DNA of 44,251 bases, taken from assembly GCA_030038275.1 (NCBI GenBank), contig JASHPG010000185.1:1-44251 (forward strand), given 5' to 3'. Source of the stretch: Candidatus Acidiferrales bacterium (lineage in GTDB: Bacteria > Acidobacteriota > Terriglobia > Acidiferrales > UBA7541). Positions within the stretch are counted from its first letter, which is position 1. The number at the start of each line of letters is the position of its first letter. The translations under genes and the position numbers were made by a program. Below the pieces are notes generated by a model. The model saw only the letters and a list, made by a program, of their open reading frames with translations, had not been told where the DNA came from and made no database searches. Below are positions 1 to 44,251 of the stretch, piece by piece.

Positions 1-9
1 AAAGTTTCG

Positions 10-2001
10 ATGGAGCGTGTTTCTGAATCGGCTGTGAAGCGCGTGGTGCAGCAAGCCGCGGAGCGCACTTCCGCAATCGTCGATGAAGCCCGCAAGGCCA
101 GCGCGCTTTCCGCCGAGACGCTCGACGCCAAGATTCGCGGTGCCGTGCAGCAGGCAGTGTCGCAAGCGGCGGAACAGGCTTCGCAGCAAGCGGCGCAACA
201 GGCCGCCACGCTCAACCTGAAGCAAACCGTCGAAGCCGCGGTGGAACGCATCATTTCCGAGCGCGAATCCAACACACCCTCGCTGCAGATTCTTTCCTCG
301 CCGGAAGCTGCGCGGCAACATCTCGATCGATGGAAGACGGATTTGGAAGGCGCCGCGCATGGCGTCCGGCAGCAAGCCGCTGAACAGTTGCAGGCCGACT
401 CCGTGGCCGCCAGCCAGCGGTGGAAAGAGACGTTCGACGCGGCTGTTTCGAGCGCGTCGGGTACGATCGAGCAAAGGCTCGATGAAGCTGCGCGGTCGGC
501 CGTCGCCAAAGCCGAGCAGGCGATCGGCGAGCGCACTGCCGGCGTCCACAAGTCCATCGACGACGCAATCGCCAGCGCGCATGCCAAGATTCAATCGCTG
601 GGCGCCGGCCTGGAGCAGGAACTCGCGCGAACCGACGCCGCCAAATCGGAACTACAGCAAACCGCGGATTCGGCAATCGAACAAACGCGCCAGCGGCTGG
701 ATGAGATCTTGGCCTCGCGGCAGGAGGAAATCGCGCGTCGCGCGGACCAGGCTGTAGCCGAACGCACGCAGCAGATTGAACCGTTCCTTCGAGAATCCAC
801 GCAGGGAGCCATTTCGGAGTTCACCGCCGAGATGGATCGCACTCTTTCCGCCAAGCGTGGCGAAGCGCAACAGACCGCCGCGGAATTGGCCTCCGCGCGC
901 GAGCATGCGGAACGATTGCAGAGCTCGCTCCGCGAACAACTCGCGCAGGCGGCGGAGAAAGCCGCGCAAATTGAAGCTTCCGTTCGCGAGCAAAGCGCGC
1001 GCGTGGCCGAACACGCCGCGCAAATTCAGGATGCCGTGCGTGAAAAGGTGCAGGAAGCATCCGATCGGGCGATGCAGGAGTCGCTGGCCCGGTTGCGGCA
1101 GGAAGCGGAGAAATATCCGGCTCATGTGGAACAAGCTTCGCGGGCGGTCGTCTCTAAATTCGAGGAAGATCTGGAGCAAAAAAGCACCGAAGCGCAGCAC
1201 CGTACCTATGAGGAATTGCTGAAGGCCTCGGATTGGTATTCCAAGAAGGCGCATACGGCGATGCAATCATCGCTCGAAAAATCGGTCGAGCAAGCATCGA
1301 GCGACTTGCGCCACCGCGCCGCGGAAGTTTCTAGCCTGGTGGCCTCCGAACTCGATCACTACGGCCGAACGTACGTGGAGCACAGCCGGGCGCAGATTGA
1401 GGAAGCGGCCAAGGAAGTTTCCGACCGCGAGCGCTCCAAGCTCGCCGAACGCGCCGAAATGGCCGGAGCTAGCTTCACGGATCGCGTCCAGCGCGTGACA
1501 GCCGACTCGCTCAGGAAATTCGAGGAAGCCTCTCGCGCCGCGCTCGAAAAAGCGCGCTCCGATATCGAGTTCAACCGCGAAGGCTCGCTCGCGCAGTTCC
1601 AGCAGAACCTCGACGAGATGATGATCAAGGGCGTCGAGCAGGCGCAGACCTATTTGCAATCGCAACTCGTCCCTCTGCTCGAAGAATGGGAAAAGCGCCG
1701 GCAGGAACAGATGGCTGCGTGGATCAGGCAAGCCGAGAAATCTTCGAACGAATCGATCGAGCAGTACAAGGCACGCCTGGAAAACGCGTCGAATTCCTGG
1801 CTGCTCGCTTCGGCCACCACGCTCGGCCAGCATTCGCAGGCGGTGCTCGATACGCTCGCGAAATCCGCCGAGAAGCGCATTCGCGATACTTGCGCGGAAG
1901 TGCTCGCCGGGATGGGCGACACCCTCAAAGAACGCCTGATGGGGATTTCCGGCAAATTCCAGGAAGACGACGAGGACTTTCCCCCGCGCGCGAAAAAATG
2001 A
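10..2001 (+). CDS. Long Ala/Glu/Gln-rich coiled-coil protein, probably 5'-truncated
   Basis: The reading frame is already open at base 1 with no stop before the ATG at 10, so the true start may lie outside the window. The 663 visible residues are almost entirely Ala, Glu, Gln, Arg and Ser in long heptad-like runs, with many short AAEQA/AQIE-type repeats. This predicts an extended alpha-helical coiled coil resembling apolipoprotein- or chemoreceptor-like helices. I see no signal peptide, membrane segment or catalytic motif. The last 15 residues switch to an acidic patch followed by a basic end. A structural or scaffolding role is the only reasonable inference; family similarity from composition alone is unreliable. 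A long open frame on the opposite strand is a shadow of its biased codons. Confidence 0.8.
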   Translation: MERVSESAVKRVVQQAAERTSAIVDEARKASALSAETLDAKIRGAVQQAVSQAAEQASQQAAQQAATLNLKQTVEAAVERIISERESNTPSLQILSSPEAARQHLDRWKTDLEGAAHGVRQQAAEQLQADSVAASQRWKETFDAAVSSASGTIEQRLDEAARSAVAKAEQAIGERTAGVHKSIDDAIASAHAKIQSLGAGLEQELARTDAAKSELQQTADSAIEQTRQRLDEILASRQEEIARRADQAVAERTQQIEPFLRESTQGAISEFTAEMDRTLSAKRGEAQQTAAELASAREHAERLQSSLREQLAQAAEKAAQIEASVREQSARVAEHAAQIQDAVREKVQEASDRAMQESLARLRQEAEKYPAHVEQASRAVVSKFEEDLEQKSTEAQHRTYEELLKASDWYSKKAHTAMQSSLEKSVEQASSDLRHRAAEVSSLVASELDHYGRTYVEHSRAQIEEAAKEVSDRERSKLAERAEMAGASFTDRVQRVTADSLRKFEEASRAALEKARSDIEFNREGSLAQFQQNLDEMMIKGVEQAQTYLQSQLVPLLEEWEKRRQEQMAAWIRQAEKSSNESIEQYKARLENASNSWLLASATTLGQHSQAVLDTLAKSAEKRIRDTCAEVLAGMGDTLKERLMGISGKFQEDDEDFPPRAKK

Positions 2002-2067
2002 GTTTTCGCGCCGCAGTCTGCTCGACCGCGTTGGCCGGCCGAATTTTCGCTCCTTCGTTGCTCCCGC

Positions 2068-2073
2068 TATAAT
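2068..2073 (+). promoter_or_regulatory. Perfect TATAAT -10 box, leaderless-type spacing
   Basis: TATAAT ends 6 bases before the ATG at 2080. A sigma-70-type -10 box normally places transcription start about 7 bases downstream, so the mRNA would begin at or next to the start codon. No Shine-Dalgarno sequence is visible. The -35 region is weak (TTTTCG at about 2044-2049, 18-bp spacer). Confidence 0.5.
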
Positions 2074-2079
2074 GGCCTC

Positions 2080-2754
2080 ATGGCCAACCAAGCGTACGCA
2101 AGCGTGTGGTGCCGCGATTTTCCCGAGGACCAGATTCTCAACCGGCTGGACATGTTCCTGGCCACAATTCCCTTCTCCGCGGCGCGCCCCGGAATCGACC
2201 GCATCACCATCCGCGCGATCGACGCATCGGAAGCTCCCATCTTCGAGCAAGACTTTCGCGCCATGCCGCTCGAAATCGCCGGAGCGATCGACGTCATCAG
2301 GGGATACGTTCACAGCGATTGCTCGTACGAGCTGCACTGCCATTGGGACTTGGCGATATTCGATCCGAGCAGCGCGAAATTCGCGCTGGAGCCGCGGCCG
2401 ATCGAGGTGCTCTGCAACGCGCCAGATTACGACAACGGACTGTGGGCCGAGAACGGCCATTTTCAGGTGTGTCTTGGTTTCGAGCACCTGTTCACGGGCC
2501 ACGCCGGATTGCTCGGCTCGCAGCGCCGCGCCGGCGCGCCTGCTGCCAGCCGGGAAGAAGCGCGATTTCTAGAGGCGATGGCCTGGCCAGAAAACATCGA
2601 GCGTTATCAAGAAAAGACACGGGAGAACATCCGCGAGCTGCTCGACTGGACGCAGCGGATGGCGAAAGCAGTGCCCGCGGAGCGGCTGCGGCTTTGGTCC
2701 GAAGGCGAAGAGGATCTCGAAGCGCGGCTCGACGAAATCCTAGCGATGCGGTGA
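2080..2754 (+). CDS. Conserved-looking protein of unknown function (224 aa)
   Basis: I do not recognise the family. The protein is soluble, with no signal peptide or membrane segment. Its first 150 residues look like a mixed alpha/beta domain with several aromatic and Cys/His residues in the middle (a DCSYELHCHWDL stretch at about residues 80-91). The last 60 residues are a charged helical tail rich in Glu and Arg. The ATG at 2080 is chosen because a TATAAT box lies just upstream and no ribosome-binding site exists, which suggests a leaderless message. It stands alone between the coiled-coil gene and the ABC exporter. It ends in TGA, one of several genes here that use TGA as a normal stop. 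Confidence 0.75.
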   Translation: MANQAYASVWCRDFPEDQILNRLDMFLATIPFSAARPGIDRITIRAIDASEAPIFEQDFRAMPLEIAGAIDVIRGYVHSDCSYELHCHWDLAIFDPSSAKFALEPRPIEVLCNAPDYDNGLWAENGHFQVCLGFEHLFTGHAGLLGSQRRAGAPAASREEARFLEAMAWPENIERYQEKTRENIRELLDWTQRMAKAVPAERLRLWSEGEEDLEARLDEILAMR

Positions 2755-2913
2755 TGGCCGTTCCGCGCGAATGCACGATCTGGGCGATTCGCAAGGCTGG
2801 AATTCCCTTGCCTACGGAACCTTTCGTGGAATCGGGGCAAGGGTTAGAATCGAAGCGTCCAGCACACGCATGACCGAAATCAAATCTCCAGGTACTGCGT
2901 CTAATACCCGGAC

Positions 2914-4869
2914 ATGAACGCCGTCGCGCAACCCGTCTCCAGCGCTTCCGCGAAGCCTGCCCGCATGCCTTCCGGCTGGCACGAGCTGAAAGCTCTGATT
3001 CCGTACGTTCTGCGATACAAGCGAGTCGTACTGCTCGGATTTTTCACGCTGGCGGTGATGGGCATCGTCGGCGCGCTACCGCAGTTGCTGATCGGCGCGA
3101 TTATGGATTGCCTGCGCGGCTCCGCTGTTCCGCTCTCCACGCTATCGGGAACGGCGCGGCGCATGCTGCATCCCCTGTTTGCCTTCTACTCGCCTCGCAG
3201 CGGACACGCGCTTGGGCTCTACTGCGCGATCCTGGTCGGCGCGATGATCGTGAAAGGATTTTTCTCCTATTGGACGCGCTGGATTTTGATCGGCATGTCG
3301 CGCGACATCGAATTCGACCTGCGCAACGACGTGCTGGCACGACTCATCGATCTCGATCCGGAATTTTACGCGCGAAATCGAACGGGCGACTTAATGTCGC
3401 GCGCCACGAACGATTTGAACGCGGTGCGGATGGTGCTAGGGCCGGGCATCATGTACACCGCGGTGACGTTTGCGACCATGGTTTTGGCGATTTTTTTCAT
3501 GGTTAAGCTTTCGCCGGAACTGACGCTGTGGGTGCTGATCCCGGTTCCGTTCGTCGCGCTGGCGGTGCGCTATTTCGGACAGATCATCCACAGGCTTTCG
3601 GAGCGGATTCAGGCGGCGCTCGGGGTGCTTTCCACCCGCGCGCAGGAAAATCTGACGGGCATCCGAGTGGTGCGCGCCTACGCACAGGAACAATCCGAAA
3701 TCGAGGGTTTTGACGACGCAAACCGCGAATACGTAGGGCAAAACATCAAGCTGATCAGCAGTTGGAGCTTGTTCTTCCCCGCGCTTTCGGTGCTGATCGG
3801 ATCGACGGTGGTGATCCTGCTGGCGATGGGCGGGCGCCGGGTGATCGGCGGCCAGTTGACGCTCGGCACTTTCTCCGCGTTCTACACGTTCTTGATCCAA
3901 CTGACATTTCCGATGATCGCCATCGGTTACGTGACGAACATTTTTCAGCGCGGCGCGGCTTCGATGGGGCGACTCAATTACATCCTGAATGCACGACCGA
4001 AGATCCAGGACAGTTCCGCGAGCACCGCCGTTGCAGCCGGTTCCAACGGCCAACGATCGGCGAATAATGGCAATCAGGCAGCAGCCGCTGCAGCGAACTC
4101 GATTCGCGGCGAAATCGAGTTCCGACACCTGACGTTTGCCTATCCAACTGGATCACACGGTACTGGAGGCGCGGCTGTTTTGCACGACGTCAACCTTCAC
4201 GTGCCGGCGGGAGCAACCCTTGCAATCGTGGGACCAACGGGCAGCGGCAAATCCACGCTGGCATCGCTGATTGGACGATTGTGGGAAGCTCCGCGCGGCA
4301 CTTTGCTGATCGACGGCAAGTCCGTTGACGAGTATCCGCTCGCGCAACTGCGGCAGGCAATCGGCTACGTGCCGCAAGACACTTTTCTATTCAGCGACAC
4401 GATTCGCGGGAACATCGCCTTCGGCGTCTCCGAAGCGGCCGAAGAGCACGTGTACGAAGCCGCGGAAATCGCCGGGATTTCCGGTGAGATTCAAAGCTTT
4501 CCGCACGGCTTCGACACGATGGTTGGCGAACGCGGCATCACGCTTTCCGGAGGTCAAAAGCAGCGCACGTCAATTGCACGCGCCATCCTGCGGCAGCCGC
4601 GCATTTTGATTCTGGACGATGCGCTTTCGAGCGTCGATACCGAAACGGAAGAGCGCATCCTGCGGCAATTGCGCGGCGTAATGCGCCTGCGCACGACGAT
4701 CCTGATCTCACACCGTATCTCGACCGTCCGTACGGCGGACCAGATCATGGTGATGCGCGAAGGGCGCATCATCGAGCGCGGCACGCACGAGGAACTGCTG
4801 GCGCTGGGCGGCTACTACGCCGACCTGTATCAAAAACAACTATTGGAAGAGGAACTCGAGCGCGAATGA
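2914..4869 (+). CDS. ABC exporter half-transporter, subunit 1 (degenerate-site NBD)
   Basis: A 651-residue fusion of an ABC transmembrane domain (about residues 25-340, six hydrophobic segments) and a nucleotide-binding domain (about 400-645). Walker A is GPTGSGKS at 440-447, the signature is canonical LSGGQ at 544-548, and the H-loop His is H600. Walker B ends D568-D569, so the catalytic Glu that normally follows is replaced by Asp. The linker at 365-395 is Ala/Asn/Gly-rich and longer than usual. The gene overlaps the next one by 4 bases (ATGA), so the two are translationally coupled and probably form a heterodimer in the inner membrane. The substrate cannot be told; lipid or drug export is typical of this MsbA/multidrug-like class, and lpxB lies just downstream. 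Confidence 0.93.
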   Translation: MNAVAQPVSSASAKPARMPSGWHELKALIPYVLRYKRVVLLGFFTLAVMGIVGALPQLLIGAIMDCLRGSAVPLSTLSGTARRMLHPLFAFYSPRSGHALGLYCAILVGAMIVKGFFSYWTRWILIGMSRDIEFDLRNDVLARLIDLDPEFYARNRTGDLMSRATNDLNAVRMVLGPGIMYTAVTFATMVLAIFFMVKLSPELTLWVLIPVPFVALAVRYFGQIIHRLSERIQAALGVLSTRAQENLTGIRVVRAYAQEQSEIEGFDDANREYVGQNIKLISSWSLFFPALSVLIGSTVVILLAMGGRRVIGGQLTLGTFSAFYTFLIQLTFPMIAIGYVTNIFQRGAASMGRLNYILNARPKIQDSSASTAVAAGSNGQRSANNGNQAAAAAANSIRGEIEFRHLTFAYPTGSHGTGGAAVLHDVNLHVPAGATLAIVGPTGSGKSTLASLIGRLWEAPRGTLLIDGKSVDEYPLAQLRQAIGYVPQDTFLFSDTIRGNIAFGVSEAAEEHVYEAAEIAGISGEIQSFPHGFDTMVGERGITLSGGQKQRTSIARAILRQPRILILDDALSSVDTETEERILRQLRGVMRLRTTILISHRISTVRTADQIMVMREGRIIERGTHEELLALGGYYADLYQKQLLEEELERE

Positions 4870-6746
4870 GCGATTTTCGCGAAGAAGAGAAACTCGGAAA
4901 AATCTACGACACGCGCCTGACGACGCGGTTGCTCGGATACCTGCGTCCTTACAAGTGGCTGGTGGTGCTTGTCTTTTCTCTAACGCTGGGCTGGACGGCG
5001 ACGCAAATCATCCAACCGTATCTTTGGAAAGTGGCCATCGACGGCTACATCGATCCTGGTTTTTCGCAGAAGATCGCGCGGAGCGCCGCCTTGCGGGGAA
5101 TCCTGCTGGTGGCGCTGGTGTATCTCGGGACGCTGCTAGCCAGCTTCGTTTTGCAATACGCGCAGGTACGCATCATGCAGGTGGTTGGACAACGGACCAT
5201 GTACGACCTGCGCAAGGAAATTTTCGAGCGGCTGCAACGGCTGCCAATGAGCTTCTTCGACCGCAGCCCGATCGGGCGGCTGGTTACGCGGGCCACGACG
5301 GACGTGGACGCGCTGAACGATCTGTTCGCGTCCGGCGTGGTGGCAATGCTCAACGATTTCGTGATGCTGCTCGGCTACGTGGTCTGCCTGTTGATACTGA
5401 ACTGGCGCCTAGCGCTGGCGACACTCTCGCCGATTCCCTTCATGATCGTTCTGACGTACGTATTCCGGAATCAAGTGCGGGACGCAAACCGGCGCATCCG
5501 CACAGGCGTGGCAAAGATCAACGCATTCCTGCAGGAGCATATCAGCGGAATGGCGCTGGTGCAGCTTTTCAACCGCGAGAAAATATCGCGCGAGCAGTTC
5601 GTCCAGTTGAACCGCGATTACCTGCACTCATATAAGGACGCGATTCAGGCGTACGCGTATTTCATGCCGGGCGTGGAATTCCTGAGCATGGCGGGCGTGG
5701 CGCTGCTCTACTGGATCGGTGGCGCGCGCGTGATCGGCGGGACGGTCGATATCGGCCTGCTATTTTCATTCATGGTTTACGCGCAGCAGTTCTACCGCCC
5801 GATTCAGGACTTGAGCGACAAATTCAATATTTTGCAGACGGCGATGGCGGCATCAGAACGCATCTTCACGTTGCTGGACGAGCCGGTGACGATCACGTCC
5901 CCAGCCAGCGTCCAGGAGTTGCCGGACCCGCGTGGGGGAGTCGAATTTCGCAGCGTGTGGTTCTCTTACCACGGTGGAGCGCATCCGAAGGATGACGAAT
6001 GGGTGCTGCGCGACGTATCGTTTCGCGTGGAACCGGGGCAAACGCTCGCGATCGTCGGCCACACGGGCGCGGGAAAAACCACAATCATTCAGCTGCTGCT
6101 GCGCTTCTACGAAATTCAGCGCGGGCAGATTTTGTTGGATGGCGTTGATATCCGAGAAATGGATTTGCAGAATTTGCGGCGGCTTTTTGGGATCGTGCTG
6201 CAGGATCCGTTCCTCTTTACCGGTACGCTGGAATCCAACGTTAAACTCGGCACGCCGGGAATCGACCGCGAGGCGTGCGCGAGTGCGCTGCGTGAAGTTG
6301 GGCTTGGGCCATTCATCGAGTCCGCTGCCAAAGGCATCGACACGCCGGTAAACGAGCGCGGCGGCGGGCTATCGGTCGGCCAGCGGCAATTGGTGAGCTT
6401 TGCCCGCGCGCTGGCACATAATCCGAAGTTCCTGATTCTGGACGAAGCCACGTCGAGCGTCGATACGAAAACGGAGCTGCTGATTCGCGAGGCGCTTGAC
6501 CGGCTGCTGACGGGGCGGACGGCCGTGGTGATCGCGCACCGGCTGAGCACGATTCAGCACGCGAATCGCATTCTGGTCTTCCACAAAGGACGCCTGCGCG
6601 AACAAGGCTCGCATCAGGAGCTTCTGGCGCTGCGTGGCATCTATCACCGCCTATATCAACTGCAATACAAGGAACAAGAGCTGGAGCTTTCGATTCCGGG
6701 GCCCGCGACGAGCGGATTTGCGCAGCCCATGCCTGCCGATGATTAG
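4866..6746 (+). CDS. ABC exporter half-transporter, subunit 2 (canonical Walker B)
   Basis: The 626-residue partner of the preceding gene, with an ABC transmembrane domain (about 30-320) followed by an ATPase domain (about 365-600). Walker A is GHTGAGKT at 398-405 and Walker B is complete (D526, catalytic E527). The H-loop His is H558. The signature is altered to LSVGQ at 502-506. Paired with subunit 1, the ATP site made from subunit 1's Walker motifs and this subunit's altered signature is degenerate, while the other site is complete. This is the known layout of heterodimeric exporters such as TM287/288 and BmrCD. The start ATG overlaps the stop of subunit 1. Confidence 0.93.
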   Translation: MSDFREEEKLGKIYDTRLTTRLLGYLRPYKWLVVLVFSLTLGWTATQIIQPYLWKVAIDGYIDPGFSQKIARSAALRGILLVALVYLGTLLASFVLQYAQVRIMQVVGQRTMYDLRKEIFERLQRLPMSFFDRSPIGRLVTRATTDVDALNDLFASGVVAMLNDFVMLLGYVVCLLILNWRLALATLSPIPFMIVLTYVFRNQVRDANRRIRTGVAKINAFLQEHISGMALVQLFNREKISREQFVQLNRDYLHSYKDAIQAYAYFMPGVEFLSMAGVALLYWIGGARVIGGTVDIGLLFSFMVYAQQFYRPIQDLSDKFNILQTAMAASERIFTLLDEPVTITSPASVQELPDPRGGVEFRSVWFSYHGGAHPKDDEWVLRDVSFRVEPGQTLAIVGHTGAGKTTIIQLLLRFYEIQRGQILLDGVDIREMDLQNLRRLFGIVLQDPFLFTGTLESNVKLGTPGIDREACASALREVGLGPFIESAAKGIDTPVNERGGGLSVGQRQLVSFARALAHNPKFLILDEATSSVDTKTELLIREALDRLLTGRTAVVIAHRLSTIQHANRILVFHKGRLREQGSHQELLALRGIYHRLYQLQYKEQELELSIPGPATSGFAQPMPADD

Positions 6747-6857
6747 CACGCTTTCATCTCCAAAGCTGAAGCTCGCAAAAGCACTCAACCGTTTCGTAGG
6801 GCTAAGGGCCTATGCTTCCACCGAAGGGCAATCTCCATCGAGCGATATCGATAGGGC

Positions 6858-8006
6858 ATGAGCGCGCCGACGATTCTGATTTCCGCCGGGGAAGCCTCCA
6901 GCGACATGTACGCAGCTCGGCTCGCAAAAACGATTCGGGAGCGCACCGGCGCGCGGCTTTTTGGCATGGGCGGGCCGCGCATGGCCGAAGCCGGAGTCGA
7001 GCTCATCGCCGACTACCATGACGTTGCGGTGGTTGGAATCACCGAAGTGCTGCACAGAATCCCGACGGTGGTACGCGTGCAGAACCGCCTGGCGCGCGAG
7101 GCGGCGCGGCGCAAGGCGGCTCTTGCGATTCTGGTGGATTCGCCCGGGACGCATTTGGGCGTGGCGCGACGGCTGAAAAATCGGGGGATTCCAGTGGGCT
7201 ACTTCATCGGACCGCAAGTGTGGGCGTGGAGGCCGGGGCGCGTACGCGTGGTGAAGCGTCTGGTGAACCACATGGTGGTGATATTTCCGTTCGATGAGGA
7301 GATTTACCGAAACGCGAGAGTGCCGGCGAGCTATGTGGGGCATCCGCTGGCGGACGTGGTGCATGCATCGATGACGCGGGCGGAATTCGCGGCGCGGCAT
7401 CGATTGGATCCGGAGCGGCCAATCATCGCACTGCTGCCGGGAAGCCGGCGCAAGGAAATCACGCAGCACTATCGGACGATTCTTGACGCGTGCGCGATCA
7501 TTGCCCGGGATCACGCACAGCGAGGCACGGTGCAATTCGTTCACGCGGCAGCGCCGGGAATCGACTTGCAACCGTTTGCGGAATACGAGCGAGCGACGGG
7601 AATCGATATCCGGCACGTTGAGGGCGCGGTGTACGACGTGGTAGCGTCGGCGGATTGCGCGATTGTAGCCAGCGGAACGGCTACGGTGGAGGCCGCTCTG
7701 CTTGGGACGCCAATGGTGGTGATTTACCGAGTGGCGCCGCTGACAGCCGCCATCCTACGGCGCATGGTGCGGACGCGTGATGTCGGCATGGTCAATCTGA
7801 TCGCTGGGCGGCGCGTGGCCCCGGAATTGATTCAGGATGACTTCACCGCGGACAAAGTGGCCGCTGAGGCTGGCTGGCTGCTCGACTCGCTGGAGGCGCG
7901 CACAGAGATGAAGAGGGCGCTGGCAGAGGTGAGGGGAAAACTGGGCACGGGCGGAGCCATCGAGCGCGCAGCGGAGGTTTTTTGCGGGATGCTGCCTGCA
8001 ATCTGA
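6858..8006 (+). CDS. lpxB: Lipid-A-disaccharide synthase
   Basis: LpxB joins UDP-2,3-diacylglucosamine to lipid X to make the lipid A disaccharide at the inner face of the cytoplasmic membrane. The 382-residue length is normal for the family. The N-terminus has the family motif ISAGEASSD (usual form GEASGD), and the middle carries PQVWAW, LPGSRRKEI and a C-terminal ASGTATVEAALLGTPMVV nucleotide-sugar-binding stretch, all typical of this GT-B glycosyltransferase (GT19). It supports an LPS-bearing Gram-negative cell. It lies 111 bp after the ABC exporter pair, on the same strand. Confidence 0.95.
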   Translation: MSAPTILISAGEASSDMYAARLAKTIRERTGARLFGMGGPRMAEAGVELIADYHDVAVVGITEVLHRIPTVVRVQNRLAREAARRKAALAILVDSPGTHLGVARRLKNRGIPVGYFIGPQVWAWRPGRVRVVKRLVNHMVVIFPFDEEIYRNARVPASYVGHPLADVVHASMTRAEFAARHRLDPERPIIALLPGSRRKEITQHYRTILDACAIIARDHAQRGTVQFVHAAAPGIDLQPFAEYERATGIDIRHVEGAVYDVVASADCAIVASGTATVEAALLGTPMVVIYRVAPLTAAILRRMVRTRDVGMVNLIAGRRVAPELIQDDFTADKVAAEAGWLLDSLEARTEMKRALAEVRGKLGTGGAIERAAEVFCGMLPAI

Positions 8007-8186
8007 CGTTTAACAGATCGGCGAAAACTAGAAAGCTCCTCTTCTACTTGCGGAGGCTGCGGCTGGGGCGAGAGTTTCTTTGGCTACCTGACGGCAAAAT
8101 GGCAATTTTGCTTGGCGCCGGCGACAATTGGGGCGCGGGCAACTGCGGGAACTTATCTGGTATCTTAGAGGCTGAGGTATTTTGCC

Positions 8187-10358
8187 TTGGCCCGAAAGGC
8201 ATCCCCTACCTATTCCATTTGGCGAATCTGGAAAGCGGCAGCAGCTGTGGTATTTGTCTTTTTGTGTGCGCGTATCGCGCCAGCGCAGGCGACTCGCGCG
8301 TTTCCATTTCGCGCGACGAATTACAACGTGGAAGTGATCGTCTCGCCGGATCAAAAGACGATTTCGGCGCAAGCGACCGTAGATTTCGTTGCGAATCAGG
8401 TGTCGCGAACGGTGCTGGTGGAATTGCATCCCGACCTGCGCGTCGCATCGGTGAAGACGACTGATGGCCAGCAGTTGGCATTCGATCGCGATGGACAATC
8501 GCCGCTGCTGCTGAGCGTTGAGTTGCCAGGATCGAAAACACCGGGCGACAAGGTATCGCTCACGTTCGATTATGCCGGTTCGGTTTCGAGCGAGGACGAC
8601 AGCCCCACGCGGGGCGTGCGCTTCGCGTCGGTCGATAAAGACTCCGCGTACCTCTTGTTGCCGGCACGCTGGTTTCCACTGACAAATTATCCCTCCAACC
8701 GCTACACCGGGACTTTCAACATCATCGTGCCCGGCAACTTCGCCGTCACAGGAACGGGCACGGCGGAAGCGCCGCAGATGCGTCCAGGAATTGGGCCGGG
8801 CACTCCGCAGCAGGCATCGTACGTTTTCCATTGCGACCGGCCGTCGCCGGCAGGATCGTTCGTCGCGGGCCAACTGCAACTTTCGCCCGTTTCGGCGCAG
8901 GGCTATCAGTTTTCCGTGTACACGCCGACCGCTTACGCGTCCACGGCTACCGATTATGGAAATACGCTGGCGATGGTGATGAACGACCTGACAGACGAAT
9001 TCGGCGCGCTGAGCGGAAACGGTCCAGGAGCGCCGCACCTGACGGTGGCGCAGATGCCGGATGGGTCGCTCGACGGATATTCCGCGCCAGGGCTGCTGCT
9101 GGTAAGCGCCCGGCAGTGGAGCACGAAGCCAAATGGCGCGCTGCTGGCGCAGCTTGCCGCGGGACAGTGGTGGGGCGATAGCGTGCTGCCGGCGACATCG
9201 AATGACGTATGGCTCACGGATGGATTGTCGCGCTACGCGGCTGCGATTTATTCCGAGCAGGCGGATGGAATCTCCGGCTTGCGCCGCGAGTTGAGCGATT
9301 TCGCGATCGGCGCATTGATGTACGACGACACGGACCCGATCGGGCAGGCGCAGCATCTGGACTCGTACTCGGATCAATACATTTCCGTGGTCGAAAATAA
9401 AGGCGCGATGGTGTTCCACATGCTGCGCTCGGAAATGGGCGATGACGCGTTCACGTCGCTGCTGCACGATTTCTACGCGCAGCACGCGGGAAAGACCGCG
9501 TCGATTGACGAATTCGAGCAGATGACAGCGCAAAAACTCCCTCCAGCGAAGCCGGATCAGCCAAAAGTGAATCTGCTTGCCTTTTTCTCGCAGTGGCTGA
9601 ATTCGACGGGCATTCCGGAGTTCAATCTGGAATACATTGTGTATCGGACGACCAAAGGATTCAAAGTCGTCGGCAAAATTCATCAGCCGCTGGATACGTT
9701 CCGGATGCCGGTGGACGTGCGGGTGCAAACCGAAGGAAATCCAGTGGACAAGAGCATCATGGTGGATGGGACGGCCACGGAGTTCGAGGTCGATACGTTT
9801 GGACGGCCAGTACCGGATGGAATCAGCATTGATCCAAACGATGCGTTGCTGAAATCCAGTCCCCAGCTACGCGTGCGCGCAACGGTGGCGCGCGGCGAAT
9901 CGTACGCGGCGGTCGGGAAATATTACGAGGCCGTGCAGCAGTATCAGCAGGCGCTGGAGATCAAGCCGGACTATTCGCTGGCGCATTTCCGCGAGGGCGA
10001 GGCTTTCTTCTACCAGAAGAATTACCAGGCGGCGGCGAACGCGTTCCGTTCCGCGCTGGGCGGCGATTTGGATCCGAAGTGGACGGCGGTCTGGAGCCAC
10101 ATCTACATCGGGAAAATTTACGATTTGCTCGGGCAGCGCGAACGCGCGGTGAACGAATACAGCCTGGCGGAGCACACGCACGACGATACCGCCGGCGCTC
10201 AGGCGCAAGCCGCGACGTACATCAAGAGTCCTTACAAGAGCGACAACGTGGCGCCACCCACTTCGACAGGCTTGGCGGCAGTTCCCGCCAAGCCGGCGAG
10301 CAGCGCTCCGTCGCAAAGCAACGAGCCCGTCCTGAAGAGGCGCGCGGATAGTAATTAG
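8187..10358 (+). CDS. Secreted M1-peptidase-like protein with inactive site and C-terminal TPRs
   Basis: Translation probably starts at TTG 8187: GAGGT lies 8 nt upstream, an in-frame stop is at 8166, and a good signal peptide follows (cleavage after about residue 34, IAPAQA). Residues 40-480 follow the M1 aminopeptidase layout. The zinc motif HExxH-x18-E is recognisable by position only: residues 322-326 read QLAAG (just before QWWGD) and the third ligand, exactly 19 residues after the last, is D345 in WLTDG. The YEKGA-type motif reads ENKGA, so the catalytic Tyr is also missing. Residues 575-665 contain tetratricopeptide-like repeats, and the C-terminus is Pro/Ala/Ser-rich. Probably a non-catalytic binding or scaffold protein of the periplasm. 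Confidence 0.85.
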   Translation: MARKASPTYSIWRIWKAAAAVVFVFLCARIAPAQATRAFPFRATNYNVEVIVSPDQKTISAQATVDFVANQVSRTVLVELHPDLRVASVKTTDGQQLAFDRDGQSPLLLSVELPGSKTPGDKVSLTFDYAGSVSSEDDSPTRGVRFASVDKDSAYLLLPARWFPLTNYPSNRYTGTFNIIVPGNFAVTGTGTAEAPQMRPGIGPGTPQQASYVFHCDRPSPAGSFVAGQLQLSPVSAQGYQFSVYTPTAYASTATDYGNTLAMVMNDLTDEFGALSGNGPGAPHLTVAQMPDGSLDGYSAPGLLLVSARQWSTKPNGALLAQLAAGQWWGDSVLPATSNDVWLTDGLSRYAAAIYSEQADGISGLRRELSDFAIGALMYDDTDPIGQAQHLDSYSDQYISVVENKGAMVFHMLRSEMGDDAFTSLLHDFYAQHAGKTASIDEFEQMTAQKLPPAKPDQPKVNLLAFFSQWLNSTGIPEFNLEYIVYRTTKGFKVVGKIHQPLDTFRMPVDVRVQTEGNPVDKSIMVDGTATEFEVDTFGRPVPDGISIDPNDALLKSSPQLRVRATVARGESYAAVGKYYEAVQQYQQALEIKPDYSLAHFREGEAFFYQKNYQAAANAFRSALGGDLDPKWTAVWSHIYIGKIYDLLGQRERAVNEYSLAEHTHDDTAGAQAQAATYIKSPYKSDNVAPPTSTGLAAVPAKPASSAPSQSNEPVLKRRADSN

Positions 10359-10394
10359 AGCAGGCGCTGGATTAGATTTGGCTGTCGCGGGCCG

Positions 10395-10931
10395 CTATTC
10401 GGCGGACGCGCTCTTCGGCCCGATTCCGGCAAAGACCTCCTGAAAAATCGAAAGCACTTCTTGATCGTAAAGCACGAAATAGATTTTCTCGACGGTAGTG
10501 TTCCCTTCCAGGTGGCGCAACGCTTCGCGGAGCATGATTTCCGCGCACTCGTGCAACGGAAATCCGGCGATTCCCGTTCCCACCGCTGGGAAGGCGACCG
10601 TTTTCAGTCCTTGCTGCGCCGCGATCCGCAAGCTGTGCGCCGTTGAGCTGCGTAGCGTGAGCGCCGACGTGCGCCCACCGAGCTCCATGCTGGCGGCGTG
10701 AATCACGTGTCGCGCCTTTAATTTTCCGCCAGAAGTGATCGCCGCACCGCCCAGCGGGATCGCGCCGATCTCATCGCACTCCGCCTGAATTTGCGGACCG
10801 CCTTTGCGTCGGATCGCACCGGCAACTCCGCCGCCGAGCTTCAGATCGTTGTTAGCGGCGTTGACGATTGCGTCCGTGTCCATTTCGGTGAGGTCGCCTT
10901 GCAAAACTTCGATGTGGTCGCGCGCGCTCAT
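10395..10931 (-). CDS. Macrodomain protein (O-acetyl-ADP-ribose deacetylase / ADP-ribosyl hydrolase type)
   Basis: A 178-residue single macrodomain, the usual length for bacterial MacroD/YmdB-like enzymes that bind ADP-ribose and remove acetyl or ADP-ribosyl groups. GDLTEMDTDAIVNAANN at about 12-28 and the GGGVAGAIRRKGG loop at 33-45 form the ligand pocket; the PAVGTGIAGFP phosphate loop lies at about 115-125. Its ATG overlaps the stop of the upstream dehydrogenase-like gene by 4 bases, so it is the last gene of a coupled minus-strand run. It converges on the M1-like gene with a 36-bp gap. Confidence 0.93.
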   Translation of the reverse strand: MSARDHIEVLQGDLTEMDTDAIVNAANNDLKLGGGVAGAIRRKGGPQIQAECDEIGAIPLGGAAITSGGKLKARHVIHAASMELGGRTSALTLRSSTAHSLRIAAQQGLKTVAFPAVGTGIAGFPLHECAEIMLREALRHLEGNTTVEKIYFVLYDQEVLSIFQEVFAGIGPKSASAE

Positions 10932-11548
10932 GAAGTGTGGGCTTTCTGGATGGCTGCCGGCTCATTCGCCGGCTCACTTTCGATGCTGGGCGCCAGCACC
11001 AGCTTACGCGCAAAATTCTCGCACGTTTGGATTGTGCAGTCGCTGGTCTTCGGCGCACGGACGATTCGAAGCACGCGATTGGACGCGGAATCTGTAAAAC
11101 GAAATCCGACGCACCGCTCGGGGCAGTTCGTCATCTCCGCCAGATCGGCGACGGAAATTGCCTGTGCGGTGGTGGCGAGGATTGCGTGCGGTTTCGCAAA
11201 CTTATCAAAGATTGTGAATATCTCGAGCTGTAGCTCCACATCTTCGGGAGCGGCTTCGATCAGCACGTCCGCAGCGCGTGAGACATCGTCAATCGAGTGG
11301 ACCGTAGCGAAATTAGCCGCGACCGCATTGCGGCCAATAACGCCGAGTTGGCCATGCGCGACGGCGGAATCCAATGCGCTGCTTATGTAGGCGCTTGCAT
11401 CGGCTAGTCGCGCAGATGAGACGTCCTCAAGTATCACGCGGTATCCACCGAGCAGAGCATAAACGGCGATTGCCCTGCCCTTCGAGCCTGCTCCGACGAT
11501 GCCAACGGTCGCAGCGTACGGTTCAGTCATAGCCGTGGCGCCTGTCAT
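10928..11548 (-). CDS. 3-hydroxyacyl-CoA dehydrogenase N-domain protein, probably non-catalytic
   Basis: A Rossmann domain of the 3-hydroxyacyl-CoA dehydrogenase family with GAGSKG at residues 19-24 and an acidic residue (D42) at the end of beta-2, consistent with NAD binding. At 206 residues it contains only the NAD domain; the C-terminal helical dimerisation domain of the active enzyme is absent. The catalytic His of the G-x-H-F-F-N-P motif is replaced (G148-F-R150-F-T-D). It therefore probably does not act as a dehydrogenase. Its start overlaps the stop of the ArsC-family gene by 4 bases and its stop overlaps the macrodomain gene, which argues for co-production of all three. Confidence 0.8.
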   Translation of the reverse strand: MTGATAMTEPYAATVGIVGAGSKGRAIAVYALLGGYRVILEDVSSARLADASAYISSALDSAVAHGQLGVIGRNAVAANFATVHSIDDVSRAADVLIEAAPEDVELQLEIFTIFDKFAKPHAILATTAQAISVADLAEMTNCPERCVGFRFTDSASNRVLRIVRAPKTSDCTIQTCENFARKLVLAPSIESEPANEPAAIQKAHTS

Positions 11549-11931
11549 AGAGCGGCGATTGCCTCTTCGTCGAATCCCAAAATGATGCGCTTGCCTGCAA
11601 CGATGAGAGGCCGCCGGATCAAGTTCGGTTCCTCGGCCATCATGCGGACCGCTTGTTCTCGAGTTGGAGGGTTGATTTTCATATTTTTGCGGCGGAAGAG
11701 ATCGTTGCGCGAATTAAGAAATTGCCTGTAATCCCGCGTGCCAATCAGGTGGTCTAGCTCGGTGGCAGTCAAGCGCTCCTTGGAAAGGTCACGGAAAGCG
11801 AGTTGGAAACCGCGCTGCTCAACGAACTGTCGAGCTTTTCGGCACGTCGTTCACGTGGGCTTATGAAAGAACAGGGCTGTCTTGACCCGAGCGCCGTTTT
11901 TCCGCGCCACACTTCGTTTTCGCATCGCCAT
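11545..11931 (-). CDS. ArsC/Spx-family protein with predicted selenocysteine (UxxC)
   Basis: Read through one in-frame TGA (11851-11853), the gene gives 128 residues. The start is ATG 11931, with GGAG 6-8 nt upstream. The N-terminal core reads FFHKPT-U27-TTC30-RKARQFVEQRGF, which matches the C-x-x-C-RKA active-site start of ArsC/Spx/YffB thiol proteins with Sec in place of the catalytic Cys. After it come FRDLSKERLTATELDHLIG, NPPTREQAVRMMAEEP and LIRRPLI, all family landmarks. A 7-bp hairpin with loop AGUUC follows the TGA (separate entry). Without readthrough only a 75-residue C-terminal piece would be called. Redox chemistry is expected, but the substrate (arsenate or protein thiols) is not decided by sequence. 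Confidence 0.85.
11817..11835 (-). promoter_or_regulatory. Predicted bacterial SECIS hairpin of the ArsC-family gene
   Basis: In the mRNA, GCUCGAC pairs with GUUGAGC (7 bp, one G-U) around the 5-nt loop AGUUC. The loop begins 22 nt after the UGA and has G as its second base, as expected of bacterial SECIS elements read by SelB. A lower helix (GCCG with CGGU) may extend it across an internal loop. It lies inside the coding sequence. Confidence 0.75.
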
Positions 11932-12104
11932 TATTCGCTCCAGGCCGCCGCGTGTCTATTTGACATACTTCGCGCGGCTGAAATTCGAGATCCGCGCGGC
12001 ACTTCATCCAGCCCAATTTTGAGCAGGAGCCATTGCGAATTGCAAGATATGAAAGCCCCGGTAGAACTCGCGTCGGCACAGCTGAAATACGTCGAGAAAA
12101 GAGT

Positions 12105-12935
12105 CTAGTGCCCGCAGAATTTCGGCGGACGCTTCTCAAAGAAGGCGGCCAAGCCCTCGGCGCAATCGTCGGTTAGAAAACAGTGCGCCTGAAGCCGGTT
12201 TTCTTCATCGAGGGCTTCTTCGAGCTGCCGGTGAGCATCACCAATCATGATGCGCTTCACGTCTCGAAGAGCTAGCGGCGGGCCAGCGGCCACGGCTTGC
12301 GCGAGATCCTGGGTTTCTTGCTCAAAACGATCGTGGGGGCAAACCCGGCAGACGATGCCGATGCGGCAGGCCTCCGCCGCGGATATCTGTTCCGCAGTGT
12401 AAAACAGCTCCGACGCACGCGCCAGACCAACCAGTCTCGGCAGGAAAAATGTGGCGCCGAAATCCGGAAATAAGCCGATGCGGCTGAACGCCTGCGTAAA
12501 AATCGCCTTCTCGGAGGCGATCCGCAAGTCGCACGCCAACGCCAAACTCATTCCGCCGCCCGCTGCGGGACCATTCACCGCGGCGATCACCATTTTGGGC
12601 ATGGTTGCGATGGCCAGGCAGAGCTCTTTTCCCAGCTTCAGCAACACTTCAAGATCGTGGACGGATTTGCGCGAACGCGCTTCGCGAATGTAATCGAGGT
12701 CACCTCCAGCGCAGAACCCGCGGCCCACGCCCGTAATCACAACGACCCGGACCGCTCGATCGTCGCTCACGCGAAGCAGCGCCTGCACGAGCGCTCCGCA
12801 CATTGCGGGATTAAACGGATTCAATTTTTCCGGGCGGTTCAAACGCAAGGTGACAATCGCGCCGGATCGCTCCTCCAAAACGAGCGGGGTTACGGATTGT
12901 TGCGCGATGCTCATCGAAGCATCCGCTCCCTGCAT
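12105..12935 (-). CDS. Enoyl-CoA hydratase/isomerase (crotonase) family protein
   Basis: A crotonase-fold protein that would act on an acyl-CoA, most simply hydrating an enoyl-CoA in beta-oxidation-like degradation. GRGFCAGGDLDYI (about residues 69-81) and AAVNGPAAGGGMSLALACDL (about 115-134) are the two oxyanion-hole segments. The usual second-half helix follows at FTQAFSRIGLFPDFG. The frame opens at 12935, but the Met at residue 8 (MSIAQQ) is an equally good start. It is 173 bp upstream of the ArsC-family selenoprotein on the same strand. The acyl substrate is not predictable. Confidence 0.9.
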   Translation of the reverse strand: MQGADASMSIAQQSVTPLVLEERSGAIVTLRLNRPEKLNPFNPAMCGALVQALLRVSDDRAVRVVVITGVGRGFCAGGDLDYIREARSRKSVHDLEVLLKLGKELCLAIATMPKMVIAAVNGPAAGGGMSLALACDLRIASEKAIFTQAFSRIGLFPDFGATFFLPRLVGLARASELFYTAEQISAAEACRIGIVCRVCPHDRFEQETQDLAQAVAAGPPLALRDVKRIMIGDAHRQLEEALDEENRLQAHCFLTDDCAEGLAAFFEKRPPKFCGH

Positions 12936-12959
12936 TCCAATTCGGAACCCCCAGTGCCC

Positions 12960-13472
12960 TTAGTCTTTCAGGTTTTTTAGCAGATCGGCGAGCTTTTTGA
13001 AATATCGCTTCTTCACCGCAAGCGTAGCACCGGCATTCTGGCTGCTCGTGGACGGAAGGACGAAAACAGAAGCTCCGTACAGTTGTTCCTTTTGCAGGCC
13101 GAGCTTGCAGGCGCGCCCGGTGAACTTCTCGTAGGCTGTCTTGCCGTTGAAGGCGATAACGCGCGGGTGCAGGTCTTCCAATTTCTGGGCCAGCAGCACG
13201 CGGCCCTCGGCGAACTCCTGCCGTTCGATTTCTTCGATCCCTCGAGTGGGACGTTTAACCAGATCCGTCATTCCAATGCCGAATTCGATGATCCTGCGGT
13301 CCTCGTCGTAGCTGAGAGGTTCAGGAATAACGCCGGTTTCGTAGAGCAAGGGCCAAAATGAATTGGCGCGGCCGGCATAATAATGCCCCACGCGCGCGGA
13401 GCGGTCGCTGGGATTGATTCCCACCAGGACCATTCTCATCCCTTTTCTTAGATAATCTGGAAGAGTCCGCAT
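12960..13472 (-). CDS. mug: Mug/TDG-type mismatch uracil-DNA glycosylase
   Basis: A 170-residue member of the Mug/TDG uracil-DNA glycosylase family, which removes uracil or thymine mispaired with guanine. Motif 1 is GINPS at 18-22, with N20 as the residue that positions the attacking water; GHYYAGRANSFW follows, as in the family. The second motif near the C-terminus reads LPSTSSQNA. The C-terminal end is Lys-rich. No clear ribosome-binding site precedes the ATG at 13472; the Met at residue 12 or 14 is an alternative. It lies 24 bp upstream of the crotonase gene. Confidence 0.9.
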   Translation of the reverse strand: MRTLPDYLRKGMRMVLVGINPSDRSARVGHYYAGRANSFWPLLYETGVIPEPLSYDEDRRIIEFGIGMTDLVKRPTRGIEEIERQEFAEGRVLLAQKLEDLHPRVIAFNGKTAYEKFTGRACKLGLQKEQLYGASVFVLPSTSSQNAGATLAVKKRYFKKLADLLKNLKD

Positions 13473-13653
13473 GTGCAGTTAGAGTATCTGACTTGGAGCG
13501 CGAACGAACGGATCGTTGTGCAGCCCGTTGCCCAGTCGGGTACGTCCCAACCGTTAGATATGAGCGAGTCCGGTCCAAGCGGCGAGGACGCGGATTTTCT
13601 CCCACGGAGACGGATGACAAGCTGTGCTAACATCTAGCTCTCAGAGCCGAACA

Positions 13654-14292
13654 ATGAACTCGCCAAAGCTTAATCCGACGCAGCCGACGTTCTTGCCGTC
13701 GCACGTAGTCAAGGACGACGAACCGGCCCTGGTGGGCGCGGCGAAAGCCGGTGACATCCAGGCCTTCGAGACCCTTGTCAGCCGCTACGAGCGAAAAATC
13801 TTTCGTCTAACGCAAAATATCACGCAAAATCGCGAAGACGCCGAAGATGCGATGCAGGAAGCCTTCCTGAAGGCGTACGAGCACCTGGGCGATTTCCAGG
13901 GCAATTCCCGTTTTTATACCTGGCTCGTGCGCATCGCCGTGAACCAGGCGCTGATGAAACTGCGCCGTCGCCGCAACAATATCGTTTCGCTGGATGAAGA
14001 GGTGGATACCGGCGAGGATACGATGCCGCGTGAAGTGGAGGACTGGGGCCCGTCGCCGGAAGAACGATATCAACAATCGGAACTCGGCGATATTCTCTCG
14101 AAGGTGATCGGAGAACTCGATCCGGCATTCCGAATCGTGTTCCAACTCCGGGACATCGAACAATTGTCCACGGAGGAGACGGCGGAGGCGCTGGGGCTTT
14201 CGGTTCCCGCGGTGAAATCGCGGTTGTTGCGCGCGCGGCTCAAGTTGCGCCACAATCTCAATCACTATTTTCGGCGAGGGGCGACCACGTGA
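13654..14292 (+). CDS. ECF-type RNA polymerase sigma factor
   Basis: A sigma-70-family factor of the extracytoplasmic-function type. Region 2 spans about residues 25-100 (AFETLVSRYERKIFRLTQNI, then AEDAMQEAFLKAYEHL and the YTWLVRIAVN core). Region 4 spans about 140-205, with the helix-turn-helix STEETAEALGLSVPAVKSRL. An acidic linker (DEEVDTGEDTMPREVED) separates them. The ATG at 13654 is preferred; an in-frame GTG at 13624 would add 10 residues. The stop overlaps the start of the next gene by 4 bases, the usual arrangement for a sigma factor and its anti-sigma partner. Confidence 0.93.
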   Translation: MNSPKLNPTQPTFLPSHVVKDDEPALVGAAKAGDIQAFETLVSRYERKIFRLTQNITQNREDAEDAMQEAFLKAYEHLGDFQGNSRFYTWLVRIAVNQALMKLRRRRNNIVSLDEEVDTGEDTMPREVEDWGPSPEERYQQSELGDILSKVIGELDPAFRIVFQLRDIEQLSTEETAEALGLSVPAVKSRLLRARLKLRHNLNHYFRRGATT

Positions 14293-14525
14293 AGTGCAAG
14301 GACATCGTTAAGGAACTGGCCGATTACCTGGACGAGGACCTAGACTCCTCTCTCCGGGCCTCCATCGAAGAGCATTTAGGCAAATGCAAGGACTGCCGTC
14401 TCGTAGTCGATACGACGAAGCAGACCATCCAGATCTACTGCAATTCCGAACCAGCGCCTTTGCCTGCCGAGACTCGAGTAAAACTTCACGACGCGCTAGC
14501 GAAACGCTTGCATCACCAGGTCTAG
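14289..14525 (+). CDS. Small zinc-finger (ZAS) anti-sigma factor
   Basis: A 78-residue soluble protein with the anti-sigma zinc-binding pattern: an early Cys (C3), then EEHLGKCKDC with H-x3-C-x2-C at about residues 28-35. Proteins of this zf-HC2 type bind and hold the ECF sigma encoded just upstream. There is no membrane segment, so any signal must be cytoplasmic, for example the redox state of the zinc ligands. The ATG overlaps the sigma factor stop (ATGA). It converges on the ornithine cyclodeaminase-like gene with a gap of only 4 bases. Confidence 0.88.
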   Translation: MKCKDIVKELADYLDEDLDSSLRASIEEHLGKCKDCRLVVDTTKQTIQIYCNSEPAPLPAETRVKLHDALAKRLHHQV

Positions 14526-14529
14526 TTAC

Positions 14530-15525
14530 TTACAGACTTCGGCCTTCCGCCGCACGAGCCTCATCGCGCCAGATCGGTACTTCCCTTCCAATTCCACGCT
14601 CGCAGGCAATTTCATAAACGCGGCCCGCCGTGACCACGTCTTCGATTGCAATTCCATTTGACTTGAAAAGCGTGATTTGATCGGGACTCGCGCGACCCGG
14701 AATTTTGCCGCTTACCACTTGAGCCAACTCGCGTACGCGAGCCCACTTTGATGCGTCATCTCCGAACGCATTGATCAGATCGCCCGATTCGCGGCGAGAT
14801 TGCTCCGGAGAGTCGGCCGCTATGATGTCGGCATGGTTCACCGTATCGGCGTCGATTTCGGACTTGTGCGCCACGTTTATTCCGATGGCGTTGATGTGCG
14901 CACCTCGCTCGATCCATCGGCCTTCAACCACCGGACGGGCGGAGGTCGTGGCAGTGCAGATGACGTCCGCGCCGCGAACCGCTTTTTCCGCCGTGGCGAC
15001 CGGATTGACCGCAACTCCGATCCGGGCGGACATCTCCATGGCGAATCGCTCCCGGTGCTGTGGGTCGCGGCTGTAGGCGCGCACTCGTTGCAGGTCGCGA
15101 ACGCACGCAACAGCTTCGAGTTGCGTGCGCGCTTGCGAACCTGTGCCAATAATCGCGGCCGTTCGCGAATCCGGGCGAGCGAGAAATTTTGTGGCCACGC
15201 CGCTCGCCGCGCCGGTGCGAATCTGGCCAAGGTAATCCGCTTCGATCAGCGCGGCCATGTCTCCCGTTTCCGCGCTGATGAGAGGGATGATGAACCGCGC
15301 CGAGCCCTTGGCAATCGAGTAGATCTTCAGGCCGAGGTAGCCGCCCTCGGAATCCGCGGCAGCCATGTAGTTGAGGATGGTCTTGCCGGGCACATGCAAT
15401 CGCTGGCGCGAATGATTCGTCGCTGAACTGGCCGCCAAACGGCGAAAGGAAATCTCAACCAAGTCGATGGCCATCGGCATGGTGAGAATTTGCCGCACAT
15501 CCGCTTCCGTGAGATATAGCGCCAT
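14530..15525 (-). CDS. Ornithine cyclodeaminase / mu-crystallin family protein
   Basis: A 331-residue member of the ornithine cyclodeaminase/mu-crystallin family: NAD(P)-dependent enzymes that include ornithine cyclodeaminase, alanine dehydrogenase and ketimine reductase. The dinucleotide loop is IGTGSQARTQ (about residues 125-134) and the substrate-side LGLKIYS and GQIRTGAASG motifs precede it. HINAIGINVAHKSEID follows, as usual. AAAGGAGG lies 9 bases upstream of ATG 15525 and fixes the start. The exact substrate cannot be assigned from sequence. Confidence 0.9.
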   Translation of the reverse strand: MALYLTEADVRQILTMPMAIDLVEISFRRLAASSATNHSRQRLHVPGKTILNYMAAADSEGGYLGLKIYSIAKGSARFIIPLISAETGDMAALIEADYLGQIRTGAASGVATKFLARPDSRTAAIIGTGSQARTQLEAVACVRDLQRVRAYSRDPQHRERFAMEMSARIGVAVNPVATAEKAVRGADVICTATTSARPVVEGRWIERGAHINAIGINVAHKSEIDADTVNHADIIAADSPEQSRRESGDLINAFGDDASKWARVRELAQVVSGKIPGRASPDQITLFKSNGIAIEDVVTAGRVYEIACERGIGREVPIWRDEARAAEGRSL

Positions 15526-15608
15526 CGCCGCAAACCTCCTTTGAGCCGTCGTGCATCTGCGGATTACTCAGGGCCGCATTGCGCCACTTCAAGTTAACAG
15601 AACTGGCG

Positions 15609-16661
15609 TCAGAAGTTGATGCGGTATCGCAGGACGCGCCCTTCCGGTGTGTCCAACACCAGAAATTCCTTACGCGGGCTTACGGCGATCGGCGGCGCCG
15701 GCCTGCGGCTCTGGCCGAGTTCGGGCGTGAGGTCGGAATCAGTTTTCAGCGTCCCATCCGTATTCCACACGTGCAGCATGTGACCGTTATCATCCATCGC
15801 AAAAACGAACTGGCTCGAAGCGGCAATCTGGTCGCTCAATTTTCTTCCCGCGCCATTCGCTCCGGCCTCGATTTCCGACAGAAAGTGGCCGTCGCCGTCA
15901 AAATGCAGGATGCGATTTGCCTCGGGATCGACGAAATACAGCGACCCATCCGGCGCGCCCGCCATGGCAGCCGCGCGGATTCGTTGGTTGGGAACGTTCG
16001 CGGCCGGTTGCCACTCGCGAATCAGGCGAAAGCGCGACGTGTACGTGTAAACCCTGCGAAGCTCGGAATCGAAAACGTAGATGCGGCCATCATCGTCCAC
16101 ACTCACATCGAGCGAGTTTTTGGCATTAACGCGCAGCCCGCCGCGCAGCGAACGCAAGCGGATTCCACTGGGCAAATAAATCGTGACGGTGCCGCGCGCG
16201 GCATCGGTAACGTAAATCGCTCCGCCGCTGTCAATGGCGATCGATTGCGGCGCCTCCAGCGCGGGATCCTGAAACGAAAGGTGCGGCATGCCGTCTGGTC
16301 CGAACTTGTGAACGAAATGGCTGCCGTCGTCCGCTAAGTAGATGTCTCCAAGCGAGTCTGTGGCAATGCAGGTCGGGTCGTCCAATTGCCCCGGACCGCT
16401 GCCCTTCGCGCCCCATTGGCCAATGTACGTTAGCGGCGCCACGATACCGGTCTGCGCCTCCACACGAGCAGGCCCTTGCGAGCACCCTGCAAGTCCGAAT
16501 GCCCCCAGAAGGAGCGCCATAGCTACAGTTCGCCCCAAGGCTGTCAACTGTCGCGCAAAACCCTGGCGTCTGAAGGCATGAGTTGCCACACGACGTCGCG
16601 ATAAGTCTGGAATTTTGTCGCGAAAATTGGCGAGGAAATCGATCGGACGAGAACTAACCAT
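15609..16661 (-). CDS. NHL-repeat beta-propeller lipoprotein
   Basis: An exported protein made mainly of NHL-type repeats, in the style DPTCIATDSLGDIYLADDG, APQSIAIDSGGAIYVTDAA and SLDVSVDDDGRIYVFDS. At least five blades are visible. A hydrophobic stretch ending LAGC resembles a lipobox, so the protein may be anchored to a membrane. That stretch is unusually far from the first Met (about 55 residues), so the true start may be further in; ATG 16661 is used because an earlier ATG (16688) overlaps the upstream gene more deeply. Propellers of this type bind proteins or sugars; no enzyme motif is seen. Confidence 0.8.
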   Translation of the reverse strand: MVSSRPIDFLANFRDKIPDLSRRRVATHAFRRQGFARQLTALGRTVAMALLLGAFGLAGCSQGPARVEAQTGIVAPLTYIGQWGAKGSGPGQLDDPTCIATDSLGDIYLADDGSHFVHKFGPDGMPHLSFQDPALEAPQSIAIDSGGAIYVTDAARGTVTIYLPSGIRLRSLRGGLRVNAKNSLDVSVDDDGRIYVFDSELRRVYTYTSRFRLIREWQPAANVPNQRIRAAAMAGAPDGSLYFVDPEANRILHFDGDGHFLSEIEAGANGAGRKLSDQIAASSQFVFAMDDNGHMLHVWNTDGTLKTDSDLTPELGQSRRPAPPIAVSPRKEFLVLDTPEGRVLRYRINF

Positions 16662-17655
16662 GAATCCGCTTTCTCTCCACGGCTTCAAAGCCCGCTAACT
16701 TCTGGCGCCGGACGATGGTGTCGTCCAACCGGTAAACGGCCTGCGTGGCCGTTCCGTTGTTCAGGCTTTTAAACGAAAAATTCACCTCGTCAGCCGCCAC
16801 TGATTTGATTTCCACGGGAAGGGTGCCACAAACGCCGCTGTCCACAAATGCCGTCTCGTACTGCTGGTGTTTTCGGCTCCACGTATAAACCCGAAGCATG
16901 GTGAAATCGCAGGGCTGGCCCTCTGGGCCGTGCGTCCCCACCATCAGGTACTGAGGCTTGGTAGCGCCTTGGCCATCCGGAACGCGATCCAGTTCGAACC
17001 ACGCAACAGGATGCATGTCCGCCGAGCTCGCGTAATCGTAAAGAGCTTCCGGTAAATCGATTTGAATGAATCGACCGAGCACCCAACCGGAAGCCGTGCT
17101 GTGGTCCGGTAATTCCGCGCGCACGAGCCACCAGTCCTCTTTTCTCGCTTCCGCCGCCTTCGAAACAGGAACGTTCTGCGCAATCGCTTCCGTTACTGCT
17201 GCCGGCACGTCCATCGGCCTGCGCTCGAACAACTCCACGGGCACCAGCTTTCCGAGTTGCCGGATGCGCACAGCGCCGCGGCCAGGGCCTATGTGCAGGT
17301 TCGTGAGCACAGCCGTTTGCCCGCGCGCCTCCACTGGAAGGCCCGAGGTTTGCCGGTCCAACTGCTTCGTTTCTTCCCAAAAATCGGACGTCAGCAGATT
17401 GGATTCGCTCGTCCAGCCTACCGCGCCGCTAGGTGTTCGCACTTTCACTTGATCTTGAAAATGCTGCAGGATCTCGAGCCTCGCGCCGTAATCCAGAGTT
17501 GCGACCGGCTCTTGAATTGCCGCGACGGTGTTCCAGAGCGTCACTCTGCGGCTCGCGGCATAAGCGATTTCAACGGGTTCTTTTTTGTGCCGGTGAAGAT
17601 AGAAACCCGTTCCGATCACCAACACTAGCAGCAGGCCCAGCAAAATTTTTCTCAT
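16654..17655 (-). CDS. Membrane-anchored protein with two SH3-like domains
   Basis: The 333-residue protein starts with one membrane segment (residues 4-20, LLGLLLVLVIGTGFYL) followed by a basic stop and a periplasmic body. Two bacterial SH3-like segments are suggested. One is at about 35-90, ending GAVGWTSESNLL. The other is at about 110-200, ending ASGWVLGRFIQIDLP. The C-terminal 120 residues, with a CDFTML/SGVCG Cys pair, are not recognised. Such proteins often bind cell-wall peptides, which is inference. It overlaps the start of the NHL gene, so the two are probably one operon. Confidence 0.75.
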   Translation of the reverse strand: MRKILLGLLLVLVIGTGFYLHRHKKEPVEIAYAASRRVTLWNTVAAIQEPVATLDYGARLEILQHFQDQVKVRTPSGAVGWTSESNLLTSDFWEETKQLDRQTSGLPVEARGQTAVLTNLHIGPGRGAVRIRQLGKLVPVELFERRPMDVPAAVTEAIAQNVPVSKAAEARKEDWWLVRAELPDHSTASGWVLGRFIQIDLPEALYDYASSADMHPVAWFELDRVPDGQGATKPQYLMVGTHGPEGQPCDFTMLRVYTWSRKHQQYETAFVDSGVCGTLPVEIKSVAADEVNFSFKSLNNGTATQAVYRLDDTIVRRQKLAGFEAVERKRIHG

Positions 17656-17779
17656 TCAAACAACCCGCCGCCCACACGGCGGCTTTTTCCGCTTTTCCTC
17701 TCCGAATAACAAGGATTCTATACAATACCGCCCGCCGCGTTCTGCTACAATCCGGCACGCTCGTCGATTTTTCGGGTGA

Positions 17780-18241
17780 GTGTCGAAAGAGGAGGGCGTC
17801 GGAGTGTGGAGTTTGGAGAAATTGAAGCCGCTGGCCCTGCTGCTCTTGCGCTTGGCCATGGGGATCATTTTCATCCATTACGGCTATCCAAAACTCTTCG
17901 TGCATCCGCGAAGTAGCGCGGCGTGGTTCGCGCAGCACGGATTTCCCGGCTATTTTGCGTATCTTTCCGGTGTATTGGAGCTTTTCGGCGGGCTAATGCT
18001 GGTTGCAGGACTTTTCGCCCGCATTGCGGGATTGCTGCTGGCCATTGAGATGGCCGTGGCCCTCTGGCGGGTCCACGGGCTGCTGGCGGACCCGCTTGCG
18101 GTGCAGAATTATCAGTTTCCGCTGATGATGGGTGTAGCTGCGCTGGCGGTTGCCGCGGCAGGCGCGGGCGCGCTCTCGTTCGATCGAGTGCTGTTCCGCG
18201 AGTCGCGTGCTTCCGCGAAGCCCAGCAAGGTCGCTCGATAA
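17780..18241 (+). CDS. DoxX-family membrane protein
   Basis: A four-helix inner-membrane protein of the DoxX/DoxD family. The first helix has LLLRLAMGIIFIHYGYPKLF and the second GYFAYLSGVLELFGGLMLVAG, both family hallmarks. Helices at about 80-100 and 115-135 follow. DoxX proteins are tied to redox and thiol homeostasis in several bacteria, but the role here is open. The frame opens at GTG 17780; GTG 17804 is as likely because GAGGAGG lies 9 nt upstream of it. The gene converges on the gamma-carbonic anhydrase gene with a 7-bp gap. Confidence 0.9.
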   Translation: MSKEEGVGVWSLEKLKPLALLLLRLAMGIIFIHYGYPKLFVHPRSSAAWFAQHGFPGYFAYLSGVLELFGGLMLVAGLFARIAGLLLAIEMAVALWRVHGLLADPLAVQNYQFPLMMGVAALAVAAAGAGALSFDRVLFRESRASAKPSKVAR

Positions 18242-18248
18242 AAATTCT

Positions 18249-18770
18249 CTAACTTCGATACTTCTCCCTTAGAAAATCGTTTTTGAAATTGACGTAATGC
18301 TCCGCGGAAGTTCCTATGCGCTTGCGCTCTTCTTCGGTAACTGCGCGACGAACTTTCCATGGCGCGCCCATCACCATACTGCCCGGCGGAATCTCGGTGC
18401 GCTCGGTGATCAACGTTCCAGCGCCGATGATGCTGCCAGACCCAATCTTGCAGCCATTCAGCAAAATGCTGCCCATGCCGATCAGGCAATCGGATTCGAC
18501 GGTGCAGCCGTGCAGAACCGCGCGGTGCCCAACGGTCACGTTCGCCCCTATCGTCAACGCATATTGGCCGCTTTCGATATGGCAAACGCAGCCGTCCTGA
18601 ATGCTGGTGCGCGCGCCGATACGAATCGCATTGTAATCTCCACGTAGGACAGCGCACGGCCAGATGCTCGCGTCGTCTCCAATTGTGACGTCTCCGATCA
18701 GTACCGCTTGCGGATCGACGTATGCACTCGGGGCGATCTGCGGCGTATGGCCGCGGAAAATCCGAATCAT
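18249..18770 (-). CDS. Gamma-carbonic anhydrase-like left-handed beta-helix protein
   Basis: A 173-residue left-handed beta-helix protein with hexapeptide repeats (IGDVTIGDDA, IGARTSI, IGANVTVG, IGMGSILLNG, IGSGSIIGAG). It carries the three zinc-ligand histidines of gamma-carbonic anhydrases: H64 in CVCHIE, and H82 and H87 in VGHRAVLH. The family contains true carbonic anhydrases and inactive relatives (CaiE, PaaY, YrdA types), so hydration of CO2 is likely but not certain. ATG 18770 is chosen over an upstream frame opening at 18872 because GAGGAGGG lies 6-7 nt before it and the family starts here. Confidence 0.9.
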   Translation of the reverse strand: MIRIFRGHTPQIAPSAYVDPQAVLIGDVTIGDDASIWPCAVLRGDYNAIRIGARTSIQDGCVCHIESGQYALTIGANVTVGHRAVLHGCTVESDCLIGMGSILLNGCKIGSGSIIGAGTLITERTEIPPGSMVMGAPWKVRRAVTEEERKRIGTSAEHYVNFKNDFLREKYRS

Positions 18771-19009
18771 CGAATGCCCTCCTCGCGGCCCAAATGCGCG
18801 AAACAGGGCGGAAACCAGATATTTGGAATTCTGAGCCGCCGCATTTGAATCGCAAATATTACGAGCAACCAACTGAAAATTCTAGCCTTACCCTAACAAG
18901 GACCTCATTGGAAACATCTATGTCGCGCATCCAAACGTTGCATTTTTCTCGGCGAAAGATTGCCGCTACTCTCCGCTCGCGGGATTCCATATCTCTAAGG
19001 AGAGTATAA

Positions 19010-20806
19010 ATGGCCGAGAAGACTACCGGTGAGATGAAGGCAACGCTCGGTTTAACGGGGTTGACGATGAATGCCATGGCGTTGATCGCGCCGGGCGCCT
19101 TCCTTTGGCTCACCTTTGCCCCGCAGGCGACTGAGGGCGCCACATCACCATCGATGTGGGCGGGCATCCTCTTCGCTCTGCTTCTGTGTCTTGCCACCGC
19201 AGTCTGTTATGCGGAAATGTCGAAGCTCTATCCCGGAACTGGAAGTTCCTATTACTTTGCCGAACAAGCGTTTTTGAATCACGACAAAGCGTGGAGATAT
19301 GCGCGCTTGATGAAATTCGTCGTTGGCTGGGGCTCGCATCTTTATTACTGGATCTATCCGGGAGTGATGGTCGCTGTCACCGGAGTTTTCTGCGGATATA
19401 TCGTCGGGACGCTCTGGCCGAACTTTATGAGCGCTACGAATCCGGGCCCGATGTTCATGATGTTGGTGGCGATCCTGTTCTCTTTTGGTGTGGCGTATAT
19501 CGCCCATCGCGGCGTGACGGGGTCCACTGCAGCAAGCGTCGCGATCAACGTGATTCAAATCTCGGCGCTATTAGTATTCGCCGTGATGGCGATTAGTTAT
19601 CGCGTCAGTCACGCACCCGGCAGCACCGGGCGGTGGTGGGATGCCACGACCGGCGCTTCGTATGATTATGTGCCCGCGACGACGACTCAAAACGTGGATG
19701 GTACGACGACGCAAGTGATCGTTCGCGACGCCAATCAGGTACCGAAGCCCGAGATCGATGCCGCTGGCCGTCCAGTGTCGTACAAGGTGAGCTACCCATT
19801 GAAAGACTCGAGCGGAAACTTCTTGACCCATCCGAACGCTAAATCAGTGGTTGGCATTCACAATCTCAACTGGATGTTCGTGCAAGCTACGGTAGCCATT
19901 CTGATCCTGGTCGGATTTGAGTCGGTCACGGCCATGGGCGGCGAAGCCAGAAACGCCAAACGCGACGTGCCAATCGCCGTGATCACGTCGCTGGTGGTGC
20001 AAGGAGCCTTCTGTTACCTGGTGGAGTATTTCGCCGCAAACTACTTCTTAAGTAGCGGCTATACCATGCAAAACGCAACTGCGTCGTCCGCACCCATCGG
20101 CGACATGATGGTGATGGTGGGCGACGCGCTCTTCCATGGTCATGGTCGGGCTTTTATGTTGTGCGAGGCACTAACGGTATTCCTCGCTTTGGTGGGGACG
20201 ACGCTCTCCTGCATGAATACGGGAGCACGCGTCACGTACGCTATGGGCAAAGATCAGGAAGTGCCGGAACATTTCGGTCTGCTTCACGAAAAAAACCTCA
20301 GTCCGCACCGAGCCATTTGGACCTTGGCAGTGATCTCGGCTGTCACCGGCTGCATCGCGCTTCTGGTCCTCTTTGGCGACGGCGGCGCGTTGAGCAACGC
20401 AACCATCGCCGCACTTCCGCATGGGTTCTGGTCCAGCTTTGGGTACATGTCGCACGATACGATGGTGAAGTTGCCCAATACACTCCTTACAGTCACGCTG
20501 GCCTCGAATTTCGGGACGTTCCTGTTGTACATGCTCAGCTGCATAACCTGCATTTTCTGCTACCACGGGCAACCGAATTTCAGCTTGGTCAAACACTTGT
20601 TCGTTCCCCTCTTCGGTATAGCCGCGAACCTGGTCTGCATGGCGGCGTATATCGTGCTGCCATTCATGGGTTATGGGACGAAGATGGAGCCGTTCCTCGC
20701 CCTGGGAATCGCGGCGGTATGGGGAATCTACGGAGGCATCTACTTCGTCCTGAACAGCAAGAAACAGGGCCGAACCACGATGGTCTCCGTCCGGAGCGCG
20801 ACGTAA
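19010..20806 (+). CDS. APC-superfamily amino acid permease
   Basis: A 598-residue inner-membrane transporter with about 12 hydrophobic helices. The first helix region LGLTGLTMNAMALIAPGAFL is typical of APC permeases, as is GFESVTAMGGEARNAKRDVP in the middle, where an acidic residue follows the unwound helix. A hydrophilic insertion at about residues 205-280, rich in Thr, Asp and Pro, is unusual for the family and probably faces the periplasm. AAGGAGAG 8 nt upstream fixes the start. Amino acid or amine uptake is likely; the substrate is unknown. Confidence 0.9.
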   Translation: MAEKTTGEMKATLGLTGLTMNAMALIAPGAFLWLTFAPQATEGATSPSMWAGILFALLLCLATAVCYAEMSKLYPGTGSSYYFAEQAFLNHDKAWRYARLMKFVVGWGSHLYYWIYPGVMVAVTGVFCGYIVGTLWPNFMSATNPGPMFMMLVAILFSFGVAYIAHRGVTGSTAASVAINVIQISALLVFAVMAISYRVSHAPGSTGRWWDATTGASYDYVPATTTQNVDGTTTQVIVRDANQVPKPEIDAAGRPVSYKVSYPLKDSSGNFLTHPNAKSVVGIHNLNWMFVQATVAILILVGFESVTAMGGEARNAKRDVPIAVITSLVVQGAFCYLVEYFAANYFLSSGYTMQNATASSAPIGDMMVMVGDALFHGHGRAFMLCEALTVFLALVGTTLSCMNTGARVTYAMGKDQEVPEHFGLLHEKNLSPHRAIWTLAVISAVTGCIALLVLFGDGGALSNATIAALPHGFWSSFGYMSHDTMVKLPNTLLTVTLASNFGTFLLYMLSCITCIFCYHGQPNFSLVKHLFVPLFGIAANLVCMAAYIVLPFMGYGTKMEPFLALGIAAVWGIYGGIYFVLNSKKQGRTTMVSVRSAT

Positions 20807-20830
20807 GGCTTAGCGCATCGGTAGTTCAGG

Positions 20831-20854
20831 GGCGGACGCTGCAAAGCGTCCGCC
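20831..20854 (+). terminator. GC-rich hairpin after the permease gene
   Basis: GGCGGACGC and GCGTCCGCC form a perfect 9-bp stem around a 6-base loop, followed by TTGTTG. It lies 25 bp after the permease stop and probably ends that transcript. The T run is short, so termination strength is uncertain. The loop sequence resembles a tRNA-Cys anticodon loop, but no tRNA can be folded (see rejected items). Confidence 0.5.
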
Positions 20855-21038
20855 TTGTTGCCGTTGTGCTCGATTCAAATCCTGTATGAGAGCCATCCAA
20901 ACCTTGCATCACCGACTCCCGCAGGCAGACTGATAATTGGACAGTGTGGGCTGGTATCGCGGTCGCTAAGAAACACAAGCAAATGAGCTACGCGGCCGAC
21001 AATCGAGGACGTTTCCCCTTAGCAGAAGGCGGCTGCTA

Positions 21039-21917
21039 ATGGCTAGCTGGCCGGGAGCGCGGGCGTTCGGAACCATGGCAGCACCGGCGACGCAGCGATA
21101 TACATCCTCCGCATTCGGCATGGACGTCGAATTCGCTCAACTCTCAGACCTTGGGCGCGTGCGCCAGGGCAACGAGGATTACCTCGGCCACGTGCGTCCG
21201 GCGAGCCCTGAAGAGGCGCAGTCGCGCGGCTGGCTATTTGTGGTGGCAGACGGAGTCGGCGGGAATGACGACGGCGAGGTAGCCTCGCAAACCGCAGTTG
21301 AAACGGTGGTTGTCGGGTTCCGCGAAGCCGTGCGCGGCGAACCCCACTCTTCGCTGCTGCCTGCGCTGATCCGCAAAGCAAATACGCGCGTTCTCGATGT
21401 GGCGCATGAGACCACCCCCGGCGGCTCGAACATGGCGACAACAATCGTGGCCTGCGCGCTGCGGCACGATCGCGTAGTCGTTGCGCACGTCGGCGATTCG
21501 CGCTGCTATTTGATCCGTCAAGGCGAAGCGCGCATTTTGACCCGCGATCACACCTACGCCGCCGAACAAGTCCGCATGGGAATCCTCTCGCCGAAAGAAG
21601 CGGCTGAATCCGACTCGCGCCACGTGTTGAGCCGCTCGCTAGGCGGGGGCCTTACCGTGAACGTGGAAGTGACTGAGCACCAGGTTTTCGTCGGCGACGT
21701 TCTGGTTCTGTGTACCGACGGATTGCACGGCTCCATCGCGCCTTCGGAAATTGGTGCGGTCGCCGGACGCGCCGAGAATCTGGATGCCGCCGCGCGTCGC
21801 CTGGCCGATATTGCCAACACCCGCGACGGTGGCGATAATATCAGCCTGCAGATCGTGCGCGTGAAAAGCGTGGAGCGTGTGGGCATGTATCGCGGACGGC
21901 CATACCGGCTGCCATAG
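21039..21917 (+). CDS. PP2C-type Ser/Thr protein phosphatase
   Basis: A bacterial PP2C/PPM phosphatase that would reverse the action of the kinase encoded next. Metal-binding motifs are visible in order: GRVRQGNEDYLG, FVVADGVGGNDDGE, VAHVGDSRCYLIR and DVLVLCTDGLHG, ending with DGGDNISLQIV. All the acidic residues needed for the dimetal centre appear present. The start is uncertain: ATG 21039 adds 27 residues with no obvious domain, while ATG 21120 (MDVEFAQLSDLG) begins exactly at the family's first strand. It is separated from the kinase gene by 6 bp, so the two form one unit. Confidence 0.93.
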   Translation: MASWPGARAFGTMAAPATQRYTSSAFGMDVEFAQLSDLGRVRQGNEDYLGHVRPASPEEAQSRGWLFVVADGVGGNDDGEVASQTAVETVVVGFREAVRGEPHSSLLPALIRKANTRVLDVAHETTPGGSNMATTIVACALRHDRVVVAHVGDSRCYLIRQGEARILTRDHTYAAEQVRMGILSPKEAAESDSRHVLSRSLGGGLTVNVEVTEHQVFVGDVLVLCTDGLHGSIAPSEIGAVAGRAENLDAAARRLADIANTRDGGDNISLQIVRVKSVERVGMYRGRPYRLP

Positions 21918-21923
21918 GCGACT

Positions 21924-22925
21924 GTGCTCCAGGTTTCGCAAGCAGCGCACGCTGATGAGGCTTCCCCGGTCCGACCCGGCGACCAACTCGACCATTACCG
22001 CATCGACGCTGTGGCCGCCCGCAGCGGCATGGCCTCTATTTTCCGCGGTACAGACCTGCGCACCGGAAAACAGGTCGCCATAAAAGTTCCCCACCCGGAA
22101 ATGGAGAGCGATCCGGTCCTCTTCGACCGTTTTAAGCGCGAACAGGATATCGGCGCGTCTCTCGATCATCCCGGTGTAATGAAGGTCTTCAAAGACGACG
22201 ACCGCAGCCAGCTTTACATGGTGATGGAATGGGTCGATGGCCGTCTGCTTCGCCAAATTCTCAACGACGAAAAGAAGCTCCCGCCCGAGCGCGCCATCAA
22301 AATCGCCATCGGCATATGCGGCGCTCTCGATTACATCCACACGCACGGCGTCGTCCACCGCGACCTAAAGCCGGAGAACATCATGGTGGATGGCGATGAC
22401 AACATTAAGCTGATTGATTTCGGCATCGCCGCGCAGGCCGGCGCGCGTCGGCTCACGTTCGCGAAACTCTCGAACGTGATGGGAACACCCGAGTATATTT
22501 CGCCGGAGCAGGTGAAAGGTAAGCGCGGCGACGCCCGCACCGACATCTACGCGCTCGGCGTGATGCTCTACGAAATGCTCACCGGCAAGGAGCCGTTTCA
22601 GGGCCCAAATCCGTTCGCCATCATGAACGACCGCCTGCTCAATAACCCTATCCCGCCGCGTGAAATCGATCCTTCGATTTCGCCCCAGCTTCAGGAAATC
22701 ATCTACCGTGCTATCGAGCGCGATCCCAAAAATCGCTACGCCACGGCCCGCGAATTTGCGTGGGATCTGCAGCATCAGGACCAGGTCGGCGCGGCCGATC
22801 GCGCGGAGCTGCGCGACTGGAAAAAACGGCGAACGCCGTGGATTCGGCGCGTGCTCTTCTACATCATGCTAATCCTGATTCCGGTGGTGATTTTCGGTTT
22901 GATGTTCTTCTTTGCCCGCCGATAG
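21924..22925 (+). CDS. Ser/Thr protein kinase (PknB-like) with C-terminal membrane anchor
   Basis: A eukaryotic-like protein kinase of 333 residues. It shows VAIK (K54), a Glu-containing helix C region, HRDLKPEN at 145-152 (catalytic D147), DFG at 165-167 and GTPEYISPEQ in the activation segment. The glycine-rich loop is degenerate (AARSGMASIF). A single hydrophobic helix at about 311-331 ends the protein with only ARR beyond it, so it is anchored by its tail and has no sensor domain outside. The start at GTG 21924 directly follows the PP2C gene. Paired kinase and phosphatase suggest a local phospho-switch with unknown targets. Confidence 0.93.
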   Translation: MLQVSQAAHADEASPVRPGDQLDHYRIDAVAARSGMASIFRGTDLRTGKQVAIKVPHPEMESDPVLFDRFKREQDIGASLDHPGVMKVFKDDDRSQLYMVMEWVDGRLLRQILNDEKKLPPERAIKIAIGICGALDYIHTHGVVHRDLKPENIMVDGDDNIKLIDFGIAAQAGARRLTFAKLSNVMGTPEYISPEQVKGKRGDARTDIYALGVMLYEMLTGKEPFQGPNPFAIMNDRLLNNPIPPREIDPSISPQLQEIIYRAIERDPKNRYATAREFAWDLQHQDQVGAADRAELRDWKKRRTPWIRRVLFYIMLILIPVVIFGLMFFFARR

Positions 22926-23164
22926 TTGAGCTTTTTCTCGACCCGCTAAAAGCTGAGTCCGCCCCGTTCACGCTCCATCGCCGCCTTATTCCGCATAAAC
23001 AATCCATAACAATTTTTTTTTGATTGGTTGGATTGAATCGTTGAGTTGGACCAGCGGCGAACTCACCTGTACGGTGCTTTCAGAGAATTCAGGCGCACCA
23101 ATGCCGCGATCCCACGAACTGGCGAACGACCGTGAGCGCGGGTAGGGAGGGAGAGGACATCCAC

Positions 23165-24433
23165 ATGACGAGCGAGAAGTGTATTCACAGGTTAGCGGCG
23201 GCATTGCTAGCTTTCGGCATCGCTGCGTTTTTCGCGGCTGGACTGCCAGCGCGAGCGCAAGATGCGGCGGGCGCACCTGCAACAACGGCCCAGCAGGGAC
23301 AACCGACGCCTTCGAGTTCGCCGCAGGCGCCGACTCCAACGGCGGCTGCGGCAACTCCGATGCCGCTGTCGATGCCTTCAATGTCAGGGCCGCTATCGAC
23401 CGCCGTTCCCCACGAGTTCGACGGAGGTCCGTTTGGCAAGCTGGACATCACCGGCATTTTGAGCGGCTGGGGCTCAACCGAGGGGGATCATGTTGCTGGA
23501 AACGAGTCCACGATTTGGGACATCAGCAACGCCCAAGTTTTCGTACAGAAGACTAGCGGATGGTGGCAGTTCTACCTCCAAGCTGGCGCATACAATCTGC
23601 CCGACTTGGGGGCGGGATATCTCTCGACTCCGGACACGATCAAGGACTTGTACGGCGCATTCCCTCAGGGTTATTTCAAGCTCGTCAAAGGCAACTTCTC
23701 CGCGGAGATCGGCGCTTTGCCCACGCTGATCGGCGCCGAATATACGTTCAGCTTCGAGAACATGAACATCGAACGTGGGCTTCTGTGGAACCAGGAAAAC
23801 GCGGTGAACCGGGGCATCCAGCTTAACTACTCCTACAAAAAGTGGAGCACCTCAGTTAGCTGGAATGATGGCTTTTACTCGGATCGTTACACGTGGGTTT
23901 CGGGTTCTCTGGCCTATGCGTTCAATGCCTCGAACACGCTGTCGTTCGTCGCCGGCGGAAATGCTGGCCAATACGACAAAAGTACGGCCGCCACTCCGCT
24001 CTATCTCAATAACGAGCAGATCTACAACGTGATTTACACGTACAGTCACGGACCTTGGGTGATTACTCCGTATTTCCAGTACACCAACGTGCCCACGATT
24101 CCGAAGGTCGGGATCCCGGTGGGCGTTGCTACGGCCGGCGGCGCGGTTTTGGCCACCTATAACTTCAAGCACGGAATATCGGTGGCGGTACGGCCCGAAT
24201 ACATCACAACGAGCGGCAGCGTTGCCGGCGGAGCCGCCAACCTTCTTTACGGCCCCGGCAGCGACGCATTCGCATTCACCGTCACTCCGACCTACACGAA
24301 GGGAGGCTTCTTCGCCCGAGGGGAACTTTCCGTCGTACACGCCGGCAATGTGACTCCGGGTGACGCGTTTGGCCCCCTTGGTACGGATGCGAATCAGCCG
24401 CGCGGCGCCGTTGAGATGGGATTTATGTTCTGA
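23165..24433 (+). CDS. Outer-membrane beta-barrel protein (BBP2 porin-like)
   Basis: A 422-residue exported protein. ATG 23165 is chosen because GGGAGGGAGAGG lies just upstream, and a classic signal peptide follows (LAAALLAFGIAAFFAAGLPARAQ region). Next comes a Pro/Ala/Thr-rich linker to about residue 75. From about residue 90 the sequence alternates hydrophobic and polar residues with many aromatics (WWQFYLQAGAYNLPD, INRGIQLNYSYKKWS-like strands) and ends in MGFMF with a terminal Phe, the signature of an outer-membrane barrel. The pattern matches the beta-barrel porin type 2 family. Transported solutes are unknown. Confidence 0.88.
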   Translation: MTSEKCIHRLAAALLAFGIAAFFAAGLPARAQDAAGAPATTAQQGQPTPSSSPQAPTPTAAAATPMPLSMPSMSGPLSTAVPHEFDGGPFGKLDITGILSGWGSTEGDHVAGNESTIWDISNAQVFVQKTSGWWQFYLQAGAYNLPDLGAGYLSTPDTIKDLYGAFPQGYFKLVKGNFSAEIGALPTLIGAEYTFSFENMNIERGLLWNQENAVNRGIQLNYSYKKWSTSVSWNDGFYSDRYTWVSGSLAYAFNASNTLSFVAGGNAGQYDKSTAATPLYLNNEQIYNVIYTYSHGPWVITPYFQYTNVPTIPKVGIPVGVATAGGAVLATYNFKHGISVAVRPEYITTSGSVAGGAANLLYGPGSDAFAFTVTPTYTKGGFFARGELSVVHAGNVTPGDAFGPLGTDANQPRGAVEMGFMF

Positions 24434-24454
24434 GGCACCAGCACAGCGCGACAG

Positions 24455-24489
24455 GCGACCGCTCGGCTTCAAATAAGCCGCGCGGTCGC
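24455..24489 (+). terminator. Rho-independent terminator of the porin gene
   Basis: GCGACCGC-T-CGGCTT pairs with AAGCCG-C-GCGGTCGC, a 14-bp stem with a single mismatch and a 5-base loop. It is followed by TTTACTTTTG and begins 21 bp after the barrel gene stop. Confidence 0.85.
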
Positions 24490-24575
24490 TTTACTTTTGA
24501 CAAGAGCAAAGGGGAGCACATCCCGAGCCTGCATCAGGGCAAGCGTCGGTCACACAAAGCCAGCTTCAAACCAGG

Positions 24576-24974
24576 TCAACGCTTTTGAATCGCAACCTCG
24601 CCGTCCTGCTCCTGCACGATTTCAACGGTCGCCGTTTTCCCGGCGGGCTTATCTTCCTTGGCGTACGTTCCCAACGGCTGCGGGTGCGCCGACAACGATG
24701 CTTGGCCTTCGGCAATCGCAGAGTCGTAGGAGACGAACGTCGAGGGGATATAGTCCGACGCGCTGCCCGAGGCGCTTCGCACCGCGAATCGTGTCGACGG
24801 AATGTGCGGCAGCACCCTGGATCCGCCGCCCAGACCGCCTCCGCCTGCCCCTCCGCCTCCACCCTCACTGTATACGCTCGGTGACATGCTAAAGTGAGCG
24901 GTGTTGCCGCCCCCCGCCTGTGCGGCGACCGCAAAACCGAGTACCAGAACCATCGCCCCAACAACCTTCATCAT
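24576..24974 (-). CDS. Small secreted Gly-rich protein
   Basis: A 132-residue protein of unknown function. MMKVVGAMVLVLGFAVAAQA is a clean signal peptide. The mature part begins with a glycine-rich stretch (GGGGGAGGGGLGGGS at about residues 42-56), then a Ser-rich region and a final segment of mixed strands (TATVEIVQEQDGEVAIQKR). GGGGGAGG directly before ATG 24974 sets the start, although the second ATG codon has better spacing. The frame extends upstream to 25049 but without a signal sequence. It converges on the porin gene. Confidence 0.65.
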   Translation of the reverse strand: MMKVVGAMVLVLGFAVAAQAGGGNTAHFSMSPSVYSEGGGGGAGGGGLGGGSRVLPHIPSTRFAVRSASGSASDYIPSTFVSYDSAIAEGQASLSAHPQPLGTYAKEDKPAGKTATVEIVQEQDGEVAIQKR

Positions 24975-25246
24975 GCCTCCCCCTTGGCGAGCGTCGTTCC
25001 AACCCGACAACTTGGCCGCAATCGACATGCCAGAGAGAAGCATCACCAAGGGCCAGAAATGGAGGGTTACAGCATGGTTCGAAACCCGGTAGAAGCCATT
25101 TTGCAGCCCCTTGCGGAAGGACCGTTCGCATGGATGGGTAACGCTGTGGCTCTCAGCTCAGAGGCTCAGTACCAGAACTTACACAACCGCTAGCGTGCTC
25201 GGATGCTACGAAGGCTCTGCAGTTCAGGCAAGGGTACTCTGGTGGA

Positions 25247-26212
25247 TTAGGAGTATTTCCATGCCGCGTACGCAGCGCCCTTCAGCGGGCATTCCTCGTC
25301 GAGCACTACGTGAACGGGCACGTCCTTCAGCTCGAATCCACCGGCGTTCGATCGGCGCTGCATCGCCGCGGCGAACCTGCCCTCTTTAATCTTCACCAGG
25401 ATTTTCACCGCGATCCCGCCCGCCACGTAGATTCCGCCGCGCGCCACGGCCCGCAGCGCCAAGTTACCTGCCTCAGCTCCGTAAATTTCGATCCAGAGAT
25501 TTACGGCCGCAACACACACTGGGCATGTGCCGGCGAGAGCAAGCTGAGTGATTTCCGCCGCCGGATCGATCTCCTGGCCATCAAAGCCCGGATGCTCGAC
25601 GGAGGGATCGAGAAACTCATGAACCCTCTGAAATCCGCGGCCCGAGAGAATCAGTTCCTGGAATACAAACTCGTTTTTCGTCTTCAGGAACTTCCACAGA
25701 TCCGCCTGCTGATCGGTATTGGGAGCAAAATCCGCGTGGCCCGCTTCCGAAGGCATGGCTACGTACTGCACGCCGTCCCAGTAGAGGATCGATTCACCCA
25801 GTCCGGTGCCTGCGGCGATCACTGCGCGGGTGGCATTCCCTACCGGCAAGCCAGTCGTGATCGTCTCCATGTCGCCGGGTCCCAAAACGCTCACTCCGTA
25901 AGCCGTTGCTTGCAAGTCGTTCAGCAGGCGAACGCGAGGCAGCCCCAAAAATTTGGCCATTTCCGCGCCGTCCACCGTCCAGGGAAGGTTGGAAGCCTGC
26001 ACGCGATTTTGCAAAATTGGGCCCGCGATACCAAACCCTGCGGCGCTGATCGTCGCGCCGGTCTCGCGGAGGAAATCCTGCGCGATTTCGTGCAGGCCAG
26101 CATGTTCGTGGCTCGCGTAACGCTTGTGCGCCACGCGAACCATCACGCCATCCTGCACGTTGAATAATCCGAGGTTGGACTTCGTCCCGCCGATGTCACC
26201 CGCAAGAATCAT
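25247..26212 (-). CDS. glk: Glucokinase
   Basis: A glucokinase of the Glk (PF02685) family that phosphorylates glucose with ATP. From ATG 26212 (GGAG 7 nt upstream) it is 321 residues, the usual size. MILAGDIGGTKSNLGLF is the phosphate-binding start; LLNDLQATAYGV holds the sugar-binding Asn-Asp; AGTGLGES and SEAGHADFAP are the other family motifs; GIYVAGGIAVKI is the adenosine motif. It follows zwf with a 69-bp gap on the same strand, so the two probably feed glucose into the oxidative pentose phosphate route together. Confidence 0.95.
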   Translation of the reverse strand: MILAGDIGGTKSNLGLFNVQDGVMVRVAHKRYASHEHAGLHEIAQDFLRETGATISAAGFGIAGPILQNRVQASNLPWTVDGAEMAKFLGLPRVRLLNDLQATAYGVSVLGPGDMETITTGLPVGNATRAVIAAGTGLGESILYWDGVQYVAMPSEAGHADFAPNTDQQADLWKFLKTKNEFVFQELILSGRGFQRVHEFLDPSVEHPGFDGQEIDPAAEITQLALAGTCPVCVAAVNLWIEIYGAEAGNLALRAVARGGIYVAGGIAVKILVKIKEGRFAAAMQRRSNAGGFELKDVPVHVVLDEECPLKGAAYAAWKYS

Positions 26213-26281
26213 GGCATTTCTCCGCAAGGATTATGCAAGACTGCGCGGGAATTGCCAGAGCGGGATGAGATGTTTTTTGGG

Positions 26282-27826
26282 TCACGGCAGCGGCCGCCAA
26301 TGCCGCCCTTCCGTTTCAGGCAGATCGAATGCCGCCTCTGGACCTTCACTGCCAGCTGGATAATTGGGAAATGCGGGCGGAGGCGAATTCTTCCACGCGT
26401 CGAGAATTGGATCGACCAGCGCCCAGGCCGCCTCAACGCTGTCGGCCCGGTCAAAGAGCGTCGCATCGCCGCGGATGCAATCGTTGATCAGCGTTGCGTA
26501 CGCCTCGCGCGATCCCGCGCCAAACGCGCGCCGGTAATGAAAATCCATCGTGACCGGGCTGATATGCAGTTTCGAACCCGGAGTTTTCGCTCCGAACGAT
26601 AGCGAAATGCCCTCCTGCGGTTGGATGTTGAGCACCAACGAGTTCGGCTCAACTGATTCTCCTTGAAACACCATGTGCGGCGCGCTTTTGAAGGTGATGG
26701 CGATTTCCGCCGCCGGCCGGGCCAGGCGTTTTCCAGTCCGCAAATAGAAAGGCACACCGCTCCAGCGCCAATTGTCGATCTGAAGCTTCAAAGCAACAAA
26801 CGTTTCCGTGGACGAGTTGCGGTTCACTCCCGGTTCCTGGCGGTATCCGGAGACGTTCTCGCCGTTCACGCAGCCTGGACCATACTGCCCGCGCACCACG
26901 TGCTTATGCACCGAGTCGCTATCGAGTGGACGAATCGATTGCAGCACTTTGATCTTTTCGTTCCGCACTGCCGTCGCATCGAAATTCGCCGGCGTTTCCA
27001 TTGCTACGAGCGACGTAAGCTGCAGCACGTGGCTCTGCACCATGTCCCGCAGTGCGCCGGCTGATTCGTAAAACGCAGCGCGCCGCTCCACGCCTAGCGA
27101 TTCCGCAGCCGTGATCTGCACGCTATCGATGTAATTCCGGTTCCACAGCGGCTCGAAGATGCCATTGCCGAAGCGGAAAACCAGCAAATTCTGAACTGTC
27201 TCCTTGCCAAGGTAATGATCGATGCGGAAAACCTGCGATTCGTCAAATACGCTCAGCAATTGTGCGTTAAGGGCTCGCGCCGAAGCGCCATTACGTCCGA
27301 AAGGCTTCTCAACAATGATCCGCACCCACGACTTCTCGCTTTTGGGCTTCGCCAAGCCACCCTGCCCGAGTCGTTCCACGATCCGCGGATACACCGCCGG
27401 TGGCGTCGCCAGGTAGAACAGCCGGTTGCCGCCTAATTCCGCCTCGCGATCGAGATCCTCTAGCCGCTTGGCCAATCGCTTATACGACTCCGCGTCATCG
27501 TAATTTCCCGTGAAGTACCGCAAATGCTGCAAAAACTCCCCGTGCGTTCCATCTGCGTTGCCGCTCGGCGAGTTATCCGGCAGAAACTCCGTGGCCTGCT
27601 TCTGGAATGCTTCGTCGCTCATCTCCGTTCGCGCGAACCCGAGCAGACGGAAGCGCGGCGCCAGACAGCTATGCACCGCAAGGTCGTAGAGCGCCGGCAG
27701 CAGCTTCCTTTTTGCTAGATCGCCTGACGCGCCAAACATCACAATCGCGCATGGCTCGCTCGGCGCCTCGCAAAAATAATTATCGGGATAGACCGCTTCG
27801 TGGGCGATCACTGCGCGACTGCTCAT
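26282..27826 (-). CDS. zwf: Glucose-6-phosphate 1-dehydrogenase
   Basis: Zwf oxidises glucose-6-phosphate to 6-phosphogluconolactone with NAD(P). VMFGASGDLAKRKLLPALYDL is the Rossmann motif with the family Lys, and RIDHYLGKE is the substrate-binding signature with the catalytic His. Length is 514 residues from ATG 27826, chosen because AAGGAG lies 6 nt upstream; the frame opens 7 codons earlier. It is upstream of glk on the same strand. No 6-phosphogluconolactonase or gnd gene is within the window. Confidence 0.96.
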   Translation of the reverse strand: MSSRAVIAHEAVYPDNYFCEAPSEPCAIVMFGASGDLAKRKLLPALYDLAVHSCLAPRFRLLGFARTEMSDEAFQKQATEFLPDNSPSGNADGTHGEFLQHLRYFTGNYDDAESYKRLAKRLEDLDREAELGGNRLFYLATPPAVYPRIVERLGQGGLAKPKSEKSWVRIIVEKPFGRNGASARALNAQLLSVFDESQVFRIDHYLGKETVQNLLVFRFGNGIFEPLWNRNYIDSVQITAAESLGVERRAAFYESAGALRDMVQSHVLQLTSLVAMETPANFDATAVRNEKIKVLQSIRPLDSDSVHKHVVRGQYGPGCVNGENVSGYRQEPGVNRNSSTETFVALKLQIDNWRWSGVPFYLRTGKRLARPAAEIAITFKSAPHMVFQGESVEPNSLVLNIQPQEGISLSFGAKTPGSKLHISPVTMDFHYRRAFGAGSREAYATLINDCIRGDATLFDRADSVEAAWALVDPILDAWKNSPPPAFPNYPAGSEGPEAAFDLPETEGRHWRPLP

Positions 27827-27983
27827 GGAGATCTCCTTCGGCGCCAAGTCGAAAACTTAGGCGGGCTCGAAACGATAGGGCTTGTGAGAACGGGCTGCCC
27901 TGCCACACCCGATATGGATGCGGATAGGACCTCAGCCGCTTCAATATAGGTGAATTCAACAGGCCGCCTGAAATGCGGGCAGA

Positions 27984-28505
27984 CTAGGATAAAAGGTAGT
28001 AGCGGATCAAATTTCCGTCCGGCTTGCGCTCGCCGATACCCACGAAAACATGGCGCGTCAGCCAGTCGTGTTTACCTGCCTCCACCTCAAACGACGGGCA
28101 CGCGCGCAGGTAATATTCCGACGGGCTCACCGCCGGTCCTCCCGCGAAAATCATCTCCCGCAGGCGCTGCATCGTATCCGGCTTGTAGCCCCACAGATAG
28201 CCGCGATTTTGCAGTAGGATCAGCGTGCCGTCATCTTCTTCAAGCATGTATCGCGCATCGAACTGCACCGTATTATCCGGGCGGAACAGCGCGTAATCGC
28301 CGCCGCTATTCGGCACCACTTTGCCTCGCAATCGCAGCCCTGAAAATTCGCCTCGATCCACGTAAACCGCTCCTCGCGCCGCGCCACTAGGCATGTTCGG
28401 AATCGTTTGCACGCGCTCGAACCAGATGCGCACCTCGAATGCGAAATTCAGCTTCGGTGACTCCAGTGTGGACGCTGGAAATTCAAGCGGGGCTGTCTCG
28501 TTCAT
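27984..28505 (-). CDS. DUF3237-family protein
   Basis: A 173-residue soluble protein of the DUF3237 family (PF11578), recognised from the barrel-like pattern: PKLNFAFEVRIWFE near the start, then GAARGAVYVDRGEFSGLRLRGKVV (given here in parts), GGDYALFRPDNTVQFDARY, and the closing WLTRHVFVGIGER and IRYYLL. The function of the family is unknown, and it is often found near catabolic oxidoreductases, as here. It is divergent from the NmrA-like gene, with a 188-bp intergenic region between them that should hold both promoters. Confidence 0.82.
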   Translation of the reverse strand: MNETAPLEFPASTLESPKLNFAFEVRIWFERVQTIPNMPSGAARGAVYVDRGEFSGLRLRGKVVPNSGGDYALFRPDNTVQFDARYMLEEDDGTLILLQNRGYLWGYKPDTMQRLREMIFAGGPAVSPSEYYLRACPSFEVEAGKHDWLTRHVFVGIGERKPDGNLIRYYLLS

Positions 28506-28693
28506 CGAATTCTCACTTTCGGCTAGGAGCGGCGCTCAGTAGTCTCAACTTCTGGCTTCGCGAAGGCTGCCATGTCACAGTTTCGCCGTGATGATGGCGG
28601 CGCACTCCATCCCTGTCAAGCCTCTTGCGCTTCTCGGAAGGAAACGACTAATGCTAATATGCGCGCGCTGCAATTCTCAATCTGGGACCACAT

Positions 28694-29626
28694 ATGAGCA
28701 TCCTGATCACGGGCGCTTCGGGCAACTTCGGCAGTCAGCTCGCGGACCTGCTAACGCGGAAAGTTTCCGCGTCCGAACTGATTCTTGTGACGCGCAAACC
28801 GCCCGCACTCGCCGCATTTGCGGCGCGCGGTGCGCAGGTCCGCCTCGGCGACTTCGATAAGCCGGAAACCCTCGCCCACGCATTCGCGGGCGCTGAAAAA
28901 ATGCTTCTGATCAGCACGCTCGCTGTTGGTCCGCGCCGGCAGCGCCAGCATCGCGCCGCAATCGAAGCAGCGCTCGCGGCCGGCGTGAAGCACATTGCCT
29001 ATACGTCGAGTGTCGGCATCCATCCGCGCAATCCATCGCTCGCCGAGGCCGACCACATGTTCACCGAAGAATTGCTGCGGCGCAGCAGCGTGGCCTTCAC
29101 GATTCTCCGCGACAGCCAGTACGCCGAAGTCCTCGCCACCATGCTGGCGCCCATGGCTTTGCAAACGGGCAAATGGGTGATGAGCGCCGGCGAAGGCCGC
29201 ATGGCGTTCGTCGCCAAGCAGGATTGCATAGCGTCGGCTGCCGCGGTGCTGACCACCCCCGGCCACGAAGGCGCCATCTACGAAATTACCGGACCAGAGC
29301 TGATCTCGTTCCGCGAAGCGGCTGCTCTCACCGCCGAGATCGGCGGCCGGCCCGTCGAATACGTTTCCGTCAGCCACGAAGAAAAACTCGCATTTTTCGA
29401 CGCCGCTGGCATCCCGCGCGAATACGTCGAAGGAGAAACCAACTCGGACGGCACAGGCATATGGGGCAGCGAAGAAATGGTTTCCTACGAACGCGCCATC
29501 CGTCAGGGTTATTTCTCGATCTGTTCGCGCCACGTCGAAATGCTCACCGGCCGTCCCGCGCGCTCCTTACGCGAAGTTTTCCTCGCCAATCTGGACGCGC
29601 TCAACTCCGTCGAAAGCAACCGGTGA
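28694..29626 (+). CDS. NmrA-like NAD(P)-binding oxidoreductase
   Basis: An atypical short-chain dehydrogenase of the NmrA/QorB type, 310 residues. ITGASGNFGSQL at about 5-16 is the TGxxGxxG nucleotide motif, and VTRKP at the end of beta-2 with basic residues suggests NADP. The classical Tyr-x3-Lys pair is not evident, as usual in NmrA-like members. The body contains AEADHMFTEELLRRS and FTILRDSQYAEVL typical of quinone reductase QorB-like proteins. It probably acts as a quinone reductase or redox sensor. A 53-bp gap separates it from the next reductase gene. Confidence 0.85.
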   Translation: MSILITGASGNFGSQLADLLTRKVSASELILVTRKPPALAAFAARGAQVRLGDFDKPETLAHAFAGAEKMLLISTLAVGPRRQRQHRAAIEAALAAGVKHIAYTSSVGIHPRNPSLAEADHMFTEELLRRSSVAFTILRDSQYAEVLATMLAPMALQTGKWVMSAGEGRMAFVAKQDCIASAAAVLTTPGHEGAIYEITGPELISFREAAALTAEIGGRPVEYVSVSHEEKLAFFDAAGIPREYVEGETNSDGTGIWGSEEMVSYERAIRQGYFSICSRHVEMLTGRPARSLREVFLANLDALNSVESNR

Positions 29627-29679
29627 TACAATCCGTTCGGGCCGATCGCTTTTCACGATGCGCCCGCGGAGGATGGTAG

Positions 29680-30336
29680 ATGAAAATCGCAATCATCGGC
29701 GCCAGCGGGTTCATCGGATCGAAAATCCTGGATGAATCTCTTCGGCGTGGGCACCAGATTACGGGCATCGTGCGTAATCCCGGACGCCTCCCGCAGAATC
29801 CCAAGCTCACTCCTGTCGGCTTGGATCTGAAGCAGACCGATCAACTCGCCCGCGCGCTGGCTAGCCACGACGCGATCGTCAGCGCGTGGAACGCCGCAAA
29901 GGATGGCTCCGGGCCGGTGCTCTATGACCGCTTCGTCGAAGGTAATCGCTCCATCATCGACGCGGTGAAAAAGTCCGGCGTGAAGCGGCTGCTGGTCGTC
30001 GGCGGAGCCGCCAGCCTGAAAACGCCTGAGGGCGCTGAGTTCATCGATTCGCCCCAATTCCCTGCGTCGTTCGAGGCGTTTAAGCCCGCGATGCGGGGAG
30101 TGCGTGAGTACTACCACATGCTTAAAAAAGAGCCGGAACTCGACTGGGCGTATTTCTCTCCCGCAATCGTTATTCAGCCTGGTGAAAGGACCGGCAAATT
30201 CCGGTTAGGCGGCGAACGCATCGTTGCGGACACGAGCGGCGCGAGCAAGATTTCCGTGGAGGATTACGCCGTGGCCGCCGTGGACGAATTGGAGCATCCG
30301 AAGCATCATCGTGAGCGATTCACCATCGGCTACTAA
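29680..30336 (+). CDS. NAD(P)-binding reductase, YwnB/BVR-B-like
   Basis: A 218-residue NAD(P)-binding protein with the IIGASGFIGSKI motif at residues 5-16 and GIVRNPGRL at the end of beta-2. VGGAASL in the middle and the ISVEDYAVAAVDELE segment near the end place it with the YwnB/biliverdin-reductase-B-like atypical SDRs. GGAGG before ATG 29680 supports the start. The substrate is unknown. It forms a run with the NmrA-like gene before it and the SnoaL-like gene after it. Confidence 0.85.
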   Translation: MKIAIIGASGFIGSKILDESLRRGHQITGIVRNPGRLPQNPKLTPVGLDLKQTDQLARALASHDAIVSAWNAAKDGSGPVLYDRFVEGNRSIIDAVKKSGVKRLLVVGGAASLKTPEGAEFIDSPQFPASFEAFKPAMRGVREYYHMLKKEPELDWAYFSPAIVIQPGERTGKFRLGGERIVADTSGASKISVEDYAVAAVDELEHPKHHRERFTIGY

Positions 30337-30397
30337 GCACCCGCTTTCGCCGCTGATTCAAACCAATTCGCTGGGTGATTTAGCCAAAGGAGATAGC

Positions 30398-30904
30398 ATG
30401 CCCGCCCCGGAACCGCTTAGCCTCGCGGACCGCATCGCCATCAACGATTTGCTCGCTCGCTACGCGTGGGCCCTCGACACCGGTGACGTGGATGCCTTCG
30501 TCGCCTGCTTCACGCCCACCGCCGTCGTCGTCGAAGAAGTCTTCGAAGAGCCCGACCGCTGGGAAGGTGCCGCTGGCATCCGCGCTCTCGCCGAACACTT
30601 TCGCACCGTGCCGAATTTCCCCGGCCGCCAGCATCACGTTTCGCAGACGATCGTCGAAGGCCATAGCGAACGTTGCTCGTCGCGCTCCTTCGTTTTCGTC
30701 ACGGAATGCCGCGGCGAGCCGCCCTACGTCATTCGCTTCGCCGGATATTACGACGATCGGCTCGTGAAATCCGCCGACCGCTGGTTTTTCGAGCAGCGCA
30801 TCATCCGCCTGTGGGACGGCGAAGTCCTCTCGCGCTTCCCCGGACATTCCGGCAAGCGCGTGGCCCGCAAGCGCCCGCCCGAACTCGCCGTTAAGAAGCC
30901 TTAG
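30398..30904 (+). CDS. SnoaL-like / NTF2-fold protein
   Basis: A 168-residue protein with the cone-shaped NTF2-like fold of SnoaL_4 type. It starts with LADRIAINDLLARYAWALDTGDVDAFVACF, a hallmark (shown here in two parts: LADRIAINDLLARY and AWALDTGDVDAFVACF). Later parts include GRQHHVSQTIVEG and YYDDRLVKSADRWFFEQRII. Members include aromatic-ring dehydratases, cyclases and dioxygenase small subunits. The acidic and His residues needed for such activity are present, but the substrate is unknown. AAAGGAGA 7 nt before ATG 30398 sets the start. Confidence 0.85.
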   Translation: MPAPEPLSLADRIAINDLLARYAWALDTGDVDAFVACFTPTAVVVEEVFEEPDRWEGAAGIRALAEHFRTVPNFPGRQHHVSQTIVEGHSERCSSRSFVFVTECRGEPPYVIRFAGYYDDRLVKSADRWFFEQRIIRLWDGEVLSRFPGHSGKRVARKRPPELAVKKP

Positions 30905-31036
30905 GATTTCTACCGCGACCACTGCGATCAAACGGGAGTACAATCCCGCCCGTTGGTGTGCGTCCGTGCGTAAGGGTGCTGCCCTGTCCACGGCCGCAGC
31001 TCCACGGGTGCCGCGTCTTTTTCCGAAGGAGCCTTT

Positions 31037-32647
31037 ATGAGCATCGCTAAGACATTCTCCGCAATCGCCGCCGTCCTAACCTTTGCTTGCGCGCCTGCAA
31101 TATTCGCGCAAAGCTCCGCGCCCGTTCGCACGCAATCCGGCCTCGTCCAAGGCACCATCGTTAACGGCGTCCGCGTATTCAAAGGCATCCCCTTCGCCGC
31201 GCCGCCGCTCGGCAACCTGCGTTGGGCGCCGCCGCAAGCGGCGAAATCCTGGAAAGGCGTGCTCCACGCTGTCAAATACGCAGACGCGTGCATGCAGATT
31301 CCCGTCGTCGAACGTGACCTCGGGCTTGCTCCAGTCACGCCCAATGAGGATTGCCTATACCTCAATGTCTGGACGCCAGCAAAATCTTCCAGTGCGCGTC
31401 TGCCCGTGATGGTCTGGATTTACGGCGGCGGCTTCACCATCGGCGCCACATCCATGCCGCAGTACGACGGCGAAAACCTCGCTCACAAAGGTGTCGTGTA
31501 CGTCAGCATCGCCTATCGCCTCGGCCCGCTCGGCTTCCTCGCCACCCCCGAACTCAGCAAGGAACAGGGCGGCCATTCCGGCAATTACGGCCTGCTCGAC
31601 CAGATCGCCGGCCTCGGATGGGTGAAGCGCAATATCGCCGCGTTTGGCGGCAATCCCAACAAAGTAACCATCTTCGGCGAATCCGCCGGAGGCATTTCCG
31701 TCAGCATGTTGTGCGCCTCGCCGCTCGCAAAGGGGCTGTTTGAAGGAGTAATCTCCGAAAGCGGCGGCTCGTTCGGCCCCGCGCAAGAAGATCACGCCAC
31801 TGGCACGGACGTTCCTACGCTAGCCGAACAGGAACAGGCTGGCGTCGCGTTCCTCAAGAAGCTCGGCGTCTCCTCGATCGCTGACGCGCGAAAAATGTCC
31901 GCTGCAGACATCTACAAGCACGCCGGTCCGGCTATGGGCGGAGCCGCGCGCTGGTGGCCGAATTTCGATGGCTACGTCTTGCTCGGCGATCAGTACAAGC
32001 TCTACGAAGAGGGAAAATACAACGATACGCCCATCTTGATCGGCACCAATGCTGACGAAGGCGCGCTCTTCGTCGGTAGCACCGACATGCAGAAGTACAA
32101 AGCCAGTGTCGAAAATGGCTACGGCGAATTCGCGCGCAATATCCTAGCCGCGTATCCCGACAATTCCCAGCAGCAGGCGCTCCGTTCAGCCCGCGATCTC
32201 GCTCGCGATGTCACCTTCGCATGGAGCACCTGGAGCTGGGCCAAGCTGCAATCCAGCACCGGGAAAGGCAAAGTTTTCCTCTACTATTTCAATCACCGCC
32301 CGAATTATCCCGATCTTCCGCGCTTCAAGAATTGGGGCCCTGCCCACGGCAGCGAAATTTCCTTCGTTTTCGGCAATTTCACCAAAGGCATGCCAGCCAC
32401 GCCAGAAGACAAGAAAGTCTCAGCGCAACTGATTACCTACTGGACCAATTTCGCCAAGTATGGAACCCCCAACGGCAAAGGTCTTCCCGATTGGCCCGCC
32501 TTCACAAACGGCAATCAACAAGCGATGGAGCTCGACACGCCATCGAAAGCAATTCCGATGCCCAATCTCGACAAGCTCAAAGTTCTCGACGGCTACTTCG
32601 CCTGGCGCCGCAAACAAGAAGCCGAGCAATCGCGCTCTGGGAATTAA
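31037..32647 (+). CDS. Secreted type-B carboxylesterase
   Basis: A 536-residue alpha/beta-hydrolase of the carboxylesterase type-B (COesterase) family with a signal peptide (SIAKTFSAIAAVLTFACAPA, cleavage near AIFAQ). The oxyanion loop is YGGGF at 129-133, the nucleophile S216 lies in GESAGG (214-219), the acid is E341 in NADEGALF, and the base is H437 in PAHGSE, so the triad is complete. It should hydrolyse esters in the periplasm or outside the cell. AAGGAG precedes ATG 31037. Confidence 0.93.
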   Translation: MSIAKTFSAIAAVLTFACAPAIFAQSSAPVRTQSGLVQGTIVNGVRVFKGIPFAAPPLGNLRWAPPQAAKSWKGVLHAVKYADACMQIPVVERDLGLAPVTPNEDCLYLNVWTPAKSSSARLPVMVWIYGGGFTIGATSMPQYDGENLAHKGVVYVSIAYRLGPLGFLATPELSKEQGGHSGNYGLLDQIAGLGWVKRNIAAFGGNPNKVTIFGESAGGISVSMLCASPLAKGLFEGVISESGGSFGPAQEDHATGTDVPTLAEQEQAGVAFLKKLGVSSIADARKMSAADIYKHAGPAMGGAARWWPNFDGYVLLGDQYKLYEEGKYNDTPILIGTNADEGALFVGSTDMQKYKASVENGYGEFARNILAAYPDNSQQQALRSARDLARDVTFAWSTWSWAKLQSSTGKGKVFLYYFNHRPNYPDLPRFKNWGPAHGSEISFVFGNFTKGMPATPEDKKVSAQLITYWTNFAKYGTPNGKGLPDWPAFTNGNQQAMELDTPSKAIPMPNLDKLKVLDGYFAWRRKQEAEQSRSGN

Positions 32648-32656
32648 GGTTTAAAC

Positions 32657-32681
32657 GTAGCGCCGCGGGCCTCAGCGCGGC
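32657..32681. repeat. GTAGCGC-type palindromic repeat, copy 1
   Basis: GTAGC followed by GCCGCG/CGCGGC pairing around an 8-base loop, 9 bp after the esterase stop. It shares the GTAGCGC edge and hairpin with copies at 35646 and (inverted) 43196. Confidence 0.5.
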
Positions 32682-32763
32682 GTCGATCCACGCGCGAAAC
32701 TGTTCACAATCGTCGTGCGTAAAAATCCTTTTTGCCTTTTGCCGATGCTAGCTCTCTACTCGC

Positions 32764-33747
32764 TCACCGAAACTGCATCGTCGCCTTATCCAACTCAGTC
32801 TTCACGTCCTCCGGAATTTTCACGTCCAGCGCCGCGACCGTCGCATCTAGCTGTTCCGGACGGCTCGCGCCCACGATCGGGCTCGTAATCGCCGGATTCG
32901 CCAGCACCCAAGCGACTGCCAGCGTCGCGAGCGGAATCCCCGCGCCATCTGCGATTTTCTTCAATTGATCGACGCCGTCAAAAATGTGATCGATCCAGTA
33001 TCGCCCACGGTATAGTTCGCCAATCCGGCCAGGAAACGCGAACCGCGACGTCGCCATATCCGTCGGCACCTTGTTGCGGTCGTATCTCCCAGTCAGCATC
33101 CCACCCGCGATCGGGTTGTACGAAATCACCCCCAACCCTTCTTCGGTGCACAGCGGCAGCATCTCGCGCTCGATCTCGCGATAAAGCAGGTTGTACCGCG
33201 GCTGAACGCACACAAACCTCGCGAACCCGTGCACGTCGCTACGTCCCAGCGACCGCGCCACCTGATACGCCGGATAATTCGAACAGCCGATGTAGCGCGC
33301 CTTTCCCGACCGCACCACCTCGTCGAGCGCGCCAAGCGTCTCATCCAGCGTCACGTTCGGATCGAAACCGTGCAGTTGATACAGGTCGATGTAATCCGTT
33401 TGCAGACGCTTCAGTGACGCGTCAATCGCGTCGAAAATGTGCCGCCGGTTATTTCCGGCATGAAACGGCTGCGGACCCGTCGCGCCGAAGCACTTCGTCG
33501 CTATCACGAAATCGTGCCGCTTTCCGCGCATCCATTTCCCGATAATCTCTTCCGTGCGGCCCGCGCGTTCTAATCCCCCGCCCAGCGGATACACATCCGA
33601 CGAGTCCATAAACGTGATCCCCGCGCTCGCCGCCCGATCCAAAATCGCGAACGAAGTCGGCTCGTCGCATTGAAATCCAAATGTCATCGTCCCAAGGCAT
33701 AGCTTCGATACTTTCAGTCCCGTGTTGCCCAGCCGCACGTGTTGCAC
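32764..33747 (-). CDS. Aldo/keto reductase (first copy)
   Basis: A 327-residue NADPH-dependent aldo/keto reductase. The catalytic tetrad is in place: D48 and Y53 in MDSSDVY, K85 in ATKCFG, H126 in YQLHG. SPIVGASRPEQLDATVAAL near the end is the cofactor-binding segment. It is not close to the second aldo/keto reductase at 38656 beyond the family motifs. The substrate is unknown; its place between an esterase and a flavin oxidase suggests catabolism of hydroxylated or aromatic compounds, which is inference. Confidence 0.93.
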   Translation of the reverse strand: MQHVRLGNTGLKVSKLCLGTMTFGFQCDEPTSFAILDRAASAGITFMDSSDVYPLGGGLERAGRTEEIIGKWMRGKRHDFVIATKCFGATGPQPFHAGNNRRHIFDAIDASLKRLQTDYIDLYQLHGFDPNVTLDETLGALDEVVRSGKARYIGCSNYPAYQVARSLGRSDVHGFARFVCVQPRYNLLYREIEREMLPLCTEEGLGVISYNPIAGGMLTGRYDRNKVPTDMATSRFAFPGRIGELYRGRYWIDHIFDGVDQLKKIADGAGIPLATLAVAWVLANPAITSPIVGASRPEQLDATVAALDVKIPEDVKTELDKATMQFR

Positions 33748-33816
33748 CGTTCATCCCTCGCTTTCTACATGCAGGTAGCAAAAAAATTGTCGTTCCGAGG
33801 GGCGCATTTGCGTGGG

Positions 33817-33840
33817 CCCCAGCACGCTTGCGTGCTGGGG
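33817..33840. repeat. Perfect 11-bp inverted repeat in intergenic spacer
   Basis: CCCCAGCACGC and GCGTGCTGGGG flank two T residues. It lies downstream of the flavin oxidase gene (minus strand) and could end its transcript, but no T run follows on that strand. It is followed at 33852 by GGAATCTGCTTTT, which recurs at 36150. Confidence 0.6.
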
Positions 33841-33904
33841 TGCGGCGACGAGGAATCTGCTTTTCGTCTTTCGGCAGTAAGACACTTCTGCTGTTCCGCC
33901 CGAA

Positions 33905-35533
33905 TCAATCACCTGCCCGCCCGTTTCCTTTCCCCCGCATCGCCTTCGGCCAAATCCCCTGCTTCCCCGGCGCGAGAATCCCATTGGGATCCACGGCGTC
34001 CTTCAGCGTCTCCGTAAATCGCCGCAGCGCGTGCCCGTTGAAATCATATGGATCGCCGACCAAATCCATGTACTCCACGTGCGCGCGGTATTCCGCGAAT
34101 CCCAGCTCGCCCGCTTCTTTCACTAGTTTGCGAAAGAGCCTGTCCACCTGCACGCGATGCTCGTTGTTCTTCTTGTCGTACAGAATCATCATCACCGACC
34201 ACAAGTGTCGAAACCCAAACGAAAATCCGCCGTAGTAATCGAATCCATGCTCGTGGCACGTCCGCCCGACCAGATTCGCAAGCTTCGCGGCCTCTTTTCC
34301 GCTCGGCGCAAGGATCGGTGAAAATCCGATGTGCCCGCCGTCTTCGCCGCGATACTTCAGCACCTCCAGCGCGAAAAGCGACGGTACTCCCGCCTGCACG
34401 CTCTCCGATCCAATCGCCGCCGTAAACTCTTCGGGAGTGTGCGCCCGCACATCCCACTTCTTGCTTTCGAATCGCGAACCCGGAATCGCGGCAAATGCAT
34501 CCTTCGCGATCTTGAGTCGTCCCTCGGCCAATTCCTCTGGCCCGTAGATCGCGAACCGTAAATTCCATGCGCCCAGTCTCATTTCGCGCAGCTTATTTTG
34601 CACCACGTCATCCGGTGCCGCGCCATCGCCCTGAAACCATTTTTCTCGCGTGCCCAGCCGCGAGATCAGGCGCACCGCGTTGCTCAGCACAGCTGTGTTC
34701 TGAATGATGTCCTCGCGCCGCAGCCGTCCTGTGGTATCGACGATCTGCTCCAAATCCGACTCGCGCTCGAATTGCAAATCGCATGCGACAAAAAAATCCG
34801 GCCGCGGCATCAGCCACATGCCCGCTTTGGTCACGATGCCCAAATTCGATTGCAGGAAAAGCCCGTCCACGGTCGGTCCATAGCCGTGTTTGAACGCGTG
34901 CCAAGTTTTTCCCCGGCTCAACGCGCCCATCCCCGTGCGAATCAGTTCACCGTTCGGAAGCACCACTTCCATTCCGCAAATATTGTTCGAATGCTCGCCA
35001 TAAGGCGTGTAGCCCACGCCTCGATCCAGCGCGTTGCCGATCACGCTTCCCCACCCCAAAGCCGGGACCGAAACCCACAGCTTCAATTCGTGCGCGCGAA
35101 TGTGCTCGTACAGGTCGAAAAAAGTCACTCCCGGTTCAACCACCGCGTAACAAAACTCCTCGTTCACCTCTATAATGCGATTCATCCGTCCCAAATCGAT
35201 CGTCACAGATCCCGCCACGCGCGGCGCCGCGCCTCCATAGCCCAAGTTTTTCCCTCGCGAGACGACCCACAGCGGAATCTTGAATTCGTTCGCGACCTTC
35301 ACGATTGCGCGGATCTCTTCCACCGATCCAGGCCTCACCGCTGCCGATGGCGCAAACTCGTTGGGATCAGCCGACGCGAACGCAAACGGATCGCGATAGC
35401 TCTGCAACTCTTCGTCAGACGTGATCACATTTGCGTCGCCAATCGCCGCCGCAAATGCCTTCAGCGCTTTATCGAATTCCCGCGCTGTCGCTCCGCTCGG
35501 CAATACCCGACTGCTCGCTCGTTCCAACGCCAT
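33905..35533 (-). CDS. VAO-type FAD-dependent oxidase/dehydrogenase
   Basis: A flavoprotein of the vanillyl-alcohol oxidase / 4-cresol dehydrogenase superfamily. The PCMH-type FAD domain spans about residues 55-225 (VRPGSVEEIRAIVKVANEFK, then VSRGKNLGYGGAAPRVAGSV and GWGSVIGNALDRGVGYTPYG). The C-terminal substrate domain closes with VDPNGILAPGKQGIWP. The family oxidises 4-alkylphenols and related aromatics. No cytochrome c subunit gene (as in pchC) lies nearby, so the electron acceptor is unknown. ATG 35533 is chosen because GGAGG lies 6 nt upstream; the frame opens at 35557. Confidence 0.9.
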   Translation of the reverse strand: MALERASSRVLPSGATAREFDKALKAFAAAIGDANVITSDEELQSYRDPFAFASADPNEFAPSAAVRPGSVEEIRAIVKVANEFKIPLWVVSRGKNLGYGGAAPRVAGSVTIDLGRMNRIIEVNEEFCYAVVEPGVTFFDLYEHIRAHELKLWVSVPALGWGSVIGNALDRGVGYTPYGEHSNNICGMEVVLPNGELIRTGMGALSRGKTWHAFKHGYGPTVDGLFLQSNLGIVTKAGMWLMPRPDFFVACDLQFERESDLEQIVDTTGRLRREDIIQNTAVLSNAVRLISRLGTREKWFQGDGAAPDDVVQNKLREMRLGAWNLRFAIYGPEELAEGRLKIAKDAFAAIPGSRFESKKWDVRAHTPEEFTAAIGSESVQAGVPSLFALEVLKYRGEDGGHIGFSPILAPSGKEAAKLANLVGRTCHEHGFDYYGGFSFGFRHLWSVMMILYDKKNNEHRVQVDRLFRKLVKEAGELGFAEYRAHVEYMDLVGDPYDFNGHALRRFTETLKDAVDPNGILAPGKQGIWPKAMRGKGNGRAGD

Positions 35534-35645
35534 CCTCAGCCTCCGCTTCGCACTCAACGCGCACCGCGCATTCGTCAGCGCCCGCAGGGGTGCAAGTCTA
35601 TCCTATTTCGATGTGCACGCATTCTCGCGACAGGTCATATTAAGT

Positions 35646-35669
35646 GTAGCGCCGGGCTTTACGCCCGGC
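35646..35669. repeat. GTAGCGC-type palindromic repeat, copy 2
   Basis: GTAGC then GCCGGGC-TTTAC-GCCCGGC, a perfect 7-bp hairpin. It lies between the flavin oxidase and yggX and is the same design as 32657 and, in inverted orientation, 43196. Confidence 0.6.
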
Positions 35670-35793
35670 ACGCTGCCATCCACCGAGACGTGCGGTAGCC
35701 CGTAGGGCGCTGCTTGCCGCGCCCTCGCGCTAGAATTTCGCGTCCGGTTGAAGTATCTTAATTTTCAGGTCGTATTCCTCAGGAGATATTTCG

Positions 35794-36090
35794 ATGGCCG
35801 ATGAAAAGGGCACGCAAAAAGTTCGCATGGTTCACTGCGCTAAACTCGGACGAGATCTTCCCGCCCTCGACCGTCCGCCGTGGAAGGGCGAAATCGGCCA
35901 GCGCATCTACGAACACGTCTCGAAAGACGCTTGGCGCATGTGGGTCGATCATTCCAAAATGCTGCTCAACGAGTTTCGCCTCAACCCGCTCGACCCGCGC
36001 GCGCAGCAAATCATGGAAGAGCAGATGGAACAATTTTTCTTCGGCGAAGGCTCCAAGCTGCCCGAAGGCTACGTCCCGCCACCTCGCTAG
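35794..36090 (+). CDS. yggX: YggX-type Fe(II)-trafficking / oxidative damage protection protein
   Basis: A 98-residue member of the YggX family, which protects iron-sulfur clusters and takes part in Fe(II) handling. MVHCAKLGRDLPALDRPPW carries the conserved Cys (C15), followed by GEIGQRIYEHVSKDAWRMW, HSKMLLNEFRLNPLD and the C-terminal EEQMEQFFFGEG. The length is slightly above the usual 90 residues. AGGAGAT lies 7 nt before ATG 35794. It is transcribed toward the ThDP enzyme gene but is separated from it by 305 bp. Confidence 0.95.
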   Translation: MADEKGTQKVRMVHCAKLGRDLPALDRPPWKGEIGQRIYEHVSKDAWRMWVDHSKMLLNEFRLNPLDPRAQQIMEEQMEQFFFGEGSKLPEGYVPPPR

Positions 36091-36395
36091 AGTAGGAACT
36101 GCAGAGCGAAAACATTGTCAGATTCCGAATGGCCGCATTTGCGGCCGAAGGAATCTGCTTTTGGCATTTGATTTTCCTTATGTCGCACTCTGAGCAGCGT
36201 TGGCGAAAGGATGCGGAATTTGCCTTCATCCTGCACAATGCCGTAGCGAAGAAACTCACCGCGCCCGTCCAAACGCAAGCAGGCGTGTTTTCATCTCCAC
36301 CGTGCGTTAGAATGTCCCTCGCTGCGAGCTGTGGCGCGACTCCGTGAACCGCGCATCTCGCGCTGAGATTTCCGGCAATCAGTCAGGAGCCTTCC
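36091..36395. other. 305-bp intergenic region with a 39-bp imperfect palindrome
   Basis: I see no gene. It holds the palindrome at 36119-36157, a TAGAAT possible -10 box at 36308-36313 with a poor -35 match, and the GGAG ribosome-binding site of the ThDP enzyme gene. Confidence 0.6.
36119..36157. repeat. Imperfect palindrome ending GGAATCTG
   Basis: CAGATTCC at the left pairs with GGAATCTG at the right, and GGCCGC-ATTT-GCGGCC forms the inner hairpin. The right arm and following bases (GGAATCTGCTTTT) recur at 33852. Confidence 0.6.
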
Positions 36396-38066
36396 ATGGC
36401 CATGGTAACCGGCGGCGAATTGCTCGTACGCACTCTGCTCCGCGCCAACGTCCGCCACATCTTCGGACTTCACGGCGCGCATCTCGAAACGATTTTTCAG
36501 TCCTGCCTCGATCACAAAATCCCGATCACCGATACGCGTCACGAAGTCGCCGCGGGGCACGCCGCCGAAGGCTACGCCCGCGCCACGCGCTCGCTCGGCG
36601 TCGCCATGGCCACCGCCGGCCCCGGCTTCACGAACATCATCACGTCAGTCGCGAACGCGTATCTCGATCGCACGCCCGTTCTCTATCTTTGCGGCTCCAG
36701 CGCGCTTGCCGACGCGGAAACCAACACTCTGCAAGCCGGCATCGACCAGGTCGCCATCACCACACCCATCACCAAGTGGGCGCACCGCATCACCGTCGCG
36801 CAACAAATTCCTCGCCTCGTCGCGGAGGCCATTCGCCTCGCCACATCCGCCCCCACTGGCCCCGTGCTTCTTGATCTGCCCATGGACGTGCTCATCACGC
36901 AAGTTGATGAAAACTCCGTCAAAATTCCCGAGCAGGTTTTGCTGGAAGTCCACGCCGCCCCGCCAGCTCACGCCATCAACGAAGCTCTCGATATGCTCGC
37001 CGCCGCCGAGCGCCCCGTCATCATGGCTGGAGTCGGCGCCTACTTTTCCGACGCCGCGGCCGAACTGCGCTCCTTCGCCGAATCCACCGGCATTCCCGTC
37101 TTCTCCGATTTCCAGGCGCACGGTCTGCTTCCCAGCAATCACCCGCTCTACGGCGGCACGTTCCACAAAATGACCGATCTCTCCAAATCCGGCGAACGCC
37201 CCGACGTGATTCTCGCACTCGGCGTCCGCTTCGGCCTCTTCACGCTCGGCATGAGCGACCTTGAAGTGCCGCTCGGCGCGAAAATCATTCACGTCGAAGT
37301 CGATCCCAAGGAAATCGGCAAAGTGCGTCCGGTCGCGCTCGGCATCGCCGCCGATCCGCGCGAAACCCTCCGCGCCATGAACGCCGCCGCAAAATCGCGC
37401 CAATGGCCGAATCGCAGCGCGTGGAATCAACTGGTCTGCGACGCTAAAGTCGAGCGCCGCAAACGGCTTGAGCCCGATCTCCGTCGGCCCGCGCCGCCCA
37501 TTCATCCTTATCAAGCCGTCTCTGCCATCGTTGAAAACATTCCCAACGATACGATCATCATCGGCGATGGCGCCGAAGCCTATCACTGGCTCAACGAAGT
37601 CATTCGCCAAAATCAGCCCGGTAGCTACATCACACACGGCTTTCTTGGCGCGGTCGGCATGGGCCTTGGGCTCTCCATCGGCGCGCAAGTTGCGCATCCA
37701 AAGCGTCCCGTACTTGCATTGGTTGGAGACGGCGCCGTCGGATTCACCATCACGGAATTCGACACGATGGTGCGCCACAAGCTGCCTATCGTCGCGGTGG
37801 TGATGAACAACCACAGCTGGGCCGCATCGCAGCATTTTCAAGAGATCGTTTCCGGGAATCGCCTCTCAGGCACCGAGCTTCGCGACGCGAATTATCACGA
37901 AGTCGCCGCCGCGTTCGGCTGCCACGCCCAGCGCGTCACGAAGATCGAAGATCTCGGCCCGGCGATTAAAGCCGCTTTCGCCAGCGGCAAACCCGCCTGC
38001 GTAAACGTTGCAATCGACGTCGCCCCCATCCCGCCCGAAGTCCATCTACTCATGGCCCGCCATTAG
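36396..38066 (+). CDS. ThDP-dependent enzyme, acetolactate synthase-like
   Basis: A 556-residue three-domain thiamine-diphosphate enzyme. The N-terminal domain has the activating Glu in DTRHEVAAGHAAEGYAR and TAGPGFTNIITSVANAYLDR; the C-terminal domain has the ThDP/Mg motif GDGAVGF...NN (about residues 445-472). The central domain matches the family. The family includes acetolactate synthase, benzoylformate decarboxylase, benzaldehyde lyase and oxalyl-CoA decarboxylase. No ilvN-like regulatory subunit follows, so a catabolic ThDP lyase is more likely than valine synthesis. GGAG precedes ATG 36396. The AhpD-like selenoprotein gene starts 36 bp after its stop. Confidence 0.92.
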   Translation: MAMVTGGELLVRTLLRANVRHIFGLHGAHLETIFQSCLDHKIPITDTRHEVAAGHAAEGYARATRSLGVAMATAGPGFTNIITSVANAYLDRTPVLYLCGSSALADAETNTLQAGIDQVAITTPITKWAHRITVAQQIPRLVAEAIRLATSAPTGPVLLDLPMDVLITQVDENSVKIPEQVLLEVHAAPPAHAINEALDMLAAAERPVIMAGVGAYFSDAAAELRSFAESTGIPVFSDFQAHGLLPSNHPLYGGTFHKMTDLSKSGERPDVILALGVRFGLFTLGMSDLEVPLGAKIIHVEVDPKEIGKVRPVALGIAADPRETLRAMNAAAKSRQWPNRSAWNQLVCDAKVERRKRLEPDLRRPAPPIHPYQAVSAIVENIPNDTIIIGDGAEAYHWLNEVIRQNQPGSYITHGFLGAVGMGLGLSIGAQVAHPKRPVLALVGDGAVGFTITEFDTMVRHKLPIVAVVMNNHSWAASQHFQEIVSGNRLSGTELRDANYHEVAAAFGCHAQRVTKIEDLGPAIKAAFASGKPACVNVAIDVAPIPPEVHLLMARH

Positions 38067-38102
38067 GCGGCCACCGGCCCAAATTCTCCATTGGAGGACT
38101 GT

Positions 38103-38636
38103 ATGAGCGTCGTAGCACCACTCCCGAAAGAGAAAGCGGCCCCCGAACTTCACGCCACGTACGATGCGCTCGCGAAAAATTTCGGCAAGATGCCGGAAAT
38201 TTTCGGACTAATGGCGCATCGGCCCGACGTTCTCCACAAATTTCTGCCGCTGTATTCCGCGATTATCGAAGGCGGGACGGTCGAGCATCGATACAAAGAA
38301 CTCGCCTACCTGAAGACCTCTTTGATCAATGGCTGCGAATATTGAATGCGCGCGCATATTGCTTCGTCGAAGCGAATCGGCCTCACTGACGAGCACATTC
38401 GCGCTCTCTCGTTTTACGAACGCAGCCCGCTTTTCGACGAGAAGGATAAGACCGTGATTCTCTATGCCGAGCGCGTTACTCGCGGCGCATCCGCCATCCG
38501 CGACGCCGCGGTTAAAGAGCTGTCGAAGTTCTTCGACGACGGCCAAATCGTCGAGCTAACGCTGGTGGTCTGCGTCGCGAATTTCACCAACCGCTTCAAC
38601 GACGCCCTTCGCGCCACGCCGGATCTAGGCGTCTAA
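38103..38636 (+). CDS. AhpD-like selenoprotein (CxxU)
   Basis: Read through the in-frame TGA at 38343-38345, the gene gives 177 residues. ATG 38103 follows GGAGG by 5 nt. The protein is of the AhpD/carboxymuconolactone decarboxylase type: ELAYLKTSLINGC78-EY-U81-MRAH85 is the C-x-x-C-x3-H redox motif, with Sec in the second position. Helices with HIRALSFYERSPLFDEKDK and VELTLVVCVANFTNRF follow, as in the family. A 7-bp hairpin with loop GUC lies after the TGA. An ATG directly after the TGA could mislead gene callers into two genes. Peroxide or disulfide reduction is likely. It is in an operon-like position behind the ThDP enzyme gene and converges on an aldo/keto reductase gene. Confidence 0.87.
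38359..38375 (+). promoter_or_regulatory. Predicted bacterial SECIS hairpin of the AhpD-like gene
   Basis: UUGCUUC pairs with GAAGCGA (7 bp, one U-G) around the 3-nt loop GUC. The loop begins 20 nt after the UGA and starts with G then U, as in known bacterial SECIS loops. Confidence 0.75.
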
Positions 38637-38655
38637 TCAGCGGTACGGGCTAACA

Positions 38656-39651
38656 TCACCGCGACGAGGGTGGCGGGGTGCGCGTCTGCGCCGCGGCGGC
38701 GGCCGCGTCAATCGCGCTGGCATCGTCGAGCCGCTTTATCTGCGCCGCCGTCAACGTCAGCTTCGTCGCGCCCAGCAGTTCGTTGAATTGCGAGATGCTC
38801 GTCGCGCTCGCAATCGGCGCCGTCACGCGCTCCATCAGCCACGCCAGCGACACTTGCGCCGGCGTCGCGTTCGCTTCCGCAGCCACGGTGTCGAGGGCCT
38901 TCAGAATCCTGAAGCCGCGCTCATTCATCATGTCTTTCACGCGATATCCGCGCGGCTTGCCTTCCAAATCCTTTGCCGTGCGATACTTTCCCGTCAAAAA
39001 TCCGCTCGCGAGGCCGAAGTACGGAATCACGCCGATATTTTCCCGCTTGCACAAATCCGCCAGCGCGCCTTCGAACTCCCCGCGGTCGTAGAGGTTGTAC
39101 CAAGGCTGCAAACTCTCGTATCTTGGCAGCCCTTTCATTTTGCTCGTATTCAATGCTTCTGCCAGGCGGTGTGCTTTGAAATTCGATGCCCCAATAGCCC
39201 GCGCTTTCCCTGCCTGGATCAACTCGCCAAACGCCGCGAGCGTCTCCTCCATCGGCGTCTTCTCATCGTCGCGATGCGACTGGTACAGGTCGATGTAATC
39301 CGTCTTCAATCGCGCGAGCGACCGATCGACCGCCTTCATGATGTACGCGCGCGAAAGCCCCGTCTCGCCCGGCCCCATTTCCACGCCGAGCTTCGTCGCG
39401 ATCAGCACCTTGCCGCGCTTCCCGCTTTTTTGCAGCCAGTTGCCGATTACCGTCTCCGATTCCCCGCCCTGATGCCCCGGAATCCATTTCGAGTACACGT
39501 CCGCGGTATCGACCAGGTTCAATCCCGCGTCCACAAACGCATCCAGCAGCCGGAACGATGTCGCTTCGTCTGCCGTCCATCCAAACACGTTTCCGCCGAG
39601 CGCCCACGGCGCTACTTCCAGCCCTGAATTCCCCAGCTTCCTCTTGTTCAC
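38656..39651 (-). CDS. Aldo/keto reductase (second copy)
   Basis: A 331-residue NADPH-dependent aldo/keto reductase with the complete tetrad D48, Y53 (VDTADVY), K87 (ATKLG) and H126 (YQSHRDD). A GTG start at 39651 is chosen because GGAGG sits 5 nt upstream; the frame opens at an ATG 10 codons earlier with no ribosome-binding site. The C-terminus is Ala-rich and ends with a TRTPPPSSR tail. It follows the dienelactone hydrolase gene on the same strand, 31 bp apart, so the two may be co-transcribed. Confidence 0.93.
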   Translation of the reverse strand: MNKRKLGNSGLEVAPWALGGNVFGWTADEATSFRLLDAFVDAGLNLVDTADVYSKWIPGHQGGESETVIGNWLQKSGKRGKVLIATKLGVEMGPGETGLSRAYIMKAVDRSLARLKTDYIDLYQSHRDDEKTPMEETLAAFGELIQAGKARAIGASNFKAHRLAEALNTSKMKGLPRYESLQPWYNLYDRGEFEGALADLCKRENIGVIPYFGLASGFLTGKYRTAKDLEGKPRGYRVKDMMNERGFRILKALDTVAAEANATPAQVSLAWLMERVTAPIASATSISQFNELLGATKLTLTAAQIKRLDDASAIDAAAAAAQTRTPPPSSR

Positions 39652-39682
39652 AATTTCCTCCGCTGAGTGAGTATCCCCCAAA

Positions 39683-40423
39683 TTATATAAGCGCCGCTTT
39701 GAAAATCTCCGTCAGCTTCTGGAACGCACGGTCCGCCTGCGCCTTGTCGTACACAGGGCTATCCGGCACCGTCCAGCTATGCTTCGCTCCCGGATAGATG
39801 TCGCTCTGATATTTTCCGCCCCACGCCGCCAGAGCCTTCTCCAAATTATCGATCGCGTCCTTCGGCATGTACGGATCGGCATCGGCGTGCGCGAAATAGA
39901 GGCGCGCCTTCGCGCGCGGCAGCACCAAATGAGGACTCGCCGGCTCGTCCGTGTAAAGCTGCCCGCCATGAAACGACGCCGCCGCGCCGATCTTCTCCGG
40001 ACGCGCGGCCGCCGTCCGCATCGCCATCCCGCCGGTGAAACAGTACCCGACCACGCCCATCATCGCGCCGCTCACTCCCGGCTGCTTCGCCAGGAAGTCC
40101 ACGTATGCAGCGGTGTCGCGCTCCATCGCCTCCGGCGTCAATGGATCACGCAATTCGGCTAGGCGCCTCATGCTGCGATCTTCGCCCATCTTAAACGGAA
40201 ACGCCCACACCGGCGCTCGTCCGTTGCGGTAAAACACGTTGACCAACATCACCACGTAACCTTGCTCCGCCAGCCGCTTCGCCATCTCCTCGTGCGAGTC
40301 GCGCACTCCCGCGATATCCGGCAGATGGATCACGCCCGGCAGTGTCGCATGGCCCTCTGGACGGAACATCACCGCGTCCGCCGTTCCGTCCTCCGTCCAA
40401 ATATCCAGCTGCTTCTCGATCAT
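39683..40423 (-). CDS. Dienelactone hydrolase family protein
   Basis: A 246-residue alpha/beta-hydrolase of the dienelactone hydrolase family. The Cys nucleophile is C128 in GYCFTGG, the acid is in HADADPY (D181 or D183), and the base is H215 in KHSW, the triad typical of carboxymethylenebutenolidase. The classic role is opening dienelactones in chloroaromatic degradation, but the family has wider ester and lactone substrates. It has no signal peptide, so it acts in the cytoplasm. It is followed on the same strand by the second aldo/keto reductase. Confidence 0.93.
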   Translation of the reverse strand: MIEKQLDIWTEDGTADAVMFRPEGHATLPGVIHLPDIAGVRDSHEEMAKRLAEQGYVVMLVNVFYRNGRAPVWAFPFKMGEDRSMRRLAELRDPLTPEAMERDTAAYVDFLAKQPGVSGAMMGVVGYCFTGGMAMRTAAARPEKIGAAASFHGGQLYTDEPASPHLVLPRAKARLYFAHADADPYMPKDAIDNLEKALAAWGGKYQSDIYPGAKHSWTVPDSPVYDKAQADRAFQKLTEIFKAALI

Positions 40424-40464
40424 GTCGTTCTCTCGCCTTCAGTTGCAGACGCTCAGGGTCTGTA

Positions 40465-40926
40465 TTATGACTTTACCCCGATCGTGAACTGCTTGCCCTT
40501 CTCTCCTACCTGGAAGATCAGCAGCTTGGCTGGCTTGGTTTTGCTCAAATTCTTTAACATCTTGTGAACATGCATCGCCGGCTCGTAAAAATAATCTCCC
40601 GGACCGTATCGCTTGGGAGGATTCGGCTCGACCTGATTTTCGATCTCGCCTTCCAGAATGTACGCGAATACCGGCCCAGTGTGCTCGTGCGGCGGCGAAA
40701 CCGTGCCCGGTCCCACTTCGAGCGTAATCACGCTGACTTCCGGATTCGGAATGTCTCCCAGAGGCTCTTCCATCAGCGTTTTCACCGGCGACATCCCGTG
40801 CATGTGTCCGTGGCCGGCTTGCTGCGCGGCTGCTGTTTTTGGGTCCAGCAGCGAAGCCGCTCCGCCTACCAAAGTAGCAGCGACGGCGGCGGCCAAAGCT
40901 CCGCTCATTTCACGACGAGTCATCAT
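40465..40926 (-). CDS. Tat-exported cupin protein
   Basis: A 153-residue protein with a twin-arginine-type signal: MTRREMSGALAAAVAATLVG at the start, cleavage near AAAQQ. The mature part has a His/Met-rich stretch (GHGHMHGM) and one cupin domain: PPHEHTGPVFAYILEGEIE is motif 1 with the metal-binding His and Glu, and GDYFYEPAMHVHKML is motif 2. It probably binds a metal ion in the periplasm; the reaction is not known. AAAGGAGG lies 9 nt before ATG 40926; an upstream ATG in frame (40956) would bury the twin arginines. Confidence 0.85.
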   Translation of the reverse strand: MMTRREMSGALAAAVAATLVGGAASLLDPKTAAAQQAGHGHMHGMSPVKTLMEEPLGDIPNPEVSVITLEVGPGTVSPPHEHTGPVFAYILEGEIENQVEPNPPKRYGPGDYFYEPAMHVHKMLKNLSKTKPAKLLIFQVGEKGKQFTIGVKS

Positions 40927-41100
40927 TGCGAAGTTCCTCCTTTTGCGTTTCCGCAAACTGTTTATTAGCTCTTCGTCACGGCCCGCGTGCCCGGGTCCCC
41001 AGCGAGCCGCACTTGTTTGCTGAGGCGTGATCTTACACCGCGGCGCTTCTTAACGGCACGCCGAAGGTTCACGACGTCGGACCATATATCTCAATTCGCC

Positions 41101-42183
41101 TCACGATTTGTTCGATCCACCCGGAATATAGAGTTGGGTGTGCGGATGGAACTCCGACCACGCAAACCAGAACTCCGGCTCGAGGATCAGGCGCTTCAGA
41201 TGAGCGCCTTTGAGCTTCCCGCTAAGGCATTCGCCGTATGCATTCCACGTCGAATGCGTTTCGAGGTCCGCTAGGCGGCTCGCCGCGGCATTTTCAGCGC
41301 GGAAGCGAAGCGTTTTGCCGTCCGCTTCGGCGACGTAAGCGGTTGTAGCATCCGAAGGAGGCTGGTGAATGATGACGACCGCTGTGCCGCCGACGCGGTC
41401 ATTCACGACGCGAACTTTGTTGAGCGCTGCTATGGGATACGCTTTTGCGACGCCGCCGGTCTCGAATCCGACGACCGTGTCGCGCGGCCGTAACCGATTA
41501 TCGTGGCCGATCGAACCGAACGGCGCCGGTCCCGCCATCCCCGAAACGCCTTGGTTGATGATTTTATTTTCAGCCGGCATGCGCTCCGCATAGCCCGGCA
41601 GCGGCTTCAAAACGAGCGTGCCTGGATGCTGGCTGCGCCACTCGCTCCAAGTGGTCTCAAGGAAGGGATAAAGCTGGAGGTGCGTGCCCTTGAGCGGGCC
41701 GGACGTGGCTTCGAGCGATGATTGTTGCCATTTGCTGCCGGTCTGCCGGTCTTTGAATACCTCGTTGCTGCCAACCACGCCAGCTGTATCGAACTGAAGC
41801 GCTTTGCCATTCGCTTCGGCCCTGAACACGAGGGCCGTGTTGCAGTAGCCTCACCAGGTGATGGCGATCGGACCATCCGCCACGACGTCCTGCACCACTC
41901 CGTGCTGCGAAAGAATCGCCGCAGGATATGCCTTTGTGGTTTTTCCGTCGCTGACTCCCAACACGATGTCCTTGGGCCCCAGGAAACTCGCCTGCGATGC
42001 TGAAACAAATTGCGGATGATCGATCGTTGCGTAAGGTAGATTCTGCGCCGGCGCCTTCGCCTTTGACATCTTCGTTTGTGCCCGTGCCACCGTTCCAAAG
42101 CTGAGAGTTGCCGCAAACGCTAGAGCCATCGAAACGATCACGCCTCGTACCGACCAGCTAATCGCTGTGCTTTTGTGCCGCAT
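41101..42183 (-). CDS. Exported DUF3179-family selenoprotein (UxxC), internally duplicated
   Basis: Read through the in-frame TGA at 41851-41853, the gene gives 360 residues. ATG 42183 has GAGG 7-8 nt upstream, and a signal peptide (residues 1-36, ending ARAQ) directs export. The DUF3179 (PF11376) core is visible: VLGVSDGKTTKAYPAAIL, then IAITW-U111-GY-C114-NTALVF, then VFKDRQTGSKWQQ and WSEWRSQHPGTLVL. Cys homologues of this family normally read TWCPLCNTAL, so Sec replaces the first Cys. Residues 235-360 repeat the same layout (VVGFETGGVAKAYPIAAL, then IIHQPPSDATTAYV) with Q274 and S277 in place of the redox pair. The frame also runs upstream to 42999, without signals. A hairpin with loop CGUGUUC follows the TGA. 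Function unknown; a periplasmic redox role is inferred. Confidence 0.85.
41817..41837 (-). promoter_or_regulatory. Predicted bacterial SECIS hairpin of the DUF3179 gene
   Basis: CGGCCCU pairs perfectly with AGGGCCG (7 bp, six of them G-C) around the 7-nt loop CGUGUUC. The loop begins 20-21 nt after the UGA and has G as its second base. Confidence 0.75.
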
Positions 42184-43160
42184 GGTGCACCTCGCACCCG
42201 CTATTCTAAGCCCGCTCAATTCGGGGCATTCGCGTTTTATGGAATTTTCCGGCCGCGCATTCGGCGGCGCCGCTAGAGAAGATTGCAGGCAAAAATTACG
42301 GCGACGGGCGGAATCAAGCGGAGGCTTGCGCGCGGCAGAAATCGACAAAACAAGATGCACCGGGACGCTCCGCCCTTTGAAAAAGATGTGGCTTTGTTTT
42401 CTGGAACTTACGTGTGTGCAAGGTTGAATGGCTGTTCCGCCCTTGCGAAGCGCGTGGCGAGGGCTGAGGAGTGAGCGGCAAGGGGCTGCGAGAGGTCGGA
42501 AGGGCTTCGATTCGACCGCTCGCCGAAGGGCACAGCGTGCCGTGCCGCCAGGTGCGGACTTTGGTAGCCTGGAATTTGATTGGTTAAGATTTCGAGGAGC
42601 AGAACTGTCTCGGGTAGCGCAGTGCTCGGCTGTTTGTTTTCTATGACTTAGGAGCGATTCTACTCGATTGGTGTCTCGGGTAGGTTCCGGGAAGTTAGAG
42701 GTCAAAGGTGCGAGGGTAGAACGGCGTACGGCACGCGGTTCGCTATTAGAAAAGTGCAAGCCGTTGATGCGGATAGATTTGAGCCGCCGTCTACCCGGCG
42801 CGTTTTCGCTATTGGGTTCTGTAAGAGGTCGCGCGGCCCGGGTACTTGCGAAAGTTATGAAATTTACGCGATGGTAAATGGAGCGTCGAGTGGCCAGCCG
42901 GGAATCCGGAGAGCACGCGGAGATGAAACCGCGGAGACGATAGCGCCGCTCGATCCGCTCCTTGCTTCTTCCGAATTTTCCTTTCGCGCACATGGCCACA
43001 GATCGACCATAGCAAGTCTAGGACGGAATGCAACTGGCCCGAGGGGCAGATTTGGTACAGGTACTAAAACTGGACCACGGCGATTATGAAGCACGCCCGA
43101 AGAAAGAGCATAGCGTGCTGTGCCCCTACCAGCGGCTTTGATTTGGCGCCGTTTTTCGCC

Positions 43161-43179
43161 GGGCTGAAAGCCCAGCGCT
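43161..43179. repeat. Palindromic repeat GGGCTGAAAGCCC + AGCGCT
   Basis: GGGCT-GAA-AGCCC hairpin followed by AGCGCT. A second, related copy lies 16 bp on. Confidence 0.5.
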
Positions 43180-43195
43180 TCCATCAAAAGCCGAT

Positions 43196-43218
43196 GCTGG
43201 CCTGAAGGCCAGCGCTAC
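43196..43218. repeat. GTAGCGC-type palindromic repeat, copy 3 (inverted)
   Basis: GCTGGCCT-GA-AGGCCAGC hairpin followed by GCTAC; the reverse complement begins with GTAGCGC as at 32657 and 35646. Confidence 0.6.
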
Positions 43219-43540
43219 ATGACCCCTCGCGAACTCGCCAGTGCTCGATTTAACTGCCAGGCAACGGGCACAGCATCTGTGTCTATGTCCCTACGAACGG
43301 CTTTGAAGCAGTTCCGCCACCTCGGGAGTGCTTCGATTCGACTGCCGTGCAGATTCGCCCTTAGGGTGGAGCAGGCCGCGGTTCTACGGTTATCGCTCGA
43401 TTGTCCGAAACATATCGTGGACATAAAGTAGGCCCGCTCTAAAAAAGGTGGGGTTCCCCCGGCCACGTAACGCTTCACCAAGTTTTCATCACACCAAACT
43501 CAAGAATTGCGTTAGTCCCGCAGAGAGGGGTCTATCGGTC

Positions 43541-44251
43541 ATGGGTATTCGTGTGTTTCGGTTCGCAAAGGATTCGGTTTTGATAACCGGCGCCACATTT
43601 ATCGCCGTTGCATTCGCCTTCATCGCAATGTCCGCCCAACCCGCGGCCGCGCAAAGCCGCGTGATTCAAAAGTGGGTCGCCACGGTGAACGACCCGGCGC
43701 AGGTGACGTCCGTGCAGCCAGGGTATCCGCTGATTCTTGTGAACGACGCGACGGCCAATTCCGAGGGCGGCGTGACCGTCGCCGGAGACATATGCGTCGC
43801 CGTCAATTCCTCGGGAGATTGTTCGAATCTGGAATTCGCGGTTGAAGCATACAACGCGAATGGGCAGAAAATCTGGGATAGCTTCATCGGGTCCGCGGGA
43901 AACCAGGCTGAGGCTAATTATGTAGCGGTTGATTCGGCGGGCAACATCTACGCGGCCGGGCGGGAAGCAAACGCGGCTCAACAAAATGGCGTCCAGACGA
44001 CATCGCTCATGCTGGTCAAATACTCTCCTTCGGGAACCCGCGACTGGATTCACTATTACGGCATTTATCAAAATTCCGGCATCGGGGTTTTCGACCCGAC
44101 CGGCATGGCAATCGATTCGCAGAACAATGTGTACGTAACCGGCGTATATGAAGATTATTCGGCGGGCGGTATCGGAACCGGGACGCTGAAATTCAACGCG
44201 TCGGGGCAACTCGCGTGGGCGTCTCTTCTGTCCCAAGAACAATCCGCGTGG
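43541..44251 (+). CDS. Secreted SBBP-like beta-propeller protein, 3'-truncated by window end
   Basis: The open frame from ATG 43541 runs to the last base, giving 237 residues of a longer protein. A signal peptide ends near residue 38 (SAQPAAAQS). Then come repeats of the form NYVAVDSAGNIYAAGREA, GMAIDSQNNVYVTGVYED, with FNASGQLAWASLL and YNANGQKIWDSFIG strands between them. This is the pattern of SBBP/delta-60-like propellers found in secreted proteins. A role in binding or surface structure is possible; no enzyme motif is visible in this part. A minus-strand frame over the same bases is a shadow. Confidence 0.85.
   Translation, partial: MGIRVFRFAKDSVLITGATFIAVAFAFIAMSAQPAAAQSRVIQKWVATVNDPAQVTSVQPGYPLILVNDATANSEGGVTVAGDICVAVNSSGDCSNLEFAVEAYNANGQKIWDSFIGSAGNQAEANYVAVDSAGNIYAAGREANAAQQNGVQTTSLMLVKYSPSGTRDWIHYYGIYQNSGIGVFDPTGMAIDSQNNVYVTGVYEDYSAGGIGTGTLKFNASGQLAWASLLSQEQSAW

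Follow-up and report, generated by a model that had tools for sequence, protein, structure and literature searches.

The window, i.e., the whole stretch of 44,251 nucleotides that was analyzed, contains a gene for a DUF3179 protein with a TGA codon that is predicted to be read as selenocysteine (Sec), a putative SECIS hairpin 3' of this codon, a cupin gene directly downstream, and a second putative selenoprotein gene (Table 1). The first-pass annotation had placed the DUF3179 gene at the same positions but without a strand, which was found to be the minus strand. The gene starts with the ATG at 42183-42181 and ends with the TGA at 41103-41101, and the TGA at 41853-41851, which had been named as the sole interruption, is indeed the single stop within the frame. 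The family core reads ITW-U-GY-C-NTALVF, as claimed before. The readthrough product matches PF11376 with 230 bits (gathering cut-off 27) over profile positions 6-292 of 292. Its N terminus resembles a signal peptide, with a hydrophobic stretch at about residues 15-30 and an ARA-Q site (judged by eye), which supports the earlier view that the protein is exported. When the whole window was scanned for TGA codons with an open frame and a hairpin, 15 candidates were obtained, among which the DUF3179 TGA ties for the highest hairpin score; the other top scorer is flanked by frames of just 50 and 68 codons. Standard annotation of the DUF3179 gene would result in two false ORFs.

Table 1. Positions of the genes and sequence elements of the window that are discussed in the text.
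Feature	Position	Strand	Remarks
DUF3179 gene, predicted selenoprotein	41101..42183	-	360 aa, Sec at 111; PF11376 E 4.5e-68
TGA predicted to encode Sec (U111), the U of UxxC	41851..41853	-	TGA/Cys-codon column in homologues
Putative SECIS hairpin, 7-bp stem and 7-nt loop CGUGUUC	41817..41837	-	covarying at a near-fixed position; not present in Cys homologues
Small exported cupin (Cupin_2), likely start ATG 40926	40465..40956	-	conserved neighbor of the window DUF3179 subfamily
AhpD/CMD-like gene, putative selenoprotein, motif CEYU (CxxU)	38103-38636	+	TGA 38343-38345 and hairpin

The AhpD/CMD-like gene has a hairpin of its own (TTGCTTC-GTC-GAAGCGA), the loop of which lies 20 nt after the TGA. 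CMD-like proteins with a CxxU motif are listed selenoproteins, and the best NCBIfam match of this gene is NF053654 (YciW-related (seleno)protein), with a score below the cut-off.

At query residue 111, most DUF3179 homologues in the 95 genomes of the order have a TGA. A scan across the species genomes of GTDB yielded 80 loci, which, by their titles, stem from Acidobacteriota, Chloroflexota, Methylomirabilota, Thaumarchaeota, and others. After the removal of duplicates, the column of U111 comprises 40 homologues with TGA, 51 with a codon for Cys, for the most part within CPLC, and two with Ser, namely L128 and the distant partial match L040. This agrees with the first-pass proposal that the TGA occupies the place of the first conserved Cys of the family. 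The presence of the same TGA in independent genomes in effect excludes a sequencing error, i.e., a TGC or TGT misread as TGA. The motifs of the window clade are UGYC, USYC, USFC, and USVC, with UALC at its base, while the other Sec motifs are UPLC, UPVC, ULKC, UPLA, and UPLT, and the Cys motifs are CPLC, CSVC, CTLC, CPLA, and CPLT. Sec is nearly always the sole such residue within the domain of UPLA and UPLT members, and CPLA members likewise have one, so that the second Cys of the motif is dispensable within the family. Most DUF3179 domains contain no additional Cys; the window clade has an extra one, C318/319, which, together with C114, is invariant across its core. On a tree that was built without the motif columns, the distribution of Sec and Cys requires seven changes, at least four of which are forced by starred branches, and the window clade forms one group of 21 rows, all of them Sec in that sample.

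The hairpin (CGGCCCU-CGUGUUC-AGGGCCG, 41837-41817) begins 13 nt 3' of UGA 111, has a G as the second loop base, and its loop lies 20 nt after the UGA. Both the sequence and the comparison bear out the first-pass description of a 7-bp stem with this G at the right distance. Folding of the single sequence is unremarkable (z -0.4 to -1.5), and the SECIS assignment is therefore based on the comparison between homologues; an Rfam scan of the gene gave no match near a gathering score. The hairpins of the Sec homologues split into two classes with loops of seven and five nucleotides, and all seven pairs are formed in 19 of 22 and 16 of 18 homologues, respectively. The second pair of the loop-5 class is G-C in nine and A-U in nine sequences, and further pairs covary as well. 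The hairpin beats a synonymous-codon null at the 5% level in 31 of the 40 Sec homologues, and the mean hairpin score is 11.2 for Sec homologues versus 4.5 for Cys homologues. The mean MFE is -14.7 versus -6.9, a gap that may partly reflect GC content, because many of the Cys rows are AT-rich archaea.

The source assembly (4.07 Mb, 240 contigs, 88% complete) is derived from a soil Acidobacterium and contains the complete set of tRNA-Sec (64 bits, anticodon tca), SelA (567 bits), SelB (382 bits), and SelD (363 bits). The SelD gene (G000 C193:13778-14725, L130) has an in-frame TGA, and therefore SelD itself probably contains Sec. SelA is nearly universal in the order (82 of 95 genomes), so its co-occurrence with DUF3179 inside the order says little. 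The part of the gene 3' of the TGA is under purifying selection, with dN/dS values of 0.05 versus L021 and 0.11 versus L022. Across 250 genomes of the class, a wider search, which the first-pass annotation had called for, revealed additional TGA orthologues as well as three with TGC at position 111 (L167-L169). The latter belong to one genus, are 55-58% identical, have kept C319, and have a cupin nearby; L167 has a TAA inside the matched range. SelA is absent from two of their genomes (98% and 95% complete), neither of which has a SelB above the cut-off, the third (G173) has retained both, and both are found in all five genomes with newly detected TGA orthologues. These natural Cys orthologues offer the chance to see what Sec adds.

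The cupin gene adjoins the DUF3179 gene in 28 of 30 window-clade loci, and in 19 of 21 once duplicate genomes are removed, counts that do not represent independent events because the loci share ancestry. The two loci that lack this neighbor are the basal L033 and L054, which lies on a short contig. The distance between the two genes ranges from -9 to 476 nt; they are on the same strand in the genus of the window genome, and convergent in many others. The conservation of proximity in spite of changing orientation argues for a functional link between cupin and DUF3179. The cupin was near none of the DUF3179 loci outside of the window clade. The pairing was detected only when the sequence of the cupin itself was used as a query, and no recurrent Pfam neighbor stood out when the Sec loci were pooled. 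At L167-L169, at least two cupin-like matches are present in tandem.

Neighbors of other DUF3179 subfamilies include ArsM (5), a TIGR04283 glycosyltransferase (5), MerA-like (5), and TVP38-like proteins (4), which suggests a part in arsenosugar-type pathways for some of these subfamilies. Neighbors of these kinds were observed at L087, L093, L098, L100, L106, L116, L117, L119, L123, and L125. TIGR04283 is present above the cut-off in 9 of the 95 genomes of the order, and in three genomes it lies near a DUF3179 match on the same contig (G094 C176, G048 C181, and G006 C75, a fragment). All TIGR04283 matches of the window genome are below the cut-off, and no ArsM, TIGR04283, MerA-like, or TVP38-like genes were found near window-clade loci. 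In Nitrosopumilus-type archaea (L064-L084) the gene for a Cys-containing DUF3179 overlaps or abuts a gene for a small membrane protein, and in many of them an apparent DoxX-type gene (assigned by eye) is located divergently upstream.

The AF2 model of the DUF3179 product (pLDDT 91) is mostly beta, with a repeated strand order that yields two similar lobes, and Sec111 is predicted to sit in lobe 1. The lobe modeled alone has a pLDDT of 95. Rieske folds, among them that of NirD, make up nearly all plausible matches of lobe 1 in a structure search against the PDB, with probabilities of up to 0.99, TM values by target of 0.5-0.62, and E-values of 0.03-0.5. Comparison of the lobe profile with 28 Rieske segments yielded a score of 17.4 versus 12.2 +- 2.5 for column shuffles (maximum 22), which is not significant, and it allows two registers, with H94 and U111 on the two ligand motifs or with D145-T148 on the second. 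On account of these E-values and this comparison, the Rieske-like lobe is a lead only. Sequence searches of the PDB with the DUF3179 product revealed no credible relative, and PHROGs contained no match.

Taken as a whole, the best explanation, an exported DUF3179 selenoprotein with Sec insertion and a redox mechanism, is very likely to be right, with steps that differ in their support. SelB and tRNA-Sec would insert Sec at UGA 111 under the direction of the hairpin, and the assignment of Sec to U111 is close to certain. Sec insertion, the interchange of Sec and Cys, and maintenance by selection have strong sequence support, while the later steps are those that we infer. The protein would be a thiol/selenol oxidoreductase of the periplasm with Sec111 as its nucleophile, which either Cys114 or, from the second lobe, Cys319 may resolve in the window subfamily, and the enzyme would work together with the metal-type cupin that is encoded alongside. 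Whether this redox mechanism with a cupin partner applies is an even call. The genome G173, which has a Cys orthologue and yet keeps SelA and SelB, counts against the best explanation. The rival view that the gene is decaying and its TGA a normal stop, or that the TGA is a sequencing error, has nothing but the presence of a stop codon in its favor and is in effect refuted by the dozens of independent genomes that share this TGA, by the lack of other stops and the purifying selection after it, and by the SECIS and the full Sec machinery.

The earlier suggestion that DUF3179 proteins are thiol/selenol redox proteins fits the UxxC motif of the window subfamily, but the family as a whole does not adhere to a strict redox pair, because UxxA and UxxT members exist (UPLA, UPLT, and also CPLA), and the Sec/Cys pair is thus not essential to the fold. 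An enzyme with one selenol residue, peroxidase- or transferase-like, in which Sec performs the chemistry by itself and a second Cys is either incidental or just protective, would account for the UPLA, UPLT, CPLA, and CPLT members, the domains of which lack a second Cys but have kept the fold and the Sec or Cys. However, the invariance of C114 and C318/319 in the core window clade, and of C319 also in the Cys orthologues, suggests a role there, and such an enzyme is unlikely. A role of Sec/Cys in binding soft elements, for instance As(III) or Hg(II), in place of redox catalysis, would be in line with the ArsM, TIGR04283, MerA-like, and TVP38-like neighbors of some other subfamilies, but none of these genes is near the window clade, the steady neighbor of which is the cupin, and the TIGR04283 matches of the window genome stay below the cut-off, so this function is quite improbable. 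A more far-reaching version of the redox mechanism, which we regard as tentative and rather doubtful, is that the DUF3179 domain represents a tandem Rieske fold without cluster and with a Sec or Cys that has become the reactive residue, and that the Acidobacteriota subfamily and its metal cupin form a conserved two-gene exported redox module, parallel to the arsenosugar-linked subfamilies.

Judged by these comparisons, the window gene is a real selenoprotein gene, as the first-pass annotation had proposed on the basis of the TGA; the machinery, the TGA/Cys column, the SECIS, and selection support this. Of the three outcomes that it had named as refuting, none came up. However, its suggestion that Sec may be new for the family is not supported, because two reviews already list DUF3179 (pfam11376, UxxC/T) as a selenoprotein family (PMC9312934, PMC13188914; both citing Zhang & Gladyshev 2007). 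Like the window protein, the listed proteins belong to PF11376 and have a UxxC motif with Sec as its first residue. Their motifs are UxxC/T, while UxxA, the cupin neighbor, and the third Cys are features found here; the 2026 review does not mention these, nor Rieske folds or arsenosugars. In the literature searched here, no function or catalytic activity was found for any member. What is added here are the pairing with a cupin, the Cys swaps within the clade, and the UxxA variants. The analysis thus confirms Sec in an exported DUF3179 and makes its function testable via the cupin partner, the Cys orthologues, and the arsenosugar-type neighbors of sister clades.

Lobe 1 of the window protein has its best PDB matches among Rieske-fold proteins, including NirD, but the CxH...CxxH cluster ligands of Rieske proteins are missing from its readthrough product. 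UxxC-type motifs are well known from thioredoxin-fold selenoproteins, some of which are exported. The DUF3179 protein of the window has a motif of this type in common with them, but its predicted fold, mostly beta and built as a tandem repeat, differs from the thioredoxin fold.
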